A DNA stretch of 64,000 nucleotides, taken from Microcaldota archaeon. Lineage in GTDB: Archaea; Micrarchaeota; Micrarchaeia; Micrarchaeales; Micrarchaeaceae. A model generated the notes under the pieces. It worked only from the letters and a program-made list of their open reading frames with translations, searched no databases and had not been told where the DNA came from. The stretch is taken from the NCBI GenBank assembly GCA_021797895.1, contig JAJZYW010000002.1, positions 36,343 to 100,342 of the forward strand. The letters run 5' to 3'. Of the stretch, positions 1-64,000 are shown piece by piece. The position numbers and the translations under genes were made by a program. Every line of letters begins with the position of its first letter. Positions within the stretch are counted from its first letter, which is position 1.

Positions 1-1
1 G

Positions 2-1240
2 CTCCTCAGCATATCAAAGAGCTCCTACCCGATTGTCAACGCAATAAGGGAGCAGCTGGACATAGAGATGGAGAAACTTGAGGCAACGACGAAGCTAGGG
101 GTAACCAGGTCCGTAGTGGTGATAGAGGGCTGGACCGAGCACTCCGACGTGAACAGGGTAAGGAGGGTCCTTGCGCAGGCAGCAGGCAAAAGGTTCGAGA
201 TGGAGACCCTGAAGGTCAAGGACGTGCCGCCCACAAAGCTCAAGAACCCCGCAAGGCTTAAGCTTTTCGAATCGTTTATAAAATTCTATTCGCTGCCTAA
301 GAGCAACGAGGTCGATCCGACAATAATGTTCGCGTTCATATTCCCGATATTCTTTGGCCTTATGGTCGGTGATTTCGGATACGGGCTGTTCATGCTCGTC
401 GGGGCGCTTCTGCTGATAAGGCACATACGCAAGAAGAAGCCTGGCGCTGCCAAGTCGCAGAGCAAGATATCGAAGTTCGTGCACACAATCGTAGGGAACG
501 AGGGCCTCGTCCTGCTCGCCAAGTCGATAATACCGGGCGCGATAATAGCTATGGTGCTCGGCATTGCGTTCAACGAGTATTTCGGATTCCAGCTGCCGTA
601 TACCGCCCTGTTCAACGTCGAGGCAGGGCTGCCCAAGCTTCTTGACCTTGCAGGATGGATAGGCGTAGCAATGGTCTCGTTCGGATTCATCCTTGGCTTC
701 GCCAACTACCTCTTCATAAGGCAGAGAAAGAAGGCCTTCGGCAGGCTGGGATGGCTCGCCGCAGCCATAGGCTTCGTGATATTCGGGCTTAACATACTGC
801 ACAGGGCGCCGCTGGGCTTCTCCAACCCTGTCGCGATAGTTTCATATGTGCTGCTTGTTGCAGGGATCATCACCATAGTAGCAACGGAAGGATTCGAGTC
901 GATGATGGAGCTCCCGTCGCTGATAAGCCACATTCTCTCCTACACCAGAATAGTTGGGATACTGCTTGCATCCGTCATACTTGCAGAAGTGATAGACTTC
1001 ATATTCATAGGCGGATGGCACCACTCGATACTTCTCGGGCTGGTTGGCACGCTGATACTCATTGTGGGGCAGCTGTTCAACATAACCATAGCGATGTTCG
1101 AGCCAGGCATACAAGGCGCAAGGCTTATATACGTGGAGTTCTTCTCAAAGTTCTTCAGCGGGAACGGTGTGCCTTACGTTCCTTTTGTAAGCAGGAGGAG
1201 GAGGACGCTCAGCAGGTTCAGCCTGGAGCCGGAGAAGTGA
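2..1240 (+). CDS. atpI: V-type ATP synthase subunit I, C-terminal part (5' truncated by window edge)
   Basis: Frame stays open to the window start (LLSISKSSYPIVNAIREQLDIEMEKLEA...); 'FPIFFGLMVGDFGYGL' and multiple TM segments typical of the a/I subunit. Confidence 0.9.
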   Translation, partial: LLSISKSSYPIVNAIREQLDIEMEKLEATTKLGVTRSVVVIEGWTEHSDVNRVRRVLAQAAGKRFEMETLKVKDVPPTKLKNPARLKLFESFIKFYSLPKSNEVDPTIMFAFIFPIFFGLMVGDFGYGLFMLVGALLLIRHIRKKKPGAAKSQSKISKFVHTIVGNEGLVLLAKSIIPGAIIAMVLGIAFNEYFGFQLPYTALFNVEAGLPKLLDLAGWIGVAMVSFGFILGFANYLFIRQRKKAFGRLGWLAAAIGFVIFGLNILHRAPLGFSNPVAIVSYVLLVAGIITIVATEGFESMMELPSLISHILSYTRIVGILLASVILAEVIDFIFIGGWHHSILLGLVGTLILIVGQLFNITIAMFEPGIQGARLIYVEFFSKFFSGNGVPYVPFVSRRRRTLSRFSLEPEK

Positions 1241-1403
1241 GCCTAGAGAATTGCAGCTGATGCTTGAAAGATTGGGAAAATGCAGGGCAGCAGCCGCTCG
1301 CTTGTTGCGATTTGTTTGATTGCTTGCTGAAGCGCAAAGCTCCACTAATCCTCGTCAACCAAATAAATAGGAAAAGAAAAAAAGGAAAGAGCAAGCGTGA
1401 TTT

Positions 1404-1709
1404 TCAGCGAAGCCCTATCTCTATCTGTACATTGTCAGGCACTGGTATCCTCATGACCTGGCGAAGCACCTGCTCGTTGCCGTCTATCTCTATGAGCCTC
1501 TTGTGATACCTTATCTCCCACTTCTCGTAGGTGTGGCTTCCGTCTCCGCATGGCGTTTTGCGCATGGAGAACTTGAGCTTCCTTGTCGGGAGAGGCATGG
1601 GACCGCTGCAGGCCACGTTTATCGAGGCTGCTATCGCCTTGATCTGCTGGCCTATAGTGTCTATGCTCTTCGAGTTCGTGCTTACGAGTTTTATGCTTGC
1701 CTTGCCCAT
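1404..1709 (-). CDS. rps10: 30S ribosomal protein S10
   Basis: 101 aa, archaeal S10-like (SGPMPLPTRK..., YEKWEIRYHKRLIEI); adjacent to EF-1A as is common in archaea. Confidence 0.93.
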   Translation of the reverse strand: MGKASIKLVSTNSKSIDTIGQQIKAIAASINVACSGPMPLPTRKLKFSMRKTPCGDGSHTYEKWEIRYHKRLIEIDGNEQVLRQVMRIPVPDNVQIEIGLR

Positions 1710-1723
1710 GGTTCACGCACCCT

Positions 1724-2995
1724 TCACTGCTTCTTCGGAACGACGTCAAGGACAACTCCTGCGCCTATCGTCTGTCCCATATCCCTTATTGCGAACCTGC
1801 CGAGCTGCTTGAAGTCGCTGTACTTCTCTATGACTATCGGCTTTGTCGGCTTGACCCTTATGAGGGCGGAATCTCCCGTCTTTATCGTCTCCGGGTTCTT
1901 CTCGACGACCTGGCCGGTCTTCGGATCCTTCTTCTCAAGTATCTCGACGAACTGGCAGGCTATCTGCGCAGTGTGTATGTGGAACACGGGAGTATAGCCC
2001 TTCGCTATGACGTTCGGGTGGTTCAGCACTATTATCTGCGCTGTGAACTCCTCCGCTACCATAGGCGGATTGCTTGCAGGGCCCACTACGTCGCCCCTCT
2101 TTATGTCCTTCTTCTCAACGCCCTTTATGTTGAATCCTACGTTGTCTCCGGGCTCGGCCTTCGGCAGCTGCTGCTTGTGCATCTCGATGCTCTTGACTTC
2201 AGCCTTCTTTCCGCTCGGCATTATAATTATCTGGTCTCCCGGCTTCATTACGCCTGTCTCTACCCTTCCTACCGGAACTGTTCCGAATCCTGATATGGTG
2301 TATACGTCCTGTATTGGAAGCCTGAGTGGCTTGTCGGTTGGCTTGGCTGGAATTTCGAGCATGTCCAGCGCCTCAAGAAGCGTTGGCCCGTTGTACCACG
2401 GCATCTTCTCCGGCTTCATCGCGACATTTGACCCCTCCATTGCGGAGTATGGTATGAACTTTATCGTGTCTACCTTGAATCCAAGGCTCTTCAGAAGGTC
2501 TGATACGGACTTCTTTGCCGCCTCGTACTTCTCCTGGCTGAACTGCGCCGCATCCATCTTGTTTATTCCTACGATGAGCTGCTGCACTCCGAGAACGCTC
2601 GCGAGTATCGCGTGCTCCCTTGTCTGCGCCATGACTCCGTCGACTGCGCTCACGACGAGCACTGCGGCGTCTGCCTGGCTGGTTCCTGTTATCATGTTCT
2701 TTACGAAGTCCCTGTGACCTGGTGCGTCTATTATCGTAAAGTAGTACTTTGCAGTCTCGAACTGCCTGTGGGCTATGTCTATTGTTATACCTCTTTCACG
2801 CTCCTCCTTCAGGCTGTCCATGACGAACGCAAATTCGAATGATGGCCTGTTGAGCTGTTGCGTTATCTCCTTGTATCTCTGCATATCCCTGTCCGAGATC
2901 GCCTTGGTCTCGTAAAGCAGCCTTCCTACCGTCGTTGACTTTCCATGGTCTACGTGTCCTATGAAAATCAAATTCATGTGTGGTTTTTCCGACAT
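1724..2995 (-). CDS. tuf: Translation elongation factor EF-1 alpha
   Basis: [28 protein letters not shown] motifs; likely start is the internal ATG at 2995 ([21 protein letters not shown]). Confidence 0.97.
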
Positions 2996-3209
2996 TTTTT
3001 CACCTTGTTGAGCAAAAATTCCGCTAATCAGTGCATGTAAGCACAACTAGCGATTGTTGTTTTGAAGAGAAAGAATATATACCTTGCACCTTCAAATCTC
3101 AGTAAGTTGATGTAGTAGCATATATTTATATTTTGCGGTATGCGCAGCGTTACTCTCTTAGTCCATCTTGCACTGTGGGTGAGTCGAAGATTGGGCCCAA
3201 GTTACTTTC

Positions 3210-3614
3210 TTAGATGAATAATCTGACCCTATTTCTAATAGAGATAAGTAATATACAAACTGCTAGAACTACCCAGAATAGGTATAGATTGTCGAATATG
3301 TCCGCTACTATTGTACTTAGAAAAAATATACCAATGAACATCAAAACCAGATGAAAGGCTTTACTCCGACTCTTTTGTACCTGCTGTTGGTACTCTTTTT
3401 CAGTCTTAACACCTGCTTTCTTTAGAGTTTCATTTTTAACTCTCTTGGCTTCTTTAGGATGTCTGTTGTAATAATATTTTTTAACGAAGGAATCGAGAAA
3501 TATAAAAAGAGCAAAGCCCACTACGCCTCCCGCTAACCAACCAGTAAATAATGCTATCAGAATCCAGATGCTCCCGAGTATTAGCAATCGATATTGCCAG
3601 AGCTTCATTAACAT
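3210..3614 (-). CDS. Small integral membrane protein, unknown function
   Basis: 134 aa with paired hydrophobic segments at both ends. Confidence 0.6.
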   Translation of the reverse strand: MLMKLWQYRLLILGSIWILIALFTGWLAGGVVGFALFIFLDSFVKKYYYNRHPKEAKRVKNETLKKAGVKTEKEYQQQVQKSRSKAFHLVLMFIGIFFLSTIVADIFDNLYLFWVVLAVCILLISIRNRVRLFI

Positions 3615-3844
3615 CCCATTAGCTTATTGCTCCTAAAGTCTTTTATCTGCTCTTAAAGCGGGTTGATGAGCAGAATTTAGGGCAACGCCTGTATCAGCAG
3701 CGTTGCGCACATGCCAAAAGAGAAATGCCGGGCGCGGCAATTTCCTCGCACAGAAGATATTTATTCATTGTATTATATTGCACACTTGTCAAAGGATTCC
3801 AAATCTTTATATATTTATAAAGAGGAAGTATAATTGGTGAATCC

Positions 3845-4204
3845 ATGGCACAAACTATGAATAAAATGAGCGAGGGTGAGAATCTGAATAATAAGAAGTT
3901 GAGTAGTGCAAATAATGAACTGCTTGCTTCAATATTCGAACCTAAGGAAGAAAAATCAAAGAAAGAGAAGTTGGCAAATAAGGGCATGCAGAATTTGATA
4001 GAAGTTTTGGACGACCAGGACGCATCTGCAAGGGAGCTAGAACTGTCACGGTCCATACTTGACAACTATCTCAGGCAGGGTGGTGCAGGAGCTGCGGATT
4101 TTGCACAAAAAGCTGTAAACAAATACAAAAAGTCTAAAGGCCCAGAGCACGAGTTTACGGCGGAATTTGATAAAGTAGCCAGCCTATTGAAGAATGCAAA
4201 TTAG
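3845..4204 (+). CDS. Hypothetical helical protein
   Basis: 119 aa ORF, Lys/Glu/Ala rich; AT-rich upstream with TATA-like tttatatatttataaa. Confidence 0.6.
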   Translation: MAQTMNKMSEGENLNNKKLSSANNELLASIFEPKEEKSKKEKLANKGMQNLIEVLDDQDASARELELSRSILDNYLRQGGAGAADFAQKAVNKYKKSKGPEHEFTAEFDKVASLLKNAN

Positions 4205-4216
4205 GCGCATGAATAG

Positions 4217-4233
4217 GGAGGGTATTACCCTCC
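4217..4233. terminator. Perfect palindrome/hairpin GGAGGGTA-T-TACCCTCC just 3' of the 3845..4204 ORF
   Basis: 17-nt inverted repeat starting 13 nt after the stop codon; could be a transcript-end hairpin or a protein site. Confidence 0.4.
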
Positions 4234-4369
4234 TATCTGGGCAGCACTGCAGAGGGAAGGTTTTGGGGCGCACATCTGCATTTTATTGCAATGCTGTTCG
4301 TTGTTCCTGATCTGCAGACAGGACAAAAGCGTATTTCCGGCAGTTTACTTGACTATGCCTTGTACCGCA

Positions 4370-5620
4370 TCAGTGCCTGTACCCCCAGAATATGCCGATC
4401 GTGTTCGCCAGGTTGGAGAACAGCACTACTAGGAATATTGTGTCGACGAATCCCGGTATGGCTATCCCAAGAGTCAGCGGCACGGCGGCTATGACAGTCG
4501 GGGCTAGGCCCCTGGATATGTTGAAGGATATGAAGGACTTCTCCCTCCTCGCCAGCTTTCCATCCTTCGATATGTAGTCGCTTAGTATCGGCATGAAGGC
4601 TACTCTAGCAAGCGCGAATATGGCGACGAAGCCGAATGATATTACAAGCATAACTGGGGTAACCTGGCTGACGCTGAAAAGGAGCCCGAGGTAAACGAAG
4701 AAGAAGGTGCTGACGAAGAACACTATCTCCTTCTGGTAGCTCTTTATGTGCTCAGCCTCGTCCCCAAGCGCGAAATGCCTCTGCAGGAATGTCGGTGTGT
4801 GCACGGACAACGGCTTCTTGCTCCTCGCTCCAAGATTCGAGATCAGAAGCCCGAATATGAAGACGGTTATCGCGCCGTTGAATCCTATCTGCTGCGAGCC
4901 GCCGTATGTCGCGAGAACCATTGCGATTGTGAGCATCCACGTATAGCTCCTGCTCTGCTCCTCGAACCTGTTGAGAATGTAGAGCCAGAAGAGCGCGAAT
5001 ATCACCGCAAGAATAGCAGAGCCGAACAGGTTGCTCACCACTATCGAGGCTATCCCGCCAACGGTTACATTGCCTGACACCACTATCTGGAGAAGCACGA
5101 GAGGCACCAGAAGGGTGAGTATGTCCGACGCTATCGCCTCGAACCTTAGCGTCGTCTTGAGCTCCTCCGATATGCCGACCAGGCTGGTAAGCATCGGCAC
5201 TATGACTGTGCTCGGCCCGGCGATGGCGAAGCCGAATATGAAAGCTATGAGGAGCTGGAAGTGCAGGACGAAGAACCCTATCAGCGATGATATGATACCG
5301 ACGGCAAAGGTGAGGCCGAAGGTGTACTTGGAGGCGTTTTTGAGAACCTTGCGCAGCTCGGCGTAGTTCATGTTCAGCCCTACATCGAAAAGTATGAATG
5401 ATACAGCCACTCCGGTTATAAGCGAGCTGAGGCTGCTCACGAGGCTGCCGCTCCCGGTGCCTATTATGTGGAGCAGTGGCCCTATCAGCACTCCGATGAG
5501 CATGAGTGGCATTATGTTTGCTATCTTGAGCTTGCTGAAGAGCGCGTTGAGTATGAACCCTATGAACACTATGCTCGCGAAGAACAGGAAGGCCAGGTTT
5601 CCGTTTATCATCAGTCGCAC
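4370..5620 (-). CDS. Cation:proton antiporter (CPA2/Kef-type Na+/H+ exchanger family)
   Basis: 416 aa, about 12 hydrophobic segments; 'FGFAIAGPSTVIVPMLTS' and 'GFNGAITVFIFGLLISN' resemble CPA family. Confidence 0.8.
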   Translation of the reverse strand: MRLMINGNLAFLFFASIVFIGFILNALFSKLKIANIMPLMLIGVLIGPLLHIIGTGSGSLVSSLSSLITGVAVSFILFDVGLNMNYAELRKVLKNASKYTFGLTFAVGIISSLIGFFVLHFQLLIAFIFGFAIAGPSTVIVPMLTSLVGISEELKTTLRFEAIASDILTLLVPLVLLQIVVSGNVTVGGIASIVVSNLFGSAILAVIFALFWLYILNRFEEQSRSYTWMLTIAMVLATYGGSQQIGFNGAITVFIFGLLISNLGARSKKPLSVHTPTFLQRHFALGDEAEHIKSYQKEIVFFVSTFFFVYLGLLFSVSQVTPVMLVISFGFVAIFALARVAFMPILSDYISKDGKLARREKSFISFNISRGLAPTVIAAVPLTLGIAIPGFVDTIFLVVLFSNLANTIGIFWGYRH

Positions 5621-5623
5621 CTT

Positions 5624-7195
5624 TCAGAGCAGGCGTTGCCCGGCTCCATCCATATTGCTATCATAATGGTTAAATGCCTTTTTGGAGAGCGATTCGTTTA
5701 TCTGAGAAACTATGTCGTGCATCTTTCCCTCCCTGCTCTTAGATACAAGAAGATAGCGCTCGTCCTTTGTGCCGCGTGCCACCATTATCACAACGTTGCC
5801 GAAGTTCATCCTGCCTGCGCGTCCCATCCTCTGTATTGTCCGTATCTCGCTCGGGACAGGCTCGTAAAACACAACTGCATCTACGCCGGGTATGTCGAGC
5901 CCCTCTTCCGCTATAGATGTGGCTACCAGGACCCTGAACTTGCCGGCGCGGAAATCCGCTATCACCCTCTGCTGGTCTGCGATTGTGACGCCCTCCTTCT
6001 TGCCTACGAACTGCATAGCGCTTATTCCGGACGAATTGAGCATCTCTGCAAGCTTCTGCGTGGTTGACCTGTACTGCGCGAAGACTATGACGCTGGAATT
6101 TGGAAACTTGTCGCGTATCACTTCGACTGTCCTGCGCATCTTTGGGTGCTCCTCTCCGGATGCGAGCGCTGCCCTCGCCGCCTCCACCGCCAGCTTCACA
6201 GACTGGTTGGACAGTATGCTCTGCACAACCCTGCTCTTCTTCTCGCGCATCTCGAGCGAATTCATGTAGGAGACAAAGGGATAGAGCCCCTCGACGTTCG
6301 CCATGTCGTAAGCGTGCAGCAGATCGAGTATGTAAACGTAGTGCTGCAGCGCCGCGAACTTGTAGTTCTCAGCCTTCAGGCCGGAGATTATCCTGCCTAT
6401 CTCTATCAGCCTGCCCTTCGGCATCGTCTCGAAGTTCTTGAATGGGCAGAGCCCCATGCCGTTGAGCTTCGCAAGATGCTCGCTTATGATCGGGGCGAGA
6501 AGCGACGAAATTCTTGAAACTACAGGCCCCTTGTCGACATATACGACCTCATTGCTCTTCCCAAGCACGTACTTTGCCACGTCCGGATCGAAGCGTGACC
6601 TTATCTCTATCGACTCTATCCCCAGTATTGCCACAAGAGTTTCTATGTTCCTCTTCTTGCTTCCGGGCGAGGCGGTCATTCCCATTATCTGCACGCCGTG
6701 CTCCTTGCATTCGTCTGCAACGAACGTGTAGGCGTACTTGCCCATCGCCCTGTGGCATTCGTCGAATACGCACAAGCCGAAATCCCACATCGAGAGCCTC
6801 CCCGCCTTGATGTCGTTGGCTATTGTTTGCGGCGTGGCGACTATGATGCGCGCGTCGTCCTCCTCGCGCATGCGCTCCTTTGCGGCTACCCTTCCAGTAA
6901 GAAGACGTATCCATCCGCTCTCCACCTTGAGCATCTTCGACAGCGTGACGTAGTGCTGCTCGCTGAGCGGCTTCGTCGGCGCCAGTATTAGGGCCTTCTT
7001 GTGGCCATAAAGGCACTTAGCCATCGCAAACACGGAGATAAGCGTCTTGCCCAATCCCGTTGGTAGCACTACTAGTGTGTTCTTCCCGGAGAAGACGCTC
7101 TTCGCTATGTTTATCTGGTACTCCCTCGGCTCGACGCCTTCGAGGTTCACAAGCGAATCGTACGGGCTGAGCGCTTCCCATTTCGTGGCTGCCAA
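5624..7195 (-). CDS. Hef/FANCM-type SF2 helicase lacking a nuclease domain
   Basis: LPTGLGKT, DECHRA, MTASPG, QRMGRAGR motifs; ends shortly after motif VI with no ERCC4 nuclease region. Confidence 0.85.
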   Translation of the reverse strand: MAATKWEALSPYDSLVNLEGVEPREYQINIAKSVFSGKNTLVVLPTGLGKTLISVFAMAKCLYGHKKALILAPTKPLSEQHYVTLSKMLKVESGWIRLLTGRVAAKERMREEDDARIIVATPQTIANDIKAGRLSMWDFGLCVFDECHRAMGKYAYTFVADECKEHGVQIMGMTASPGSKKRNIETLVAILGIESIEIRSRFDPDVAKYVLGKSNEVVYVDKGPVVSRISSLLAPIISEHLAKLNGMGLCPFKNFETMPKGRLIEIGRIISGLKAENYKFAALQHYVYILDLLHAYDMANVEGLYPFVSYMNSLEMREKKSRVVQSILSNQSVKLAVEAARAALASGEEHPKMRRTVEVIRDKFPNSSVIVFAQYRSTTQKLAEMLNSSGISAMQFVGKKEGVTIADQQRVIADFRAGKFRVLVATSIAEEGLDIPGVDAVVFYEPVPSEIRTIQRMGRAGRMNFGNVVIMVARGTKDERYLLVSKSREGKMHDIVSQINESLSKKAFNHYDSNMDGAGQRLL

Positions 7196-7259
7196 GGCTA
7201 ATCACCCATAGCTTTTTCTCCGATAGATTTATTATAAATGCGCAATCATAATTAAGCAT

Positions 7260-8843
7260 ATGGAATCCTTCGATGACGCCGCGATTGAAACTGGGCTAGG
7301 CAGGCTTGCCAAGGCACGGATAGGGGCAGGCGAATATGGCCTGGATGAAAACGAGAAGGGCATAGTCAAACTCCTCTCAAAGGCGTGCAAGCTGATAGAC
7401 GAAGTATATATTGAGCAAGTGGCTCCCGGAGCAAATTCCGTCATTGCAGAGCTCTCTGCGCAGAATGACGATGCAAGCAAGAGGCGGCTTGAGTTCATTT
7501 CGTGGAACAAGGGATTCTGGGACAAGCTTGACGGAGACAGGCCTTTCTATGGGAAGGAGGAATCAGGACCAGGCGCGGCATTCTATCCGAAGGATGCTGC
7601 CAAGCAGGAGATCGAAAGGCTTTTGTCCGATCCTGTGCTCGGCAAGGAGGCGAAAGAATGCTGCACGATCATAGCCAGAAAAGGAGGCAGCCTAGTCCCA
7701 ATTAAGTACTCGGAGGCGTTTGACAGCAAGCTCGCAGCAGCTTCAAAGCTGGTGTCGGAAGCGGCTGCGCTTGCAGATAACGCCTCGCTGCGTGATTACC
7801 TGGAAAAGACAGCAAAGGCGCTCATTACAAACGATTACACCGAGCAGCAGATAGCCTGGCTGCACCTCGATAGCAGGATAGATCCGGTAATCGGGCCGTT
7901 CGAAACCTATGAGGACAAGCTCTTCGGTTTGAAGGCTGCGTTCGAGGCATACGTGAACGTCAGGGATGATGCCGAAAGCGCTAAGCTCTCCTCATACTCT
8001 GCATACCTCAAGGAGATTGACGATTCGATACCGATATCAGGAAGCAAAAACTTCTCGAGGAAGAGCCAGTCATTCTCCCCAATACTTGTGGTCAACGAGA
8101 TTTGCTATGGAGGCGAAGCAAACGCAGGCTATGCGACTTCTGCATACAATCTGCCAAACGATGAATCGATAAGGAGGGAGCACGGCAGCAAGAAGGTGCT
8201 GCTGAAGAACATCATGGACATCAAGTTCGAAAATATAGCTATGCCGATAGCGAAAGAGCTTCTTTCTCCAGAGCAGCTCGGCATGGTTGACTCTGATGCA
8301 GGCTTCAAATTCGTGCTCTTCCATGAGCTTTCTCACGGCCTTGGCCCTGGCGAGATTTCTGGAGCGGATGGCACCATGACGCCCGTATCGGAAAGGCTGA
8401 GGGACCTGTTCTCCCATCTCGAGGAGGCAAGGGCTGACGTGACCGGGGTTTACTGCGGCATCTACCTTTCCAATATGGGAGTGCTCGGAAAAGGCTTCAA
8501 GGAGAAGCTCTACGTGAGCTATCTGGTCTACAACTTGCTGAAGGGGATGCGTGCAGGCTTAAACGAGGCGCACGCAAAAGGCCAGAGCATACAGTACAAT
8601 TATCTCGCAAAGCGCGGCGCCATCAGGTTTGACGGCGGAAGATTCTCAGTGGATTTCGACAGGTTTGAGAAAACGATGCTGGAGCTGGTTTCGGAGCTCA
8701 ACGGCATACAGGCTGATGGCGATTACGGGAGAGCGAAGCAATTCAGCGAAGCCTACGCTTTCATGCCTGATGAGGTGAAAACATCCAATTCGCGCATAGG
8801 GCACATACCGGTCGACATAATTCCTGAGCCCGCGCTGCGGTAG
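7260..8843 (+). CDS. Zinc metallopeptidase distantly related to dipeptidyl peptidase III (M49-like)
   Basis: 'FHELSHGLGPG' and downstream 'EEARADVTGVY' resemble the HEXX(G)H/EExRAD signature of the M49-like group. Confidence 0.6.
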   Translation: MESFDDAAIETGLGRLAKARIGAGEYGLDENEKGIVKLLSKACKLIDEVYIEQVAPGANSVIAELSAQNDDASKRRLEFISWNKGFWDKLDGDRPFYGKEESGPGAAFYPKDAAKQEIERLLSDPVLGKEAKECCTIIARKGGSLVPIKYSEAFDSKLAAASKLVSEAAALADNASLRDYLEKTAKALITNDYTEQQIAWLHLDSRIDPVIGPFETYEDKLFGLKAAFEAYVNVRDDAESAKLSSYSAYLKEIDDSIPISGSKNFSRKSQSFSPILVVNEICYGGEANAGYATSAYNLPNDESIRREHGSKKVLLKNIMDIKFENIAMPIAKELLSPEQLGMVDSDAGFKFVLFHELSHGLGPGEISGADGTMTPVSERLRDLFSHLEEARADVTGVYCGIYLSNMGVLGKGFKEKLYVSYLVYNLLKGMRAGLNEAHAKGQSIQYNYLAKRGAIRFDGGRFSVDFDRFEKTMLELVSELNGIQADGDYGRAKQFSEAYAFMPDEVKTSNSRIGHIPVDIIPEPALR

Positions 8844-8885
8844 CAAGGAGATTTTTATAGTTTTCCAGTTGATAGTATCAATTGC

Positions 8886-8983
8886 GCCGCTGTAGCTTAG
8901 TGGGAGAGCGTCCGGCTGAAGTTCTGCTTGTCAATAGCGGATCAAAAACCGGTAGATCGCAGGTTCAAATCCTGCCAGCGGCA
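8886..8983 (+). tRNA. tRNA-Phe (GAA) with probable intron of about 26 nt (~8922-8947)
   Basis: Acceptor GCCGCTG/CAGCGGC+A, T arm GCAGG-TTCAAAT-CCTGC, anticodon arm CCGG-CTGAAG[ttctgcttgtcaatagcggatcaaaa]A-CCGG; spliced length 72 nt. Confidence 0.85.
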
Positions 8984-9232
8984 TTCTACCCTCGTCCTTA
9001 TGCAAGCCTATCGAATTCCTATTTTTTACAAATGAATTATGCACTGGTTCTGGATAAGGTTTTCTAAAGGAAAATGGCGCCTTGATAATCGGTTGCTTGC
9101 GTATGGCTGAAGACCGCAAACGCGGTTTATCGAATGCCAATTTGCATCTTTAGTAAAATGGTACAATAAATGCAGCAGTCAGATTTTAAAGGATAGGGCG
9201 GCAGCTAAACTATTGGGATTGCAGGTGTGTGC

Positions 9233-9739
9233 ATGGATGTGGCAGGAATTGATTACAAACCGCGTACGGAGTTTTTGAAGAATGAAATAGCAAGGGCAAA
9301 TTTCAATAATCCAAAAGGCAGGGAACGGATAATCGCGCTGTGCGAAACAGAGGATAAGGCGTACAGGTACCAGGTGAAGAATGAGTCAAAGAGGTTCTAC
9401 GGCTCCTATTCATTTCTATACAATGAGCAGTTTGGTTCATACAGGGAGGAGTATTTTAAAATGCTGAAAGAGCTCAGCTATAAGGATTACATAGCAGTCC
9501 TGGCAAGGGAGGTATACGCACCAAGTATGTTTGGCGGATGGAGAAAGGGAAAACAGATTCCATTGCCGAAGGGAATAAGCAAGGAGGATAAAGCGGAGAT
9601 CCTTAAAGTTGCGAAAGCCATGTATGAAAAGCAGGCTGAAGAGCAAACGGAGGAATCGAGGATTAAGAAGCAAAATGAGAGGGAGGAGCTTCTCAAATTC
9701 TATAGGTGGTGGATTAAGAATGAAGGAGCGAAACGCTAG
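9233..9739 (+). CDS. Hypothetical protein
   Basis: ORF preceded by aggtg SD-like sequence; charged helical C-terminus. Confidence 0.6.
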   Translation: MDVAGIDYKPRTEFLKNEIARANFNNPKGRERIIALCETEDKAYRYQVKNESKRFYGSYSFLYNEQFGSYREEYFKMLKELSYKDYIAVLAREVYAPSMFGGWRKGKQIPLPKGISKEDKAEILKVAKAMYEKQAEEQTEESRIKKQNEREELLKFYRWWIKNEGAKR

Positions 9740-9808
9740 CCTCGTTCCCGGATGGGTAAAAGCCTTGCTTACATTATTAAATTTTTCCAACGCTTCTTAA
9801 TCGGTGCA

Positions 9809-11122
9809 ATGGAGAAGTATGATGTCGTTGTAGTGGGCAGCGGCCCGGCGGGAATCGGCGCGGCTTTTTCCGCAGCAAAGCTCGGCCTAAAGACAGCTAT
9901 ACTTGAAAGGGGCAACTTTGTCGGAGGCAGGATAACAGCCGGCTACAACCTCCTTATAGAAGGATTGTATACGGAGGATAGCGCAACCAAGCTCGTAGGT
10001 GGAATCGCTGACGAGCTCATAGCGAGGATGCAGAAGGAGGGAGGTGCGCGGACAAATGATGACAAGAGCATATCGCTGAGGCAGGAGGTGGCGAGGCTGG
10101 TGCTCGGGACTATGGCTGCGGAGCTTAAGATAGACGTCTACCTCGGCTCGCTGGTTGATGGAGTTGAGACGGAGGGCACTGAAGTGGGCTCCGTATATTT
10201 CTCAGGTAAGAACGGATGGACCCAGGTAGGCTCGAAAATATTCATAGACGCAAGCGGTGACGCGGACATGGAGTCGCTCATAGGGCTTGGCACCCTGGCG
10301 AGCGAGGAGGAGAAACACCATTATGCCAGGCTCCCGTTCAGGATCTCTGGAGTGGATGAGGCAAAGCTTGCCGATTTCGCAGCCAAGTCTCCCGATAAGC
10401 TGTCGATAACAAAGGGCAAGGACGGCAGGGTGGAAACAGTGCAGATGCACGAGCAGCTGGCTCTCGCCGCGCAGCAGAGCTGCAAATTCCAGCCGCCTAC
10501 GGGTGACAGGAGGATACTATATGCGACTCCAGTGCAGGGCGAGTTCGTATGTACGGCTCCGAGGATAGCGGTTCAGAACTTTGCAAGCGGCTACGAAAAA
10601 TATTATTCCGCCGAGATAGCGACAAGGGAGGCATTCGCACTCCACTGGTTCCTTAAGTCGTCAGTGCCGGGATTCGCCGGCTCGAGGATAGAAGACACTG
10701 CGCACGAGCTGCTCCTCGGGAACACGCGGAGCGCGACGTGCGAATACATGATAACCGAGGCGGACGTTGCAGCCTCAAAGAAGTTTTACGACGGAATAGC
10801 GAGATGCGGCACGCCTATGGAGCTGCACGACGAGAAGCAGGGCGTAGCATACAAGTATCCCGAATCAGGAAAGGGATCATGGTTCCAGGTGCCGTACGGT
10901 GCAATGACCGTCAAGAACATAGACAACCTGCTCGTTGCGGGAAGGTGCATATGCGCCGAAGCAGGAGCGCAGAGCAGCATAAGGAACACTGCGACCTCAT
11001 TGGCCACAGGGCAGGCTGCTGCGACTGCCGCGTATCTATCCTTCAAATTCAAGACCAAGCTGAAGAAGCTTGACCCGAAGCTCCTTCAGGGAACGCTGAA
11101 GGAGCAGGGCTGCATAATATGA
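9809..11122 (+). CDS. FAD-dependent oxidoreductase (FAD_oxidored family)
   Basis: MEKYDVVVVGSGPAGIGAAFSAAKLG dinucleotide fold; C-terminal 'NLLVAGRCICAEAGAQSSIRNTATSLATGQAA'. Confidence 0.88.
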   Translation: MEKYDVVVVGSGPAGIGAAFSAAKLGLKTAILERGNFVGGRITAGYNLLIEGLYTEDSATKLVGGIADELIARMQKEGGARTNDDKSISLRQEVARLVLGTMAAELKIDVYLGSLVDGVETEGTEVGSVYFSGKNGWTQVGSKIFIDASGDADMESLIGLGTLASEEEKHHYARLPFRISGVDEAKLADFAAKSPDKLSITKGKDGRVETVQMHEQLALAAQQSCKFQPPTGDRRILYATPVQGEFVCTAPRIAVQNFASGYEKYYSAEIATREAFALHWFLKSSVPGFAGSRIEDTAHELLLGNTRSATCEYMITEADVAASKKFYDGIARCGTPMELHDEKQGVAYKYPESGKGSWFQVPYGAMTVKNIDNLLVAGRCICAEAGAQSSIRNTATSLATGQAAATAAYLSFKFKTKLKKLDPKLLQGTLKEQGCII

Positions 11123-11137
11123 GCATGGCAAGCAGCG

Positions 11138-12136
11138 CTATCTGCCAAGCATCCTAGTCCCGAGGGCGTCCAGGCCGGCGCGGAATGCGAAATCCGATAC
11201 TTTAAGCATGGAGCTCTGAAGAGCCCCGAGCTTTGCCTCTTTTGATATGAAGAGCACGAATCCCTGCGAACCCCCTCCGAGGAGCCTTCCCGCTGCTGCC
11301 CCGTGCAGCATTCCCTTCCTTATTATCGAATCCACTAAGCTGTTTGATACGGAAGAGCCCAGCCCTTTTTTGACCGACCATCCATGGTTGACTGCGGCGC
11401 AGAACGCCTCAGCGTCTTCATGCAAAACCGCTTCGCGCAGGTCTAGCGCGACCTCCTTCAAAGAGATCAGGCTCTCTATGGTCCTGCTGTCGCCTTTTGC
11501 GGCTGCCGAAGCCTGTTCGCACAGTATCTCGCCGCTATACCTCGACCTGCCTGTGTATACAAGCAGTATGTTGGACATCAATCCCTCGATGAAGCGGGAA
11601 TGCTTGGGGAACCTTTCTATTTTCACAATGTCGCCATCAAAGGACATGAACTTGAACCCGCCGTGGGCTATCGCATACGGGTCCTGCATCCCCAGCAGGA
11701 CGCCAAGCCCCTCCCTCTCCGAATCGTATGCCATCCTCGCTATGCGGTCAGGGCTTGGCTTCGAGCCAGAAAGGTGCAGCAGCATTGCGGAGATTGCCGT
11801 CATCATGGCGCTTGAGGATGCGAGCCCGGAGCCTGGAGGCACGTCGCCGTTGATCCTAGCCCTGCCTCGGACTATGCCGTGCTTCTCCATGAGAGACATT
11901 ATCCCTTCCATGCCTGAGCCGCCGCGCGCCGAGCCCATCAGGCTCCTTACGTAATCGCGGGAGGAAAGCTCGAGTGGCATGCTGTCAGGCAAATACGAGA
12001 CTGTCACGCCCAGGTCTATTGTGGTGTTGAGCGCCGCGCCGCCATACCTTTCTGGGAAAGGCGGTATGTCGGTGCCTCCTCCGCCGAAGCTCACCCTCAG
12101 CGGGCTGTAGAATATGATACCTTTTTTTACATGCAT
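11138..12136 (-). CDS. GHMP kinase (heptose/sugar kinase-like)
   Basis: 'PLRVSFGGGGTDIPPFPERYGG' and 'PPGSGLASSSAMMTA' GHMP motifs; start ATG at 12136. Confidence 0.85.
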   Translation of the reverse strand: MHVKKGIIFYSPLRVSFGGGGTDIPPFPERYGGAALNTTIDLGVTVSYLPDSMPLELSSRDYVRSLMGSARGGSGMEGIMSLMEKHGIVRGRARINGDVPPGSGLASSSAMMTAISAMLLHLSGSKPSPDRIARMAYDSEREGLGVLLGMQDPYAIAHGGFKFMSFDGDIVKIERFPKHSRFIEGLMSNILLVYTGRSRYSGEILCEQASAAAKGDSRTIESLISLKEVALDLREAVLHEDAEAFCAAVNHGWSVKKGLGSSVSNSLVDSIIRKGMLHGAAAGRLLGGGSQGFVLFISKEAKLGALQSSMLKVSDFAFRAGLDALGTRMLGR

Positions 12137-12169
12137 GCTTTCACGCGGTGCGATGCGGCAGCGCACGGT

Positions 12170-12439
12170 TCACTTCTTCGGTATGCTCTTCATCATCTCT
12201 GAGAATGAGCCCTCAAGCTCCTCTATTGCAGACTGCAGCGCATCTGCAGGCTTTTTCTTTGAGGTCTTTATTACCAGCGTAGGCTTGCCAGTCTGCGGAT
12301 GGTCGCGGCTCACTCCTGCAAATGAGACGTCGGACTCTGTCAGCAGCTGCGAAGCAAGCATCTCGGCTATTGTTGAATCGGTACCCTCGAATTCCAGGAC
12401 AAGCTCCTTTCCCTCGTTTTTCAGCACGTTTGTCTTCAT
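12170..12439 (-). CDS. rpoL: DNA-directed RNA polymerase subunit L
   Basis: MKTNVLKNEGKELVLEFEGTDSTIAEMLASQLL...; archaeal RpoL/Rpb11-like; overlaps the Csl4 stop. Confidence 0.85.
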   Translation of the reverse strand: MKTNVLKNEGKELVLEFEGTDSTIAEMLASQLLTESDVSFAGVSRDHPQTGKPTLVIKTSKKKPADALQSAIEELEGSFSEMMKSIPKK

Positions 12440-13083
12440 TGAACCATCTCTTCCTTCTTCCCAGTTATGAATGTGATTACGTCCTTCAGGTTGTTGTACA
12501 TGGCGCTCACCTTCCTTCTCTCCGCGTGCCTGCAGTTGGTGCAGTATAGCACTCCGGGGTTGTCTCCAGGAACCAGAGGCGTGTTGCAGAACTCGCACTT
12601 GGCGTGTATGACTCCGCACTCCCTGTCCCTCAAGCCGAGAAGGTACGTATCGCCTTCCGCGCTGAGTATCGTCGCAAGCACTATGTCGCCGACCTTGTAC
12701 TGGGGCGCCTCTGGCATGCCGTGGTCCCTTCTGTCGCGCATATGAGGAGGACCTCTTCCCCTGCTGTCAGCCTTTATGATTATCTTTCCGCTCTTAAGCG
12801 CAACGTAGACCTTGCCGTTCATCTCCAGCTGGTCTATCTTGACGAACATGACGCTCTTCACGTCGTCTGTTATCTCTCCGACTACGTACATGCCGCGCTC
12901 GAATCCGACAACCTCGTGCTTAGAGTCTATGCCTATCTTGCCGTCGAACGCCTTTGGCTTTCCAATGGCAGCTGCGTATATCTCGCCGTTCTCAGCGTAA
13001 GTGTTGGAGTATGGCAATCCCTCTTCCTCCATGGCGATTCTGTCGCCGGGAAACACAAGCCCAGCTTGATTGTTCTCTTCCAA
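12436..13083 (-). CDS. csl4: Exosome complex RNA-binding protein Csl4
   Basis: N-terminal 'VFPGDRIAMEEEGLPYSNTYAENGEIYAA', S1-like middle, C-terminal zinc ribbon CxxC...CTNC. Confidence 0.88.
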   Translation of the reverse strand: MEENNQAGLVFPGDRIAMEEEGLPYSNTYAENGEIYAAAIGKPKAFDGKIGIDSKHEVVGFERGMYVVGEITDDVKSVMFVKIDQLEMNGKVYVALKSGKIIIKADSRGRGPPHMRDRRDHGMPEAPQYKVGDIVLATILSAEGDTYLLGLRDRECGVIHAKCEFCNTPLVPGDNPGVLYCTNCRHAERRKVSAMYNNLKDVITFITGKKEEMVQ

Positions 13084-13138
13084 AATAACACCAATTAGAA
13101 ACCAGTTTACTTATAAACATTAGATATTATAAATTTAT

Positions 13139-13870
13139 ATGATTATTGGTGCGTCTATGGACAGGCTTACCTTCAACGGCGTTGAACTTCCTGTGAGGAT
13201 ACTAGAAACAGGGAACCGCAACGCATATGCGAGGATACGCGACATGGAGGTCATAATAAGCGTGCCGCGCAGAATCAAAGGAGAAAAGCGCGACGACGTA
13301 GTCTCGAAGCTCTCTGAAAGCCTGAAGCGCTCGCTGGAGCGCAGCCCTGGAAAGATGCTGGGCTTCAGCAGGGAGCGATTCAGGGACGGGCAGGAGCTTG
13401 CGGCGCCCGGCTTGTCACTCAAGCTCTCCATATCGCAATGCGGGAAAAGGTTCAGCTCCTCCGTCAGAGAAGGAGTGCTGGCGATATGGGTGCCAGAATC
13501 TGAGCGGATGGATGGCAGCAAAGCCTCCTCCTACATGCACATGGCAGTTTCAAGGGCATTCCTTCCTTCCGTATCCGCATATGTTGAAAGGCTGAATGCG
13601 GAGCGCTTCGGCTCCAGGCTCGGCAGGGTGCGCATAGGCAGGGGCATGACGACACTCGGATCGTGCGACTCCTTCAACAACATAACGCTTAACTCCAGGC
13701 TATTCGCGATGGGCCCCTATGCTTTGGAGTACGTGGCTGTGCATGAGCTTGCCCACACGCGTTTCCACAACCACTCGAAAAGGTTTTGGGGCGAGGTTGA
13801 GCGAGCCCTGCCTGATTATAGGGAAAGGAAGGTATGGATTTTCAGGGAAGGATGGAGGCTCGAAGCCTAA
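13139..13870 (+). CDS. YgjP/DUF45-type M48-like metallopeptidase
   Basis: 'VAVHELAHTRFHNHSKRFWGEVERALPDYRERK' signature. Confidence 0.85.
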   Translation: MIIGASMDRLTFNGVELPVRILETGNRNAYARIRDMEVIISVPRRIKGEKRDDVVSKLSESLKRSLERSPGKMLGFSRERFRDGQELAAPGLSLKLSISQCGKRFSSSVREGVLAIWVPESERMDGSKASSYMHMAVSRAFLPSVSAYVERLNAERFGSRLGRVRIGRGMTTLGSCDSFNNITLNSRLFAMGPYALEYVAVHELAHTRFHNHSKRFWGEVERALPDYRERKVWIFREGWRLEA

Positions 13871-13975
13871 ACCGCGCTGCCATAAGAAAGGGCAGACCGT
13901 GGTTCGCAGTAGAGCGCAGAAATGCTTAAAAACTCATGCTGTGATGCGTATTCAGTGAATTAATAGGTGAAAAAT

Positions 13976-14140
13976 ATGGATCCAGGACGCGGAAGCAGTG
14001 GTTTGGTTGGCGAGGGTAAGGATGACCCGGGACGCGGAAACAGTGGCTTTGTTGGAAAGGGCAAAGATGATCCTGAGCGTGGAAGCACAGGTTTTGTTGG
14101 TGAAGGCAAGGATGACCCAGGACGCGGAGACACAGGCTGA
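13976..14140 (+). CDS. 54-aa glycine-rich protein built of 15-aa repeats (not in the supplied ORF track)
   Basis: Translation M-[DPGRGSSGLVGEGKD][DPGRGNSGFVGKGKD][DPERGSTGFVGEGKD]DPGRGDTG*; SD-like aggtga and TATA-like cttaaaaa upstream. Confidence 0.65.
   Translation: MDPGRGSSGLVGEGKDDPGRGNSGFVGKGKDDPERGSTGFVGEGKDDPGRGDTG
13979..14137 (+). repeat. 45-bp coding tandem repeat, 3 full units + 24-bp partial
   Basis: Units at 13979-14023, 14024-14068, 14069-14113, partial 14114-14137. Confidence 0.9.
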
Positions 14141-14300
14141 ACAGATTTTTCTTGTTGGCTTTTCCTCATTTTGTTAGTGAATAGTTTATCTTTTGAAATG
14201 CGCTTGTCGTATGCGGCTTTCTCCTGTTATGCTGCGAAGTATGCCATTTATGCAAGAACTGCATGATGGCAATTATGCGGTGGATGCAGATACACCGCAA

Positions 14301-14445
14301 AGCGCAGAAATGCTTAAAAACCCATGCTGTGATTGAATCTCAGTAAATTAATAGGTGAAAAATATGGATCCAGGACACGGAAGTACAGGCTGAACATGCT
14401 TTTCTTGTTAGCTTTTACTCATTTTTTTAGTGAATAGTTTATCTT
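14301..14445 (+). repeat. Degenerate tandem copy of the 13913-14193 segment, internal repeats missing
   Basis: agcgcagaaatgcttaaaaa[c/t]ccatgctgtgat...aattaataggtgaaaaatatggatccagga shared upstream; matching 3' flank ending tagtgaatagtttatctt. Confidence 0.85.
14364..14393 (+). CDS. 9-codon micro-ORF MDPGHGSTG*, contracted paralogue of the 54-aa repeat protein
   Basis: Same SD and start context as 13976; offset 388 nt at the ATG and 253 nt at the stop, difference 135 = 3x45 nt. Confidence 0.35.
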   Translation: MDPGHGSTG

Positions 14446-15828
14446 CGGATATGCACTCTTTTCTCCGTACTCAATCAGTATTCTGTTCTGGTTGGAGTAA
14501 TAGTTGTCGAATCTCCTGATTCCTATGCTGCCAGCTACGATATCAGACACTATTGATATGCGTACCGCATCGCTTCCTGTGGATTCTTCTATGTCGTGCG
14601 ACAGTCTGCTCGAATCGCCATCGTTGAAGATAGGCGAGATGTACAGGCCGCCCTCTATGTCTGTTATGTCGCCTACGAAAGCATGCTTGTTTACTATGTT
14701 GCTTTCCCCTATTATGTTGCGTAGTATGCTCTTGATTCTTCCAGACCAATCGTTCTGGTTGTGCTTTGCGACATGGAATATCGCTTCATATTTCATCTGC
14801 AGCCCTGCAATGTTTATTGTCGGCCTTTTTATTATGCCCTGCTCAAGAAGCCGAAGGTAGGTGTACCTTGATGCTCCGCCTTCCAGCCCCAAGCCTGAAT
14901 CCATCTCTGCAAAGCTGATTGAGGAATTCTGGTTCATCAGGCTCAGGACGTCGTACTCTCTTTTCCATATGGTTCCAGCTGTCTTTTTCGGCGAATCCTT
15001 TGTACGCCTGTATACTTTGGATTGCAGCATCTTCTCGAAGAATTCCTGCCTTAGTGGCACGTAGCCGTACGTATTGTAGAAAAGTATCACCTTCCACTCC
15101 ATGCTGTAGCCTGGAAGTATGCTTGAGCGCAGGTTGTACAGCATCTCCTTTGCCCTGTCTATGCTGTTCTCAACAAGGACGTACATGAAGAGGTCGTAGT
15201 CCCCCTTTGTTAGAGCTGCGAACTGGACCATCGGCTCGGATTCTACAGCTGCCTTTATCTCCTCAAATTGGGGCTTCTTATCAAGGAACTTCGCGTTCAC
15301 TATATAGTATACGTATCCAAGCTTCTCTACGTTTATCTCAAGTGTATATTTTATACCGAGCTTCTTTTCTAGGGCGAGTATGCTGTACCGCGTCCTTGGC
15401 TGCGACCAGCCCAGCATCTTGCCAAGATACTGCTGCGATATCCTCGAATTCATGCTGAGAGCCTGCAGTATAAACAAATCACGCTCGTCAAGCTTGGGCT
15501 GGATGATTTGAGCCTCAGAATCGTTTCTCACGGATCCCTCTTGCTGCAGCCCTGCCTGATCCGCATACCTCGCTTTGTCAACACGCTGCCTTCTTGCCTG
15601 GTATCTGTGCCTTGCAGGTATGAAGAGGCCGCTCTGATTTATCCTGCCAAGGTACCTGCTTTTCCTGACGCTGCTCTCAGTATCTGCATCTCTTATTGCT
15701 AAACGTTCGTATACGCAATAGCTCCCGTTTATAAGCCTTATCTCGATATTTGGGCTGTATTCCCTCTGCAAAGCCTCGAACGCAGCCCTTATCGGCTCCG
15801 GCGCTGAGTCTATCACCCTTGTCATCAT
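14419..15828 (-). CDS. Large Lrp/AsnC-like winged-helix regulator with two HTH-like segments
   Basis: 'KLDERDLFILQALSMNSRISQQYLGKMLGWSQPRTRYSILALEKKLGIKYTLEIN' Lrp-like HTH followed by RAM-like segment; second HTH-like 'KREYDVLSLMNQNSSISFAEMDSGLGLEGGASRYTYLRLLEQGIIK'. Confidence 0.6.
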   Translation of the reverse strand: MMTRVIDSAPEPIRAAFEALQREYSPNIEIRLINGSYCVYERLAIRDADTESSVRKSRYLGRINQSGLFIPARHRYQARRQRVDKARYADQAGLQQEGSVRNDSEAQIIQPKLDERDLFILQALSMNSRISQQYLGKMLGWSQPRTRYSILALEKKLGIKYTLEINVEKLGYVYYIVNAKFLDKKPQFEEIKAAVESEPMVQFAALTKGDYDLFMYVLVENSIDRAKEMLYNLRSSILPGYSMEWKVILFYNTYGYVPLRQEFFEKMLQSKVYRRTKDSPKKTAGTIWKREYDVLSLMNQNSSISFAEMDSGLGLEGGASRYTYLRLLEQGIIKRPTINIAGLQMKYEAIFHVAKHNQNDWSGRIKSILRNIIGESNIVNKHAFVGDITDIEGGLYISPIFNDGDSSRLSHDIEESTGSDAVRISIVSDIVAGSIGIRRFDNYYSNQNRILIEYGEKSAYPKINYSLKK

Positions 15829-16048
15829 ATCCCTTATGTATTAATATATTTCGCTAAGATATAATAAATATACTATTTAATTATTAACTATTATACGTCT
15901 TATCATTGCTTAATAAATTATATTTTTTTATAGAATATGAATTATAGTTAGTTTAGTTAGCCAGATAAAGCATTCTCCGTTGGAAAAAACAGTAGTGCTA
16001 TTTATAAAAGCTTCTTCATATTATCAATCAAGCAGGGGTTTGGTGGAC

Positions 16049-16150
16049 ATGGCAAATTATATGAACGACTTCGATGTCATTCTACCCTCGACTAATCCTG
16101 GTTGTATCACTGTTTCCAACCTCCACCAGCCCTGCCTTTTTTGCGTTTAA
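16049..16150 (+). CDS. 33-aa small ORF MANYMNDFDVILPSTNPGCITVSNLHQPCLFCV (possible small protein/leader)
   Basis: ATG preceded by ggtgg; immediately upstream of the next ORF. Confidence 0.3.
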   Translation: MANYMNDFDVILPSTNPGCITVSNLHQPCLFCV

Positions 16151-16162
16151 TTGGTGGTTTGG

Positions 16163-16420
16163 ATGCACGTATGGGAAATAAAGTTTGTGCTGTCCCTTCC
16201 CGTTTTGGGAAAGTGGGCAAGGAAGAAGCGCGACAAGTGGGTTTTTGAGGACGACCCGAACAATAAGCGCCCTGTTGTAGGGATTGCGCTCAGCAAGATT
16301 GCATTCATGTACGTGTGGGGCGACATGCCGATAAAGGATCAGCTCAGCGAGTACGACTTCAAGAGGTTCCTTGAATACAACAACATAACTGAGTATGATC
16401 TTCCTGAGAAGTACAGGTAA
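16163..16420 (+). CDS. Hypothetical protein, 85 aa
   Basis: ATG preceded by ggtggt; 'KKRDKWVFEDDPNNKRPVVGIALSKIAFMYVWGD'. Confidence 0.55.
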   Translation: MHVWEIKFVLSLPVLGKWARKKRDKWVFEDDPNNKRPVVGIALSKIAFMYVWGDMPIKDQLSEYDFKRFLEYNNITEYDLPEKYR

Positions 16421-16439
16421 TATTAAATGGGTGGGGAGC

Positions 16440-16757
16440 ATGGGCAGTACTAAAAACACCAGAAGCAACGGAAACCTTGTCGAGACGACAAGGTCTGGGA
16501 AGAGGTTCTACAGGCTCTATTTTATTAAGCCCCCAATAAAGGCTGAAATGGAAGACCTCGGCGACGAGCTGATAAGGATGAACGAGGTAGAGGAGGTTTT
16601 CCTTACAGATGGCGACTATGGCTATGTCGTCAAGGCGCGCTTTGACGAGGAGAAGGAGCCCTCAAACGTGGAGCGCTTCCTGCAGAAGCGCCTTGGGAAC
16701 CGCTACGGCAAGGTTACTGCTTTTGACAAGTACGGTCCGGTGCGCAGGATGCAGTAA
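16440..16757 (+). CDS. Hypothetical protein, about 105 aa
   Basis: ATG preceded by ggtgggg; compact alpha/beta-looking sequence. Confidence 0.6.
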   Translation: MGSTKNTRSNGNLVETTRSGKRFYRLYFIKPPIKAEMEDLGDELIRMNEVEEVFLTDGDYGYVVKARFDEEKEPSNVERFLQKRLGNRYGKVTAFDKYGPVRRMQ

Positions 16758-16827
16758 TTGGAGGGCGCGACACCGCGTTTCCGGCAACGCATAAATATTC
16801 TTTAAGCCGATATGATTTTGTGATAGC

Positions 16828-17034
16828 ATGGCAGCCAAGAAGGCTTCTGCGAAGAAAAGCATACATAGAAAAGTTGAAAAATCTAAAAAGGAGTACAGGA
16901 AGCATGACGCACACAAGGAGATCTACAACAAGGAGTACCATGAGGTAAAGTACTCTGAGGAGCACAGGTGCCCGGTGTGCGGCAGCAGGATAGACGAGAA
17001 CGGAATGTGCGCCTGCGGCGCGGGAGGCTCCTGA
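16828..17034 (+). CDS. Small basic protein with C-terminal zinc ribbon-like CPVC...CACG
   Basis: 68 aa, 'EEHRCPVCGSRIDENGMCACGAGGS'. Confidence 0.65.
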   Translation: MAAKKASAKKSIHRKVEKSKKEYRKHDAHKEIYNKEYHEVKYSEEHRCPVCGSRIDENGMCACGAGGS

Positions 17035-17074
17035 GAGCCCCTTACGCCCAAGCTTTATAAATCCCTTATTTTTG

Positions 17075-17983
17075 CTATACTACCCTTCTTGCCTGGACCA
17101 TCGAGTCTATTGAGGTTATTGGGGCTGAGCTCTCCTCTATCTCCTGCATCGATGGGTAGTAGTCTTCGTAGTTGCTTATGTTCGCGCTTATCCTCTCCCC
17201 ATATGAAGGAGTAAGGGAATTCTTGTAGAATATGCCCAGCGGTATCTTCTCGTCCGAAGGATAGGCAAGCTTTATGGCCTGGTTCATCTTCTCTATAACC
17301 TCCGACTGGTCCTTGACCTCGTAGTCCACCTTAGCCTCGTAAACGCGCTCCTTGTACCATTCGTTTGTGTTTATGTCGTTGTAGGTTGGGCAGGGCTGCA
17401 GCATGTCGACAAATGCCATGCCCTTGTGCTGTATAGCCTGTTTTATTATCTCCTTTGAGAGAGGTATGTTGTAGGCGAAAGTCCTGGCCACGAACGTGTA
17501 TCCTGAGGATATCGCGAGCGCTATCGGGTTTATCGGGTCGTTTATGTTCGGCTCTGGCAGCGACTTTGTCTTCTCGCCACGCTTTAGCGTTGGCGACGCC
17601 TGCCCTTTAGTGAGGCCGTAGACGCCGTTGTTGTGTACTATTATTGTCATGTTGACGTTCCTCCTGCCTGCGCTGACGAAGTGCCCCACCCCTATGCCGA
17701 ACGTGTCACCATCTCCTGCATCCACTACAACATTGAGCTTCGGGTTTGAGAGCTTTATCCCTACGGCAAACGCCAGAGCTCTTCCGTGAAGCGTGTGCAC
17801 CCCGGCTATCGGACCTGAAACGAAGTGAGGAAGCTTCCCGGAGCAGCCTATCCCTGACACGAGAACCGCGTCAGTGTAGTCTAGCTTCAGCTCAGAGAGC
17901 GCGCTTTCCACAGATCTAAGTATGCCGAAGTCCCCGCACCCGGGGCACCAGTCGTTGAATTCAAGCTGCTCATTTACCTTCAT
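17075..17983 (-). CDS. 2-oxoacid:ferredoxin oxidoreductase beta subunit
   Basis: '[16 protein letters not shown]', 'GIGCSGK', 'GDGDTFGIG' TPP-binding motifs. Confidence 0.95.
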
Positions 17984-19844
17984 TCAAAACCACCTTCTTA
18001 GTATCATTCTTTACCACGTCGCTGATTGAGCTCACGACCTCGTCCTTTGTCATCGGGCGGCCGTTCCACTTCAGCACGTAGTGCGTAGGCTTTATGCCTG
18101 TATTCTCGGTGAGCAGGCGTGCGCCCTGCGCAGTGTAGTTGTTCTCCATCGCTATGATCCTCTTCTTTCCTGAAAGGAGCTTTGCCATCAGTTCAGACGG
18201 ATACGGGCTGAAGAGCCTCACCTGCACCATCTGCACGCTTATGCCCTTTGCCTTGAGCTCTTCCATCGCGTCGAGTATGGCGCCCTTTGGAGAGCCCCAC
18301 GTCAGTATTACAGTATCGGAGGAGCCAACCGAGTTTGCCATCTGGTTCTCCTGAAGCACCTTGAAGACAAGCTGCCCTTTCTTGATCCTCTTCTCGTACA
18401 TGGCGATCCTGTTCTCTGATTCCTCTGTTATGTGGCCGTACTCGTTGTGCTCATCTCCAGTATAGTACATATGCGCGTGGCCTAGCGGTGCCCTTGGCGA
18501 GATTCCGTCTTCTGTCAGCTCGAATCTCTTGTAATTCTCTGGGTCACCGGGAGAAATCAGCTTTCCGCGCTCTATCTTGAACTTGCCCGAGGTTATCGTC
18601 TCCTCGTCCATCACAGCATATGCGTTTGCGAGCGTCTTCTCTATTATGTGGATAGCGGGGGTCTGGCAAAGCTCAGCAAGGTTAAGCGCCATTACTGCGT
18701 CGCTGAATACCTCTGCGTGGTCTCCTGAAGCTATGACAATCCTAGTGAATTCGCCGTGTCCTACATTGACAGCAAGAAGCAGGTCCGACTGTCCGCTTCT
18801 GGTAGGCAGGCCTGTTGCAGGCGAGCCCCTCATGTAGTACGTCACGAGAACGGGCACCTCGTTCATTCCTGCCCAAGAGATCCCCTCGTTCATTAGCGAG
18901 AAGCCAGGACCGGATGTGGCGGTTGCAGCCCTTGCGCCGGTGAGCGCGGCTCCGTTTGCAGCGTTTATCGCTGCGAGCTCGTCCTCTGTCTGGAGCACGA
19001 CTACGCCGCGCGTCTTTCCGTCGGAAGTCTTGAGCACCTGATTCGCTTCTATGTATGTGCTCTCGTCAGAAGCAGGGGTTATTGGATAGTATGACTGGAA
19101 CGACAGGCCACCGTAAAGCTTGCCTATCGCGGATATGGTGTTGCCGTCAAGCTGCACCCTGTGCCCTTTGATTGGGAGCTCCTTGAGGTTGTAGCTGTTC
19201 TGGACGGATTTGAAGCCTGCCTGCGCTGCCAGCGTGTCGAGCTCGGCAATCTTTGCGTTCTTGAAGGTAGATTTTATCGCATCAAGAAGATACTTCTGAT
19301 TGAGGCCGAGAAGACCGAAGGAAGCGCCCGCGCAGAGCATGTTCCTCGCCTTCTCTGCCACGAAAGGATCCATCTTGAGCTGGTTTATAATATCTTTCAT
19401 CAGTGGCCCGTAGTCTATGCCTATGCACTTTACGCCCTTCTTTTCGAGAAACTTGACCACATCCGCAATGGATATGCCGAGGCCAGCCTTCTCAAGAATT
19501 GCTGCAGCCTTGACGGCTATCTCAGGCTCAAGGGAGCGCACCTTGTCAATCGTCATCGCTTCTACTCCCTTGTCGTATATCAGGAAGTCGGTAACCTCGT
19601 CATAATGCTGAAATATCGTCTCGGCGTCGAATGTCGCGAGTATGTTTACAGTGCTGTTGACGCTGTGCTGCGGGCTGTCGCTCAGCAGCACGTTGAAGTA
19701 GCTGTGCCTTCCTTTTATGTTTGAGAAGTACTCCCTGCTCCCGAAAATATAATACCCTGCGCGGGCTACTGCAGCTCCGAAAACGTTGGCGGACGTATCC
19801 ACTCCGAGTCCCTGGGCTCCGCCTATCATCCAGCTCAATCTCAT
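17970..19844 (-). CDS. 2-oxoacid:ferredoxin oxidoreductase alpha subunit (gamma-alpha fused)
   Basis: N-terminal gamma-type '[16 protein letters not shown]' domain and alpha-type '[11 protein letters not shown]', '[24 protein letters not shown]'. Confidence 0.95.
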
Positions 19845-19985
19845 AAAGACACCGATGCGCTTACTCTTTTAATCTTTATAAAGCAATCGGAAAAATATCT
19901 GTTCCGATGGTGCGGTTGTTGGCAGTGTAGGCGCATAAAGGGATTTTCTGGCAAGCAATTTAGTTGTTTGATTTGAGCCCAAAGC

Positions 19986-20594
19986 ATGGAGATCATAGAC
20001 ATTTCAACAGAGATAAGCGAACGCATGACAATATATCCTGGAAATCCAGGCGTCAGCATAAAGACCAGGCGCAACGCAGACGGATTTGCAGTATCAGAGC
20101 TTCGCATAGGCAGCCACACGGGCACGCACATGGATGCACCATACCACGTCTTCGACTCTGGAAAAAGAGCTGGCGGCACAAAACTTGAGAAGCTGTATGG
20201 AAGGTGCAGGGTCCTAGACCTTACAAAAGTCAAGGGTTCGATAGAAGCAGACGACATAAGGGTATTCAGGATAAGGAGAGGGGAGATAATACTCCTAAAG
20301 ACAAGGAACTCACTGATCAAAAGCAAAAGGTTCAGGAAGGATTTCGTCTACATAGGGAAGAGCGCGGCAAAGCTTCTTGCAGAATCAGGAGCAAATGCGA
20401 TTGGGGTTGACTACCTCAGCGTCGAGAAGTTTGGTGCAAAGCCCGAATCGCACAGGATACTCCTCAGTAAAATGGCGGTCTTCGAGGGGCTGTCGCTCAG
20501 CAATATAAAGCCAGGCAGCTACCTTTTCATCGGCTTTCCTATCAAGATTGGCATAGATGCAGCTCCAGTGAGGGCTGTCCTGATTAAAAATTAG
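19986..20594 (+). CDS. Cyclase family protein (kynurenine formamidase-like)
   Basis: 'GSHTGTHMDAPYHVFDSG' metal-binding signature. Confidence 0.9.
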   Translation: MEIIDISTEISERMTIYPGNPGVSIKTRRNADGFAVSELRIGSHTGTHMDAPYHVFDSGKRAGGTKLEKLYGRCRVLDLTKVKGSIEADDIRVFRIRRGEIILLKTRNSLIKSKRFRKDFVYIGKSAAKLLAESGANAIGVDYLSVEKFGAKPESHRILLSKMAVFEGLSLSNIKPGSYLFIGFPIKIGIDAAPVRAVLIKN

Positions 20595-20602
20595 CAATCC
20601 AG

Positions 20603-21688
20603 TCACACAAACTCGACATCGGTAACGTCAAGCTCCGCTACCCTGCATTGTATGCCGAGAAGCTGCGAAAGGCTGGGCTTGGTCCTGCCATCGTCGCCGC
20701 TGACAAACTCTTTTATGTAAGTTCCGTGCTCGGCTAGAAGAGACATCCTGAAGCCTTCATCGCTTATATTGGTGAACTCTATATTGTCAACGGCCCTTAC
20801 CCTGACGATGTCTGAGCGCCTGTGTGCCACCCTGTTCGGCGTGCGCTGCTCCAGCTCTATAGGCGCCAGCCCGGATATCGCTTCAAGCTTTTCCCTCTCG
20901 ACCTGCGCTTCCGATGAAACAACAGCTTCGTACCTCTTCATAGCCTTTGAGGTGTCTACGCGCAGAGCCTCCTGCCTGCCGGATGCGGCGAGGCCGAGAG
21001 CTTCTACATCGCCCGATGAAGCAATCTCCTTTGAAGCTTCAGCAAGATCTACAGTGCGCCTCTTTGGCGAGAGTATCTCTATCGCGAAAGGCCTGCCGGT
21101 GCCGAGCATGCGCACATCTATATCCTCCCTGCCCAGGGCGTGGAGCTTGCTTCCGGCGCCTTCGCACATCCTTATCAGCGGCGCTGCTATCCTCTCCTCA
21201 ACGCTGCTTGGATACATCCTGCCTGTGAAGCCGCACTCCTTGCAGCCGCGGCCGGAGCATTTCCTGCAGAGCCACTTTGACTGTGGCATGGCGCGCGACT
21301 TCTTGACGTATCGCCCGCTGAAGAATGCGGAGGAAACGCGAAGCTCAATCCTTTCGTTTATTGTGTCAACTGTCGCAATTATGTCAGGATCTACAGGTGT
21401 CGCAGTCTTGCCTGTCCGCTTCTCTAGCCCTTCACCGACGTATATCTCAAGGGCTTTCTTGATTCCCTGCTTGTTTTCTGACAGCCTTGCATCAGCGTCG
21501 ATTACCTTCTTGCGTATGAATGCACCAAGCCAGAAGGTAGAGAATTCATATTCTGATACTGCCTTTACTGCCATGTCCAGATATGAGCTGAACTTGTCCG
21601 AAAGCCCCATGCATGCTTCGCATCCGCTACCCTCTGATGCCTCAGATTCCAGACCGAGCCTTGCCGAGCAACTCTCGCAAAGACGCAT
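20603..21688 (-). CDS. pus10: tRNA pseudouridine synthase Pus10
   Basis: N-terminal CESC...CEAC zinc motif, 'GREDIDVRMLGTGRPFAIEI', 'EHGTYIKEFVSGDDGRTKPSLSQLLG'. Confidence 0.93.
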   Translation of the reverse strand: MRLCESCSARLGLESEASEGSGCEACMGLSDKFSSYLDMAVKAVSEYEFSTFWLGAFIRKKVIDADARLSENKQGIKKALEIYVGEGLEKRTGKTATPVDPDIIATVDTINERIELRVSSAFFSGRYVKKSRAMPQSKWLCRKCSGRGCKECGFTGRMYPSSVEERIAAPLIRMCEGAGSKLHALGREDIDVRMLGTGRPFAIEILSPKRRTVDLAEASKEIASSGDVEALGLAASGRQEALRVDTSKAMKRYEAVVSSEAQVEREKLEAISGLAPIELEQRTPNRVAHRRSDIVRVRAVDNIEFTNISDEGFRMSLLAEHGTYIKEFVSGDDGRTKPSLSQLLGIQCRVAELDVTDVEFV

Positions 21689-21727
21689 AAATGCACCATT
21701 TTAATATATGCGCTGGAAATTAAATCC

Positions 21728-22768
21728 GTGAAACTCCAACGTGCTTATATATACGCCGCACTGGTTATTATTGCTGTCGCAGCTGCAGCGTTGCTTTTTG
21801 CAGCGTCGCAGCCACACCACACCGCAAGGAATGCAGGCATAGTCTTCGGCGCTGATGGAGGCAGCATGAACTACTCGCAGATGGCATTCGCGAGGAGCAT
21901 GGGCATAGGGTATGACAGGCTCGACATAGAGATGAACAACTCGTTCCACAGCTATGTGGAGAACCTCACCAGTAACAACATAAGCGTGCTCGGCATAATA
22001 GACTACAGGACGATGAACGTCAGCTTTTCTTCAAAAAACGGCGCGCTAGAGTGTGTATCAAACTGCAACTGGACGCTAAGTGAATGGAACAGCACAGTAT
22101 CAAACGTTATACGCGCATATCCAATGATACACGTCTGGGAGATATGGAACGAGCCGCAGTTCCCTGAATTCCAGGATGGATTTAACAATGGCAGCGTCCA
22201 CAACTACTACTTAATGCTGAAAAGCGCTTATACGAGGATAAAGGCTTACGACCCGAAAGATACAGTACTCTGCCTTGGCGGCGACAACATATACGAGGGA
22301 GGAGGAACTCCTTGGATGTACGGCTATTACTGGGCTGAGCAGCTGTGGGGCTACGGCGCAGGAAAGTACTGCAGCGCGATATCCCTTCATGCTTATACTG
22401 GATTTGAGTACCTCCCGAGCCAGGTGCCTTACGGCAGCTCCAGAAGCGTAGGAAGCATTTTCAACCAGTCGCTCTCGATGTACGAGAATCTTACAGGAAA
22501 GCCGATCTGGATAACCGAGGTTGGGATGCCTTCCAATAACCTCACGGGGATTGCCCCGGGCCTGGCAAGCTCCTACGCAAAACAGAGCGAATTCCTCAAC
22601 CAGTCATTTGATCTGTTTGCGTCGAAACCATACGTTGCCGGTATATTCTGGTTCAACATAAACGGCTACATTGACAAGCCGTACAACCTGAGCATGGGGC
22701 TTTTTACAAGGAACTTCACCCCCAAGCCCGCGCTCTACGCCTTCCGCAGCCAGGAGGATAGAAATTAA
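21728..22768 (+). CDS. Secreted/membrane-anchored glycoside hydrolase-like protein (GH-A clan TIM barrel)
   Basis: N-terminal hydrophobic segment; 'HVWEIWNEPQFPEF' acid/base and 'PIWITEVGMPS' nucleophile-type motifs; many N-x-S/T sequons. Confidence 0.78.
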   Translation: MKLQRAYIYAALVIIAVAAAALLFAASQPHHTARNAGIVFGADGGSMNYSQMAFARSMGIGYDRLDIEMNNSFHSYVENLTSNNISVLGIIDYRTMNVSFSSKNGALECVSNCNWTLSEWNSTVSNVIRAYPMIHVWEIWNEPQFPEFQDGFNNGSVHNYYLMLKSAYTRIKAYDPKDTVLCLGGDNIYEGGGTPWMYGYYWAEQLWGYGAGKYCSAISLHAYTGFEYLPSQVPYGSSRSVGSIFNQSLSMYENLTGKPIWITEVGMPSNNLTGIAPGLASSYAKQSEFLNQSFDLFASKPYVAGIFWFNINGYIDKPYNLSMGLFTRNFTPKPALYAFRSQEDRN

Positions 22769-22809
22769 TATCTTTAATGCTGTTATAATATTGTTATAAA
22801 GGTGTAACT

Positions 22810-22986
22810 ATGGCTACTTGCGCTTCGTGCGGCAAAAACATCAAGAAGGGCACCTGGTGCTTTACATGCAATGACTGCTATTCCGTGTACTGCCAGGACT
22901 GCGGGTATACAAAGAAGAATGAAGAGGACAAATATGTCTGCCTCAACTGCGGTGCTGAGATGCAGTACGGCATTGCAAACTACTGA
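22810..22986 (+). CDS. 58-aa Cys-rich double zinc-finger protein (not in the supplied ORF track)
   Basis: MATCASCGKNIKKGTWCFTCNDCYSVYCQDCGYTKKNEEDKYVCLNCGAEMQYGIANY*; nine Cys, mostly CxxC pairs; TATA-like gttataat and aaaggtgt upstream. Confidence 0.7.
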   Translation: MATCASCGKNIKKGTWCFTCNDCYSVYCQDCGYTKKNEEDKYVCLNCGAEMQYGIANY

Positions 22987-23008
22987 TGCAACGACACTGC
23001 GCCGCGGC

Positions 23009-23668
23009 TCACTTCTCTTTTACATTGCTCATCAGGGTAGTGTCCTTGTACCTCCATAGGTACAGCGAGGCTATCGACCTGTAGGGCTTCCATTTCGCGG
23101 ATATTGCGGCTAGCTTCTCCTTTGAAGGGGGCTTCCTAAGCTTATAAGCCTTGATTACAGCGTTGCGAAGGCCCAGGTCGTCCATCGCGAAGACGTCAGG
23201 CCTTCCCAGGCTGAACATCAGGAACATCTCGGCTGTCCAGCGACCGATTCCCTTAACCTTGGTTAGCTCAGCCACCACCTCATCGTCAGGCTTCTCCTTC
23301 AGCGATTCGAGCTCTACAAGCCCGTTCTCAAGCTTAAAGCAGAGGTCCTTTATGTAGGAGTATTTCTGCGGGCTTATCCCCGCATTGCGTATGAAGCTTT
23401 CTTCAGCCTTGAGGAACTGGCGCGGCGTTGGAAGCTTCCCCTTGTAAAGCCCCTTGAACCTCCTGAGTATAGCCTCGGCAGCCTTCCCCGCAAGCTGCTG
23501 GAACACTATCGATTCGACCAGTGCGCTGTAATAATCAGACTCAAGCTCAAGCCACTTCACGCTTGTGCCGGAGATTATCCTAGCAATAACAGGATCGCGT
23601 TTCATAAGGTACTCTGTGCCCTTCTTCCAGAATGACCTGCTTGACAGCGCACCGTTCCCAAAAGCCAT
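23009..23668 (-). CDS. DNA-3-methyladenine glycosylase, AlkA-like HhH-GPD
   Basis: 'FQQLAGKAAEAILRRF', 'LTKVKGIGRWTAEMFLMFSLGRPDVFAMDDLGLRNA'. Confidence 0.9.
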   Translation of the reverse strand: MAFGNGALSSRSFWKKGTEYLMKRDPVIARIISGTSVKWLELESDYYSALVESIVFQQLAGKAAEAILRRFKGLYKGKLPTPRQFLKAEESFIRNAGISPQKYSYIKDLCFKLENGLVELESLKEKPDDEVVAELTKVKGIGRWTAEMFLMFSLGRPDVFAMDDLGLRNAVIKAYKLRKPPSKEKLAAISAKWKPYRSIASLYLWRYKDTTLMSNVKEK

Positions 23669-23832
23669 AGCAGCACAACGGATAGCTCATCTGATGCAAC
23701 ATATTTATTTGTGCATTGCTTCTTCGGCATCTTTGCACGCTGCGCATGCAGAGCCTTTTATCTAGGCTGCCGCTAAATGCGACGACGGGAAAATGTATCC
23801 GATAGGCGCCTAATGAAACGGAACATTTAAAT

Positions 23833-23868
23833 ATCTATATATCATACTATATAAGTAGTGATATAGAT
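23833..23868. promoter_or_regulatory. Candidate nested palindromic operator
   Basis: ATCTATATATCA-TACTATATAAGTA-g-TGATATAGAT, downstream of catttaaat TATA-like box and reaching the ATG at 23867. Confidence 0.4.
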
Positions 23869-24166
23869 GAGAGATGAAATGGGAAATTGCGGATGTGGAG
23901 GAATGCACGGGCGCGGAAGCGGAATGGGAAGATGCTGCGGAAGCGACGAAATGGAGCGCGGCGGACGCATGGGAATGCATCGCGGAATGGATGGCAGGAT
24001 GGGAGGCATGCGCTTCATGGACATGGACATCGCACCTTCAAACAAGCACATGGCTGAGAAGCTGAAGTACTACAAGGAGGACCTTGAGGAAGAGATAAAG
24101 ATGATAGAGAAGAGGATAGCCGACCTTGAAAAGGAGGATAGCAAGGAAGGAGATGAGAAGGATTGA
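23867..24166 (+). CDS. Gly/Met/Cys/His-rich small protein with C-terminal coiled coil (DUF5320-like)
   Basis: MRDEMGNCGCGGMHGRGSGMGRCCGSDEM...; coiled coil 'YYKEDLEEEIKMIEKRIADLEKE'. Confidence 0.65.
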   Translation: MRDEMGNCGCGGMHGRGSGMGRCCGSDEMERGGRMGMHRGMDGRMGGMRFMDMDIAPSNKHMAEKLKYYKEDLEEEIKMIEKRIADLEKEDSKEGDEKD

Positions 24167-24533
24167 AATGAGAGGAGGATACTGCAGATGCGGACCCTTC
24201 AGGATCGATATAGTGCCGAAGGGTCTCCTGAAGCCGTATGTGCTGAAGCTGCTTTCGGAAAGGCCTATGCATGGATTCGAGCTGATGGAGCAGATATTCG
24301 AGAAGAGCGGCGGCATGTGGCATCCCGGTCCGGCTGCGATCTATCCCGCTCTTGAATCTCTCGAATCCGAAGGCTACATAAAGGAGGCTGAGCACGGAAA
24401 GAGACCGGAGAAGTCCAGAAAGCAGTACGCCATAACTGAGAAGGGAAGAAAGGCGCTGTCCGATTATGAAAGGGAATCGGAAGAGATAGCCGAAAGCATG
24501 CAGAGGTTCGGAGCGATATACAGAAAACTCTAG
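24126..24533 (+). CDS. PadR-family transcriptional regulator (start probably downstream, near 24153/24168)
   Basis: 'LLSERPMHGFELMEQIFEKSGGMWHPGPAAIYPALESLESEGYIKE' PadR winged helix. Confidence 0.9.
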   Translation: MKRRIARKEMRRIEMRGGYCRCGPFRIDIVPKGLLKPYVLKLLSERPMHGFELMEQIFEKSGGMWHPGPAAIYPALESLESEGYIKEAEHGKRPEKSRKQYAITEKGRKALSDYERESEEIAESMQRFGAIYRKL

Positions 24534-24605
24534 CGTGTCAGGAGCCATTTTGCTCTCTCGCAAAACTATTAAAAGCTGACTTTTGATAACTATGCGGTAC
24601 TGGAT

Positions 24606-27600
24606 ATGCGAAAGAGCATTCGCGGCTTTACGCCGGCGTCAGCAATAGCAGTAGCTTTAGCTATATTCCTAATCCTGCTTATCCAAGTAGCATACTCCAG
24701 TACCTCCAGTACCCAGTCGAACAGCATAGCAACGCAGAACTCCCTTGTAACGCAGAGCAACCTGATTACCAACTTCACAGCGATAGGCCTGCCGCAGGGT
24801 GCAGTATGGAACATCAGCTACGATGGCGCATCTATAGAATCAAACTCCATAACAGCCACGTTCAGCAACCCTCCTGGCACATACGGGTTCTCAGTGCAGC
24901 CATATTACTGGAAGACGGGCAACGGCACTGTTGCAGTATATCCTGGATCTGAGACTGGCGAGGCTGCCGCAGGAAACGATTACATAGTATACTTCAACGC
25001 TTCAATCAAATTTACCGAGAGCGGGCTCCCAAAGAACGCCACATGGGTGGTGACATTCGCAGGCCAAACAAGACTTGCGAACGCTTCCTCCCCAATAGCT
25101 TTCAGCACGCAGTGCATTTACTGCAATACCTCCTACTTGGTAGACCCCAGGTCTTACAACGGCATTATATACGTGCCTAACAAGCTGTCCGGTTCACTGG
25201 GTTCCAACAACGTATCAGTGTCATTCAGCGTATTCAACGCCAGCATAAACACCAACAGCACTGCTTCGATCAAGACCCCACCGCCAAAACCAATCCTGAA
25301 TAAATATGCTGGAAGCGTGGCAGCGCTCAACCTGACTTCTGTGGATGTGACTAATTCCTCAATCAATGGGACTGTAACAGGGAGCGGAGCGATAATATCC
25401 ACAGCGAACTACACAAATATATCGCTAAGGACGGACACAAAGACAATAAAGGGGCTTTACATACACTTGAAAGCGCCGCTAAGCGCCCCCATACGCATAA
25501 ACGCTACTAGCTCAGTTTCGAGCCCGGGCAGCGTGAAACCTTTCAATAACCCAGTATTCCAGTACTTCGTGATAAACCAGTCGTTCTACAATACCAACGA
25601 ATCTGTCGACGGAAACGTGAGCTACGTAAGGTACAATTTTACAGTCACTAAGGCTTGGGCATTCGAGCACAACATAAGCAGCGGCAACGTAAGACTGTAC
25701 AAGTATTCGTACCTGAATGGCACATGGAATGAGCTGCCAACTGCGTATGACGGCGAGAACGGCACGAACTACTTCTACACAGCTTTCTCAGACTCAATGT
25801 CCACGTATGTGGTATCTTTCGGGAGCGGAAGCGGTACCTCTGCCGCAAGCCCGATAAGCGTAACGGTATCGCCGACAACTTACAGTCATTATATATTTGG
25901 AGTAGCTGCATATACGATTGGATCGCCATCTGCAACGGAGCTTACAGGAGTGAACTGGACTGTCAATGCTACAGATTCTGAGAACGTAACTGCAGGGCCT
26001 AATTTCGACGCCGCAGAGACAAGCGTTGGCCAGAAAACCGGAGCCACTGGAACAGCAACGTTCAATGCAGGAGGAGGACCTAAAGCCGCATCGTATGCAG
26101 CGCTAGGAGGAATAGGCCTTAACATATCCAATATAGGGCAGCTTGGCAAGACAACTAATATAAGTGCAATCAATGCAAACCTAACTCTTAATTACTCTGT
26201 ATTGGTGAACAGCAGCTTTGTTGTTTTGGTAGGCACAATCGGGGCAGGTTACCTTTCAAGCCTGAAGATCCCAGCAGGCTGCAGCGTATACCAGAATGTA
26301 ACTGATGGCACACAGGCTTCTGTCTTCATAGCAGCGTGCCAGGACGAAGCAATTGGAAGCTATTCAGTTTCGATGTATGCCGGCGCCGCAGCTAGCGTAC
26401 CTGGAGTTGCAGCAATAACGCCAGTTTCAACTCTTGTCGCATACCAGTATTATCCGAGGAATGTGACTTTCTACGATTCTCCGACAAACACAACAGTATC
26501 GACCAACAGCAAGACTTACACTAATGGCCAGGCAGCACATCTTCTTGGAAGGGGAGTAATAACATCAAATCCGCCGCAGAACAACTTCATATTTACGGGC
26601 TGGAAATCGAGTCCGGCGACAAACATATCGATATACACGCCTTCTTCCCAGACAACTGAGGTATATGTATCGGGGAGCGGCTCCATCACTGCAGACTACA
26701 ACGGCATAACAACATTCAATGAGAGCGGGCTCCCATCAAGCACAGTTTGGAATGTGACTTATGACGGACTTCTCAACTCTTCGTCTACTGGCAAGATAAC
26801 ATTTGACACCATTCCAGGAACTTACAGTTTCAGTGTTGCTAACCAGATAGTGAACGGCACGACGTATCTGCCTTCTCCAAGAAGCGGGACCCTGAGCGCA
26901 GGAACCACGCAGTTCGTATTGTTCTCTCAGGTAGGCAAGCTAAGCTTCTCGCTGCAGTCCAACACAACGCAGTATGCTGACAGCGACCTTGCTACCGCGA
27001 CAGCTCCACTTCCGAATGAGACGATAGAACTCCTTGTAGGAAAGGGAACTTCTTCTGGAACATTGGTTGCTACTGACACAGGCAGCGTATCATGCAACGC
27101 AGACGGCACATGCAACCCTCCTTCGAACAATCCGCTTGCTGTTGGAACTTACAACATTACCGCATATGTTCCTTCTACAGGGCAATCGAAGAGCCTGGAG
27201 CTCACAATAAGCAAGGCAACACCGCAGCTTTCGCTCACCGTCCCTGCAAGCTTCGTCTACGACGGATCTGGAGGCACAGTAAGTTACAGCATAAGCACTG
27301 CGCTGAACCAGCTGCTCGGGACGCTGTACGTCGACAACATCCTATCAAGCTCGACTTATACCTCTGCCAGCTACACGACTTCGAACGCTACTGGGGCATA
27401 TGCTGAGGTACTGAACACGACAGGCAACGCAAACTACACAGGCGCATCGAAGACAGCATCATTCAGCATACTCCCAGCTACCTTCAAATTCCTTTACTCG
27501 ACTGCTTCAACAGCCACGGCTGCAAGCCCGGGATCGGTCTCACTCCCGTTCGGCTATTCAAATTATCTCTGCGAAGCTGGGGTTGATCCGGCATTTCCGA

Positions 27601-30600
27601 AAAAGGCGCCGACAGAATCTTGGATAGTAAACATAAACTCATCTTCTGGAGCAGGGGGGCCAGGAAGCTCTGGAATATCTGCTTCGATAGGGCATCAGGC
27701 GAGCGACGTGTGCGAGGCTTATGATAGCGGAGGGCCAGGCTCAGGTATGACACTCGCAGGGCTTGGAATAAACGACACGCATTACAGCGTCTACACCGCT
27801 GCTGGCAACATCACTGACACCGCTTCGCTTACATATCCTGTCGCAACAAACAACACATTCACAGCTCTGCTCATATCATCTGGTACGCAGGAACTAACTG
27901 CTGAAACGATACCTGCAAACTGCACTGTAGCTCAGTCTGTTACTGAAGGAGCAGTTGCATCATCCTACCTTGCTGTATGCCTCCAGAACCTAGGAGCTTA
28001 TACGGTATCTGCAACAACCTCAGGGAATGGCGCGCTCGCGATAGCCGCCTACACCTTCCCTGCGCCAAAGGTTACATTCGACGACAACCCGACTAACGGC
28101 TTCGTGAGCGCAAATGGCAAAAATTACACGAACGGGGAGTACGCATACCTGATAGGAAGCGGGACGATAACTGCACATCCGCCATCAAGATTCGTCTTCC
28201 ACAACTGGACCGTGTCAAACTTGAACGTCTCAATACAGAGCCCGAGATCGCAAACCACTCTGGCAACCATATCAGGCAATGCAACTATAACCGCAACCTA
28301 TTTCGGCACGACAATATTCAATGAGACTGGCTTGCCTTCGAATACGCTCTGGAGCGTTACGTATGACAACATCACAAACTCATCGTACTCACCTTCAGGC
28401 ATAACGTTCTCGACGATAGCAGGAAAGCACTCGTTTGGGGTGCCCAATGTCACAGTGACCAACGCCACAGGCGCGAACACGATATACGAGGCGTTTCCCG
28501 ACGCTGGAAACCTATCAACAGGCAACTCAACAGTGATAACGTTCGCTATAGTTGGGAAGCTCACTCTCGCATTGCAGTCCAACACGACAAGCTATAACTC
28601 CAGTGACAAGATAACTGCAACAGCACCGCTAGCGAATGAGACGATAGACATATTAGTAGGGGAGGGAACTTTGCCAGGAATCCAGGTTGCATCGGGCACA
28701 GGGAGTGTATCGTGCAATGCGGACAGCACGTGCAACTATCCGAGCGACAAGCCGCTTCCGACAGGTACATACAACGTAAGCGCTTACTTGCCTGCAACCG
28801 GCAAAATCATCAGCGAGGAGCTGGTAGTGAACAAAGCGGTCCCCAGGCTTGTGCTCTCAGTTCCCGCAAGCTATGTTTATGATGGAGAGGGAGGCATTAT
28901 AAGTTACAGCATAAGCACTGCGCTGAACCAGCTCGGAGCGTCATTATACCTGAATTCTGTGCTTGTTGGGGCAACCCAGACTTCCGGAACTTATACCACG
29001 TCTTCTTCTGTAGGAAAGTATGCTGCTGTGCTGAACACGACAGGCAACGCAAACTACACGAGCGGATCTGTGGCAAGGAACTTCTCCATACTGTCAGCTC
29101 CTTACATAGTGCTCTACGACACGAACGAGACCAGCGGCGGCACAGATCCGACCGACTTGGACTTCCCGTCGACTTACAAATTGTACATATGCGGAGCTGG
29201 AGTCAGCTACTCCTTCACCGGCGGCACGCCGGGATACTCCTGGACGCAGGACGTTGAATCGACCGCGACAGTTGCAGGATCAACAGAGCAGGTAACATCG
29301 GTAGGGCACCAGACGAGCGACGTGTGCTATGACAACCCAGGCACAAACGGGGGACCGGGCGCAATACCTGCGAGCACCACTCTCGCTGGAATAGCGCTCA
29401 ACCAGACTACGTATGTGCTTAACTCGCTTGGGTCGAGCAGCACGACTGCAGCAAGCCTATTTTACCAAGTGCCAGAGAACGGCACATTCAGCGCAATCCT
29501 TGTAGACAGCGGCGCGTACCCTCTTTCAAGCGTGCAGATACCCGCTAACTGCACCGTAAAGGAATCCATAAACGGGACTTACTCATCGTCGTTCGTTGCA
29601 GTGTGCAACAACATGCAGAGCGGCTTTTACAGTATAAATGCCTCTACGAAATACAGCGCCGGCATATCAATAGCAGTATATGATTTCGGGCCATTTGCAG
29701 TCAACATGAAGATAAATGCACCCAACGGCCAGATATCGACTGACAAGAAAACATTCACGAACGGCCAGCTGGCTTACCTTGTAGGCACAGGGAGCATAGC
29801 CGCGAGCACGTCAAACTCATCATTCAGATTCCTTAACTGGACCGTACTGAACCCTTCAAACATAACTCTCACGAACCTCAATAGCCCTAACACGACAGCA
29901 ACGATATCTGGCAACGGAACGATATCAGCGAATTATAAGGGGATAACTGCTTTTGAAGAGACAGGGCTCCCCTCAATTCCGAGCCTGCCCTCATCAATAG
30001 AGTTCTTCGCGAACATAACTGTCTACAACAACCAGTCTGTTGCTACGCATGCACCATTCCAGCAGCTTATACAGATCAACAGCTCCAAATATTCAAATTT
30101 TGAGGCTTCAAACCTGCAGAATATAGAATTCTTTTATCCTAACGGCACTGTGATCCCATCATGGCTGGAGGGAGGAGTGTTGCCAAACGGCACCGTATTG
30201 GACACTTATGCGAACGCAGGCAAACTGAGCAAATCTGATTCAACTTCATACTGGCTCAACATATCCAAAGGCTTGCCCGCAAATTCAAAGTACACTGTAT
30301 ACATCGGGTTTGCGCCGATATCCGACAACCTGATGAACAAGCTCACTACGGGAGAAGCGCCACAGCTCAGTCCCACGTATTCGGAATTCGACAATGGAGG
30401 CAAGGTTTTCTTATACTACAACAACGGCAGCACGACATCGGGCTTCACTCTGCCAAACGGAGGAACAATAGGCACAAGCGCAGAAACAGGGCCGTATGGT
30501 TCTTCAGCCAACGTAATTGCACTTTCGGGAAGCGGCAGCACGAGCACATCTTCTGAAGCGGTAGCATGGCTTGACAACCCGCTCTCCACAGGCAACGTAA

Positions 30601-33600
30601 TCATCAACGGCTGGATAAACACCGGAGTCAACGGCAACACGCTGTTCGCTGCGCGCGGAGGAGCGAACACCACTCTGACTAATTACCTATTAGGTGATGG
30701 CTGGAACGGTTCCGAGGCCGCGGTCTTCTTTGAGAAGGGTGCAACAAACACGGAAATATGCGAGGCAGGAACCGGTGCTACAGGATGGTATTGGCTCAAC
30801 GCGTCGCTTGGAGGGCAGAACCTTGATGCTGCGGTGTATTCTGCGCCGCCTAGCCTTGGCGGGGCATTCCAGAATGGTGCGACGTGCACCAATTCATCTC
30901 TGTCGAGTCAGGATAGGTATGTTGGAATATCCGCTGGGGCCGGCAGCACGTCGCCCAGCTATTTCTACACGTTCTGGGCAAGAGCTTACCCGCCAAACGG
31001 CTTAATGCCTGCATATAAAGTCGGCTCGTCAGTATTGAGTTCCGCCTATACCGCACCTTGGAATGTGACCTATGACGGAATCGTAAATTCGAGCGCCTCA
31101 AGCGCCATAACATTCTTTACTTACAACGGCTCGTATTCGTTCTCCATACCTAATGTGAGCATCGATGGAATTGTATACCAGCCATCATCGTCTTCAGGCA
31201 CACTTGATGTTGGCAGCACAAAGCAGATAACATTCTCGGAGGTAGGTAAGATAACGCTATTAGTAGAGTCGAACCCTACAGAGTACAATGTAAGCGACAC
31301 GGTAACAGCAGCTGCGCCGCTGAGCTCCGAAAATGTAGAGATACTGATAGGACCAAGCCTATCATCGCTCACAGATGTTGCGTCAGGCACTGGAAGCGCA
31401 TCATGCAACCTGCGCAGCACATGCAACCCTCCGTCAAACAGTCCCGTTGCTGCCGGAAGCTATTACATAGAGGCTTACGTGCCGTCGACAGGTCAGTCGC
31501 TAGATAAACAGGTGTCTATAAACAAAGCTGTGCCGCAGCTTTCGCTCACCGTCCCTGCAAGCTTCGTCTACGACGGATCTGGAGGACAGGTAACGTACAA
31601 GATAGGCACTGCGCTGAACCAGCTCGATGGCATACTGTACCAGAATGGGGCTGATGTCGCTTCTACATATACCATTGGCTCGTATACCTCATCGCCATCG
31701 ATAGGGACTTATAACTTTACCTTCAACACGACAGGCAATGCGAACTACACCAGCGCGTCGCAAACATCATCGTTCTCCATACTTCCAAAGACTTTTAGCA
31801 TACCTTTCTCCACATCCTCGACTGCAGGTACATCCAACCCTGAAATCATAGTAATGCCTTCCACATACAGGGAATACTTTTGCGAAGCAGGAGTGGACAC
31901 ATCATTTCCGACCTCGCCCCCGACTGAATCTTGGATAGTGAATATAAATTCCTCGTCAGGGGCTGCGGGCTCTGGCATATCCGCTTCGATAGGGCACCAG
32001 ACGAGCGACACGTGCGAGGCTTATGATACTGGGGCTGCGGGCTCTGGCATAACGCTTGCGGGACTTGCAATAAACGACACCCACTACAGCGTCTACACCG
32101 CTGCAGGCAACGTGACGGATACCGCTTCTCTTACTTACCCAGTAGCTACGAACAATACCTTTACAGCGCTTTTCATATCATCAGGAACGCAAAAGCTTAC
32201 CTCAGAAACAGTGCCTGCGAACTGCACGGTAGAGCAGTCCGTTAGTGAAGGCACCATCGCATCATCTTATCTCGCAGTATGCAAGAACCAGGCTAGCGGC
32301 TCATACACTGTTTCGGCAACAACCTCAGGGAATGGCGCGCTCGCGATAGCCGCCTACACCTTCCCTGCGCCAAATGTTACATTCGACGACAACCCGACTA
32401 ACGGCTTCGTAAGCGCAAATGGCAAAAATTACACGAACGGGGAGTACGCATACCTGATAGGAAGCGGGACGATAACTGCACATCCGCCATCAAGATTCGT
32501 CTTCCACAACTGGACCGTGTCAAACTCGATAAACCTTACTATATCTGACAGCCTTGCCGAGTCCACCAATCTAACTGTTGTCGGGAACGGAATAGTGACC
32601 GCAAACTATTATGGTATTACAGTTTTCAATGAAAGCGGCCTGCCTTCGGGTTTGAGATGGAACGTAACATACAATGGCATAGCGAACAGCACGGTTTCTC
32701 CTGGGGGCATAAGCTTTGTAACGCTACCAGGAAACTTCCTGTTCGACGTGGAAAACGTAACCACAACTAACGCGACTTACGTACCTAAACCTGCCACAGG
32801 TAACATTATTGCAGGCAATTTCACGTTGATAACGTTTTCACTTGTGGGCAAGCTCAGCCTAGCACTTGAATCCAACACTGTGGGATACAATGGAAGCGAC
32901 ATCCTTACTGCAACTGCGCCGCTGCCAAACGAGACAGTGGAATTACTTGTAGGGAAGGGAACATTACCAGGTAACGTGGTAGCTACAGGCACAGGAAGCA
33001 TATCATGCAATGCAGACGGCACATGCAACCCCCCGTCAAACGTCCCTATGGCTGCAGGAACTTATAATATAAGTGCCTACCTGCCCTCAAAGAATGAGGC
33101 AATCAGCGAAGCTTTGACGATAACCACAAGCACGCCGAAGCTTTCACTTTCTGTGCCGGCTTCGTACGTCTATGATGGCGTTGGTGGGCTAATCTCCTTC
33201 TCAATAAGCAGCTTCGCAAAGCAGCTTAATGCAAGCCTCTTTGTTAATTCTGCAAAAGTTGCAACGACAAACTCGGTAGGTTCTTACACCACATCGCCAT
33301 CGATAAGCACTTATACCGAGGTGCTGAACACGACAGGCAACGCAAACTACACGAGCGGATCTGTGGCAAGGAACTTCTCCATACTGTCAGCTCCTTACAT
33401 AGTGCTCTACGACACGAACGAGACCAGCGGCGGCACAGATCCGACCGACTTGGACTTCCCGTCGACTTACAAATTGTACATATGCGGAGCTGGAGTCAGC
33501 TACTCCTTCACCGGCGGCACGCCGGGATACTCCTGGACGCAGGACGTTGAATCGACCGCGACAGTTGCAGGATCAACAGAGCAGGTAACATCGGTAGGGC

Positions 33601-34832
33601 ACCAGACGAGCGACGTGTGCTATGACAACCCAGGCACAAACGGAGGAGCTGGCGCAATACCTGCGAGCACCACTCTCGCTGGAATAGCGCTCAACCAGAC
33701 CAACTACCAGCTGTTCAGCTTCTCAGGAAACAAAACAGTGAGCGCAAGTTTCACATACCCTGTAGCGGACAACGGCACATTCAGCGCGATACTTGTAGAC
33801 AGCGGCGCGTACCCTCTTTCAAGCGTGAAGATACCTGCCAACTGCACTGTGAAGGAGTCAATAAACGGGACTTACTCTTCATCATTCGTTGCTGTGTGCA
33901 ACAACATGCAGAGCGGCACATACAGCGTTGTAGCAAACACGACAGGATCGGCTGGGATCACGATAGCAGTATACAACTTCGGCTCCTTCCCTGTAAAGAT
34001 TTTGACGAATCCGACAAATGCTACAGTGACTACCGACAAGAAGGTCTTCTCGAATAACCAGACGGCATATCTTGTAGGGTACGGGGAGCTGGTTGCAAGC
34101 CCGCCAAACAGCAGGTTCAGATTCGTCCAGTGGACAGTCAACAGCCCGTCAAACCTTTCAGTGGTAAATGCACTTGCCAGCACCACCAATATCACAGTAT
34201 ACGGAAGCGGCAACCTCACGGCTTCATTTAACGGAATAACCACTTTCGAAGAAACTGGACTGCCGTCCAACACGCTCTGGAACGTAACCTACGACGGAAT
34301 AACCAACCAGTCCACCGGACTTAACATAAGCTTCTTCACAACTCCGGGTGATGAATTTTACAGCATACCTGACGTATTCACTTCAGGGGGGACGTACATA
34401 CCTAATGTATCGGACGGATACCTCTATTCGGGAAGTGTACAGGAGGTGTCGTTCAAGCTCGAGCAGACATGCACCATATCGCTCAATACGAGCGACGTCA
34501 ATTTCGTGCCTCTGTTCCCGGGGAACAGCCTGCCCACAGATTACGGAGTGCTAGATACCAACAACGGGAGCTCGAGCGCGATAGTTGTGATAGGAGGCTC
34601 GGTCTGGAACAGCACCGCAGTCAGCACGTATTTCGGAGTTAGCAATACATCCTACGACAATGCAGTGGGCGTGCTCTATCCGTCTGCGTACCACCTGACT
34701 GCCAACCTGACTGCAAGCACCATAACGGTCAGCCCGGTGAGCAGCTCCGACATCTACTTCGGCTTGAACGTTCCGCCAAGGCAGTACAGCTCGACCTACC
34801 AGCAGGGAATATATATAGAAAACAGCTGCTGA
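24606..34832 (+). CDS. Giant modular secreted surface protein, 3408 aa
   Basis: N-terminal hydrophobic signal/anchor; Ser/Thr/Asn-rich with many sequons; seven FxxxGLP...W-V-xY-type motifs; tandem ~530-545-aa modules. Confidence 0.9.
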   Translation: MRKSIRGFTPASAIAVALAIFLILLIQVAYSSTSSTQSNSIATQNSLVTQSNLITNFTAIGLPQGAVWNISYDGASIESNSITATFSNPPGTYGFSVQPYYWKTGNGTVAVYPGSETGEAAAGNDYIVYFNASIKFTESGLPKNATWVVTFAGQTRLANASSPIAFSTQCIYCNTSYLVDPRSYNGIIYVPNKLSGSLGSNNVSVSFSVFNASINTNSTASIKTPPPKPILNKYAGSVAALNLTSVDVTNSSINGTVTGSGAIISTANYTNISLRTDTKTIKGLYIHLKAPLSAPIRINATSSVSSPGSVKPFNNPVFQYFVINQSFYNTNESVDGNVSYVRYNFTVTKAWAFEHNISSGNVRLYKYSYLNGTWNELPTAYDGENGTNYFYTAFSDSMSTYVVSFGSGSGTSAASPISVTVSPTTYSHYIFGVAAYTIGSPSATELTGVNWTVNATDSENVTAGPNFDAAETSVGQKTGATGTATFNAGGGPKAASYAALGGIGLNISNIGQLGKTTNISAINANLTLNYSVLVNSSFVVLVGTIGAGYLSSLKIPAGCSVYQNVTDGTQASVFIAACQDEAIGSYSVSMYAGAAASVPGVAAITPVSTLVAYQYYPRNVTFYDSPTNTTVSTNSKTYTNGQAAHLLGRGVITSNPPQNNFIFTGWKSSPATNISIYTPSSQTTEVYVSGSGSITADYNGITTFNESGLPSSTVWNVTYDGLLNSSSTGKITFDTIPGTYSFSVANQIVNGTTYLPSPRSGTLSAGTTQFVLFSQVGKLSFSLQSNTTQYADSDLATATAPLPNETIELLVGKGTSSGTLVATDTGSVSCNADGTCNPPSNNPLAVGTYNITAYVPSTGQSKSLELTISKATPQLSLTVPASFVYDGSGGTVSYSISTALNQLLGTLYVDNILSSSTYTSASYTTSNATGAYAEVLNTTGNANYTGASKTASFSILPATFKFLYSTASTATAASPGSVSLPFGYSNYLCEAGVDPAFPKKAPTESWIVNINSSSGAGGPGSSGISASIGHQASDVCEAYDSGGPGSGMTLAGLGINDTHYSVYTAAGNITDTASLTYPVATNNTFTALLISSGTQELTAETIPANCTVAQSVTEGAVASSYLAVCLQNLGAYTVSATTSGNGALAIAAYTFPAPKVTFDDNPTNGFVSANGKNYTNGEYAYLIGSGTITAHPPSRFVFHNWTVSNLNVSIQSPRSQTTLATISGNATITATYFGTTIFNETGLPSNTLWSVTYDNITNSSYSPSGITFSTIAGKHSFGVPNVTVTNATGANTIYEAFPDAGNLSTGNSTVITFAIVGKLTLALQSNTTSYNSSDKITATAPLANETIDILVGEGTLPGIQVASGTGSVSCNADSTCNYPSDKPLPTGTYNVSAYLPATGKIISEELVVNKAVPRLVLSVPASYVYDGEGGIISYSISTALNQLGASLYLNSVLVGATQTSGTYTTSSSVGKYAAVLNTTGNANYTSGSVARNFSILSAPYIVLYDTNETSGGTDPTDLDFPSTYKLYICGAGVSYSFTGGTPGYSWTQDVESTATVAGSTEQVTSVGHQTSDVCYDNPGTNGGPGAIPASTTLAGIALNQTTYVLNSLGSSSTTAASLFYQVPENGTFSAILVDSGAYPLSSVQIPANCTVKESINGTYSSSFVAVCNNMQSGFYSINASTKYSAGISIAVYDFGPFAVNMKINAPNGQISTDKKTFTNGQLAYLVGTGSIAASTSNSSFRFLNWTVLNPSNITLTNLNSPNTTATISGNGTISANYKGITAFEETGLPSIPSLPSSIEFFANITVYNNQSVATHAPFQQLIQINSSKYSNFEASNLQNIEFFYPNGTVIPSWLEGGVLPNGTVLDTYANAGKLSKSDSTSYWLNISKGLPANSKYTVYIGFAPISDNLMNKLTTGEAPQLSPTYSEFDNGGKVFLYYNNGSTTSGFTLPNGGTIGTSAETGPYGSSANVIALSGSGSTSTSSEAVAWLDNPLSTGNVIINGWINTGVNGNTLFAARGGANTTLTNYLLGDGWNGSEAAVFFEKGATNTEICEAGTGATGWYWLNASLGGQNLDAAVYSAPPSLGGAFQNGATCTNSSLSSQDRYVGISAGAGSTSPSYFYTFWARAYPPNGLMPAYKVGSSVLSSAYTAPWNVTYDGIVNSSASSAITFFTYNGSYSFSIPNVSIDGIVYQPSSSSGTLDVGSTKQITFSEVGKITLLVESNPTEYNVSDTVTAAAPLSSENVEILIGPSLSSLTDVASGTGSASCNLRSTCNPPSNSPVAAGSYYIEAYVPSTGQSLDKQVSINKAVPQLSLTVPASFVYDGSGGQVTYKIGTALNQLDGILYQNGADVASTYTIGSYTSSPSIGTYNFTFNTTGNANYTSASQTSSFSILPKTFSIPFSTSSTAGTSNPEIIVMPSTYREYFCEAGVDTSFPTSPPTESWIVNINSSSGAAGSGISASIGHQTSDTCEAYDTGAAGSGITLAGLAINDTHYSVYTAAGNVTDTASLTYPVATNNTFTALFISSGTQKLTSETVPANCTVEQSVSEGTIASSYLAVCKNQASGSYTVSATTSGNGALAIAAYTFPAPNVTFDDNPTNGFVSANGKNYTNGEYAYLIGSGTITAHPPSRFVFHNWTVSNSINLTISDSLAESTNLTVVGNGIVTANYYGITVFNESGLPSGLRWNVTYNGIANSTVSPGGISFVTLPGNFLFDVENVTTTNATYVPKPATGNIIAGNFTLITFSLVGKLSLALESNTVGYNGSDILTATAPLPNETVELLVGKGTLPGNVVATGTGSISCNADGTCNPPSNVPMAAGTYNISAYLPSKNEAISEALTITTSTPKLSLSVPASYVYDGVGGLISFSISSFAKQLNASLFVNSAKVATTNSVGSYTTSPSISTYTEVLNTTGNANYTSGSVARNFSILSAPYIVLYDTNETSGGTDPTDLDFPSTYKLYICGAGVSYSFTGGTPGYSWTQDVESTATVAGSTEQVTSVGHQTSDVCYDNPGTNGGAGAIPASTTLAGIALNQTNYQLFSFSGNKTVSASFTYPVADNGTFSAILVDSGAYPLSSVKIPANCTVKESINGTYSSSFVAVCNNMQSGTYSVVANTTGSAGITIAVYNFGSFPVKILTNPTNATVTTDKKVFSNNQTAYLVGYGELVASPPNSRFRFVQWTVNSPSNLSVVNALASTTNITVYGSGNLTASFNGITTFEETGLPSNTLWNVTYDGITNQSTGLNISFFTTPGDEFYSIPDVFTSGGTYIPNVSDGYLYSGSVQEVSFKLEQTCTISLNTSDVNFVPLFPGNSLPTDYGVLDTNNGSSSAIVVIGGSVWNSTAVSTYFGVSNTSYDNAVGVLYPSAYHLTANLTASTITVSPVSSSDIYFGLNVPPRQYSSTYQQGIYIENSC
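26715..34245 (+). repeat. Four tandem ~1.6-kb coding modules
   Basis: F(N/E)E(S/T)GLP motif starts at 26715, 28317, 29952, 32625, 34245; spacings 1602, 1635, 2673 (1590 after subtracting a 1083-nt insertion), 1620 nt. Confidence 0.85.
29976..31058 (+). other. Inserted DUF2341-like/LamG-like region inside the third surface module
   Basis: FEETGLPS ends at 29975, W-NVTYDG resumes at 31059; insert 'APFQQLIQINSSKYSNFEASNLQNIEFFYPNGTVIPSWLEGG...LPANSKYTVYIGFA' resembles DUF2341. Confidence 0.7.
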
Positions 34833-34915
34833 GCATGAACATTGCATACCCCTATTGAATACGACCATGACAGCAAAACTAATATAAATTAGCTAATTTA
34901 TAATTAACCGTTACC

Positions 34916-35320
34916 ATGGCTGAAATGTTGAGCAAGCTCAAGCTCGGCGAGCTTTTCCAGAAGCTCAAGATAGGGCTGGAGGACCTCGTAAAGGAGAGCA
35001 AGAACATGTCTGAGACGAACAGGAGCATAGCAATGTCAGACATAGGGGCAATAAGGAACCGCATAGTCAAAAAGATAGGCAGGAAGGAGGACGTCAAGGA
35101 AAATCAGGAAATACTCAAGGTGCTGGACCTTTTCTCGGATGACCGCATATTCATAGACGTTATAAGGGAGGAATCGGAGGAATGGCTCAAGTTTCTCGAC
35201 TCTATAGAGAAGAGCGTCAAGGGGCTTGACGACGCTTCGGCGACTCCGCAGGAAAAGAAGGAAGTTAACGACATAATAAAAAGGATAGAAAGCGTCAAGG
35301 GCATGATCAGGAACGAATAG
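34916..35320 (+). CDS. Hypothetical helical protein
   Basis: 134 aa, charged helical sequence; TATA-like element upstream. Confidence 0.65.
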   Translation: MAEMLSKLKLGELFQKLKIGLEDLVKESKNMSETNRSIAMSDIGAIRNRIVKKIGRKEDVKENQEILKVLDLFSDDRIFIDVIREESEEWLKFLDSIEKSVKGLDDASATPQEKKEVNDIIKRIESVKGMIRNE

Positions 35321-35358
35321 GCCCTTGCACTTTTCTTTTTTTACCGAATGAACATCAG

Positions 35359-36474
35359 CTACGGACTATCCCCCCTAAAGCGCGAGGTTTCGATTGCCGA
35401 CAAGCACGCAGGATCAGAACCCAGCATGTTCCCGCCGTAGGAAAACGCCCTTGCGCGGCTGCCGCCGCACGAATCCCTGTAGCTGCAGCTGCCGCATGGC
35501 CCGGACAGCCTTCTGTTCCTTATTTCAAGAAGCCTCCTGTCGCCCCTGTATATGCTTGCGAGGCTGGAATCCTTTATGTTGCCGAGAGCCACTGGCAGGA
35601 ATCCGCCAGGGCTGACCGTGCCGTCGTGCGCCACGAATATTATGCCGTCGCCGTCGAGCGTGCCGCGCGGCATTATCGAGCTCCTTCCGGTTGGCGCCCC
35701 GCACCTCAGAATCAGGTCGGAGCGCATTGCCATGTATCTTTCATTGGTCCAGTACAGCCCTTCTTCCTCCCGCTGCGCCGCAACGCGCCTTATGAAAGGT
35801 GCCTCCACCGTGCGAACGATCACGCCGTACTGCGAGGCATCGTAGAGGAGATTGCATGCGCTCTCGTAGTCTTCAGGGCTCATGTCGTACACGCCGCTGC
35901 CCCTCCCCGTGGCTATTAAAAAGAACACTTCCCAGACGCGCACTCCCAGGCTCCTGATGAGCTGGAATATGGCAGGCAGCTCCATCACGTTCTGTCTCAT
36001 AACTGCGGTGTTGACCTGGACGCCAAGCCCTATCCGCAAAGCATACTCTATCGCTTCCATGGTCCTGGCGTACGTTCCCTTCACGCGCCTTATCGAATCG
36101 TGCATATCCGCATTGCTGCTGTCCAGGCTTATCGATATTGAGGAGACCCCGAGCCTCTTGAGCTCGTCCAGCGCCTCGTGGCTTAGGTTCTGCGACACTG
36201 CCGGGGCGACTGCTGACTTCACGCCTTTGCTTGAAGCATATGCAATCAGTGCGCCAAGGTCCTCTCTCATCAGCGGATCGCCCCCTGTAAACACGATTAA
36301 TGGAGGCGGGCTGCCAAAAGACGCTACCTGGTCTATGAGCGCCATGCCAGATTCGGTGTCGAGCTGCCCCTCGGATGGCGAAGTCATGGCATCAGCCCTG
36401 CAGTGGATGCACCGCAACGGGCACGCCTTGGTTGTCTCCCAGAACACAAGCACCGGCTTGCTCTCAAAAGCCAT
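35359..36474 (-). CDS. Radical SAM/SPASM domain protein
   Basis: 'TTKACPLRCIHCRA' CxxxCxxC motif and C-terminal Cys cluster 'CGSCSYRDSCGGSRARAFSYGG...C'. Confidence 0.9.
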   Translation of the reverse strand: MAFESKPVLVFWETTKACPLRCIHCRADAMTSPSEGQLDTESGMALIDQVASFGSPPPLIVFTGGDPLMREDLGALIAYASSKGVKSAVAPAVSQNLSHEALDELKRLGVSSISISLDSSNADMHDSIRRVKGTYARTMEAIEYALRIGLGVQVNTAVMRQNVMELPAIFQLIRSLGVRVWEVFFLIATGRGSGVYDMSPEDYESACNLLYDASQYGVIVRTVEAPFIRRVAAQREEEGLYWTNERYMAMRSDLILRCGAPTGRSSIMPRGTLDGDGIIFVAHDGTVSPGGFLPVALGNIKDSSLASIYRGDRRLLEIRNRRLSGPCGSCSYRDSCGGSRARAFSYGGNMLGSDPACLSAIETSRFRGDSP

Positions 36475-36517
36475 GTATATACTTGCAAGGCACAGTATTT
36501 ATGTGATGCGAGAAGGG

Positions 36518-37012
36518 CTACATCAGCGTCGCAAGAACTGTTATCAGCAGCATTATAGAGAGGTTGGCGTACGACACCAACGTGCTCTTCTTCCTGACTG
36601 CGGCGAGCTTCTCCAGGTCCCCTTCCTTTCCATACCTGGATATCTGCCTGCCGTAATGCCTACCGGGGCCATAGAGCAAGATAATAAGCACGGCGGTTGA
36701 GATTACCATTGCAACGGTAAGATACAGCCCCGCGCTGCCTGCGGCGGTGCTCGCAGGTATGTACCAGAGCGCATTTATTGCGCCGGTGATTATCAGGGTG
36801 GATAGCAGCATCCAGGTCAGCCTCGCGAACCTCTTCGATATCTTTGCGACAACAACGGTGCGCACTGCCTCGTCCTTTATCGCATCCCTTGAGCCAGGCA
36901 CGAGGACAAGCCACATGAAGAAGGAGCCGCCTATGAACAACATCGCGCTGAAGAGGTGCGCCCAGAGAAAGAAGTACTTCAGCACCAAATATAATACATC
37001 GAATGATGACAC
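36518..37012 (-). CDS. Four-TM membrane protein (CopD/DUF2269-like)
   Basis: Hydrophobic, 'YFFLWAHLFSAMLFIGGSFFMWLVLVPGSR'. Confidence 0.6.
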   Translation of the reverse strand: MSSFDVLYLVLKYFFLWAHLFSAMLFIGGSFFMWLVLVPGSRDAIKDEAVRTVVVAKISKRFARLTWMLLSTLIITGAINALWYIPASTAAGSAGLYLTVAMVISTAVLIILLYGPGRHYGRQISRYGKEGDLEKLAAVRKKSTLVSYANLSIMLLITVLATLM

Positions 37013-37082
37013 GGGCTACACCTTTTCTTTTGCTACAGGAATCATTTCTAAAGCTTAAATACTTTCACGCCGCAATACCATC

Positions 37083-37949
37083 ATGTATCCCCCTGAATTT
37101 GAATACTTTGCGCCGAACAGCATCGAAGATGCTGTCGAAGCGCTCTCCAACGAGGATGCAAAAGTACTTGCTGGAGGTCAGAGCCTTCTGCCGCTGCTTA
37201 AATCCAGGTTTGCCACGTTCGGAAAGCTCGTAGACATATCAAGGATAACAGGGCTTGACTATGTCAAGATTGAAGAAGAATCGATACGCATAGGCCCGAT
37301 GGCTACGATAGCATCTCTTGAATCTAACGGCGATATACAGAGGCTTCAGCCGCTTATATCTGAAGCAGCATCGCAAATCGCGGATCCGCTTGTAAGGAAC
37401 ATGGGCACAATAGGCGGAAACGTATCGCACTCCGACCCTGCGAACGACATGCCGCCCGTGATGCTTGCACTAAACGCAAAGTTCACTGCAATAAGCAAGT
37501 CTGGAGAGCGCAGCATAGATGCAGAAAAGTTTTTCGTTGACTCATTCCAGACTGCGCTGGAGCATGGCGAAATCCTGAAAGAGATAGAGGTGCCTGTCAG
37601 GAGGGCAGGACAGGGCTATTCTTACATGAAGCTCAAGAAGGGCTCTGCAGATTTCTCTGTTGCCGCCGTTGCGTGCGCACTGGACGTATCCGGAAAAACA
37701 ATAAAACGGGCCAGAATAGCGCTCGCATCTGTGTCTTCTAAAGCAGAGATTGCCAATGATGCATGCAGACATATTGAAGGCAAAGAGTTTTCAGAAAGCC
37801 TTGCAGAGGAGGCAGGAGCGATAGCTGCCAAAAACGCGGATCCGCGATCCGATTCGTATGGCAGCGAGGAATACAAGCGCAGGGCGCTAGGCATGCTCGT
37901 AAAGGATTCAATAATAAAGGCGTACATCAGAGGGAGTGGTTCTATATGA
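37083..37949 (+). CDS. Molybdenum hydroxylase FAD-binding subunit (CoxM-type)
   Basis: 'VLAGGQSLLPLLKSR' and 'MGTIGGNVSHSDPANDMPP'. Confidence 0.93.
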   Translation: MYPPEFEYFAPNSIEDAVEALSNEDAKVLAGGQSLLPLLKSRFATFGKLVDISRITGLDYVKIEEESIRIGPMATIASLESNGDIQRLQPLISEAASQIADPLVRNMGTIGGNVSHSDPANDMPPVMLALNAKFTAISKSGERSIDAEKFFVDSFQTALEHGEILKEIEVPVRRAGQGYSYMKLKKGSADFSVAAVACALDVSGKTIKRARIALASVSSKAEIANDACRHIEGKEFSESLAEEAGAIAAKNADPRSDSYGSEEYKRRALGMLVKDSIIKAYIRGSGSI

Positions 37950-38449
37950 AAAGGATAACAGTGAAAATGGAGGTGAACGGCAAGGAGGTGGAGAGGGAGA
38001 TAGATCCCCGCATGCTGCTAGCCACATTCGTCAGGGATGAGCTTAAGCTTACCGGCACGCACATTGGCTGCGATACTACCAACTGCGGTGCATGCACTCT
38101 GCTTCTTGACGGGAAGGCTGTCAAATCCTGTACGGTTCTTGCGGCGAGCGCCTCGGGCAAGAAGGTTATAACGATAGAGGGCATATCCAAGAACGGAACG
38201 ATGCATCCTATACAGAAGGCTTTCGTGGAGAAGCATGGGCTTCAGTGCGGCTTCTGCACGCCAGGCATGATAATGACATCATACTGGCTGCTCGGCAAGG
38301 GAAAGAAGCTTTCACGCGAGGAAATAAGGAAGTACCTGTCCGGAAACCTTTGCAGGTGCACCGGTTATCAGGGAATAGTAGATTCCGTCGAATACGCTGC
38401 AGAGCTTATGGAGAGCGAGAAGGCCAAGGAAAAGGCAAGGAACAGGTGA
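37946..38449 (+). CDS. Molybdenum hydroxylase [2Fe-2S] subunit (CoxS-type)
   Basis: 'HIGCDTTNCGACTLLLDGKAVKSC' and 'CGFCTPGMIM...CRCTGYQGIV'. Confidence 0.95.
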   Translation: MKRITVKMEVNGKEVEREIDPRMLLATFVRDELKLTGTHIGCDTTNCGACTLLLDGKAVKSCTVLAASASGKKVITIEGISKNGTMHPIQKAFVEKHGLQCGFCTPGMIMTSYWLLGKGKKLSREEIRKYLSGNLCRCTGYQGIVDSVEYAAELMESEKAKEKARNR

Positions 38450-38477
38450 TTGTCTGGAGAGGGAGGAGGCTTTTGTA

Positions 38478-40472
38478 TTGGGAAAAGGTCAGTACGTAGA
38501 CGACATAATGCTGCCGAACATGCTTTACATGGGCGTTGTGAGGAGCACTTACGCAAGGGCCAAGCTGATCAAGGTTAGCGGCAAGGATATAATAGACGGG
38601 AACGAGCTCAAGGCGCTCAGGGCATCGGTAGGCGAGGGTGCTGCAACGGCGTCAAACCTGGATCTTATGGAGCCCATACTTGCAAGAGATATGGTGTACT
38701 ACGTAGGGCAGCCAGTCGCTGCGGTGTTTTCCGGCGACAGGTATTCGGCGGAAGACAGGATAGCTGATGTCGAGGTGGAGTACGAGCCGCTGAAAGCTTT
38801 CAACACCGTTAAAGCTGCAATGGAAGGGAAGCCGATACATCCGGGTACAAGCTCGAATGTCCTTCGCGAGACAGTTGTTGGCAACGCTTTCGATGATCCA
38901 AAAGCTGATGTAGTAGTTGAGGACGAGCTGACAAACGAGAGGATAATGCCGAATCCGATAGAAACGCGCGGCATAATAGCTGACTATGATGGAAAAAGGC
39001 TTACAATATACATATCGACACAGTCGGTGCACAGCATAAAGAGGGGCATATGCAGCAGCCTGAAGCTGAATCCTGACGACGTGCACGTAATTCAAGCTGA
39101 TACAGGCGGAGGATTCGGCTCCAAGGGAGGGCTCTATCCAGAATATGTTATAGCGGCTTATGCTGCTATGAAGTTCAAACGCCCTGTGAAGTGGATTGAG
39201 ACTAGAAGAGAACACCTTCTTGCAACAAACGCCGGGAGAGGGGTGCACGGCAGGATGAAGCTCTTCGCGGACAGGTCTGGAAAGCTCCTTGCGCTCAGGG
39301 GCGAGATAACAGTAGATTCCGGGGCTTTCGGAGGAGGGATGGCGGAGTTTACCGCATCATACATAGCAATGCAGGTAACCGGGCCTTACATGATAGAGAA
39401 GGCGAGCATAACCGCCAGGTCTGTGATGACGAACAAGCCGGTGCAGGGCCCGTACAGAGGAGCTGGAAGGCCTGAAGCCGCATTCATGATGGAGCGCATG
39501 ATGGACATGCTCGCTGACAGGCTGAAGATTGATCCAGTCAAGCTGAGGCTTCTTAACATGTCGGACAAGCCGTTCAAGTCGCCCCTTGGCCTTGAGATAG
39601 ATGCGGCAAAACCTTTCTTCGAAAAGGCGGTGCAGGAGCTAGACTACGAGCGCCTCAAGGGCGACAAGGCGGGCATAGGATTCTTCGTTCTGGTGCCAGC
39701 GCTAGCTCCTGGAGAGACTGCGCGCATACGGATAAACAGCGGCAAGGTTGACGTCTGGCTCGGAGGAAACGCGCACGGGCAGGGGCACGAGGTCTTTGTA
39801 AGGAAGCTTATACGCGAGGAGCTTGGCATACCTGAGGAGCTGGTTACTCTGAACAAGGGAGATACGGACATGCTGCAGTCGGGCATAGGCTCGTGGGGCA
39901 GCAGGTCGGCGATAGCAGGAGGCGCAGCAGTGGTAAGCGCCGCGCGGAAGCTTAAGAAGGATTTCGAGGCGAAGCACGGGAAGTTTTCGACAACTGAACT
40001 GCTCAACGGAACATACGATTCATTCGTGTTCGAGAAGCAGGAGGGGCAGCTGAATTCGTTCGGAGCCAACATAGCGACAGCCTCGATAGACAGGTATGGG
40101 GTTGTAAAGGTCAGGGAGTGCATTGCATACTACGACCTTGGGAGGATGCTCAACCCGCCAATGGTAAGGGGCCAGATAATTGGGGGCATGGCTCAGGGCA
40201 TAGGGCAGACGCTTTACGAGGAATTGGTGCACAGCGACGACGGGCAGCTCCTTACCGCAAGCATATCAGATGCGGGTGTGCCAATTGCAGAAAACATGCC
40301 AGAGTTCATCGTTAAGGTTGCGGAAAACGGCTCACGCCTGCCGCACGGCGCAAAGGGTTTGGGAGAAGCTCCCACCATAGGTGTTCCTCTTGCGCTTTGC
40401 AGGGCGATAGAGCTGGTATCCGGGAAAAGGATAAGGTTGACTCCTGTGAAACAGGAGTATCTATCCGATTAG
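38478..40472 (+). CDS. Molybdenum hydroxylase molybdopterin-binding large subunit (CoxL-type)
   Basis: 'GGGFGSKGG', 'GPYRGAGRPEA', 'GAKGLGEAPTIG'; start codon uncertain. Confidence 0.92.
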   Translation: MGKGQYVDDIMLPNMLYMGVVRSTYARAKLIKVSGKDIIDGNELKALRASVGEGAATASNLDLMEPILARDMVYYVGQPVAAVFSGDRYSAEDRIADVEVEYEPLKAFNTVKAAMEGKPIHPGTSSNVLRETVVGNAFDDPKADVVVEDELTNERIMPNPIETRGIIADYDGKRLTIYISTQSVHSIKRGICSSLKLNPDDVHVIQADTGGGFGSKGGLYPEYVIAAYAAMKFKRPVKWIETRREHLLATNAGRGVHGRMKLFADRSGKLLALRGEITVDSGAFGGGMAEFTASYIAMQVTGPYMIEKASITARSVMTNKPVQGPYRGAGRPEAAFMMERMMDMLADRLKIDPVKLRLLNMSDKPFKSPLGLEIDAAKPFFEKAVQELDYERLKGDKAGIGFFVLVPALAPGETARIRINSGKVDVWLGGNAHGQGHEVFVRKLIREELGIPEELVTLNKGDTDMLQSGIGSWGSRSAIAGGAAVVSAARKLKKDFEAKHGKFSTTELLNGTYDSFVFEKQEGQLNSFGANIATASIDRYGVVKVRECIAYYDLGRMLNPPMVRGQIIGGMAQGIGQTLYEELVHSDDGQLLTASISDAGVPIAENMPEFIVKVAENGSRLPHGAKGLGEAPTIGVPLALCRAIELVSGKRIRLTPVKQEYLSD

Positions 40473-40489
40473 CTGCTTGGCATTTTGCT

Positions 40490-40930
40490 TCAGTCCTGCT
40501 CGCAGGCTTTCTTGAAAGCGGCAACCAGGTCATTCACATATTTGTCTGAGGCGCGCTGCAGCATCCTTGAGCCCACAGTCGCTGCCAGTCCTCCTATGTT
40601 TATCGAAACACTCCATTTGACCTTTGTAGATTCTCCTGCTTCTTCCAGCGAGAAGAGCGCATCGAAATTCATCGAGCTTCCAGCTCCGGATCCCTTACCA
40701 AACATCCTGAGCTCCTTTCCTGGCGATTTCTCCTCAACGCCTATCTCTGTGTTGAACTTTCCTTTGATGAAAGACATCCCTACCTCTACATCAGCCCTGA
40801 TTTTACCGTCCTGCGCCTTCTCGTATTTCAAGACTCCGGGTATTGATTTAGCCAGAGATTCTATGTCCTTAAGTTTTGCATAGACTGCAGCGGCGCCGGA
40901 ATTGACATCGAATTCGCCCGACATTTCCAT
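40490..40930 (-). CDS. CoxG-like SRPBCC protein
   Basis: MEMSGEFDVNSGAAAVYAKLKDIESLAKSIPGVL...; typical CoxG opening; next to CoxMSL. Confidence 0.85.
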   Translation of the reverse strand: MEMSGEFDVNSGAAAVYAKLKDIESLAKSIPGVLKYEKAQDGKIRADVEVGMSFIKGKFNTEIGVEEKSPGKELRMFGKGSGAGSSMNFDALFSLEEAGESTKVKWSVSINIGGLAATVGSRMLQRASDKYVNDLVAAFKKACEQD

Positions 40931-40962
40931 CCTATCACATGCATGTTTGAAACTGAAAATAA

Positions 40963-41616
40963 TTAAAGCCTGGCTATCCTTATGTCTTCGGTTCCAAGCC
41001 TTTTCCCATTGTAATCAAGCACGACATAGCCCATTGAATCCTTCCTTCCATAAAGTATCTTCCTGCTATGGAGAGTGCCGCAAACTACCCCATTCCCCAA
41101 TACGCCAAGGTAATGCAGATGCCCTATGAAAAGTATCGTATCGCTGCTTAGCCTAAACCTTCGCCTTACGAGCCACAGCAGCAGGGCTGGCATTAGCTTT
41201 CTGCTGAGCTTTACAGCAACCTTTCCCGCATAGTAACCCATCTTTTCCTTGAGAAATGAGTCTTCCAGATTGCCGTGGAAGAATAACATGTTGCCGGTCC
41301 TGTATGTTATAGGGTCTTTGTTTGCTACGCCTAGCTCTTTAATGAAAGTTGCAAGTTCGGAGTTTATGCTGTAGTCTGGGTTTCTGCCATCGTTATCCCC
41401 GAGGAGTATGACGCTTTTTGAAAGTGGAAATAACTTCCTGTATGAGCGTACAAACTCCTTGTAAAGGTCAATAACTTTTCTCCCGCTCCCGGAATTGTCT
41501 ATTACGTCCCCAAGCAGCACCACAGTATCTGGCTTCTCCCTTTTTATTATATTAGGAAGCAGTTCGCTCCGTGGGGTAGGGTAGTGCAGATCGCTGACCA
41601 CCAGGATTTTAGGCAT
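40963..41616 (-). CDS. Calcineurin-like metallophosphoesterase
   Basis: 'ILVVSDLHYP', 'LLGDVID', 'LLGDND', 'FFHGN', 'FIGHLH' motifs. Confidence 0.88.
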   Translation of the reverse strand: MPKILVVSDLHYPTPRSELLPNIIKREKPDTVVLLGDVIDNSGSGRKVIDLYKEFVRSYRKLFPLSKSVILLGDNDGRNPDYSINSELATFIKELGVANKDPITYRTGNMLFFHGNLEDSFLKEKMGYYAGKVAVKLSRKLMPALLLWLVRRRFRLSSDTILFIGHLHYLGVLGNGVVCGTLHSRKILYGRKDSMGYVVLDYNGKRLGTEDIRIARL

Positions 41617-41658
41617 GCTTCAGAAATGCTCAGAAGTATAAAAAATGTTTTGTTTTAG

Positions 41659-43341
41659 TCAACTGTTGAACTGAGCAACTGTCTCTATCCTTGCGCCCTG
41701 GCTCTGCAGGCCGTAGCTCTTGACCTTGTCTATGTCAACGCCTGCCTTTCTTGCTAGGCGCTCCACCAGGTGCATCATCGCCCAGCCGCCCAGGGCTATT
41801 GTGGAGGATATGCCTAACTTCACAACTGGATTGCCCTTGCTCTCCCGCTTAGCGTTGCGCAGCGCCATCTTGTACAGGTGCCTGTAGCTTGCGTAATACA
41901 TCGCGAACTGCGATTCGGTGAGCATGCCGGAGTTAAATCCCCTGCTCTTTATCAGTCCTAGAGGGACGTTCTGCATTGGAGTAACTGTGAACTCCAGCGG
42001 CCTTCCATCGATGTATGAGTTGCTCATCTTGTTTATCAGAGCGACCGTATCCCAGTTGTCTTCAGGTGTCTCGTCCCTCTGCCCTGCCTGTATTGTGAAC
42101 GCAGGCCTCCAGTAATATTTGTTCATGTTTCTGGTCCCGCGCCATACAATCTCGCTCCAGCTGCCGTCCGGACCCACATGCAGCGGCAGCGTCTTGTTAG
42201 GCATGTGCTTGCTCGCAAGCTCGTCGCTTCCAGTCTCGACGCCTACCTGGACCCCTATCCAGTTGTTCGGCCCAGCCTTCATTATGCTTGAAAGCTTCTC
42301 CATCAGCTCTGGGTATGCAGCTGCAGGCGATATCCTTGCATGCGTGGGATTTGTGCGCCTTATCCCTGGGACCGACATCACTGTAGTTACCAGGTCGACG
42401 AGTGCATCAACGTTAGGCTCGAACTTCGGCGATGTGTGCCTAAAGCCGAAAAATTCGTCAGTATGAAGCCATGCGTTGTCAAATCCCCCCTGCCTGTTTA
42501 CCTCTATCTCCTTCCTTATCATTTCATCCGTATAGTATCTCAGCGGACGCAGCGTGACCTCGCAGAAATCGCAGCCTATCCCGCAGCCCCTCATTATTTC
42601 CACCATGCCTGAATGTGCCGGACCCTGTATGAGAGGAATCTTGTCCAGAGGGACATACGTGCCAATCTTGCTGTTCTTAGAGATGAATTTGGGATTCTTG
42701 ACATAGTTCCTGTGGAAATCGTCATCCATCGTTACGAAGCCCTGGAAGAACTCGTTCGCGTCTATGCTGTCTGAGCTTATCTGCTCGAACAGGTCGTTGA
42801 TTACATCCTCCGATTCACCCTGGAAGGCATAGTCTATGTTTGATATCTCAAGCTCTTCAGGATGAATGGTGAACTCCCAGACCCCCGGACCGCCTACAAC
42901 GAGCTTAGCTTTCTTCCCCCTCCTTGCAGCGTTGATTTTTGCCATTAGTGAGCGCCATTCCATCGTCACCCATGCGCCCTTGTCTGCGCCCATTAGCGCG
43001 AAGTAGGACATGGTAAGCGGGCCAAGCCCAAGCGGGTCCATCGTATTTACTGCTATTATTTCTGTGTCGTCTTTTATCAAACTGGAGAGATAATCCTCAT
43101 GGGCGACAACTACATCTTCACGCGTATGCTTCTGCAGCAGCGCTGCTTCTAGCTTCCTCAACGAGTAGGTCGTTATTGTTGACCTGCCCTCCGAATCTGC
43201 CGCGTATAGAGGCCCCTTGAGGAAATGGTATACAGAGCCCGGCATGACGTGCACCGGCGCGCTCGGAAGGAATTCTAGAAGCGGGAAATTCCTGTAAGCC
43301 GCGCTCAGACTTGAATCGGATACCAATACATATTTAGCCAT
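41659..43341 (-). CDS. Radical SAM protein with B12-binding-like N-terminal region
   Basis: 'EIMRGCGIGCDFCEVTLRPLR' CxxxCxxC motif; 'KLVVGGPGVWEF' upstream region. Confidence 0.85.
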   Translation of the reverse strand: MAKYVLVSDSSLSAAYRNFPLLEFLPSAPVHVMPGSVYHFLKGPLYAADSEGRSTITTYSLRKLEAALLQKHTREDVVVAHEDYLSSLIKDDTEIIAVNTMDPLGLGPLTMSYFALMGADKGAWVTMEWRSLMAKINAARRGKKAKLVVGGPGVWEFTIHPEELEISNIDYAFQGESEDVINDLFEQISSDSIDANEFFQGFVTMDDDFHRNYVKNPKFISKNSKIGTYVPLDKIPLIQGPAHSGMVEIMRGCGIGCDFCEVTLRPLRYYTDEMIRKEIEVNRQGGFDNAWLHTDEFFGFRHTSPKFEPNVDALVDLVTTVMSVPGIRRTNPTHARISPAAAYPELMEKLSSIMKAGPNNWIGVQVGVETGSDELASKHMPNKTLPLHVGPDGSWSEIVWRGTRNMNKYYWRPAFTIQAGQRDETPEDNWDTVALINKMSNSYIDGRPLEFTVTPMQNVPLGLIKSRGFNSGMLTESQFAMYYASYRHLYKMALRNAKRESKGNPVVKLGISSTIALGGWAMMHLVERLARKAGVDIDKVKSYGLQSQGARIETVAQFNS

Positions 43342-43479
43342 TGTATCGCTGTGAAATACAATATAATTAGTACGATATAAATTCGGTTCTCAATCCTTTT
43401 AAAATTTGCGTTTTAATAAGTATAAATAGGTAAATTTGTTGCACCGCAAACGCGCGGAGCCCGTAGTGATTCCATATCA

Positions 43480-43992
43480 GTGATAACAGGGAGCGGGATA
43501 AAGAGGCTAATGAAGGATGGGCAATTGGTGATAAGCCCGTTCAGCCAGTCGCAGATAGGGGCAGGTTCGATAGATCTTCATTTAGGGAAGGAGTTCAGGG
43601 TTTTCAAGCCAAGCAATAACACGATAGAGGTTGGAGACTCGCCTGATTACAAGAGCATAAGCAGGCTGGTGAAGCTCAAAAAGGGCGGCGAGATTGCGAT
43701 AGAGCCGGGAGAATTCCTTAACGGGATAACGGAGGAGAGGATAAAGCTTCCTGCAGGATATTCAGGGAGAATAGAGGGAAGGTCGAGATTCGCGAGGATA
43801 GGCCTCCTTGTGCATGTGAGCAGCGGCTTCGTCCAGCCTGGCACAGATGGAAAGATAGTCCTGGAGATAGTAAACCTCTCGCCATTCAGGATGAAGCTAA
43901 AATGCGGAACGCAGATATGCCAGCTGATAATAGAAGAAGCGAAGGGCGGAGACACTTACAAGGGCAGGTATTACGGCCAGAAGAACCCGTGA
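43480..43992 (+). CDS. dcd: dCTP deaminase/dUTPase family
   Basis: 'IGAGSIDLHLGKEFRVF', 'GRIEGRSRFARIGLLVHVSSGFVQPGTDGKIVLEI'; GTG start. Confidence 0.9.
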   Translation: MITGSGIKRLMKDGQLVISPFSQSQIGAGSIDLHLGKEFRVFKPSNNTIEVGDSPDYKSISRLVKLKKGGEIAIEPGEFLNGITEERIKLPAGYSGRIEGRSRFARIGLLVHVSSGFVQPGTDGKIVLEIVNLSPFRMKLKCGTQICQLIIEEAKGGDTYKGRYYGQKNP

Positions 43993-44029
43993 TTGCTCGG
44001 TTTATATGATGGGATTTTTGAAAGAAAAA

Positions 44030-44101
44030 TGGGCCCGAGGAGAATTGAACTCCTGGTCTCCCGCGTGTGAAGCGGACGTCTTGCCACTCGACTACGAGCC
44101 C
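44030..44101 (-). tRNA. tRNA-Val (CAC)
   Basis: Reverse complement GGGCTCG...TCCGC-TTCACAC-GCGGG...CAGGAGTTCAATTCTCCT..CGGGCCC; anticodon CAC. Confidence 0.88.
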
Positions 44102-44154
44102 AAAAGCAGCGCTTTAATATATGCTACAGAATCATATTTATTTGTAGTGATTGG

Positions 44155-44697
44155 TTGTCAAAATTTTATACTGGAATTGGAGACAGCGGCGATACATTCG
44201 TCGGCAAGAAAAAGGTGTCCAAATCCGACAGCTACACCCGCGCGGTTAACGAGCTGGACAAGCTGAACAGCTATTTGGGAGTCATACTATCAAAGGGTGT
44301 AGAGGACAGCATAGGATCAATTCTGTCGAAGGTGCAGGACGACCTTTTCGTGGCTGGGGCGCAGGTCGCATCTGCGCTTGACCCGATGTACGCGCCCAAG
44401 AGGAAACTCTCAGACAGCGACGTCAAGGCTTTTGAGGAGGAGATAGGAAGCTACGGCGCCAAGCTTCCCGAACTTAAGAATTTCGTGCTGCCCGGAGGCT
44501 CTGAGATTGGTGCAATGCTGCATTATGCGCGCTCTCTTGCCAGGAGCGCTGAAATAGCGGTAGTAGAGGCGTCTAAGGATTACAGCCTGGACAATGAGAT
44601 AGTGAGGTACCTGAACAGGCTTTCATCCCTGCTTTTCGTCATGGCGCTCTATTCCAACATGAAATCGGGAAAGAAGGAGTCCAATCCAAAGTATTGA
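44155..44697 (+). CDS. Cob(I)alamin adenosyltransferase, PduO type
   Basis: 'YTGIGDSGDTFVG..VSKSDSYTRAVNELDKLNSYLG' and 'FVLPGGSEIGAMLHYARSLARSAE'; TTG start. Confidence 0.9.
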   Translation: MSKFYTGIGDSGDTFVGKKKVSKSDSYTRAVNELDKLNSYLGVILSKGVEDSIGSILSKVQDDLFVAGAQVASALDPMYAPKRKLSDSDVKAFEEEIGSYGAKLPELKNFVLPGGSEIGAMLHYARSLARSAEIAVVEASKDYSLDNEIVRYLNRLSSLLFVMALYSNMKSGKKESNPKY

Positions 44698-45180
44698 TCA
44701 CTTTGAGAGATTGAAATACTCCCTGAACTTCTTTGTCGTTTCTAGCCTCTTCGACCTGCCGACCTTCGTGGAGCGTATGAAATCCTTCTCGGAGAGCTCC
44801 TTGACGTGGTCGTAAACACCGCTGCCGAAGACGCGCACCACTGCGCTCTGAAGTATGGGCTCATTCCTGCTTATGTATGCGAGCACGCGCAGCGAACCCC
44901 TTGTTATGTCGGGAGAGCCGGCAAGCCCGCTGACCTTGCTTGCATAGGGCTCCCTGACTGAAAGCATGTAAGTGTCAGCTACCTTCTCGACTGCGAGCGC
45001 GCCTCCGGACTTGGAGTACTCCTCAGCCAGCGCGGTTATCATGCTCCTGACCGAGCCTACGGAGCTGACGCCTATCGCAGATGCAATCTCCTCTGCGCTC
45101 ATCGCCTTCCCTGATACGAACAGCACAGCCGCTATGAGGTTCCTGTACTCCCTTGCATTGTCGTCAGCCACTTGCCCCAC
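44698..45180 (-). CDS. scpB: Segregation and condensation protein ScpB
   Basis: 160 aa, 'LIAAVLFVSGKAMSAEEIASAIG...'; downstream of ScpA with overlap. Confidence 0.88.
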   Translation of the reverse strand: MGQVADDNAREYRNLIAAVLFVSGKAMSAEEIASAIGVSSVGSVRSMITALAEEYSKSGGALAVEKVADTYMLSVREPYASKVSGLAGSPDITRGSLRVLAYISRNEPILQSAVVRVFGSGVYDHVKELSEKDFIRSTKVGRSKRLETTKKFREYFNLSK

Positions 45181-45880
45181 CAGGAACCTTTATGAATATG
45201 TCGCCGAAGAACTCCTCCTGGAGTATGCCGAGCCTGCCTTTCGACACCAGGAACAGCACAGGTATGAAAAAGTCGAACAGCATCTCCTGGGTGCTGCCGT
45301 ATAGCCTGGAGAGGGTGCTGAACAGCACTATGCCCTCCCTGTCCGCGTTCTTCGATACGAGGTCAAACGTGCGCTCCATCTTCTGGTCTATATCCTCCTT
45401 TGGAAGCTCCAGGTGGAACTGCGCAGGGGGTTCGCGCTCCCTTGTGCTCCTCTTCTCGATCTTCATAGCCTCGTCAAGCGCCTCCATGAGCTCGTCAAGC
45501 GTGACCTTCCTTTGGGGCTGCATCCTCGCCCTTGACACCAGCCCCGGAACATCGACAGGCAGCCTGCGCTGCCCGGCTTCCGGCTCTGGTTCGGGCTCTT
45601 CCTCGACCGAAAATATCTGGAAGCGGTCGCTCTTCATCTTGAGAAGTATCGATGCAGCGAGCGCGAAGTTTGCCGGCATCCTCAGGTCCATGAGCTTTAT
45701 GCTCTTTACGACCGACATGTAACCCTCGACAAGCTTCGCTATGTCTATGTCCCACGGGTCTATCTGGTTGCTCTCCACCAGGCTTATCAGGAGCTCCCTC
45801 CATGTCGCCTCGGACACGAGCTTCTGAAGGTCGAAAGCGCTGCTGCTTGCAACGCCTGGGTTCGCTGTCTCGGTCGCCAT
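45164..45880 (-). CDS. scpA: Segregation and condensation protein ScpA
   Basis: 'LLISLVESNQIDPWDIDIAKLVEGYMSVVKSIKLMDLRMPANFALAASILLKMKSDRF' typical kleisin N-terminus. Confidence 0.9.
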   Translation of the reverse strand: MATETANPGVASSSAFDLQKLVSEATWRELLISLVESNQIDPWDIDIAKLVEGYMSVVKSIKLMDLRMPANFALAASILLKMKSDRFQIFSVEEEPEPEPEAGQRRLPVDVPGLVSRARMQPQRKVTLDELMEALDEAMKIEKRSTREREPPAQFHLELPKEDIDQKMERTFDLVSKNADREGIVLFSTLSRLYGSTQEMLFDFFIPVLFLVSKGRLGILQEEFFGDIFIKVPGGASG

Positions 45881-45945
45881 CCGAATATACCAATATTCTT
45901 TGCCTAAGAAAGTATTTATTCCTTAATTATGCTTATACATTGAAG

Positions 45946-46953
45946 GTGGCTAGATTGGCATCGCAGTACGGGCTCCTGGGCAGGATGTACCTTACAATAT
46001 TCCTCATATTCGCAGTAGGCTTCGCCATAATATACGCTGTGATGGCGGCATTCGGCGCGGGAGCGTATCTCATACTCATAATAGCTGTGCTTTTCTTCAT
46101 GCTGCAGTGGTACGCCTCGCCCAAGATGATAGCAGCCGCATCAAGGATAAGGTACATAGGCAAGGATGAGTACCCAAGGCTTCACGTTCTGGTAGAGGCG
46201 CTTGCAAAGCAGGCGCATGTGCCTTCTCCACGCATAGCCATAGCCCCATCAAAGGAGCCTAACGCGTTCGTCTTCGGAAGGACCAGGAAGGATTCGACGC
46301 TGGTGATACACGAGGGGCTTCTCCCGCTGCTAAACGGCGACGAGCTCAAAGCCGTGCTTGCCCATGAGATAGGCCACATAAGGCACGGGGATGTATCTAC
46401 CATGACATTCGTGTCGTTCATACCTGTCGTCGCATACATTGTGGCGCAGCAGCTTTTCTGGAGCAGCTTCATAGGCGCGGGAAACAGCAACAGCGACGCA
46501 TACTTCATAATAATAGGAATGTTCGCATTCCTGGCGTACTTCATCAGCAACCTGCTTATGCTCGCGCTCTCAAGGGCGAGGGAGTCCTACGCTGACGAAT
46601 ACTCCGCTGAGTCTACAGGCAAGCCCGAGGACCTCGCCAGGTCCCTCGTCAAGATAACATCGTCAAATTCGTCAGTTGCAAACGCCTCCCCCAACTCAAC
46701 CATAGCGAGGTCATTCTACATAGTGGACTTCTTCACCGTGGATAGGGACATAAGGGAGATGAGGGCGCACAGGAAGGACATAGAGAAGTTCCTGACAGGA
46801 GTGGATGTTGATGCGCTGCTCGACCAGGCGAAGCCGAGGCGCGACAGCATGTGGGGCATGCTCAACGCGATAACCATGACGCACCCTCCGGTGTACAGGA
46901 GGGTGCTCGACCTTTTCAGGCTGCAGAACAGCGGAAAGGTGCTTATGGACTAA
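45946..46953 (+). CDS. htpX: HtpX-like M48 membrane metallopeptidase
   Basis: 'AVLAHEIGHIRHGD' motif, 'ALSRARESYADEYSAE'; start likely GTG 45946 rather than 45802. Confidence 0.92.
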   Translation: MARLASQYGLLGRMYLTIFLIFAVGFAIIYAVMAAFGAGAYLILIIAVLFFMLQWYASPKMIAAASRIRYIGKDEYPRLHVLVEALAKQAHVPSPRIAIAPSKEPNAFVFGRTRKDSTLVIHEGLLPLLNGDELKAVLAHEIGHIRHGDVSTMTFVSFIPVVAYIVAQQLFWSSFIGAGNSNSDAYFIIIGMFAFLAYFISNLLMLALSRARESYADEYSAESTGKPEDLARSLVKITSSNSSVANASPNSTIARSFYIVDFFTVDRDIREMRAHRKDIEKFLTGVDVDALLDQAKPRRDSMWGMLNAITMTHPPVYRRVLDLFRLQNSGKVLMD

Positions 46954-46956
46954 AGA

Positions 46957-47949
46957 TTATAGGACAATGAAGTCGGTCACGACCTCTATGTCCCCAGCAG
47001 AATAATCCCTGACCTTCCTCTGGAATACGATTTTTGATTTTGCCCTTGCTTTTGACGCTGCGCGTTCTATCGCCTCGCGAGCATCGGCGAAGGCGCTCTC
47101 CCTCTTTCCGAAGGAGTAGACGTGCACGGTTGCGCCTTTCTTTGCAGCTGCGAACGCAGCACCAAGAAAGCTCAGCGCATCCTTTGGAAGAGGCATGACT
47201 ATCCTGTCAGCATAGCCCTTATACTTTACTGCGGCGGAAGCGGCATCGCCCTCAACTGCGGCGACATTGGTAAGCTTGTTCAGCGCTATGTTGCGGCGCA
47301 GGTACCTGCATGCCGCCGCGTTAAGCTCTATCGCAACGACGTTCGATCTCTTATGGTGCCTGGCTATCTCTATCGCGAAAGGCCCCACGCCTGCAAACAT
47401 CACGATGACATTCTCGCCGTCCTTCGCCAGCGAGCTTATGCGCGAGCGCTCGAACGAGAGCTTGCCTGAGAAGAAAGTCTTCCTTATGTCAAATATGAAC
47501 CTGCAGCCGTTCTCGGTGTAATCAGCCATGAAGGTCCTTTCGCCCAGGACGTGGCTGAAGCTGCGAAGCCTGTACTCCCCCCTGACTGCGCCTGCCTTTG
47601 ACACTACTGTCCTTATCGACTTGCTGGCTGCCAGTATGCTTTCTGCTGCAGACTTCTTGTCCTCTATGCTGCCGTCTATTATCGCTATGTTGCCAAGAGC
47701 TTCGTACCCGCTTTTTGGCGCTCCGGGCACCTTCAGGTGGAGCCGCTTGCCCGGACCGGGGGGCATTCTGGAAACCACCTCCGCGCCGTGCTCGACAAGA
47801 AGCTTTTTAGCTTTTTCATCCGTAGAGTCTATATTGAAATAGACATAGCTGTCGCTATGCTTCGCTGTCGTTTCCGCAAGGAGGCGGCTGGACTTGAGTA
47901 TTTTTACCGCATCGGCGGCTTTGCGCCTCGTGGTCCTTATGCCAAGCAT
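46957..47949 (-). CDS. trm5: tRNA (guanine37-N1)-methyltransferase, Trm5-like
   Basis: 'VMFAGVGPFAIEIARH', 'AIELNAAACRYLRRNIALN', 'DRIVMPLPKDAL'; start ATG 47949. Confidence 0.9.
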   Translation of the reverse strand: MLGIRTTRRKAADAVKILKSSRLLAETTAKHSDSYVYFNIDSTDEKAKKLLVEHGAEVVSRMPPGPGKRLHLKVPGAPKSGYEALGNIAIIDGSIEDKKSAAESILAASKSIRTVVSKAGAVRGEYRLRSFSHVLGERTFMADYTENGCRFIFDIRKTFFSGKLSFERSRISSLAKDGENVIVMFAGVGPFAIEIARHHKRSNVVAIELNAAACRYLRRNIALNKLTNVAAVEGDAASAAVKYKGYADRIVMPLPKDALSFLGAAFAAAKKGATVHVYSFGKRESAFADAREAIERAASKARAKSKIVFQRKVRDYSAGDIEVVTDFIVL

Positions 47950-47999
47950 AATAAGGCTTTGCCAATAAAATATTATAAATCGGTTGCAAGGGGGTTTTT

Positions 48000-48446
48000 G
48001 TGTACTTTGTAGTAAAGGTGACATCAGGGCAGGAGAAGATCGCTGCCAACATGCTGCAGAACAAGGCGTCCAAGGGAGACTCCTCCATATCATCCATAAT
48101 AGTCGTAAACGGGATGCGCGGCTACATAATAGTAGAGGCTGAGGATGAGCTTGCAGTGAAGGCTTTCATAACCAAGGAGAGGAACATCAAGGGGATACTG
48201 CAGAAGCCGCTCTCAGAGGAGGAGGTGGAGAGGCTGCTCCAGACGAGAAACAAGGCGCAGGAGATAGCGAAGGGCGACACCATAGAGTTCACCACAGGAC
48301 CGTTCAAGGGCTACAAGGCAAGGGTTATGCGCCTGGACGACGTGAAGGGCGAGATCACTGTGGAGCTGATAGACGTGGTCGTGCCCATACCTATAACGAC
48401 GAAGATAGGCACTGCTCGTGTAGTGTCGAAGATGAAGGAGGAATGA
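48000..48446 (+). CDS. spt5: Transcription elongation factor Spt5 (NusG-like)
   Basis: NGN domain 'YFVVKVTSGQEKIAANML' plus KOW 'KGDTIEFTTGPFKGYKARV'. Confidence 0.93.
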   Translation: MYFVVKVTSGQEKIAANMLQNKASKGDSSISSIIVVNGMRGYIIVEAEDELAVKAFITKERNIKGILQKPLSEEEVERLLQTRNKAQEIAKGDTIEFTTGPFKGYKARVMRLDDVKGEITVELIDVVVPIPITTKIGTARVVSKMKEE

Positions 48447-48462
48447 CGATTAGGTGTTTTAA

Positions 48463-48930
48463 ATGAGTGAAGTTGTAATTGCAGGACTGGTTGAAGGAGG
48501 AAAGGCGAGCGGAGGGCCGCCGCTTGGCCCGGCTCTTGGGCCTCTCGGAGTCAACACGAACGAGGTCGTAGCGGAGATAAACGCCAAGACTAAGAGCTTC
48601 GAGGGAATAAAGGTGCCGATAAAGGTGATGGTCGACCCTTCAACAAAGAAGTTCAGGATAGAGGTGGGATCGCCGCCCACAAGCGCTCTCATACTAAAGG
48701 AGATAGGAGCCACAACAGGCGCCAAGGCGAAGGGCGAGATAATCGGCGACATAAAGCTTGAGCAGATCAAGAAGATAGCTGAAGCGAAGGCTGGAAAGAT
48801 GCACGGCAGGGATTTCTCAAGCAAGGTGAAGCAGGTGCTCGGCACGTGCAAGAGCATGGGAGTCACATGCGACGGATCCGATCCAAGGGAAATAATCGCC
48901 AAGATAGGCAGCAAGGAGATAACGGTATGA
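48463..48930 (+). CDS. rpl11: 50S ribosomal protein L11
   Basis: 'EGGKASGGPPLGPALGPLGVNTNEVVAEIN'. Confidence 0.97.
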   Translation: MSEVVIAGLVEGGKASGGPPLGPALGPLGVNTNEVVAEINAKTKSFEGIKVPIKVMVDPSTKKFRIEVGSPPTSALILKEIGATTGAKAKGEIIGDIKLEQIKKIAEAKAGKMHGRDFSSKVKQVLGTCKSMGVTCDGSDPREIIAKIGSKEITV

Positions 48931-48934
48931 TGGC

Positions 48935-49594
48935 ATGCCGGGATCTGCTGGCCCGGACCTCATATATAGACTGCTGAGGAAGCGCTTCGGCTTCCTCAAC
49001 TGGTGGCCCGGCGAGACCAGGGACGAGATACTGATAGGCGCAATACTTACGCAGCAAACTTCCTGGAGGAACGTGGAGAAGGCAATCTCGTCCTTGAGGG
49101 ATGCGAACGCGCTTTCGGTAAAGGCTATTTCTTCAATGAGAGTCGGCGTGCTGGAGAAGCTGATACGCTCAAGCGGCTTCTACAGGCAGAAGGCTAGGAG
49201 GCTGAAGAAGCTGTGCAGCCACATAATCTCCGAATACGGCTCGCTGGGAAGGTTTCTCTCGATGGATATGGATAGGCTTAGGTCCGAGCTTCTCGCCATG
49301 GACGGGATAGGGCAGGAAACCGCCGACGCGATAGCGCTCTATGCAGCCGGAAAGCCCTCCTTCGTAATAGACGCTTACACAATCAGGGCGATGGAGCGGA
49401 TATCTGGAAACGGGAAAAGGTTCGGCTACGGCGACCTCCAGAAGTATTTCATGGAAAGGCTGCCGCTTGATGTGGAGCTTTACAAGGACATGCACGCGCA
49501 GTTCGTGGAGCTCGGGAAACGCTACTGCCTCAAGACAAAGCCCCTTTGCAATGAATGCCCGCTCGCGGGAATCTGTGCGTACGGAAAGGGTTAG
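48935..49594 (+). CDS. Endonuclease III-like HhH-GPD DNA glycosylase with [4Fe-4S] cluster
   Basis: 'LIGAILTQQTSWRNVEKAI', 'LLAMDGIGQETADAIALYAAGKPSFVIDAYTIR', C-terminal 'CLKTKPLCNECPLAGIC'. Confidence 0.92.
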   Translation: MPGSAGPDLIYRLLRKRFGFLNWWPGETRDEILIGAILTQQTSWRNVEKAISSLRDANALSVKAISSMRVGVLEKLIRSSGFYRQKARRLKKLCSHIISEYGSLGRFLSMDMDRLRSELLAMDGIGQETADAIALYAAGKPSFVIDAYTIRAMERISGNGKRFGYGDLQKYFMERLPLDVELYKDMHAQFVELGKRYCLKTKPLCNECPLAGICAYGKG

Positions 49595-49671
49595 CATACC
49601 CGTTCGTCAACGTGCTGCGAAACGTTTAAATATCAACCAACGCGTTAAGCTTATTGTATGAGGCGCAGTAA

Positions 49672-51516
49672 ATGACCACAATTAACAAGATAGAGCGCAA
49701 ATCAGAGAAGGCTGAGGAGAAATCTCAAAATGGAATAAGCAGAATAGAGGACAAGAAGAAGGGCATGGAAACAATACTGGACAGCGAGCTTGATGCCCTT
49801 AACAAGTCGCTGAAGCTCAACATAGACCTGGCAGAGGAGACGCTGAAGAAAGTGAATGACTTGCCCGAGATAAAGGCATTTTTCGAAAAAAGCAAGAACC
49901 CCTCTGACAAGGAGATAAAAGCGTTTGTGATGGAGCAGCTGCCTGGCATAATAAAGAATAACGAGGAACTATTCAATAAGATGGAATCCGAGCAGGTAGA
50001 GCGCGAGCAGAAGAAGATGGACAGGAAGCTGAAGCCAGTGAATCAGGTTATAGAAAGACTTGGGAAGAAGAACGTCCTTAAGGAAGGCGAGAGGGAGGAA
50101 CTGGAAAAAGCCAGGCTTGAGAAGGATAAGATAGCCCAGGAGTTCAAGAAAAGCATGGAGAACCTCCATGAAACTTCGCCGGCCCTGAAAGCTGCAAAGA
50201 AGCAGATGGATATATTAAAGTCAATGAACGAACAGATTGAGAGGATCAGGTCGGTCGTAAGCGACGCGTACATGGTGTCGAAAGTACAGGCAGCGCTCAG
50301 GATAGACGGACCGTTAATAAGGGAGATAAACAAGGCGATAAAGGAGGATGTGACAGAGCCTTTCGAAGAATACATAAGGAGCCACAGCAGCCACAATCTC
50401 TCCGACATAAAGGATTTCATGAAAGGGCAGCTGAAGAATGCAGTCAAGTCCTACAAGTGGTCCAACGCCGCGCTCAAGGACCTTGGAATCTTAAAGATAG
50501 TGAACCACGCAGATGATTACAAGGAGTACTTCGGCAAGGCGGCAAGCGGAAAGATGTTCGACTACCAGGCCAACAGCAGGCAGAAAAAGCTGGATGGCGC
50601 GATAAGAAACGTATACGATGACGTGAAGCTCGCGGACAAGGACATAAGCTCAAGCAAGTTCTACAGCGCTATCAAGTATTACGCAGTAGCGTATGCAGAG
50701 GCGAAGCTTGTCAACATGTCGCTCAAGGGCGCAGGCACTGTGGCAGAGGTTACGAACAACATGCATGCGGCGCTCAAGTCAAAGGATTTCATGCTGCTGA
50801 AGCCAGCCAATGCCAAATCAGGAGCCAAGAAGAAAGCGGCAGAAGAGGCTAAGGCAAAGCAGGCAGAACCATCCGCGAAGCAGATGTCTTCCGAGGCGGC
50901 ATCAGCCGAGCTTTCTAAGCAGGTCTCGATAACGTGGCTTGCGGGCTACGAGAGCTACCTTAAGGAGAACGAGTGGGCGAAGGAGACTGCCAAGCGCATA
51001 TATGCCGAGTACCCAGGGCTGGAGAAAAAGTTCAAGCTGAACCAGATGACGGTAGGCGAGGCGATGGTGCTGTGGAAGGGCCTGATGCTTGAGAGGAAGA
51101 GGCTCATGAACATACCCGAGGACGACAAGGAGGCATATACCTCAGCGGATATAGTCAACGCCAAGACAACGGACGACGCAAAGAGGATATGGATGAAGGA
51201 CATAGCTTACGTCAGCATAAAGAAGGTCGGGGTTGAAAACCTCAAGGCAAACGGCTATACCGACGACAGCATAAGCACTTTGTCGAGCATACTCAAAACG
51301 TCGACCAGGCTCATAAAGCTGGAGGAGCACGAGATAGAGCTGATGCATCGCAAGCTGGAAGAGCTGCTCAGGTCTGTCAACGGCGCAAGAAAGGTAACTG
51401 CGCTGCCGATAGGCGTACCGAGCGCTGAGAAGGTTGCTATAGAAGGTAGCAACGCTGCAGGGAAGGCGCAGGGGCTCGAAAAGACCCCCGCACCGCTGAA
51501 GGCGCCCCATTCCTGA
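49672..51516 (+). CDS. Large coiled-coil hypothetical protein
   Basis: 614 aa, Lys/Glu-rich heptad-like sequence; TATA-like gtttaaatatc upstream. Confidence 0.7.
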   Translation: MTTINKIERKSEKAEEKSQNGISRIEDKKKGMETILDSELDALNKSLKLNIDLAEETLKKVNDLPEIKAFFEKSKNPSDKEIKAFVMEQLPGIIKNNEELFNKMESEQVEREQKKMDRKLKPVNQVIERLGKKNVLKEGEREELEKARLEKDKIAQEFKKSMENLHETSPALKAAKKQMDILKSMNEQIERIRSVVSDAYMVSKVQAALRIDGPLIREINKAIKEDVTEPFEEYIRSHSSHNLSDIKDFMKGQLKNAVKSYKWSNAALKDLGILKIVNHADDYKEYFGKAASGKMFDYQANSRQKKLDGAIRNVYDDVKLADKDISSSKFYSAIKYYAVAYAEAKLVNMSLKGAGTVAEVTNNMHAALKSKDFMLLKPANAKSGAKKKAAEEAKAKQAEPSAKQMSSEAASAELSKQVSITWLAGYESYLKENEWAKETAKRIYAEYPGLEKKFKLNQMTVGEAMVLWKGLMLERKRLMNIPEDDKEAYTSADIVNAKTTDDAKRIWMKDIAYVSIKKVGVENLKANGYTDDSISTLSSILKTSTRLIKLEEHEIELMHRKLEELLRSVNGARKVTALPIGVPSAEKVAIEGSNAAGKAQGLEKTPAPLKAPHS

Positions 51517-51615
51517 TCTGGGTTTCACTTGGGGAGGCAGAAGGTAGCATTTAAAAACCTTTTGCCAAACCTTTTTATATTAACGGAACAGCTATACCCT
51601 AACCACATTTAATAG

Positions 51616-52647
51616 GTGTTGACAATGGAAGGAACAAAGAACGCAGCGAACAACAACGCAGAAACGAATGCAAATTCTTCAAATGCACAGGGCAATTCAA
51701 CCCCATCAGTGCAGATAGTGCAGAACGGGAACACGGTGCAGAAGCTGAATAGGAAGCAGCTTGAGCAGAAGAAGCTGGACGAGGCAACGCAGTCGTTCAA
51801 GAAGGTCGTGGGAGAATTCTATTCATCGTATGCAAAGTATAACACAGACTTTTTGCACCTCGGCATAAACAGGATCAAGGAAAGCATAAAGGTTATAGGC
51901 GGGCTGCTTGACGTGAAGGATTCTACAAAGGCGGTAGTGCCTGACTCATCGAAGGCGATACGCAAGTACGTCAAGTCGTTGGATAACAGTGCTTCCGAAT
52001 TTTTTGGGATAATAGCCAGCGGGGTAGCAGACTCGCTTTTCTACCGCGCAGAAATGCAGCAGGCAAGAAGCCTCGAGAAAAGCGGGCTGTACTACAATGA
52101 CAAGCCTGTCAAGATGTCGATTACGGTTGATGCAGCCAGAAAGCAGAGCATTAGGAGGGCATCCTTCCGCAAGCAGGACAACGTTGGTATAAATCTGAAC
52201 GAGTCGACAGTCACCAGCACCCTAAAGTCCAAGACCGCTGCAGAAAAAGCAAAGGAGGCAAAGGAGAAGATAGCTGCAAGGATAAGCGATAGCAAGAAGC
52301 TGATCAAAGATTCCGAAGCTGGCAGAAGGGAGCTCGCAGCCTCTACTGAAACGATGGTTCTCAAAAACGCAAGGAATTTCATCCTTGACAAGTCCAACTA
52401 CGACAGCGTTGCAAAGGATGTGATAGGTGCAATGTACAAGTCGAACAAGGGATTCAAGTCTGAGGTTGTAAACGGATCGGACCTTTCAGGGCTGATAAAG
52501 AAAACGGAGGAGTATTCAGCAGCATACAGGAAGTCAGCGGAAGAGTACAGGTTCCTCGCCTATAATAGGAGGGCACTCATGCGTGTCTCCAAGGACATGG
52601 ACCGCCTTGCGGGTTTCCTAAGGCGCATGGAAGACGTCATAGGCTGA
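51616..52647 (+). CDS. Coiled-coil hypothetical protein
   Basis: 343 aa; N-terminal low-complexity Asn/Ala segment followed by helical region; own TATA-like ttttatatt. Confidence 0.7.
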   Translation: MLTMEGTKNAANNNAETNANSSNAQGNSTPSVQIVQNGNTVQKLNRKQLEQKKLDEATQSFKKVVGEFYSSYAKYNTDFLHLGINRIKESIKVIGGLLDVKDSTKAVVPDSSKAIRKYVKSLDNSASEFFGIIASGVADSLFYRAEMQQARSLEKSGLYYNDKPVKMSITVDAARKQSIRRASFRKQDNVGINLNESTVTSTLKSKTAAEKAKEAKEKIAARISDSKKLIKDSEAGRRELAASTETMVLKNARNFILDKSNYDSVAKDVIGAMYKSNKGFKSEVVNGSDLSGLIKKTEEYSAAYRKSAEEYRFLAYNRRALMRVSKDMDRLAGFLRRMEDVIG

Positions 52648-52718
52648 AAGGTTCGGCATCTGCGCAGCGGCAGGGTATTCCCTGCACGCTTGCATCTTTT
52701 TCCATTTTTGTATTCGCT

Positions 52719-53804
52719 TCACTTCAACTTGAGCCCTCTTGGCCCGACGTATCCCGAATCCGGGCGTATCAGCTTGTTGTTTGACACTTGCTCGGTATAA
52801 TGCGCTATCCACCCAAAGCTTCTCGCTGCAGCAAATATAGGCAGGTAAAACTCCTCGCTTATGCCAAGGAGGTACATATAGAGAGCCGCGTAGAAATCTA
52901 CGTTGGCAGGTATCCTCTTGAGCTCCCACATGCGGTTCTCTATCGCCTCAGCGTACTCGAGAAGCTGCGGCATGCCCTTCGTCTTTGATAGCGACTTGAG
53001 CTGCCCTCTTACGAATACGGCACGCGGATCCTTCATTTTATAAACCCGGTGGCCGAAGCCCATTATCTTCTCCTTCTTTTTGAGCTTGCTATCGACGAAG
53101 CGTATCGCGTCTTCCTTCTTCTTGAACGAGAGCATGTACCGCAGAACCTCCGAGTTGGCACCACCGTGCAGCGGCCCTTTGAGAGTTCCTAGCGCAGTAG
53201 TAAACGCTGCCTGCGGTCCTGCAAGCGTAGAAGTTGTCACGCGGAGCGCAAATGTTGACGCGTTGAACTCGTGCTCCATGTATAGTATGAGCAGCTTCTC
53301 CAGGTAAGCTGCTGCCTTTTTGTCATCCTTGCCCGTCATTTCGAAGTAGAATCTTTCTGCATAGCTGCCCTTCTCTGCCTTCGCATGAACTCGCCCCTTA
53401 TATTTCGAATGGAACCTTGTTATCACGGTAGGCATTCGTGCAGCCATCTCGAGCATGCAAGACTGGTCATCCTTCTCGAAAAGCTCCATTCCAGAGACTA
53501 CCGTGCGCAGCATGTCTATCGGAGAATAATCCTTGTCTATGCATTCTAGCAAACGTTCAGTGCCGCGGTCTAGCGAAGACATTTTAAGCAGCTTCCCGGA
53601 AAAATCTGATAGTTCCTTCTTAGTTGGAAGCTTCCCGTACGCAACAAGGTAAGCCACCTCCTCAAAAGAGAGCTTGCTCGCAAGGTCAACAGCAAGGTAT
53701 CCCCTGTACACCAGGTTCCCTGCGCTGTCCGTTGAGGATATCGCAGTATCGTCCACTATTACCCTTTCGAGGCCTTTCGCAACCCTTACTGTTGAGATTT
53801 CCAT
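52719..53804 (-). CDS. prpC: Citrate synthase / 2-methylcitrate synthase
   Basis: 'VYRGYLAVDLA', 'GPLHGGANSEVLRYM', 'GFGHRVYKMKDPRA', 'NVDFYAALYMYLLGI'; start ATG 53804. Confidence 0.9.
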   Translation of the reverse strand: MEISTVRVAKGLERVIVDDTAISSTDSAGNLVYRGYLAVDLASKLSFEEVAYLVAYGKLPTKKELSDFSGKLLKMSSLDRGTERLLECIDKDYSPIDMLRTVVSGMELFEKDDQSCMLEMAARMPTVITRFHSKYKGRVHAKAEKGSYAERFYFEMTGKDDKKAAAYLEKLLILYMEHEFNASTFALRVTTSTLAGPQAAFTTALGTLKGPLHGGANSEVLRYMLSFKKKEDAIRFVDSKLKKKEKIMGFGHRVYKMKDPRAVFVRGQLKSLSKTKGMPQLLEYAEAIENRMWELKRIPANVDFYAALYMYLLGISEEFYLPIFAAARSFGWIAHYTEQVSNNKLIRPDSGYVGPRGLKLK

Positions 53805-53808
53805 CTGA

Positions 53809-54699
53809 TCACTTTTTTGAGGAGAATATCGCCGCATCATCCTTCTCATACTCATCGTAGCCTATCACTTCATAGAACTTTTTCCGTGTCATTAGCTTAC
53901 CCATAATTGAGCGCTGCGTCCCAGCCGCTGCAAGTTCCTTGTACACGCTTTCCATGGTAAGAAGAGATGCCCTGAATGCGGTAAGCGGGAATATCACCAT
54001 GCGATAGCCTATCGACTCGAGCTCCTTTGAAGAAAGAAGCGGGCTCTTGCCGAACTCGGTCATGTTTGCGAGGAGCGGTGCCTTTACCTCTTTCGCGAAT
54101 TTCCTGAATTCGCTTTCATTCTCCAACGCTTCGGAGAATATTGCGTCAGCCCCCGCTTTCAGGTATACCTTCGCCCTTGCTATTGCACTATCAAGCCCCT
54201 CGACTGCACGCGCGTCAGTTCTGGCTATTATCATGAAGTCGCTGTCCTTTCTGGCTTTCACTGCAGCTTTTATCTTTAGCACCATCTCTTCCTGTGGTAT
54301 TACCATTTTTCCGGGAAGGTGGCCGCATTTCTTAGGAAGCACCTGATCTTCCATGTGCATTGCAGCTGCACCGGACTGCTCCATTAGCCTTACAGTACGC
54401 ATTACGTTTAGTACCTCGCCAAAACCAGTGTCAACATCAACTATAAGAGGCAGTGTCGTAACTGCGGTTATCTCGCGCACCTTCTCCGCAAGCTCGTCCA
54501 AAGTCGTAACTGAAAGGTCAGGAAGGCCCATTGCTCCAGCTACGCCAGAACCTGAAAGGTAGAGCGCTCTGGCTCCTGAACGCTCTGCAAGCTCGGCTGA
54601 AATGCCGTTGAATACGCCAGGAGCTGCAACTATACCCTTCTTCAAAAGAGTTCGCAGGCCCTTAGGCCCCTTATTCTTGTTATCGCTTAATATCGACAT
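53809..54699 (-). CDS. prpB: Isocitrate lyase/PEP mutase family, methylisocitrate lyase-like
   Basis: 'PLIVDVDTGFGEVLNVMRTVRLMEQSGAAAMHMEDQVLPKKCGHLPGK' active-site region. Confidence 0.9.
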   Translation of the reverse strand: MSILSDNKNKGPKGLRTLLKKGIVAAPGVFNGISAELAERSGARALYLSGSGVAGAMGLPDLSVTTLDELAEKVREITAVTTLPLIVDVDTGFGEVLNVMRTVRLMEQSGAAAMHMEDQVLPKKCGHLPGKMVIPQEEMVLKIKAAVKARKDSDFMIIARTDARAVEGLDSAIARAKVYLKAGADAIFSEALENESEFRKFAKEVKAPLLANMTEFGKSPLLSSKELESIGYRMVIFPLTAFRASLLTMESVYKELAAAGTQRSIMGKLMTRKKFYEVIGYDEYEKDDAAIFSSKK

Positions 54700-56008
54700 T
54701 CTGCATCACCTCAAAAATATCAGAGACATCACTGTGATCGAAGGTGCGGCAGACCTTTATTATCTCATTGACAATGCGCTCATCGTGCATGCACCTCATG
54801 CCCTTCCCCTTCAATTCCTCCCATGTGAACGGATCCTCTGCATGGCCCTTTTGGACATCAACCTCTTCAGAAATGGTCTTCCCGCCTGCACTCACCGAAA
54901 TTCTTGCAGGCGTGTACTTTGGATACATCTTATCAAATTTCTTTGAAGTTGTGACTCTTGTCCGGTTTATCAACGCAAGTATATTCCTATCGTTAAGATA
55001 CCTGCTGCCGTATGAATTTGGTGTGGGCTCGCCATAAAGCAATGCATATGCAATTATGTATGGCAGGCTGTGATCTGCGGTCTCTTTGTTCTTCGGCCTC
55101 AGCTTTTCAGGGCCTTTTACTATTATTTCGTAGGCAACTCCGAATGTCTCAATGCTTATGCTGTCTATCCTTCCTTTTATTCTGTTGCGGAGTGAGAGCG
55201 CAGCCTGGACGGCGCTCATCGCATGGTACTCGACAGGATAAGCCTTTATCATCGTCAGTTGTGGTCTTTCTTTCAATAAGTTAGGAGTCAGATTGCCGGA
55301 CACCTGCTTGAAGAATCCCATCTCGCCCTCAAATATTGGAGATGGGCCTGTAAGACCGCCTTTCGCCAGAAGCGTACCGAAAACGCTGTTTCTTGCTGCG
55401 TCTCCAACAGTGCAGGCCTTCCACATGCTAAGCGCCCCTACCCTTGTCTGGCGCATGCTTACGTTGTTGTTCAGCGATAGGCTTATGGCATTTGAAAATT
55501 TAGCTTCATCCAAAGAAAGGAGCTGCGCCAACCCTGCTGCCGATGAGGCTGATATGTAAACGACGTGGTCCCATCCCCTGTCTCTCACCGATGAGGCATC
55601 AGCAAAAGCGCATGCAACCTGATATGACAGGAAAATCGCCTTTAGCGCATCGCTTCCTCCGGCGCCAACCGAATCAGCAACGGCAAGTATGGGCGCGATG
55701 TTGTCAGAAGGGTGAATCGCCTCCTTTGACAGGTAGGTGTCATTGTAATCCATGTACCTGGTCATGCTGCCGTTTATGAACGCAGCAACTTCAGCAGAGG
55801 CTTTTTCCTTAGAAAAGTATATGCTTGAATTGTAAGGCCCTTTGCTTGGAAGGAGCACTTTTTTGGATATCTTTATTGGCGGGGAGTTCCTTGCAACGTA
55901 TGCAGTAAAGATCGAGTCTGCAATCCTTTTCTTCAGCTCGTCAATCGCTTCGTTCGATACTTTCTTCTTGGAAGAGGAGTACTGGTATATCCTTTCCGCA
56001 AGGCCCAT
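54680..56008 (-). CDS. prpD: MmgE/PrpD family (2-methylcitrate dehydratase-like)
   Basis: 'AAFINGSMTRYMDYNDTYLSKEAIHPSDNIAPILAVADSVGAGG' PrpD signature; overlaps prpB. Confidence 0.9.
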   Translation of the reverse strand: MGLAERIYQYSSSKKKVSNEAIDELKKRIADSIFTAYVARNSPPIKISKKVLLPSKGPYNSSIYFSKEKASAEVAAFINGSMTRYMDYNDTYLSKEAIHPSDNIAPILAVADSVGAGGSDALKAIFLSYQVACAFADASSVRDRGWDHVVYISASSAAGLAQLLSLDEAKFSNAISLSLNNNVSMRQTRVGALSMWKACTVGDAARNSVFGTLLAKGGLTGPSPIFEGEMGFFKQVSGNLTPNLLKERPQLTMIKAYPVEYHAMSAVQAALSLRNRIKGRIDSISIETFGVAYEIIVKGPEKLRPKNKETADHSLPYIIAYALLYGEPTPNSYGSRYLNDRNILALINRTRVTTSKKFDKMYPKYTPARISVSAGGKTISEEVDVQKGHAEDPFTWEELKGKGMRCMHDERIVNEIIKVCRTFDHSDVSDIFEVMQNVDIKR

Positions 56009-56139
56009 TCAACCACGCATAATGGTCGCACGAAAAGGATAAAACGTTTGGTGTATAATCAAAAATATCATGCATTTTTAGATTCAAATTCGTTTTCTCG
56101 TTACGGACTTGCTGATGCAGCACTTTGGGTTCTAGGTGT

Positions 56140-56913
56140 TCATTTTTTGGATGCAACTACCACCATGCGTTTGTCGCTTTCTGTGAACTCCTTGAATGAG
56201 TAACCGGCAAAGGTGCGTAGAACCTTGAAACCCGCTTTCGCAAGTTGCCCCTCCAGGTCGCCCCTTGAATAGAGCCTAAGCCTGCTGAGTCTTTGCATTT
56301 TAATGAACAACAGATCCCTGCCGCGCTTCCGGTATATACTTTCGTTTCTCACCTGGTACGCGACACCGTTTTCGTATTCTATGTATGGCCTTTCTATAGA
56401 TACATATTCATCGGACCTTTCACGAATAAATACGGGTTTTGGGTTTGCTTTAAAGTATTCTGTCGTGATTTCGCCATTTGACAAATCGATGATTATTATG
56501 CCATCCTTTTTTAGATGACTACGTGCCGTCCTCAGCACTTTGATATTATCCTTATCATTGAAGTAGCCGAAGCTGGTGAACCATGACAGGCAGACATCAA
56601 ATTTCCTGTCCAAGCTGAAATCCCTCATGTCGCCCGTACTATATTCCAAGTCATTAGCAGGATGTGCTCTCCTCGCCTGCGATATGAGCTCCTTACTTAT
56701 GTCAACGCCATATACTGAATAGCCGTATGCCCTGAGAAAGTCATGCAGGCGCCCGTTGCCGCAAGGTACGTCTAATATACTGTCAAGCCTGCAGCCGAGT
56801 TTTCTGGAGAAGAGCCTTATCAATGCGTCTATGTATTCAGCGTCAGATTCGGATTTCTGACTGTCGTAGTTTATATGCCATTCTATCTCAGGAGGCACAT
56901 TGTTTGAGGTCAT
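56140..56913 (-). CDS. SAM-dependent methyltransferase
   Basis: 'LDVPCGNGRLHDFLRAYGYSVYGVDISKELI'. Confidence 0.88.
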   Translation of the reverse strand: MTSNNVPPEIEWHINYDSQKSESDAEYIDALIRLFSRKLGCRLDSILDVPCGNGRLHDFLRAYGYSVYGVDISKELISQARRAHPANDLEYSTGDMRDFSLDRKFDVCLSWFTSFGYFNDKDNIKVLRTARSHLKKDGIIIIDLSNGEITTEYFKANPKPVFIRERSDEYVSIERPYIEYENGVAYQVRNESIYRKRGRDLLFIKMQRLSRLRLYSRGDLEGQLAKAGFKVLRTFAGYSFKEFTESDKRMVVVASKK

Positions 56914-57026
56914 ACAACAACACGATTATATACAAAAAACACTTTAATATTCTTGATGTATGAATCGAAAAGCGCATTTTTAGGAGTAGCTAGCCACGTG
57001 GTTATAATATAGAAGAAATTGGATAG

Positions 57027-57500
57027 GGTTACAGAAAATTAATTCGAGAAAATAACCCAAGAATAGCATCCTTACCTCAGCCTTCTGAGTGGAAAGAGGA
57101 TATTATGAAACTTGTATTTGAAGAGTACTGGATTAAAAAGTATAGCCAAGATGAAACTATATTCTTTACTGGCCTTTACAGACCCGCAGAGATAATTTAC
57201 CTAAGAGGCATTGAAGGCGTAAGTCTAAGGATAGTAGCAATAGTTGTTGATGACGATATGATGAGGTATCAAAGCTGATTAGACGAGCTAGGAGTAAAGA
57301 AGAAAATTATACGATTAATGATTTTAAGCTTAAAAATTTGCATAGAGAAGGGATTCCAGAGGGGTATAAAAACAATAGTGTATCAACAATTAGGGGCATG
57401 GCGGATTATGAAATTAAGAATAACCACACTGAATTAGATAAATTTATTGAAGATGCAAACAGATTAGTGGACGTAATAGAAAAAACTTTTATTAAAGGTG
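57027..57500 (+). pseudogene. Probable frameshifted nucleotide kinase-like gene (dephospho-CoA kinase/AAA_18-like)
   Basis: Frame 1 '...SEWKEDIMKLVFEEYWIKKYSQDETIFFTGLYRPAEIIYLRGIEGVSLRIVAIVVDDDMMRYQS*' to 57278; frame shifts and continues 'LIRRARSKEENYTINDFKLKNLHREGIPEGYKNNSVSTIRGMADYEIKNNHTELDKFIEDANRLVDVIEKT'. Confidence 0.5.
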
Positions 57501-57911
57501 ATTTGTATAGTAGTAGAAAAATCGGTTGGTGCAATAGTTGTTAATACCGACGGGCTCTATTTATTATTGAATAGAGCCAATAAAGATGGTGACTTCTGGG
57601 AGTTTCCAAAAGGACACCAATTAGAAGGTGAAAGTGACATAGAAACTCTTAAACGTGAACTTAAAGAAGAAACAGGTATTGAAAAATTTGAGTTAATAGA
57701 AAATTTTTTAGGAAAAAACGAATATGTTAGCAGTTCTACCGGAAATACACGTATAATACTCTTATATCTTATAAAAGTACTGAATGATAAGATAATTATT
57801 AGTCAAGAGCACAAAGGTTATATCTGGGCAACATTTGATGATGCATTAACAAAACTCAATCATGACAAATGGAAAGAGATACTAATAAATTCCAAAAAAA
57901 CGTTTGGCTGA
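57498..57911 (+). CDS. Nudix hydrolase
   Basis: Nudix box G-HQLEG-E-SDIETLK-REL-KEE-TGI matches GX5EX7REUXEEXGU; GTG start. Confidence 0.88.
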   Translation: MICIVVEKSVGAIVVNTDGLYLLLNRANKDGDFWEFPKGHQLEGESDIETLKRELKEETGIEKFELIENFLGKNEYVSSSTGNTRIILLYLIKVLNDKIIISQEHKGYIWATFDDALTKLNHDKWKEILINSKKTFG

Positions 57912-58043
57912 GCTAGATGCCTAAGTTGATAAGTTTACAGAGGATATTTTGAAACAAAACTAAATAGGGCTCTCACATACTAAAAGTATGTTAAGAAAGA
58001 AGGAGCTATTCAATGAGTCATATAAACAAACTTATCATTTAAA

Positions 58044-58116
58044 TGGGGAGCCGGAGATTTGAACTCCGATTACTAGCTCCCAAAGCTAGCAGTCTGCCAG
58101 GTTAGCGTAGCTCCCC
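58044..58116 (-). tRNA. tRNA-Pro (TGG)
   Basis: Reverse complement GGGGAGC...CTAGC-TTTGGGA-GCTAG...CGGAG-TTCAAAT-CTCCG-GCTCCCC-A. Confidence 0.87.
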
Positions 58117-58178
58117 AATGCAGTAAGTATTGTTCACTAGTTTTTTTATACGTTGGTTTTGCGCCCTCTTTGCTGTGT

Positions 58179-60101
58179 TCACCACAGGCTTATGTTATTG
58201 TATTTCTCCTTTGGAAGCTTCAGCTTGCTCTTTTCGGCGAATGCATCCTCAAACCTTTCATGCGTCAGCACAGGAAGTGATCCCCTTACATGCGCAGGAG
58301 AATGCGGGTCCGATGTGACTAGGAGCTTCTTCAGGTCTTCCGTAGTGTTGTTCTTCCATATCTGCGCCCATGCTATGAAGAATCTCTGTTCTTCAGTAAA
58401 ACTGCCTATGCGCTTCCCCATGCCTTTGCTTCCCATGCTGCTCTTCAACGCATCGTATGCGATGTGTATTCCACCCAGATCAGCTATGTTCTCGCCAAGA
58501 GTAAGTTTTCCGTTCACCTTTATCCCCTGAAGCGCATCCATAGATCCGTAGAGACTTGCGACCTTTGCGCTCCTTGAATTGAAGCGCTTCCTGTCGTCCT
58601 TTGTCCACCACTCCCTGAGATTGCCGTGCTTGTCGTACCTGCTGCCCTGGTCGTCGAAGCCGTGCGTCATCTCATGCCCTATCACTCCGCCTATGCCTCC
58701 ATAGTTAACTGCCTGGTCGATGCTTTTGTCGAAGAATGGAGGCTGGAATATGCCCGCAGGTATCACTATCTCGTTCTTTGATGGATTGTAGTATGCGTTT
58801 ACAGTATAGGCATTCATGTCCCATTCTTCCCTGTCGACCTTCTTGCCTACCCTTGACATATCCCTCTTTAATTCAAAATTGTACGCAGCTTCGAAATTTT
58901 CAAGGAGATTGCTGCCCTCCATCCTCAGCTTTGAATAGTTCCTGAATTTCTTTGGATATCCCACTTTGAGTGTCATTGAGTCTAGCTTGTCGAGCGCCTT
59001 GCGCCTTGTCGACGCGTCCATCCAGTCGACCGATTCAAGGCGCTTCCTGAATGAGGATTGAAGCCCTTTTACAAGAGATAGCGCCTTGCGCTTTGCTTCC
59101 TCCCCGAAATCCTCCTTTACATAGATCTCGCCAAGAGCTTCGCCAAGCATGGAGCTTACAAGGCCTATTCCCCGCTTCCATCTCGGCCTCATCTCTTTCT
59201 GGCCAATAAGCTTTCTTCCGAAGAAATCGAAGTGCTCCGTCACGGCTGCATCGTGCAGCATTGACGAATAGTCGTTGAGTATGTTCCACTGTAGGTATGC
59301 CCTTACGGTTTCAATCTTCTCTGATGTGAATATTTTGTCAAGCTTGTCGAAGAACTCAGGCTGGCCCACTATGATGTAATCAGGATCCCTTACGTACAGC
59401 CCTTCGTATATGGTGCTTATGCCAAGGTTGGCGTACCTTCTCAATGCAGCTGCTACGCTCATCTTGTTGTAGTTCTTTATGCTGTCCCTGAGCTCGGTCG
59501 AGCTGCGGCTCGCCCTCGCCAGGCGCGTTTCGAGCTTCATTATTGCCAAGGCACTGGAATCAGCCTCAGCCTGGCTGAAGCCGTACAGCCTAAACATCCT
59601 TGCCATGTGCCTGACGTATTCAGCCCTTATGCCGGAGAACCTGTCTTGCAAGTAGTAATCCCTGTCGGGCAGGTTTATTCCGCCCTGTGAGATATGCAGC
59701 GCGTATACTGAACTGTTTTTCTCGTCTTCTGCAGAGTACATGCCCATAAAAGACCAGCTTCCCATCCTTGAAAGCTCTGATATGAGCGAAGGGAGCTGCG
59801 CCATGCGCTCCAACGAAGATGCCTTGTCCATCATTGGCTCTATAGGCTTGAAGGCGAGGCGCTCAATTCTCTTTGTGTCCATGAAAGAGCCGTAAAGCGC
59901 AGCTATCAGCCTTCCGTTTTTGTATCTTGACGGATTGGCAACGCAGGAATCCACTATCCTCTTCAGCTCTAGCAGGTTGGCTTCGGAGAGATCCTCAAAA
60001 GAGCCCACAGAGGGCTTGTCCTTTGGTATCGGGTGGCGCTTTTTCCATAATCCACAGGAGTAGGGGTAGAAATCGCTGAAAGGGTCTATCGAAGTGTCCA
60101 T
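58179..60101 (-). CDS. M13-family (neprilysin/PepO-like) zinc metallopeptidase
   Basis: 'VIGHEMTHGFDDQGSRYD', 'ENIADLGGIHIAYDAL'; no N-terminal TM segment. Confidence 0.93.
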   Translation of the reverse strand: MDTSIDPFSDFYPYSCGLWKKRHPIPKDKPSVGSFEDLSEANLLELKRIVDSCVANPSRYKNGRLIAALYGSFMDTKRIERLAFKPIEPMMDKASSLERMAQLPSLISELSRMGSWSFMGMYSAEDEKNSSVYALHISQGGINLPDRDYYLQDRFSGIRAEYVRHMARMFRLYGFSQAEADSSALAIMKLETRLARASRSSTELRDSIKNYNKMSVAAALRRYANLGISTIYEGLYVRDPDYIIVGQPEFFDKLDKIFTSEKIETVRAYLQWNILNDYSSMLHDAAVTEHFDFFGRKLIGQKEMRPRWKRGIGLVSSMLGEALGEIYVKEDFGEEAKRKALSLVKGLQSSFRKRLESVDWMDASTRRKALDKLDSMTLKVGYPKKFRNYSKLRMEGSNLLENFEAAYNFELKRDMSRVGKKVDREEWDMNAYTVNAYYNPSKNEIVIPAGIFQPPFFDKSIDQAVNYGGIGGVIGHEMTHGFDDQGSRYDKHGNLREWWTKDDRKRFNSRSAKVASLYGSMDALQGIKVNGKLTLGENIADLGGIHIAYDALKSSMGSKGMGKRIGSFTEEQRFFIAWAQIWKNNTTEDLKKLLVTSDPHSPAHVRGSLPVLTHERFEDAFAEKSKLKLPKEKYNNISLW

Positions 60102-60214
60102 GTTTGCTATTGAGAAGCCTATTTGCTTTGGTTTCCTTGAAGCTGTTTTCGCTTTTTTCGCAACTATGCAAGCACCGCAAAGCTATCTTCTGCCTTAATC
60201 TATTTAAGAATTAG

Positions 60215-60796
60215 CTAAAGCTTCATGAACTCGTTAAGCGCTGCATGCAGCTCTGCATACCCATCTTCGGCAGTGAAGTGGGTGCGTATCGGCATAGTAG
60301 TGACTGTGGCGCCGAGCTTTGACGCGAGCTCCTTTGCGTCGCCTTCAGGTATGTACGGGTCTTCCTTCGCTGCGAGTATGCGCACCGTACCTGCATTCCT
60401 TTTCACTGCATCAAGATTAATGGGCTTTGAGAGCCATTCGGCAGATACGCGCTTCCCTTGAGGAGTGTTGAGCGCTGATTCGCGGAGATGCAGGAAAGGC
60501 GCCACAAGCAGGACGCCCTTGGCGCTGCCCAGCGTCTCCCTCTCAAGATAGCGCATTATTGCCTGGCAGCCTATGCCGTGCCCTATGAAGAAGGTGTTCT
60601 CTACGTCAAGTACTGAAACTTCTAGAGAGTTAATGCACTCATCCATTGCGTGCTTGTCCGGGCTCGGGAGCTTGACTATCTCAACCTTGAAATCCCTCGC
60701 TTCGAGCATGCGCTTGAGCCAGGGGTACCAGTCGGACTTCGGATTGCCGGAATACCTGTGCACTATCAAAACCTTCTCCCCAGCCATCAGAACCAA
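60215..60796 (-). CDS. RBBP9/YdeN-like alpha/beta hydrolase
   Basis: 'FFIGHGIGCQAIMRYLE' nucleophile-elbow position; 'AAKEDPYIPEGDAKELASKLGA'. Confidence 0.75.
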   Translation of the reverse strand: MVLMAGEKVLIVHRYSGNPKSDWYPWLKRMLEARDFKVEIVKLPSPDKHAMDECINSLEVSVLDVENTFFIGHGIGCQAIMRYLERETLGSAKGVLLVAPFLHLRESALNTPQGKRVSAEWLSKPINLDAVKRNAGTVRILAAKEDPYIPEGDAKELASKLGATVTTMPIRTHFTAEDGYAELHAALNEFMKL

Positions 60797-61017
60797 ACCA
60801 TCATTTTGAGAGACCTACTAACATGGATTGGGATTAACGCAGGACGAGAAGCCACTTGCCTTTTGCGGATAATACAAGATACTCTACCTTCTATGTTGCA
60901 AAGCGACGCAGTTGCAGTTGAATATTGTGTGGCAATATTTATATATGTTTTTTTGCGGCTATGGCGCTGCATCCTAATAAATACTTTTCCGACAAATAGT
61001 TATATCGCTAATATCTT

Positions 61018-62007
61018 ATGCTGAAAGGTGTTTTTATGGAGCTTCCCGACATGCCGTGGACCGAGAAATACAGGCCCAGGAACCTGGACGACGTGATAGG
61101 GCAGAAGCTCATCGTGGAGAGGCTTAAGGCATTCGTCAAGAACGGCAACTTCCCAAGCATGATTTTTGCCGGAACTGCAGGCATAGGAAAGACCACGTGC
61201 GCGATAGCGTTCGCGAGAGACCTGTACGGCGAGGAATTCATGAGCGCGTTCAAGGAGATGAACGCCTCCGACTCAAGGGGAATAGACGTCATAAGGGGCG
61301 AGGTCAAGGAGTTCGCCAGGACGATATCGGTTTCTAAGGCTCCTGTCAAGATAATATTCCTAGACGAGGCGGACTCGCTCACTACGGATGCGCAGCATGC
61401 TCTCAGGAGGACTATGGAGAAGTTCTCCGGAGAAACGCGCTTCATAATGAGCGCAAACTACGCAAGCAAGATAATAGAGCCGATACAGAGCAGGTGCGTG
61501 GTCTTCAGGTTCAAGCCGCTTGGAAGGGAGGAGATGGAGAAGTACGTCAAAATGATAGCCAAGAAGGAGAAGCTTGAGATTGACGAGAAGGCGATGGACG
61601 CCCTCATCTATGTTGGGGATGGGGACTTGCGCAAGCTAACCAACATCCTCCAAAGCGCGGCACTACAGGACGGGAAGGTGACCGAAACAGGCATCTACGA
61701 AATCGCATCCAGGGCGAGGCCTAAGGAGATAGCGACAATGCTGAAATACGCAGTGGAGGGCAATTTCGACAAGGCCAGGGTTGAGCTTGACAACCTCACG
61801 CTTAGGCAGGGACTGAGCGGTGAGGACATACTGCTGCAATGCTACAAGGAAGTGCAGGGAATGGGCATACCTGAGAGGGCGAAGCTCGCCATAATGGTTA
61901 GCATAGGAGAATCGAACTTCAGGATAGTTGAGGGAGCAAACGAGAGGATACAGCTGGAGGCGATGCTTGCAGGGATATCGCTCAGGTTCCTGGAGCACAA
62001 GGCTTAA
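61018..62007 (+). CDS. rfcS: Replication factor C small subunit
   Basis: 'WTEKYRPRNLDDVIGQ', 'FAGTAGIGKTT', 'FLDEADSLT', 'RFIMSANYASKIIEPIQSRC'. Confidence 0.96.
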   Translation: MLKGVFMELPDMPWTEKYRPRNLDDVIGQKLIVERLKAFVKNGNFPSMIFAGTAGIGKTTCAIAFARDLYGEEFMSAFKEMNASDSRGIDVIRGEVKEFARTISVSKAPVKIIFLDEADSLTTDAQHALRRTMEKFSGETRFIMSANYASKIIEPIQSRCVVFRFKPLGREEMEKYVKMIAKKEKLEIDEKAMDALIYVGDGDLRKLTNILQSAALQDGKVTETGIYEIASRARPKEIATMLKYAVEGNFDKARVELDNLTLRQGLSGEDILLQCYKEVQGMGIPERAKLAIMVSIGESNFRIVEGANERIQLEAMLAGISLRFLEHKA

Positions 62008-62010
62008 GGC

Positions 62011-62700
62011 TTAGTCTATGTAGACATCGAGCGGCCCTGCATAGCTCGATTCCGGAGCCTGTATGTAGAGCTCGGCTATGTAGCTGTTTTTGTCATCTAT
62101 CGTAAATGGCAGCTTCGGGTTGCTGCTCACGAACTTGAAAGGAGGCGAGACGCGTATCGCGTTCGCGGTGTCGCCGAAGCCCATTATCTTGTACATCTGT
62201 ATCTGGTTGCCGAATATCATGTTCTTCTGTATCTCCATCATTATGCTTGAGTTGTCTATCTCAAAATCCTTCCCCGCCCTGTGGAGTATCACCTTGTTCA
62301 CCCCTATCTTCACAGTCTCGGGCTGGTTCTCAATTATGCTCACCGACATGGGCCCGGAGTATTTGCCCTCAGGCCCGTCTATCGTCAGCGATATCTCTAT
62401 CCGCTCTCCGGCTTTTATCTCGAATGGAGGATTGGGCTCAACTGAGACGAGCTTGAACGGCTGGGCGACAGTTATCCCCTCTATGCGCATTACGTCAGGC
62501 TTCTGCTCCTTTGCTATGTCCTTCAGCAGCTCGTTCTGCTCTATCGTGTTCTTGAACGGTATCTTGTATACGAACTTGCGCTCCTTTGAGGATGTTCCCT
62601 GAAGCGAGTGGAAGCTCCCGCGCCAGCGCACATTGACGTTCTTTACCTCTATCAGGATCTCGTCCTTCTTGACTTTCTTTATGAAGTCGAATATTCCCAT
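62011..62700 (-). CDS. Hypothetical protein with beta-rich sequence
   Basis: 'MGIFDFIKKVKKDEILIEVKNVNVRWRG...'; start ATG 62700. Confidence 0.65.
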   Translation of the reverse strand: MGIFDFIKKVKKDEILIEVKNVNVRWRGSFHSLQGTSSKERKFVYKIPFKNTIEQNELLKDIAKEQKPDVMRIEGITVAQPFKLVSVEPNPPFEIKAGERIEISLTIDGPEGKYSGPMSVSIIENQPETVKIGVNKVILHRAGKDFEIDNSSIMMEIQKNMIFGNQIQMYKIMGFGDTANAIRVSPPFKFVSSNPKLPFTIDDKNSYIAELYIQAPESSYAGPLDVYID

Positions 62701-62735
62701 GCTACCACAATGTTCTCTTATCAAGCAAAAATTTT

Positions 62736-62853
62736 GCACATGCAGGCATTGCTGCACATGCACCATATCGCATCGCCTTTCATATTTATATCAGTTCGCA
62801 CGTGATGCAGTGTAGGCGCATGAATCATGTGCCTGCTGTAAAAATGCACATGC
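62736..62853. promoter_or_regulatory. Cluster of GCACATGC motifs in a divergent intergenic region
   Basis: GCACATGC at 62736-62743, 62754-62761, 62846-62853; inverted CATGTGC at 62826-62832. Confidence 0.35.
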
Positions 62854-62922
62854 TGAAGGGGACTTACCCTGCGCTCCGGCAAACCTATTAATTCCTGACT
62901 GAGCCACACTATTGGTGGTAAA

Positions 62923-63378
62923 ATGATAAAAGAGGGCTCAAAAGCACCGGATTTCGAATTGGAAGGATCTGATGGAAAGAAGCACAGCCTGTCCGAATTC
63001 AAGGGCAGGTATGTTGTACTGTATTTCTACCCGAAGGATCTGACTCCAGGCTGCACTATAGAGGCTAACGAGTTCAACAAGCACCTCCCAGAGATCAGAA
63101 AGCTGGGCGCGGAAGTGGTTGGGGTCAGCAAGGACGACCTGAAATCGCACGCAAGGTTCAAGGATAAGTGCAACCTCGAGTTCCTGCTGCTTTCGGATCC
63201 TACAAGCAAAACGATAAAGGAGTACAACTCATACGGGGACAGGGGCATCTTCGGAATGGGCACCATCAGGAATACGGTAATCATAGACAAATCAGGAAAG
63301 GTGGCGAAATTCTACCAGAAAGTCAAGCCGAACGCGCACCCTAAAGAAGTCATAGAGTTCCTGAAGTCAGCGAAGTGA
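62923..63378 (+). CDS. bcp: Peroxiredoxin (Bcp/PrxQ-like)
   Basis: 'VLYFYPKDLTPGCTIEANEFNKHLPEIRKLGAEVVGVSKD'. Confidence 0.93.
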   Translation: MIKEGSKAPDFELEGSDGKKHSLSEFKGRYVVLYFYPKDLTPGCTIEANEFNKHLPEIRKLGAEVVGVSKDDLKSHARFKDKCNLEFLLLSDPTSKTIKEYNSYGDRGIFGMGTIRNTVIIDKSGKVAKFYQKVKPNAHPKEVIEFLKSAK

Positions 63379-64000
63379 GCTTTCAGCCTTTTTCCTGACG
63401 GCAAAATTGCCTATCACGAGGTTTTCGGCGCCGGTATTGAGAAGTGTCCACAGCGCGTCGTCTGGGCTCATTACTATTGGCTTCCCGTGCTTGTTTAGGC
63501 TGGTGTTGAGCACCGCGCCTATGCCTGTATTGCGCTTGACTCTGTTTATCAGCTTCGCGTAGAGTTCATTTTCCTCTCCTAGAATCTGCGGCCTTGTGGT
63601 GTGGTCTATGTGTGACGCTGCCTCGAGATCGTGCCAGTGCTCCTTCTTCACGCGGTTGGCACTTGTCATGAACCTGTTTGAAAACCTGTAATCCTCAAGC
63701 AGCGGCGCTGCATCGCTTTCAAGTATCGTGCTTGCGAAAGGCTGGTAGTACGGCCTCTTCTTTATTATCAGGTTTATCCGCTCCCTGTTCTCTATCGAGC
63801 TCGGCAGGGATATGACGCTCCTGTTGCCCAGCGCCCTAGGTCCATACTCCATCCTGCCCTGGAACCAGAGCACCACCTTGCCGTCGCACACCATGTCTGC
63901 GGCATACTCCGCAGGATCCTCTACGCGCTCGTACTCAAGGGATGCGTTCTCTGAGGCTGAGCGCTTTATCGCGTTCTCTATCTCCTCCTCAGAATATTCA
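63367..64000 (-). CDS. NodU/CmcH-type carbamoyltransferase, C-terminal part (truncated by window edge)
   Basis: 'VLWFQGRMEYGPRALGNRSVISLPSSIENRERIN', 'VLNTSLNKHGKPIVMSPDDAL'; frame remains open to the window end. Confidence 0.9.
   Translation of the reverse strand, partial: EYSEEEIENAIKRSASENASLEYERVEDPAEYAADMVCDGKVVLWFQGRMEYGPRALGNRSVISLPSSIENRERINLIIKKRPYYQPFASTILESDAAPLLEDYRFSNRFMTSANRVKKEHWHDLEAASHIDHTTRPQILGEENELYAKLINRVKRNTGIGAVLNTSLNKHGKPIVMSPDDALWTLLNTGAENLVIGNFAVRKKAESSLR

Follow-up and report, generated by a model that had tools for sequence, protein, structure and literature searches.

Very small peptide genes paired with convergent tandem-Lrp regulators in an order of Micrarchaeota

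The microcin C precursor gene mccA has seven codons, and the yeast alpha-factor type is a multi-core peptide precursor. In the RRNPP systems of Firmicutes (Rgg/SHP, ComR/ComS and PlcR/PapR), a short peptide gene lies beside the gene of a cytoplasmic regulator with a TPR-fold peptide receptor, and many diversified pairs occur per genome. These systems re-import their peptides (PMC4873490). The Lrp/AsnC feast/famine regulators, among them E. coli Lrp and AsnC and P. furiosus LrpA, are built from winged helix-turn-helix (wHTH) and RAM folds, the latter also found as stand-alone RAM proteins. RAM domains are the small-effector binding sites of Lrp proteins, for which amino acids and small metabolites are the effectors known (PMC2995911).

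Here we describe a family of tiny genes, distributed across an order of DPANN archaea, that have a promoter, a Shine-Dalgarno sequence (SD), signs of coding selection and a fixed partner, a convergent regulator gene. The arrangement resembles the RRNPP systems in the short peptide gene beside a cytoplasmic regulator gene and in the many diversified pairs per genome. It differs from them in the tandem Lrp/AsnC fold of the regulator, in peptide genes of 5–13 codons that have no pro-region, and in being archaeal. Additionally, an OppA-type peptide-binding protein (PF00496) was found in 0/60 genomes, compared with 11/14 control genomes. The regulators share the wHTH and RAM folds of the Lrp/AsnC proteins; unlike these single HTH+RAM proteins, they carry two wHTH+RAM copies and an extra N-terminal beta domain per chain, and are paired with a tiny peptide gene. 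The tiny genes are comparable to mccA in size and as SD-led minimal genes, but they show no conserved C-terminal Asn and no recurrent adjacent modification enzyme, and have a regulator as partner instead. We found no prior description of the family in the open-licence literature, and it appears to have gone unnoticed in Micrarchaeota; genes of 5–13 codons are normally missed because they fall below the usual gene-finding length limits.

The window, a 64,000-nt stretch of Micrarchaeota DNA, contains a 54-aa ORF at 13976–14140 (+) that reads M-DPGRGSSGLVGEGKD-DPGRGNSGFVGKGKD-DPERGSTGFVGEGKD-DPGRGDTG. It comprises four 8-aa cores with the pattern DPGRGxSG and three 7-aa linkers, arranged as unit 1 (DPGRGSSG-LVGEGKD, 13979–14023), unit 2 (DPGRGNSG-FVGKGKD, 14024–14068), unit 3 (DPERGSTG-FVGEGKD, 14069–14113) and a terminal core (DPGRGDTG, 14114–14137), all on the + strand. 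Tandem Repeats Finder reported no other array in the window; this one has a period of 45, 3.3 copies and a score of 175. The ORF is preceded by a TATA-like box, CTTAAAAAC (13925–13933, +), and the SD AGGTGA (13965–13970, +), the latter conserved in the congener TL1-2.bin19. The repeat ORF, TATA-like box and SD claimed by an earlier sequence-only reading are confirmed. That reading had also held that third-position changes dominate between units. Indeed, when five different full units taken from window and congener were compared, the variable columns numbered 13/3/2 at codon positions 3/2/1 (n = 18, P ~9e-6), and the bias persisted for the window units alone (P ~1e-4), between which pS was 0.57–0.82 and pN 0.09–0.13. 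Orthologues with stops or frame-breaking lengths, the evidence named as counting against the gene, were looked for; the frame is intact in TL1-2.bin19 at 54 aa, and a second copy in the window is shorter by exactly 135 nt, or three units. Judged from its sequence, the ORF is a real, unannotated protein-coding gene under protein-level selection, with its own archaeal promoter and SD.

Several other accounts of the repeat were rejected. An ORF on the opposite strand (13960–14169, −) was discarded because the variation falls on third positions of the + frame, and a chance repeat because of the array call and the codon-position bias. A mobile element was dismissed, as the genome itself holds no further copies and phage records gave no match. 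Rfam matches in the window were tRNAs only and Pfam gave no family for the ORF, which removed a known RNA family and a known protein family; weak protein matches in other relatives (E 0.006–0.16) were taken as chance.

The same reading described the ORF, promoter and SD correctly and overlooked the second copy of the whole gene, which is repeat-free and lies 388 bp downstream (14301–14457). The repetition runs from the promoter and leader through the start and stop into the 3′ flank: a TATA-like box (14313–14321, +), the near-palindromic element CTGTGATTGAATCTCAG (14327–14343, +), the SD AGGTGA (14353–14358, +) and a 9-aa ORF, MDPGHGSTG (14364–14393, +), probably the ancestral form. Positions 13913–13995 and 14301–14383 are 89% identical, and 14114–14204 and 14367–14457 are 84% identical (91 nt). 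The duplicated segment takes in the final codons of the convergent gene at 14419–15828; since a fragment of the 3′ end of that gene recurs at 14166–14204 (−; 84% over 91 nt), a segment comprising the tiny gene and the regulator tail was tandemly duplicated. The spacer 14205–14300 is weakly similar to an inner part of the regulator gene (~14708–14740) and may be what decay has left of a more extensive duplication.

In TL1-2.bin19 (~95% DNA identity), both genes are present, encoding 54 aa and MDPGRGSTG (the reading of the 9-aa form in genome G002). An apparent swap of 3′ ends between the two copies suggests that they have recombined. The synonymous differences in unit 3 between the window and this congener are saturated (pS 0.82, pN 0.13) amid adjoining sequence that is 97–99% identical; this piece was therefore replaced by a divergent copy encoding nearly the same peptide. 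A more distant third congener, G001, has only MDPGRGDSG at the same place, with a TATA box (TATAAA) and GGTGA. Because the second copy and G001 are single-core, we read the 54-aa protein as an in-frame expansion of a 9-codon gene. The simplest history would be that this gene was duplicated and that one copy then expanded to core-linker-core-linker-core-linker-core. A contig assigned to FK_Sedi_B_Bin.344 (JAMCYP010000005.1) matched the window at 100% identity in a 5-kb comparison; taxonomy places that genome in another family of the order, and the contig looks mis-binned.

The convergent gene (14419–15828, −) encodes a 469-aa protein in which Pfam detected an AsnC-type HTH and, weakly, a RAM domain. 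In its AlphaFold2 model (pLDDT 90.6, pTM 0.76), a beta domain at the N terminus is joined by two winged-HTH+RAM modules. Its best Foldseek matches were NirDL, a sirohaem decarboxylase with two Lrp-fold modules, and numerous Lrp/AsnC regulators of the single type. The NirDL/AhbAB proteins, the best matches spanning two Lrp-like modules, are enzymes at 14–15% identity, whereas 65/69 homologues of the regulator gave an HTH_AsnC match, which makes DNA binding its likely role. Pfam reported a RAM domain in 26/69 regulators, and Foldseek matched the fold to Lrp structures. The regulator family is restricted to the window's order, where 138 genomes of two families carry it, usually as several paralogues per genome; beyond these, two genomes gave weaker matches.

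The 3′ flanks of ~70–90 regulator homologues, mostly from incomplete metagenome-assembled genomes, contain a recurrent SD-led tiny ORF that is convergent with the regulator and ends beside its stop. Examples of the encoded peptides are MGGSAGQT, MNGGPNGGG, MVGNGGE, MEGGDGQS, MDPGKSGD, MGGGGGQ, MNGSY, MNASY and MSDCY. Many of the genes have a TATA box ~35–40 nt before the ATG, and the SD-to-ATG spacing is similar throughout. When we required an ATG, 4–14 aa, an SD match of at least 4 nt and a position 10–130 nt from the regulator stop, a convergent ORF was present at 43/68 regulators (63%), compared with 8% of the other ORF ends in 20 control regions (29/361) and 10.7% of shuffled flanks; about one third of the regulators have no tiny ORF by this definition. 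Adding at least two Gly gave 33/68 (49%) vs 1/361 (0.3%) and 0.8% of shuffles, and adding both TATA and at least two Gly gave 21/68 vs 0/361 and ~0%. The unconditioned 63% vs 8% is the safer figure, because the Gly criterion was picked after examples had been seen.

Independently, the pattern TATA-SD-ATG-NNN-GGN-GGN was searched over 303 genomes of the phylum. It returned 30 tiny ORFs, confined to the two families in which the regulator is full-length, and 25 of them lie beside a regulator (22 read and confirmed, three by coordinates); one of the other five is near a contig end. All seven matches in other families of the phylum were ordinary genes of at least 80 codons, and the reversed pattern had no match in the 303 genomes. 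Collectively, the tiny gene and the regulator are very probably a genuine paired module. The 54-aa glycine-rich repeat protein of the sequence-only reading holds as a coding gene, but what is conserved is a gene of nine codons with a convergent regulator as its partner; the repeat form is an unusual derivative and not itself the entity of interest.

The tiny genes vary in number and form. Every peptide found for one regulator clade has 5–6 residues and ends in Tyr (loci L014, L017, L018, L030, L038, L054, L065 and L077). Locus L081 carries six tiny Gly/Ser ORFs in tandem behind one TATA, each with a separate start and stop (MGGAGGGG, MGGSGGGS, MSGSGGGG, MGGSGGGG, MGGAGGGS and MSGSGGGS), an array with the appearance of a polycistron of octapeptides. 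Beside a second regulator paralogue in the window's own genome (L124, contig C1), a tandem pair of tiny genes encodes MMGGSGEKGGH and MMGGAGEKGGQ, and the orthologue in G001 carries MVSGAGEKGGQ. Multi-core ORFs occur at L093, in another genus (MNIMT-MGNGSGGNAVKPVVRM-MGNGSGGNAVKPVVRM-MPNN, upstream of a single MNGDGGGA), and at L062 (MKGGTNGGKIIGGPHSGIVGGPHGG, upstream of MKGGPNGGR). As far as the genes tell, the multi-core forms arose independently in these two genomes. In 3/3 cases, including the window, it is the regulator-distal copy that has expanded.

The promoters show a second level of similarity, within genera. Between TATA and SD, copy 1 carries a variant, CTGTGATGCGTATTCAG (13939–13955, +), of a genus-specific element, and the same variant recurs in G001 and G002 at tiny genes that accompany other regulators. 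In the window's genus, CTGTGATTGAATCTCAG occupies this place, and every 0-mismatch copy in three genomes was at a tiny-gene promoter; similarly, CATTCCATTTTGGAATG lies at tiny-gene promoters in genus g11, with 0–1 mismatches. A universal operator palindrome was rejected, as such elements were seen in these two genera and are not general (p ≤ 0.05 in 8/54). Within one genome, regulators of different lineages have a tiny-gene promoter in common, which would not be expected if each regulator controlled one promoter of its own. One genome, G030 (L072, L087, L187, L190 and L193), has at least six tiny genes with near-identical promoters and differing peptides (MEGGDTD, MNGGEDN, MEGGDGQE, MEGGDGQS, MEGGTDAS and MNGDSG).

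Across nine groups of related tiny ORFs, 68, 51 and 125 substitutions fell on the first, second and third codon positions, respectively. Copies aligned by their flanks differ in length by multiples of three; alignment of the groups as ORFs makes this length test partly circular, but not the position bias. We then compared peptides, promoters and regulators at 54 loci. Across genera, peptide similarity tracked the regulator tree (P = 0.001, with a modest r of −0.19), and promoter similarity did not follow regulator distance (P = 0.21). Instead, promoter similarity tracked genus, even for very distant regulators (0.59 vs 0.43, P = 0.0005). The peptide can be separated from the promoter, because distant regulators within a genus have near-identical promoters and different peptides, as for MNGGPNGGG and MDPGKSGD (96% promoter identity). 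Among the indirect evidence, these patterns are the best sign that the peptide matters to its regulator, although the correlation may owe something to linked genes being inherited together. Regulator positions specific to the Tyr-peptide clade showed no concentration in the RAM domains.

We propose, with a probability of about one half, that each tiny peptide is a specific effector of the neighbouring regulator. The module would consist of a 5–13-codon gene with its own TATA and SD, tail-to-tail with a tandem-Lrp transcription regulator, and its product (here MDPGxGxxG) would be a short peptide, hydrophilic and in most cases rich in Gly. Since RAM domains hold small effectors in Lrp proteins, a peptide from the adjacent gene is the most economical candidate. 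It would bind the RAM modules and alter DNA binding or oligomerisation, as amino acids do for Lrp proteins, so that the module would report expression of the tiny gene. A common promoter element per species would switch the tiny genes together, each peptide addressing its own regulator. The 54-aa form could serve as a multi-core precursor, with cleavage at its linkers, or as a multivalent effector. As a putative precursor it shares with the alpha-factor type the repeated cores, the conserved linkers and a core also encoded singly elsewhere, but has no signal sequence. The analysis establishes the genes, their pairing, selection on coding, the inheritance of peptide type along with regulator lineage, and the expansion, whereas we infer the peptide–regulator binding, the regulatory outcome and the processing of the 54-aa form.

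Because OppA-type proteins were found in none of the 60 genomes, RRNPP-style re-import by that route is unlikely; classical export and re-import signalling is not supported, and gene content would leave an intracellular effector or uptake by another route. That the peptides serve archaeal cell–cell communication is less likely than not; in such a scheme, ultra-short leaderless peptides in species-wide sets would each have their own tandem-Lrp receptor and be used within or between tiny symbiotic Micrarchaeota, possibly with their hosts too, and multi-core precursors would evolve repeatedly. If the peptides are effectors, the modules would represent genetically encoded peptide signalling in archaea and a new ligand class for the Lrp fold, and would give a testable handle on gene regulation in Micrarchaeota and perhaps on host interaction. 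Even if their function differs, very small genes here act as a diversified gene family.

Other functions for the module were weighed against the same observations. The many diversified paralogues at scattered sites in each genome, the duplicated tiny genes and their common promoter element would also suit an addiction or toxin-type module, in which harm from the tiny peptide, or from its translation, would be averted by the convergent regulator through repression or neutralisation. We consider this unlikely: the regulator resembles a ligand-binding Lrp protein rather than a known antitoxin and has no match in phage records, the peptides are hydrophilic and Gly-rich without membrane-active character, and arrays of six tiny genes exist. 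The coding pattern bears on the proposal that the functional entity is a small regulatory RNA, either a GGA-rich conserved transcript or a 3′ overlap with the regulator mRNA, and that the ORF is incidental. Being convergent, the transcripts would run into the 3′ end of the regulator, and GGA is, by eye, the commonest Gly codon. Yet changes are third-position-biased and length changes in frame, GGA, GGC and GGT are freely interchanged, the Tyr-ending group has no GGA runs, and SD and ATG are retained at similar spacing, which makes this reading distinctly unlikely.

A secreted or modified peptide of the bacteriocin or RiPP type, as with mccA, would reduce the regulator to a local controller. 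The products are very short and hydrophilic, and duplicated or multi-core genes are typical of peptide natural products, but the gene neighbourhoods make such a role improbable. Among the neighbours of the regulators (n = 63), no recurrent modifying enzyme or exporter was seen beside the tiny genes; the 3′ neighbours are diverse, the most frequent being a methyltransferase (7/63), and the 5′ neighbours mostly have no family match, apart from RAM proteins (8/63). An MccB-type adenylyltransferase is absent from the best 25 neighbour families listed. The view of the sequence-only reading, that the 54-aa ORF is a Gly-rich structural repeat protein, draws on its being intact in two congeners under strong protein-level constraint. 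It is very unlikely, given that the same promoter drives a linker-free 9-aa version next door and in the third congener, and that comparable tiny genes occupy the same place across the whole order.

To return to the proposed effector module, the regulator in the window has one of these RAM neighbours. A small stand-alone RAM-like protein (16395–16757, +; AsnC_trans_reg, 3e-5) is encoded upstream of the regulator gene and divergent from it, and may be a partner or third component of the module.

Follow-up and report, generated by a model that had tools for sequence, protein, structure and literature searches.

A nine-codon micro-ORF and its convergent double-Lrp regulator form a candidate gene module in Micrarchaeota

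A nine-codon open reading frame (ORF) beside the 3' end of a double-Lrp regulator gene looks like one instance of an undescribed regulator-micropeptide family in one order of tiny symbiotic Micrarchaeota. The locus was analyzed in a window of 64 kb, i.e., the whole stretch of DNA under study, and all positions are numbered on that window. The window belongs to genome G000, and its congeners are G001 and G002. Our preferred reading, held at a probability of about 0.5 from comparison of sequences, is that the ORF is a real translated micropeptide gene in a two-gene module with the regulator, that the peptide acts as a dedicated cytoplasmic ligand or antagonist, and that gene duplication sets its dose. 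If so, independent genes of 5 to 15 codons, below the size called by gene finders, are conserved over deep divergence and are tied to a regulator family present in most sampled genera of one archaeal order. To our knowledge, neither a peptide-responsive Lrp regulator nor an archaeal peptide-regulator pair would have been known before. A description of the pairing was not found in the open-access library searched, and one may exist elsewhere.

Two tandem copies at the locus

The features of the locus are listed in Table 1. Copy 1 was composed of four DPGRGxxG-type octapeptides with three (L/F)VG(E/K)GKD spacers between them, and it was the sole array recognized by TRF in the window (13982-14128, period 45, 3.3 copies). 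Copy 2 holds a single unit. The initial annotation had stated that the copies differ by exactly three units, and this is exact: the offset is 388 nt at the ATG and 253 nt at the stop, i.e., a difference of 135 = 3 x 45 nt. It had also stated that copy 2 keeps the promoter, Shine-Dalgarno (SD) site, start and 3' flank. TATA box, SD, start and stop were all found intact. The upstream flank of approximately 63 nt (AGCGCAG..TATA..AGGTGA..ATG) is 90.6% identical between the copies and the downstream flank of 58 nt is 87.9% identical, so the flank similarity is not due to chance. The promoter element CTTATAAAC/CTTAAAAAC was kept in the remaining copies within the genus.

Table 1. Coordinates of the features at the locus (window numbering)
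Feature	Position	Strand	Basis or remark
YgjP-like metallopeptidase gene	13139-13870	+	directly upstream of copy 1
TATA-like box of copy 1, CTTAAAAAC	13925..13933	+	sequence
SD of copy 1, AGGTGA	13965..13970	+	sequence
Copy 1, 54-aa multi-unit peptide from ATG	13976..14140	+	sequence
45-nt repeat units of copy 1	13979-14023, 14024-14068, 14069-14113, 14114-14137 (partial)	+	
3' flank of copy 1, T-rich terminator-like stretch and duplicated regulator tail	14147..14204		tail SAFQKINYSLTK and stop on -, stop at 14166
TATA-like box of copy 2, CTTAAAAAC	14313..14321	+	sequence; BRE-like GAAATG upstream
Imperfect dyad CTGTGATTGAATCTCAG, possible operator	14327..14343		between TATA and SD of copy 2
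SD of copy 2, AGGTGA	14353..14358	+	GGTGA-type site precedes most micro-ORFs
Copy 2, single-unit micro-ORF MDPGHGSTG and stop	14364..14393	+	sequence; orthologs in G002, G001
3' flank of copy 2, counterpart of 14147-14204	14400..14457		overlaps true 3' end of regulator gene
Convergent regulator, 469 aa, N-terminal beta domain then wHTH-RAM-wHTH-RAM	14419..15828	-	Pfam, PDB sequence search, AF2, Foldseek

The duplication reached beyond the ORF. In the 3' flank of copy 1, SAFQKINYSLTK can still be read, against SAYPKINYSLKK at the genuine end of the regulator gene, and the last 12 codons of the regulator were duplicated along with the micro-ORF. Therefore, the duplicated unit consists of promoter, micro-ORF, terminator and regulator tail. 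When the window was scanned strictly for Gly-containing ORFs of 5-20 codons with SD and TATA, one match was obtained, at 14364. The direct neighbors in the window are the regulator gene and the YgjP-like gene; in G001, another gene lies upstream of the locus.

The duplication proposed in the initial annotation holds, whereas the clean loss of repeats from copy 2 is unlikely; the expansion of copy 1, which had been offered as the other option, is likelier, because the single-unit form is the rule across the order, including G001. In this closest outgroup, the regulator is 78% identical and the micro-ORF is MDPGRGDSG, with several synonymous changes in the comparison with copy 2, and no second copy was found in the genome, which is 78% complete. 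The ortholog of copy 2 in G002 is MDPGRGSTG, and that of copy 1 is 91% identical with an equal unit number. The nine-codon ORF is thus most likely the normal form, and copy 1 an expanded four-unit precursor, as judged from these relatives. That copy 2 is instead a contracted and decaying duplicate is hardly credible. The 3 x 45 nt arithmetic and the clear kinship of the copies agree with such a decay, but the single-unit form stands in G001, in G002 and next to regulators order-wide, the signals of copy 2 are intact, and the substitutions (below) are of the coding type. The contraction reading was rejected on these grounds, the suggestion of debris found no support, and that of a functional micropeptide gained it. 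Variation of length among relatives was not seen: G002, the second species available, has the same 54 aa and 9 aa at the same offset of 388 nt.

The terminal patches of the copies are placed crosswise in the two species. In G000, the patch CAY..TGAACATGC closes copy 2 and CGC..TGAACAGAT closes copy 1. In G002, the two are reversed, with CAY..TGAACATGC at the end of copy 1 and CGC..TGAACAGAT at that of copy 2. The terminal unit and 3' flank therefore appear to have been exchanged between the copies since the species split, which suggests gene conversion and a locus that recombines.

The regulator and its pairing with micro-ORFs

The regulator gene stands tail-to-tail with copy 2. In the Pfam scan, HTH_24 was matched, HTH_AsnC-type was above the cut-off, and AsnC_trans_reg was weak and below it. 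Profile search of PDB returned archaeal and bacterial Lrp proteins, e.g., 1ri7 and 1i1g. The AF2 model, made from 29 sequences with a mean pLDDT of 86.8, showed two wHTH-RAM halves in succession behind an N-terminal beta domain, and the best folds in Foldseek were the double-Lrp NirDL structures 4czc/4ch7 and single Lrp proteins. An AsnC-type wHTH followed by a RAM domain places the regulator in the Lrp/AsnC superfamily. The N-terminal beta domain (residues 28-71, consensus INGRYYVYE..YLGKIT..G) matched no Pfam family.

The pairing was counted over the 111 distinct regulators for which 250 nt or more of downstream sequence was available. Under the strict test, an ORF on the strand opposite the regulator counted if it had 6-20 codons, an SD and a Gly content of 25% or more. 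Such an ORF lay no further than 250 nt from the stop in 51/111 regulators, vs 1/1318 windows from other parts of these loci. The controls gave 1/101 and 2/101 on the 5' side and 10/2220 in dinucleotide shuffles. A relaxed test (4-30 codons, SD and TATA, no composition rule) found 72/110 regulators vs 85/3888 GC-matched windows, 109/3338 windows of the complete genome of Ca. Micrarchaeum harzensis, and 150/2200 shuffles. Small ORFs co-directional with the regulator, a feature of leader peptides and attenuators, were found in 0/111 (strict) and 1/110 (relaxed); the micro-ORFs are convergent. After clustering of regulators at 60% identity, Fisher p was 1e-59 to 1e-73. Part of the loci had guided the choice of these criteria before the whole set was scored with them, so a whole-genome census is the cleaner test. 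Approximately 35-50% of the regulators had no micro-ORF by these criteria, i.e., through variant start or SD, degeneration or true absence.

The composition of the micro-ORFs is distinct even under the relaxed test. Gly makes up 29.8% of their residues vs 5.3% in shuffles, and the residues are rich in Gly, Ser, Glu, Asp, Thr and Asn.

The census was carried out in Ca. M. harzensis, whose genome is complete (989,838 bp, one contig), over 50 stretches. All three full-length regulators (3/3) had a micro-ORF at the 3' end, i.e., MMGGSQ, MMGGAGGH and MKGGPNGGR. The three sites are at 277935, 648551 and 748208 of the genome, and a multi-unit ORF precedes 747865. The TATA box of MMGGAGGH (648551) is slightly variant and was missed by the regular expression. 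Genome-wide, no micro-ORF elsewhere combined SD, TATA and Gly, and the other SD-only matches were without TATA and far from any regulator. One layout reads MKGGTNGGKIIGGPHSGIVGGPHGG and stop, an 87-aa regulator tail fragment, MKGGPNGGR and a full regulator. At the level of sequence, this architecture is an independent repeat of the layout in the window with unrelated predicted peptides.

Evidence for selection on the peptide and its possible function

Differences between homologous micro-ORFs fell at codon positions 1/2/3 as 21/15/42 (p = 1.5e-4, and 0.003 without copy 1). In the copy-1 spacer FVGEGKD, the changes are almost all synonymous. Pentapeptides with C-terminal Tyr (MDGAY, MTGAY, MTSAY, MEGSY, MSDCY and MNGGY) are nearly confined to one regulator clade, and the MxGxY type changed 3 times on the regulator tree vs 11.3 times in shuffles, with 0/500 as low. 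Tandem multiplication of the unit occurs in other loci as well. At locus L134 (approximately 2180-2390, minus-strand orientation), 9-codon ORFs of almost the same sequence recur about every 45 nt, each behind an SD of its own, and encode MNGGNSGGG, MDSGNGGGS, MNGGNGGGS and MNGGNSGGS, with one more upstream. Such mini-operons were also found at L089, L128 and L003. The codon-position bias, the tandem mini-operons and the clade-specific peptides support translation of the predicted micro-ORFs and selection on the peptide.

Candidate genes of five codons, M-x-x-x-Y and stop (mostly MxGxY), were observed on the 3' side of the regulator at L053, L055-L058, L084 and L125. They are possibly among the shortest conserved protein-coding genes.

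The similarity of peptides was compared with that of the regulator domains in a joint regression. It tracked RAM1 best (rho 0.23, 0/500 permutations as high), a modest correlation with phylogeny partly corrected for, and it was uncorrelated with HTH1, RAM2 or the C-terminal tail (tail rho about 0). Since the peptide follows RAM1 and not the tail, cassette switching, in which the duplicated 3' tail would carry receptor specificity, was rejected, and the tail may simply hitchhike.

In the preferred reading, a micro-ORF of about 4-20 codons would be transcribed as its own short transcript from its own archaeal promoter, and with its own SD the peptide would be made in the cytoplasm. The peptide would bind the neighboring regulator as ligand or antagonist, probably at the RAM domain, which is the effector-binding domain of Lrp proteins. 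Its dose would set the activity of the regulator and presumably that of the genes under it. The dose could evolve by tandem duplication through two amplification routes, i.e., mini-operons of separate micro-ORFs or in-frame fusion into multi-unit precursors like copy 1, with the regulator-proximal single-unit gene (copy 2) retained. Cleavage may release single units from fused copies, or the fused copies may be multivalent ligands.

A secreted signal was weighed against this. The micropeptide would be exported, accumulate and be re-imported onto the regulator, as an archaeal analogue of RRNPP or Rgg-SHP systems; multi-unit copies would raise the output, and many orthogonal pairs would be private channels. 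The two-gene logic is shared, with the peptide gene beside a cognate intracellular regulator, many paralogous pairs occur per genome as in the Alo systems of Paenibacillus (PMC7425212), and the multi-copy precursors look like those of pheromones. However, the ORFs of 5-15 codons have no leader or hydrophobic export segment, and the OppA-type SBP_bac_5 and the OPT transporter were not found in 8 genomes, while the control search for SBP_bac_5 was positive in 11/14 genomes. The secreted signal is less likely for these reasons, and we regard it as unlikely. Viral carriage in the manner of arbitrium was rejected, with no relative among viral_contigs.

The close convergence of the two genes leads to another explanation, in which expression of the micro-ORF dampens the regulator gene in cis by antisense interference or 3' UTR overlap, with little importance of the peptide sequence. 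On the opposite strand, the end of the micro-ORF is usually only tens of bases away from the regulator stop, and the 3' flank of copy 2 overlaps the last regulator codons, both as expected for a cis element. The Gly-rich composition, the position-3 bias and the clade-specific peptides are not, and mini-operons and fused units multiply the peptide rather than an antisense transcript. Distal copies, moreover, do not overlap a full regulator gene. We consider such an element quite improbable. A structured RNA was rejected, as no Rfam match was found and the fold z-scores (-0.23, 0.80 and 0.88) indicated no unusual folding. Operator dyads as a general feature were also rejected, with weak enrichment over the whole set. 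At L047, L087 and L106, a perfect palindrome CATTCCA-(T/G)TT-TGGAATG (CATTCCATTTTGGAATG-type) lies between TATA and start codon as a candidate operator.

The micropeptide might instead be a toxin, a microcin-like precursor or other effector under control of the regulator and not its ligand. Type I toxins are multi-copy, like the micro-ORFs. Very short precursor genes do exist, i.e., mccA of 7 codons (PMC6495379). The peptides, however, are Gly-rich and hydrophilic and contain no hydrophobic stretch of the kind seen in type I toxins, and the regulator is the only constant partner found. An effector of this kind is very unlikely. A broader extension of the ligand reading is held more tentatively than the reading itself, with somewhat less than even odds: the module would be an archaeal signalling device built from gene arrays from five codons up, in which orthogonal micropeptides are each read by their own double-Lrp regulator and the dose is set by duplication as mini-operons or fused precursors. 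It could extend to signals between symbionts or to the Thermoplasmatales host.

Comparison with known systems and distribution

The module resembles the RRNPP, Rgg-SHP and Alo systems of Firmicutes in having a small peptide gene beside a presumed intracellular DNA-binding regulator, and the adjacency of peptide gene and receptor was found in 51/111 (strict) or 72/110 (relaxed) of the regulators counted. The differences are several. The RRNPP receptor is a TPR protein, whereas the regulator here has a double-Lrp fold and no TPR in the Pfam scan. RRNPP propeptides are defined as 10-100 aa with an export signal of Sec or SHP type (PMC10075063), whereas the micro-ORFs of about 5-20 codons have no visible leader and no precursor part. 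RRNPP systems use the Opp importer, of which SBP_bac_5 was absent from the 8 genomes, and they are known from Firmicutes, whereas the micropeptide module is archaeal. Gly-rich peptides are common to both, as the synthetic peptide tested for AloP13 was SHGRGG (PMC7425212).

With Lrp/AsnC (feast/famine) proteins, the regulator shares wHTH and RAM by Pfam, PDB sequence search and fold, but the HTH-RAM pair is duplicated in one chain, an N-terminal beta domain is added, and a micropeptide gene is paired with it. The effectors known for Lrp proteins are amino acids, and structures of complexes with Leu, Phe, Gln and Ile have been solved. The siroheme decarboxylases NirDL / AhbA-B (4czc, 4ch7) have a double Lrp-like architecture and gave the best overall fold match, at 12-13% identity; they are enzymes of the haem pathway, and the likeness is one of fold.

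The yeast alpha-factor precursor carries several near-identical peptide units and spacers in one ORF. Copy 1 differs in having no secretion signal and in its (L/F)VG(E/K)GKD spacer. Type I toxin-antitoxin systems consist of a small hydrophobic membrane peptide and an antisense RNA, whereas the peptides here are Gly-rich and hydrophilic and no Rfam match was found. The mccA gene of microcin C is likewise a separate gene that has its own SD and very few codons, and short ORFs favor reiterative translation (PMC6495379). It is accompanied by the modifying enzyme MccB, a ThiF adenylyltransferase, whereas the constant partner of the micro-ORF is a regulator.

The regulator family was found in 87/99 genomes of the two sampled families of the order, with 1 to 16 matches per genome, and in 176/301 genomes of the phylum sample, where matches beyond the order were weak. 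It was absent from every genome shown of three genera of the order (g15, g20 and g43). All named records with the family are Candidatus Micrarchaeota. The module is carried by Ca. M. harzensis (989,838 bp, PMC8975820) and Mia14 (952,257 bp, PMC5498576), for which we take G011. In the latter, regulators occur with micro-ORFs, at L118 MEKGPAGGG and MVGGY. Both come from cultivated co-cultures, so the module is directly testable.

The module recurs, within the same genome and in others. Elsewhere in G000, an equivalent promoter-leader precedes the Gly-rich ORFs MEGGAGGQADP, MEGGATGGTGP, MMGGSGEKGGH and MMGGAGEKGGQ, and a promoter-leader with a short Gly-rich ORF was also found in two congeners. 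These ORFs are placed tail-to-tail with either a related regulator gene or a duplicated regulator 3' end. Duplicated regulator tails beyond full genes were seen in G032 (Ca. M. harzensis), at L056, L093, L103, L113 and L116, and in the arrays of G002. Arrays of micro-ORFs with 3' pieces of regulator genes are situated on short contigs or where contigs end (G002:C35, G002:C32, and the starts of G000:C4 and G001:C9), so the assemblies probably break in arrays and copies are undercounted. A DPGRG-type regulator unit at L012 (G001:C31) has as neighbor the gene that also flanks a TASGGAGGA-type micro-ORF array at L020 (G002:C32). With a common neighbor gene and different micro-ORF types, the modules seem to change places.
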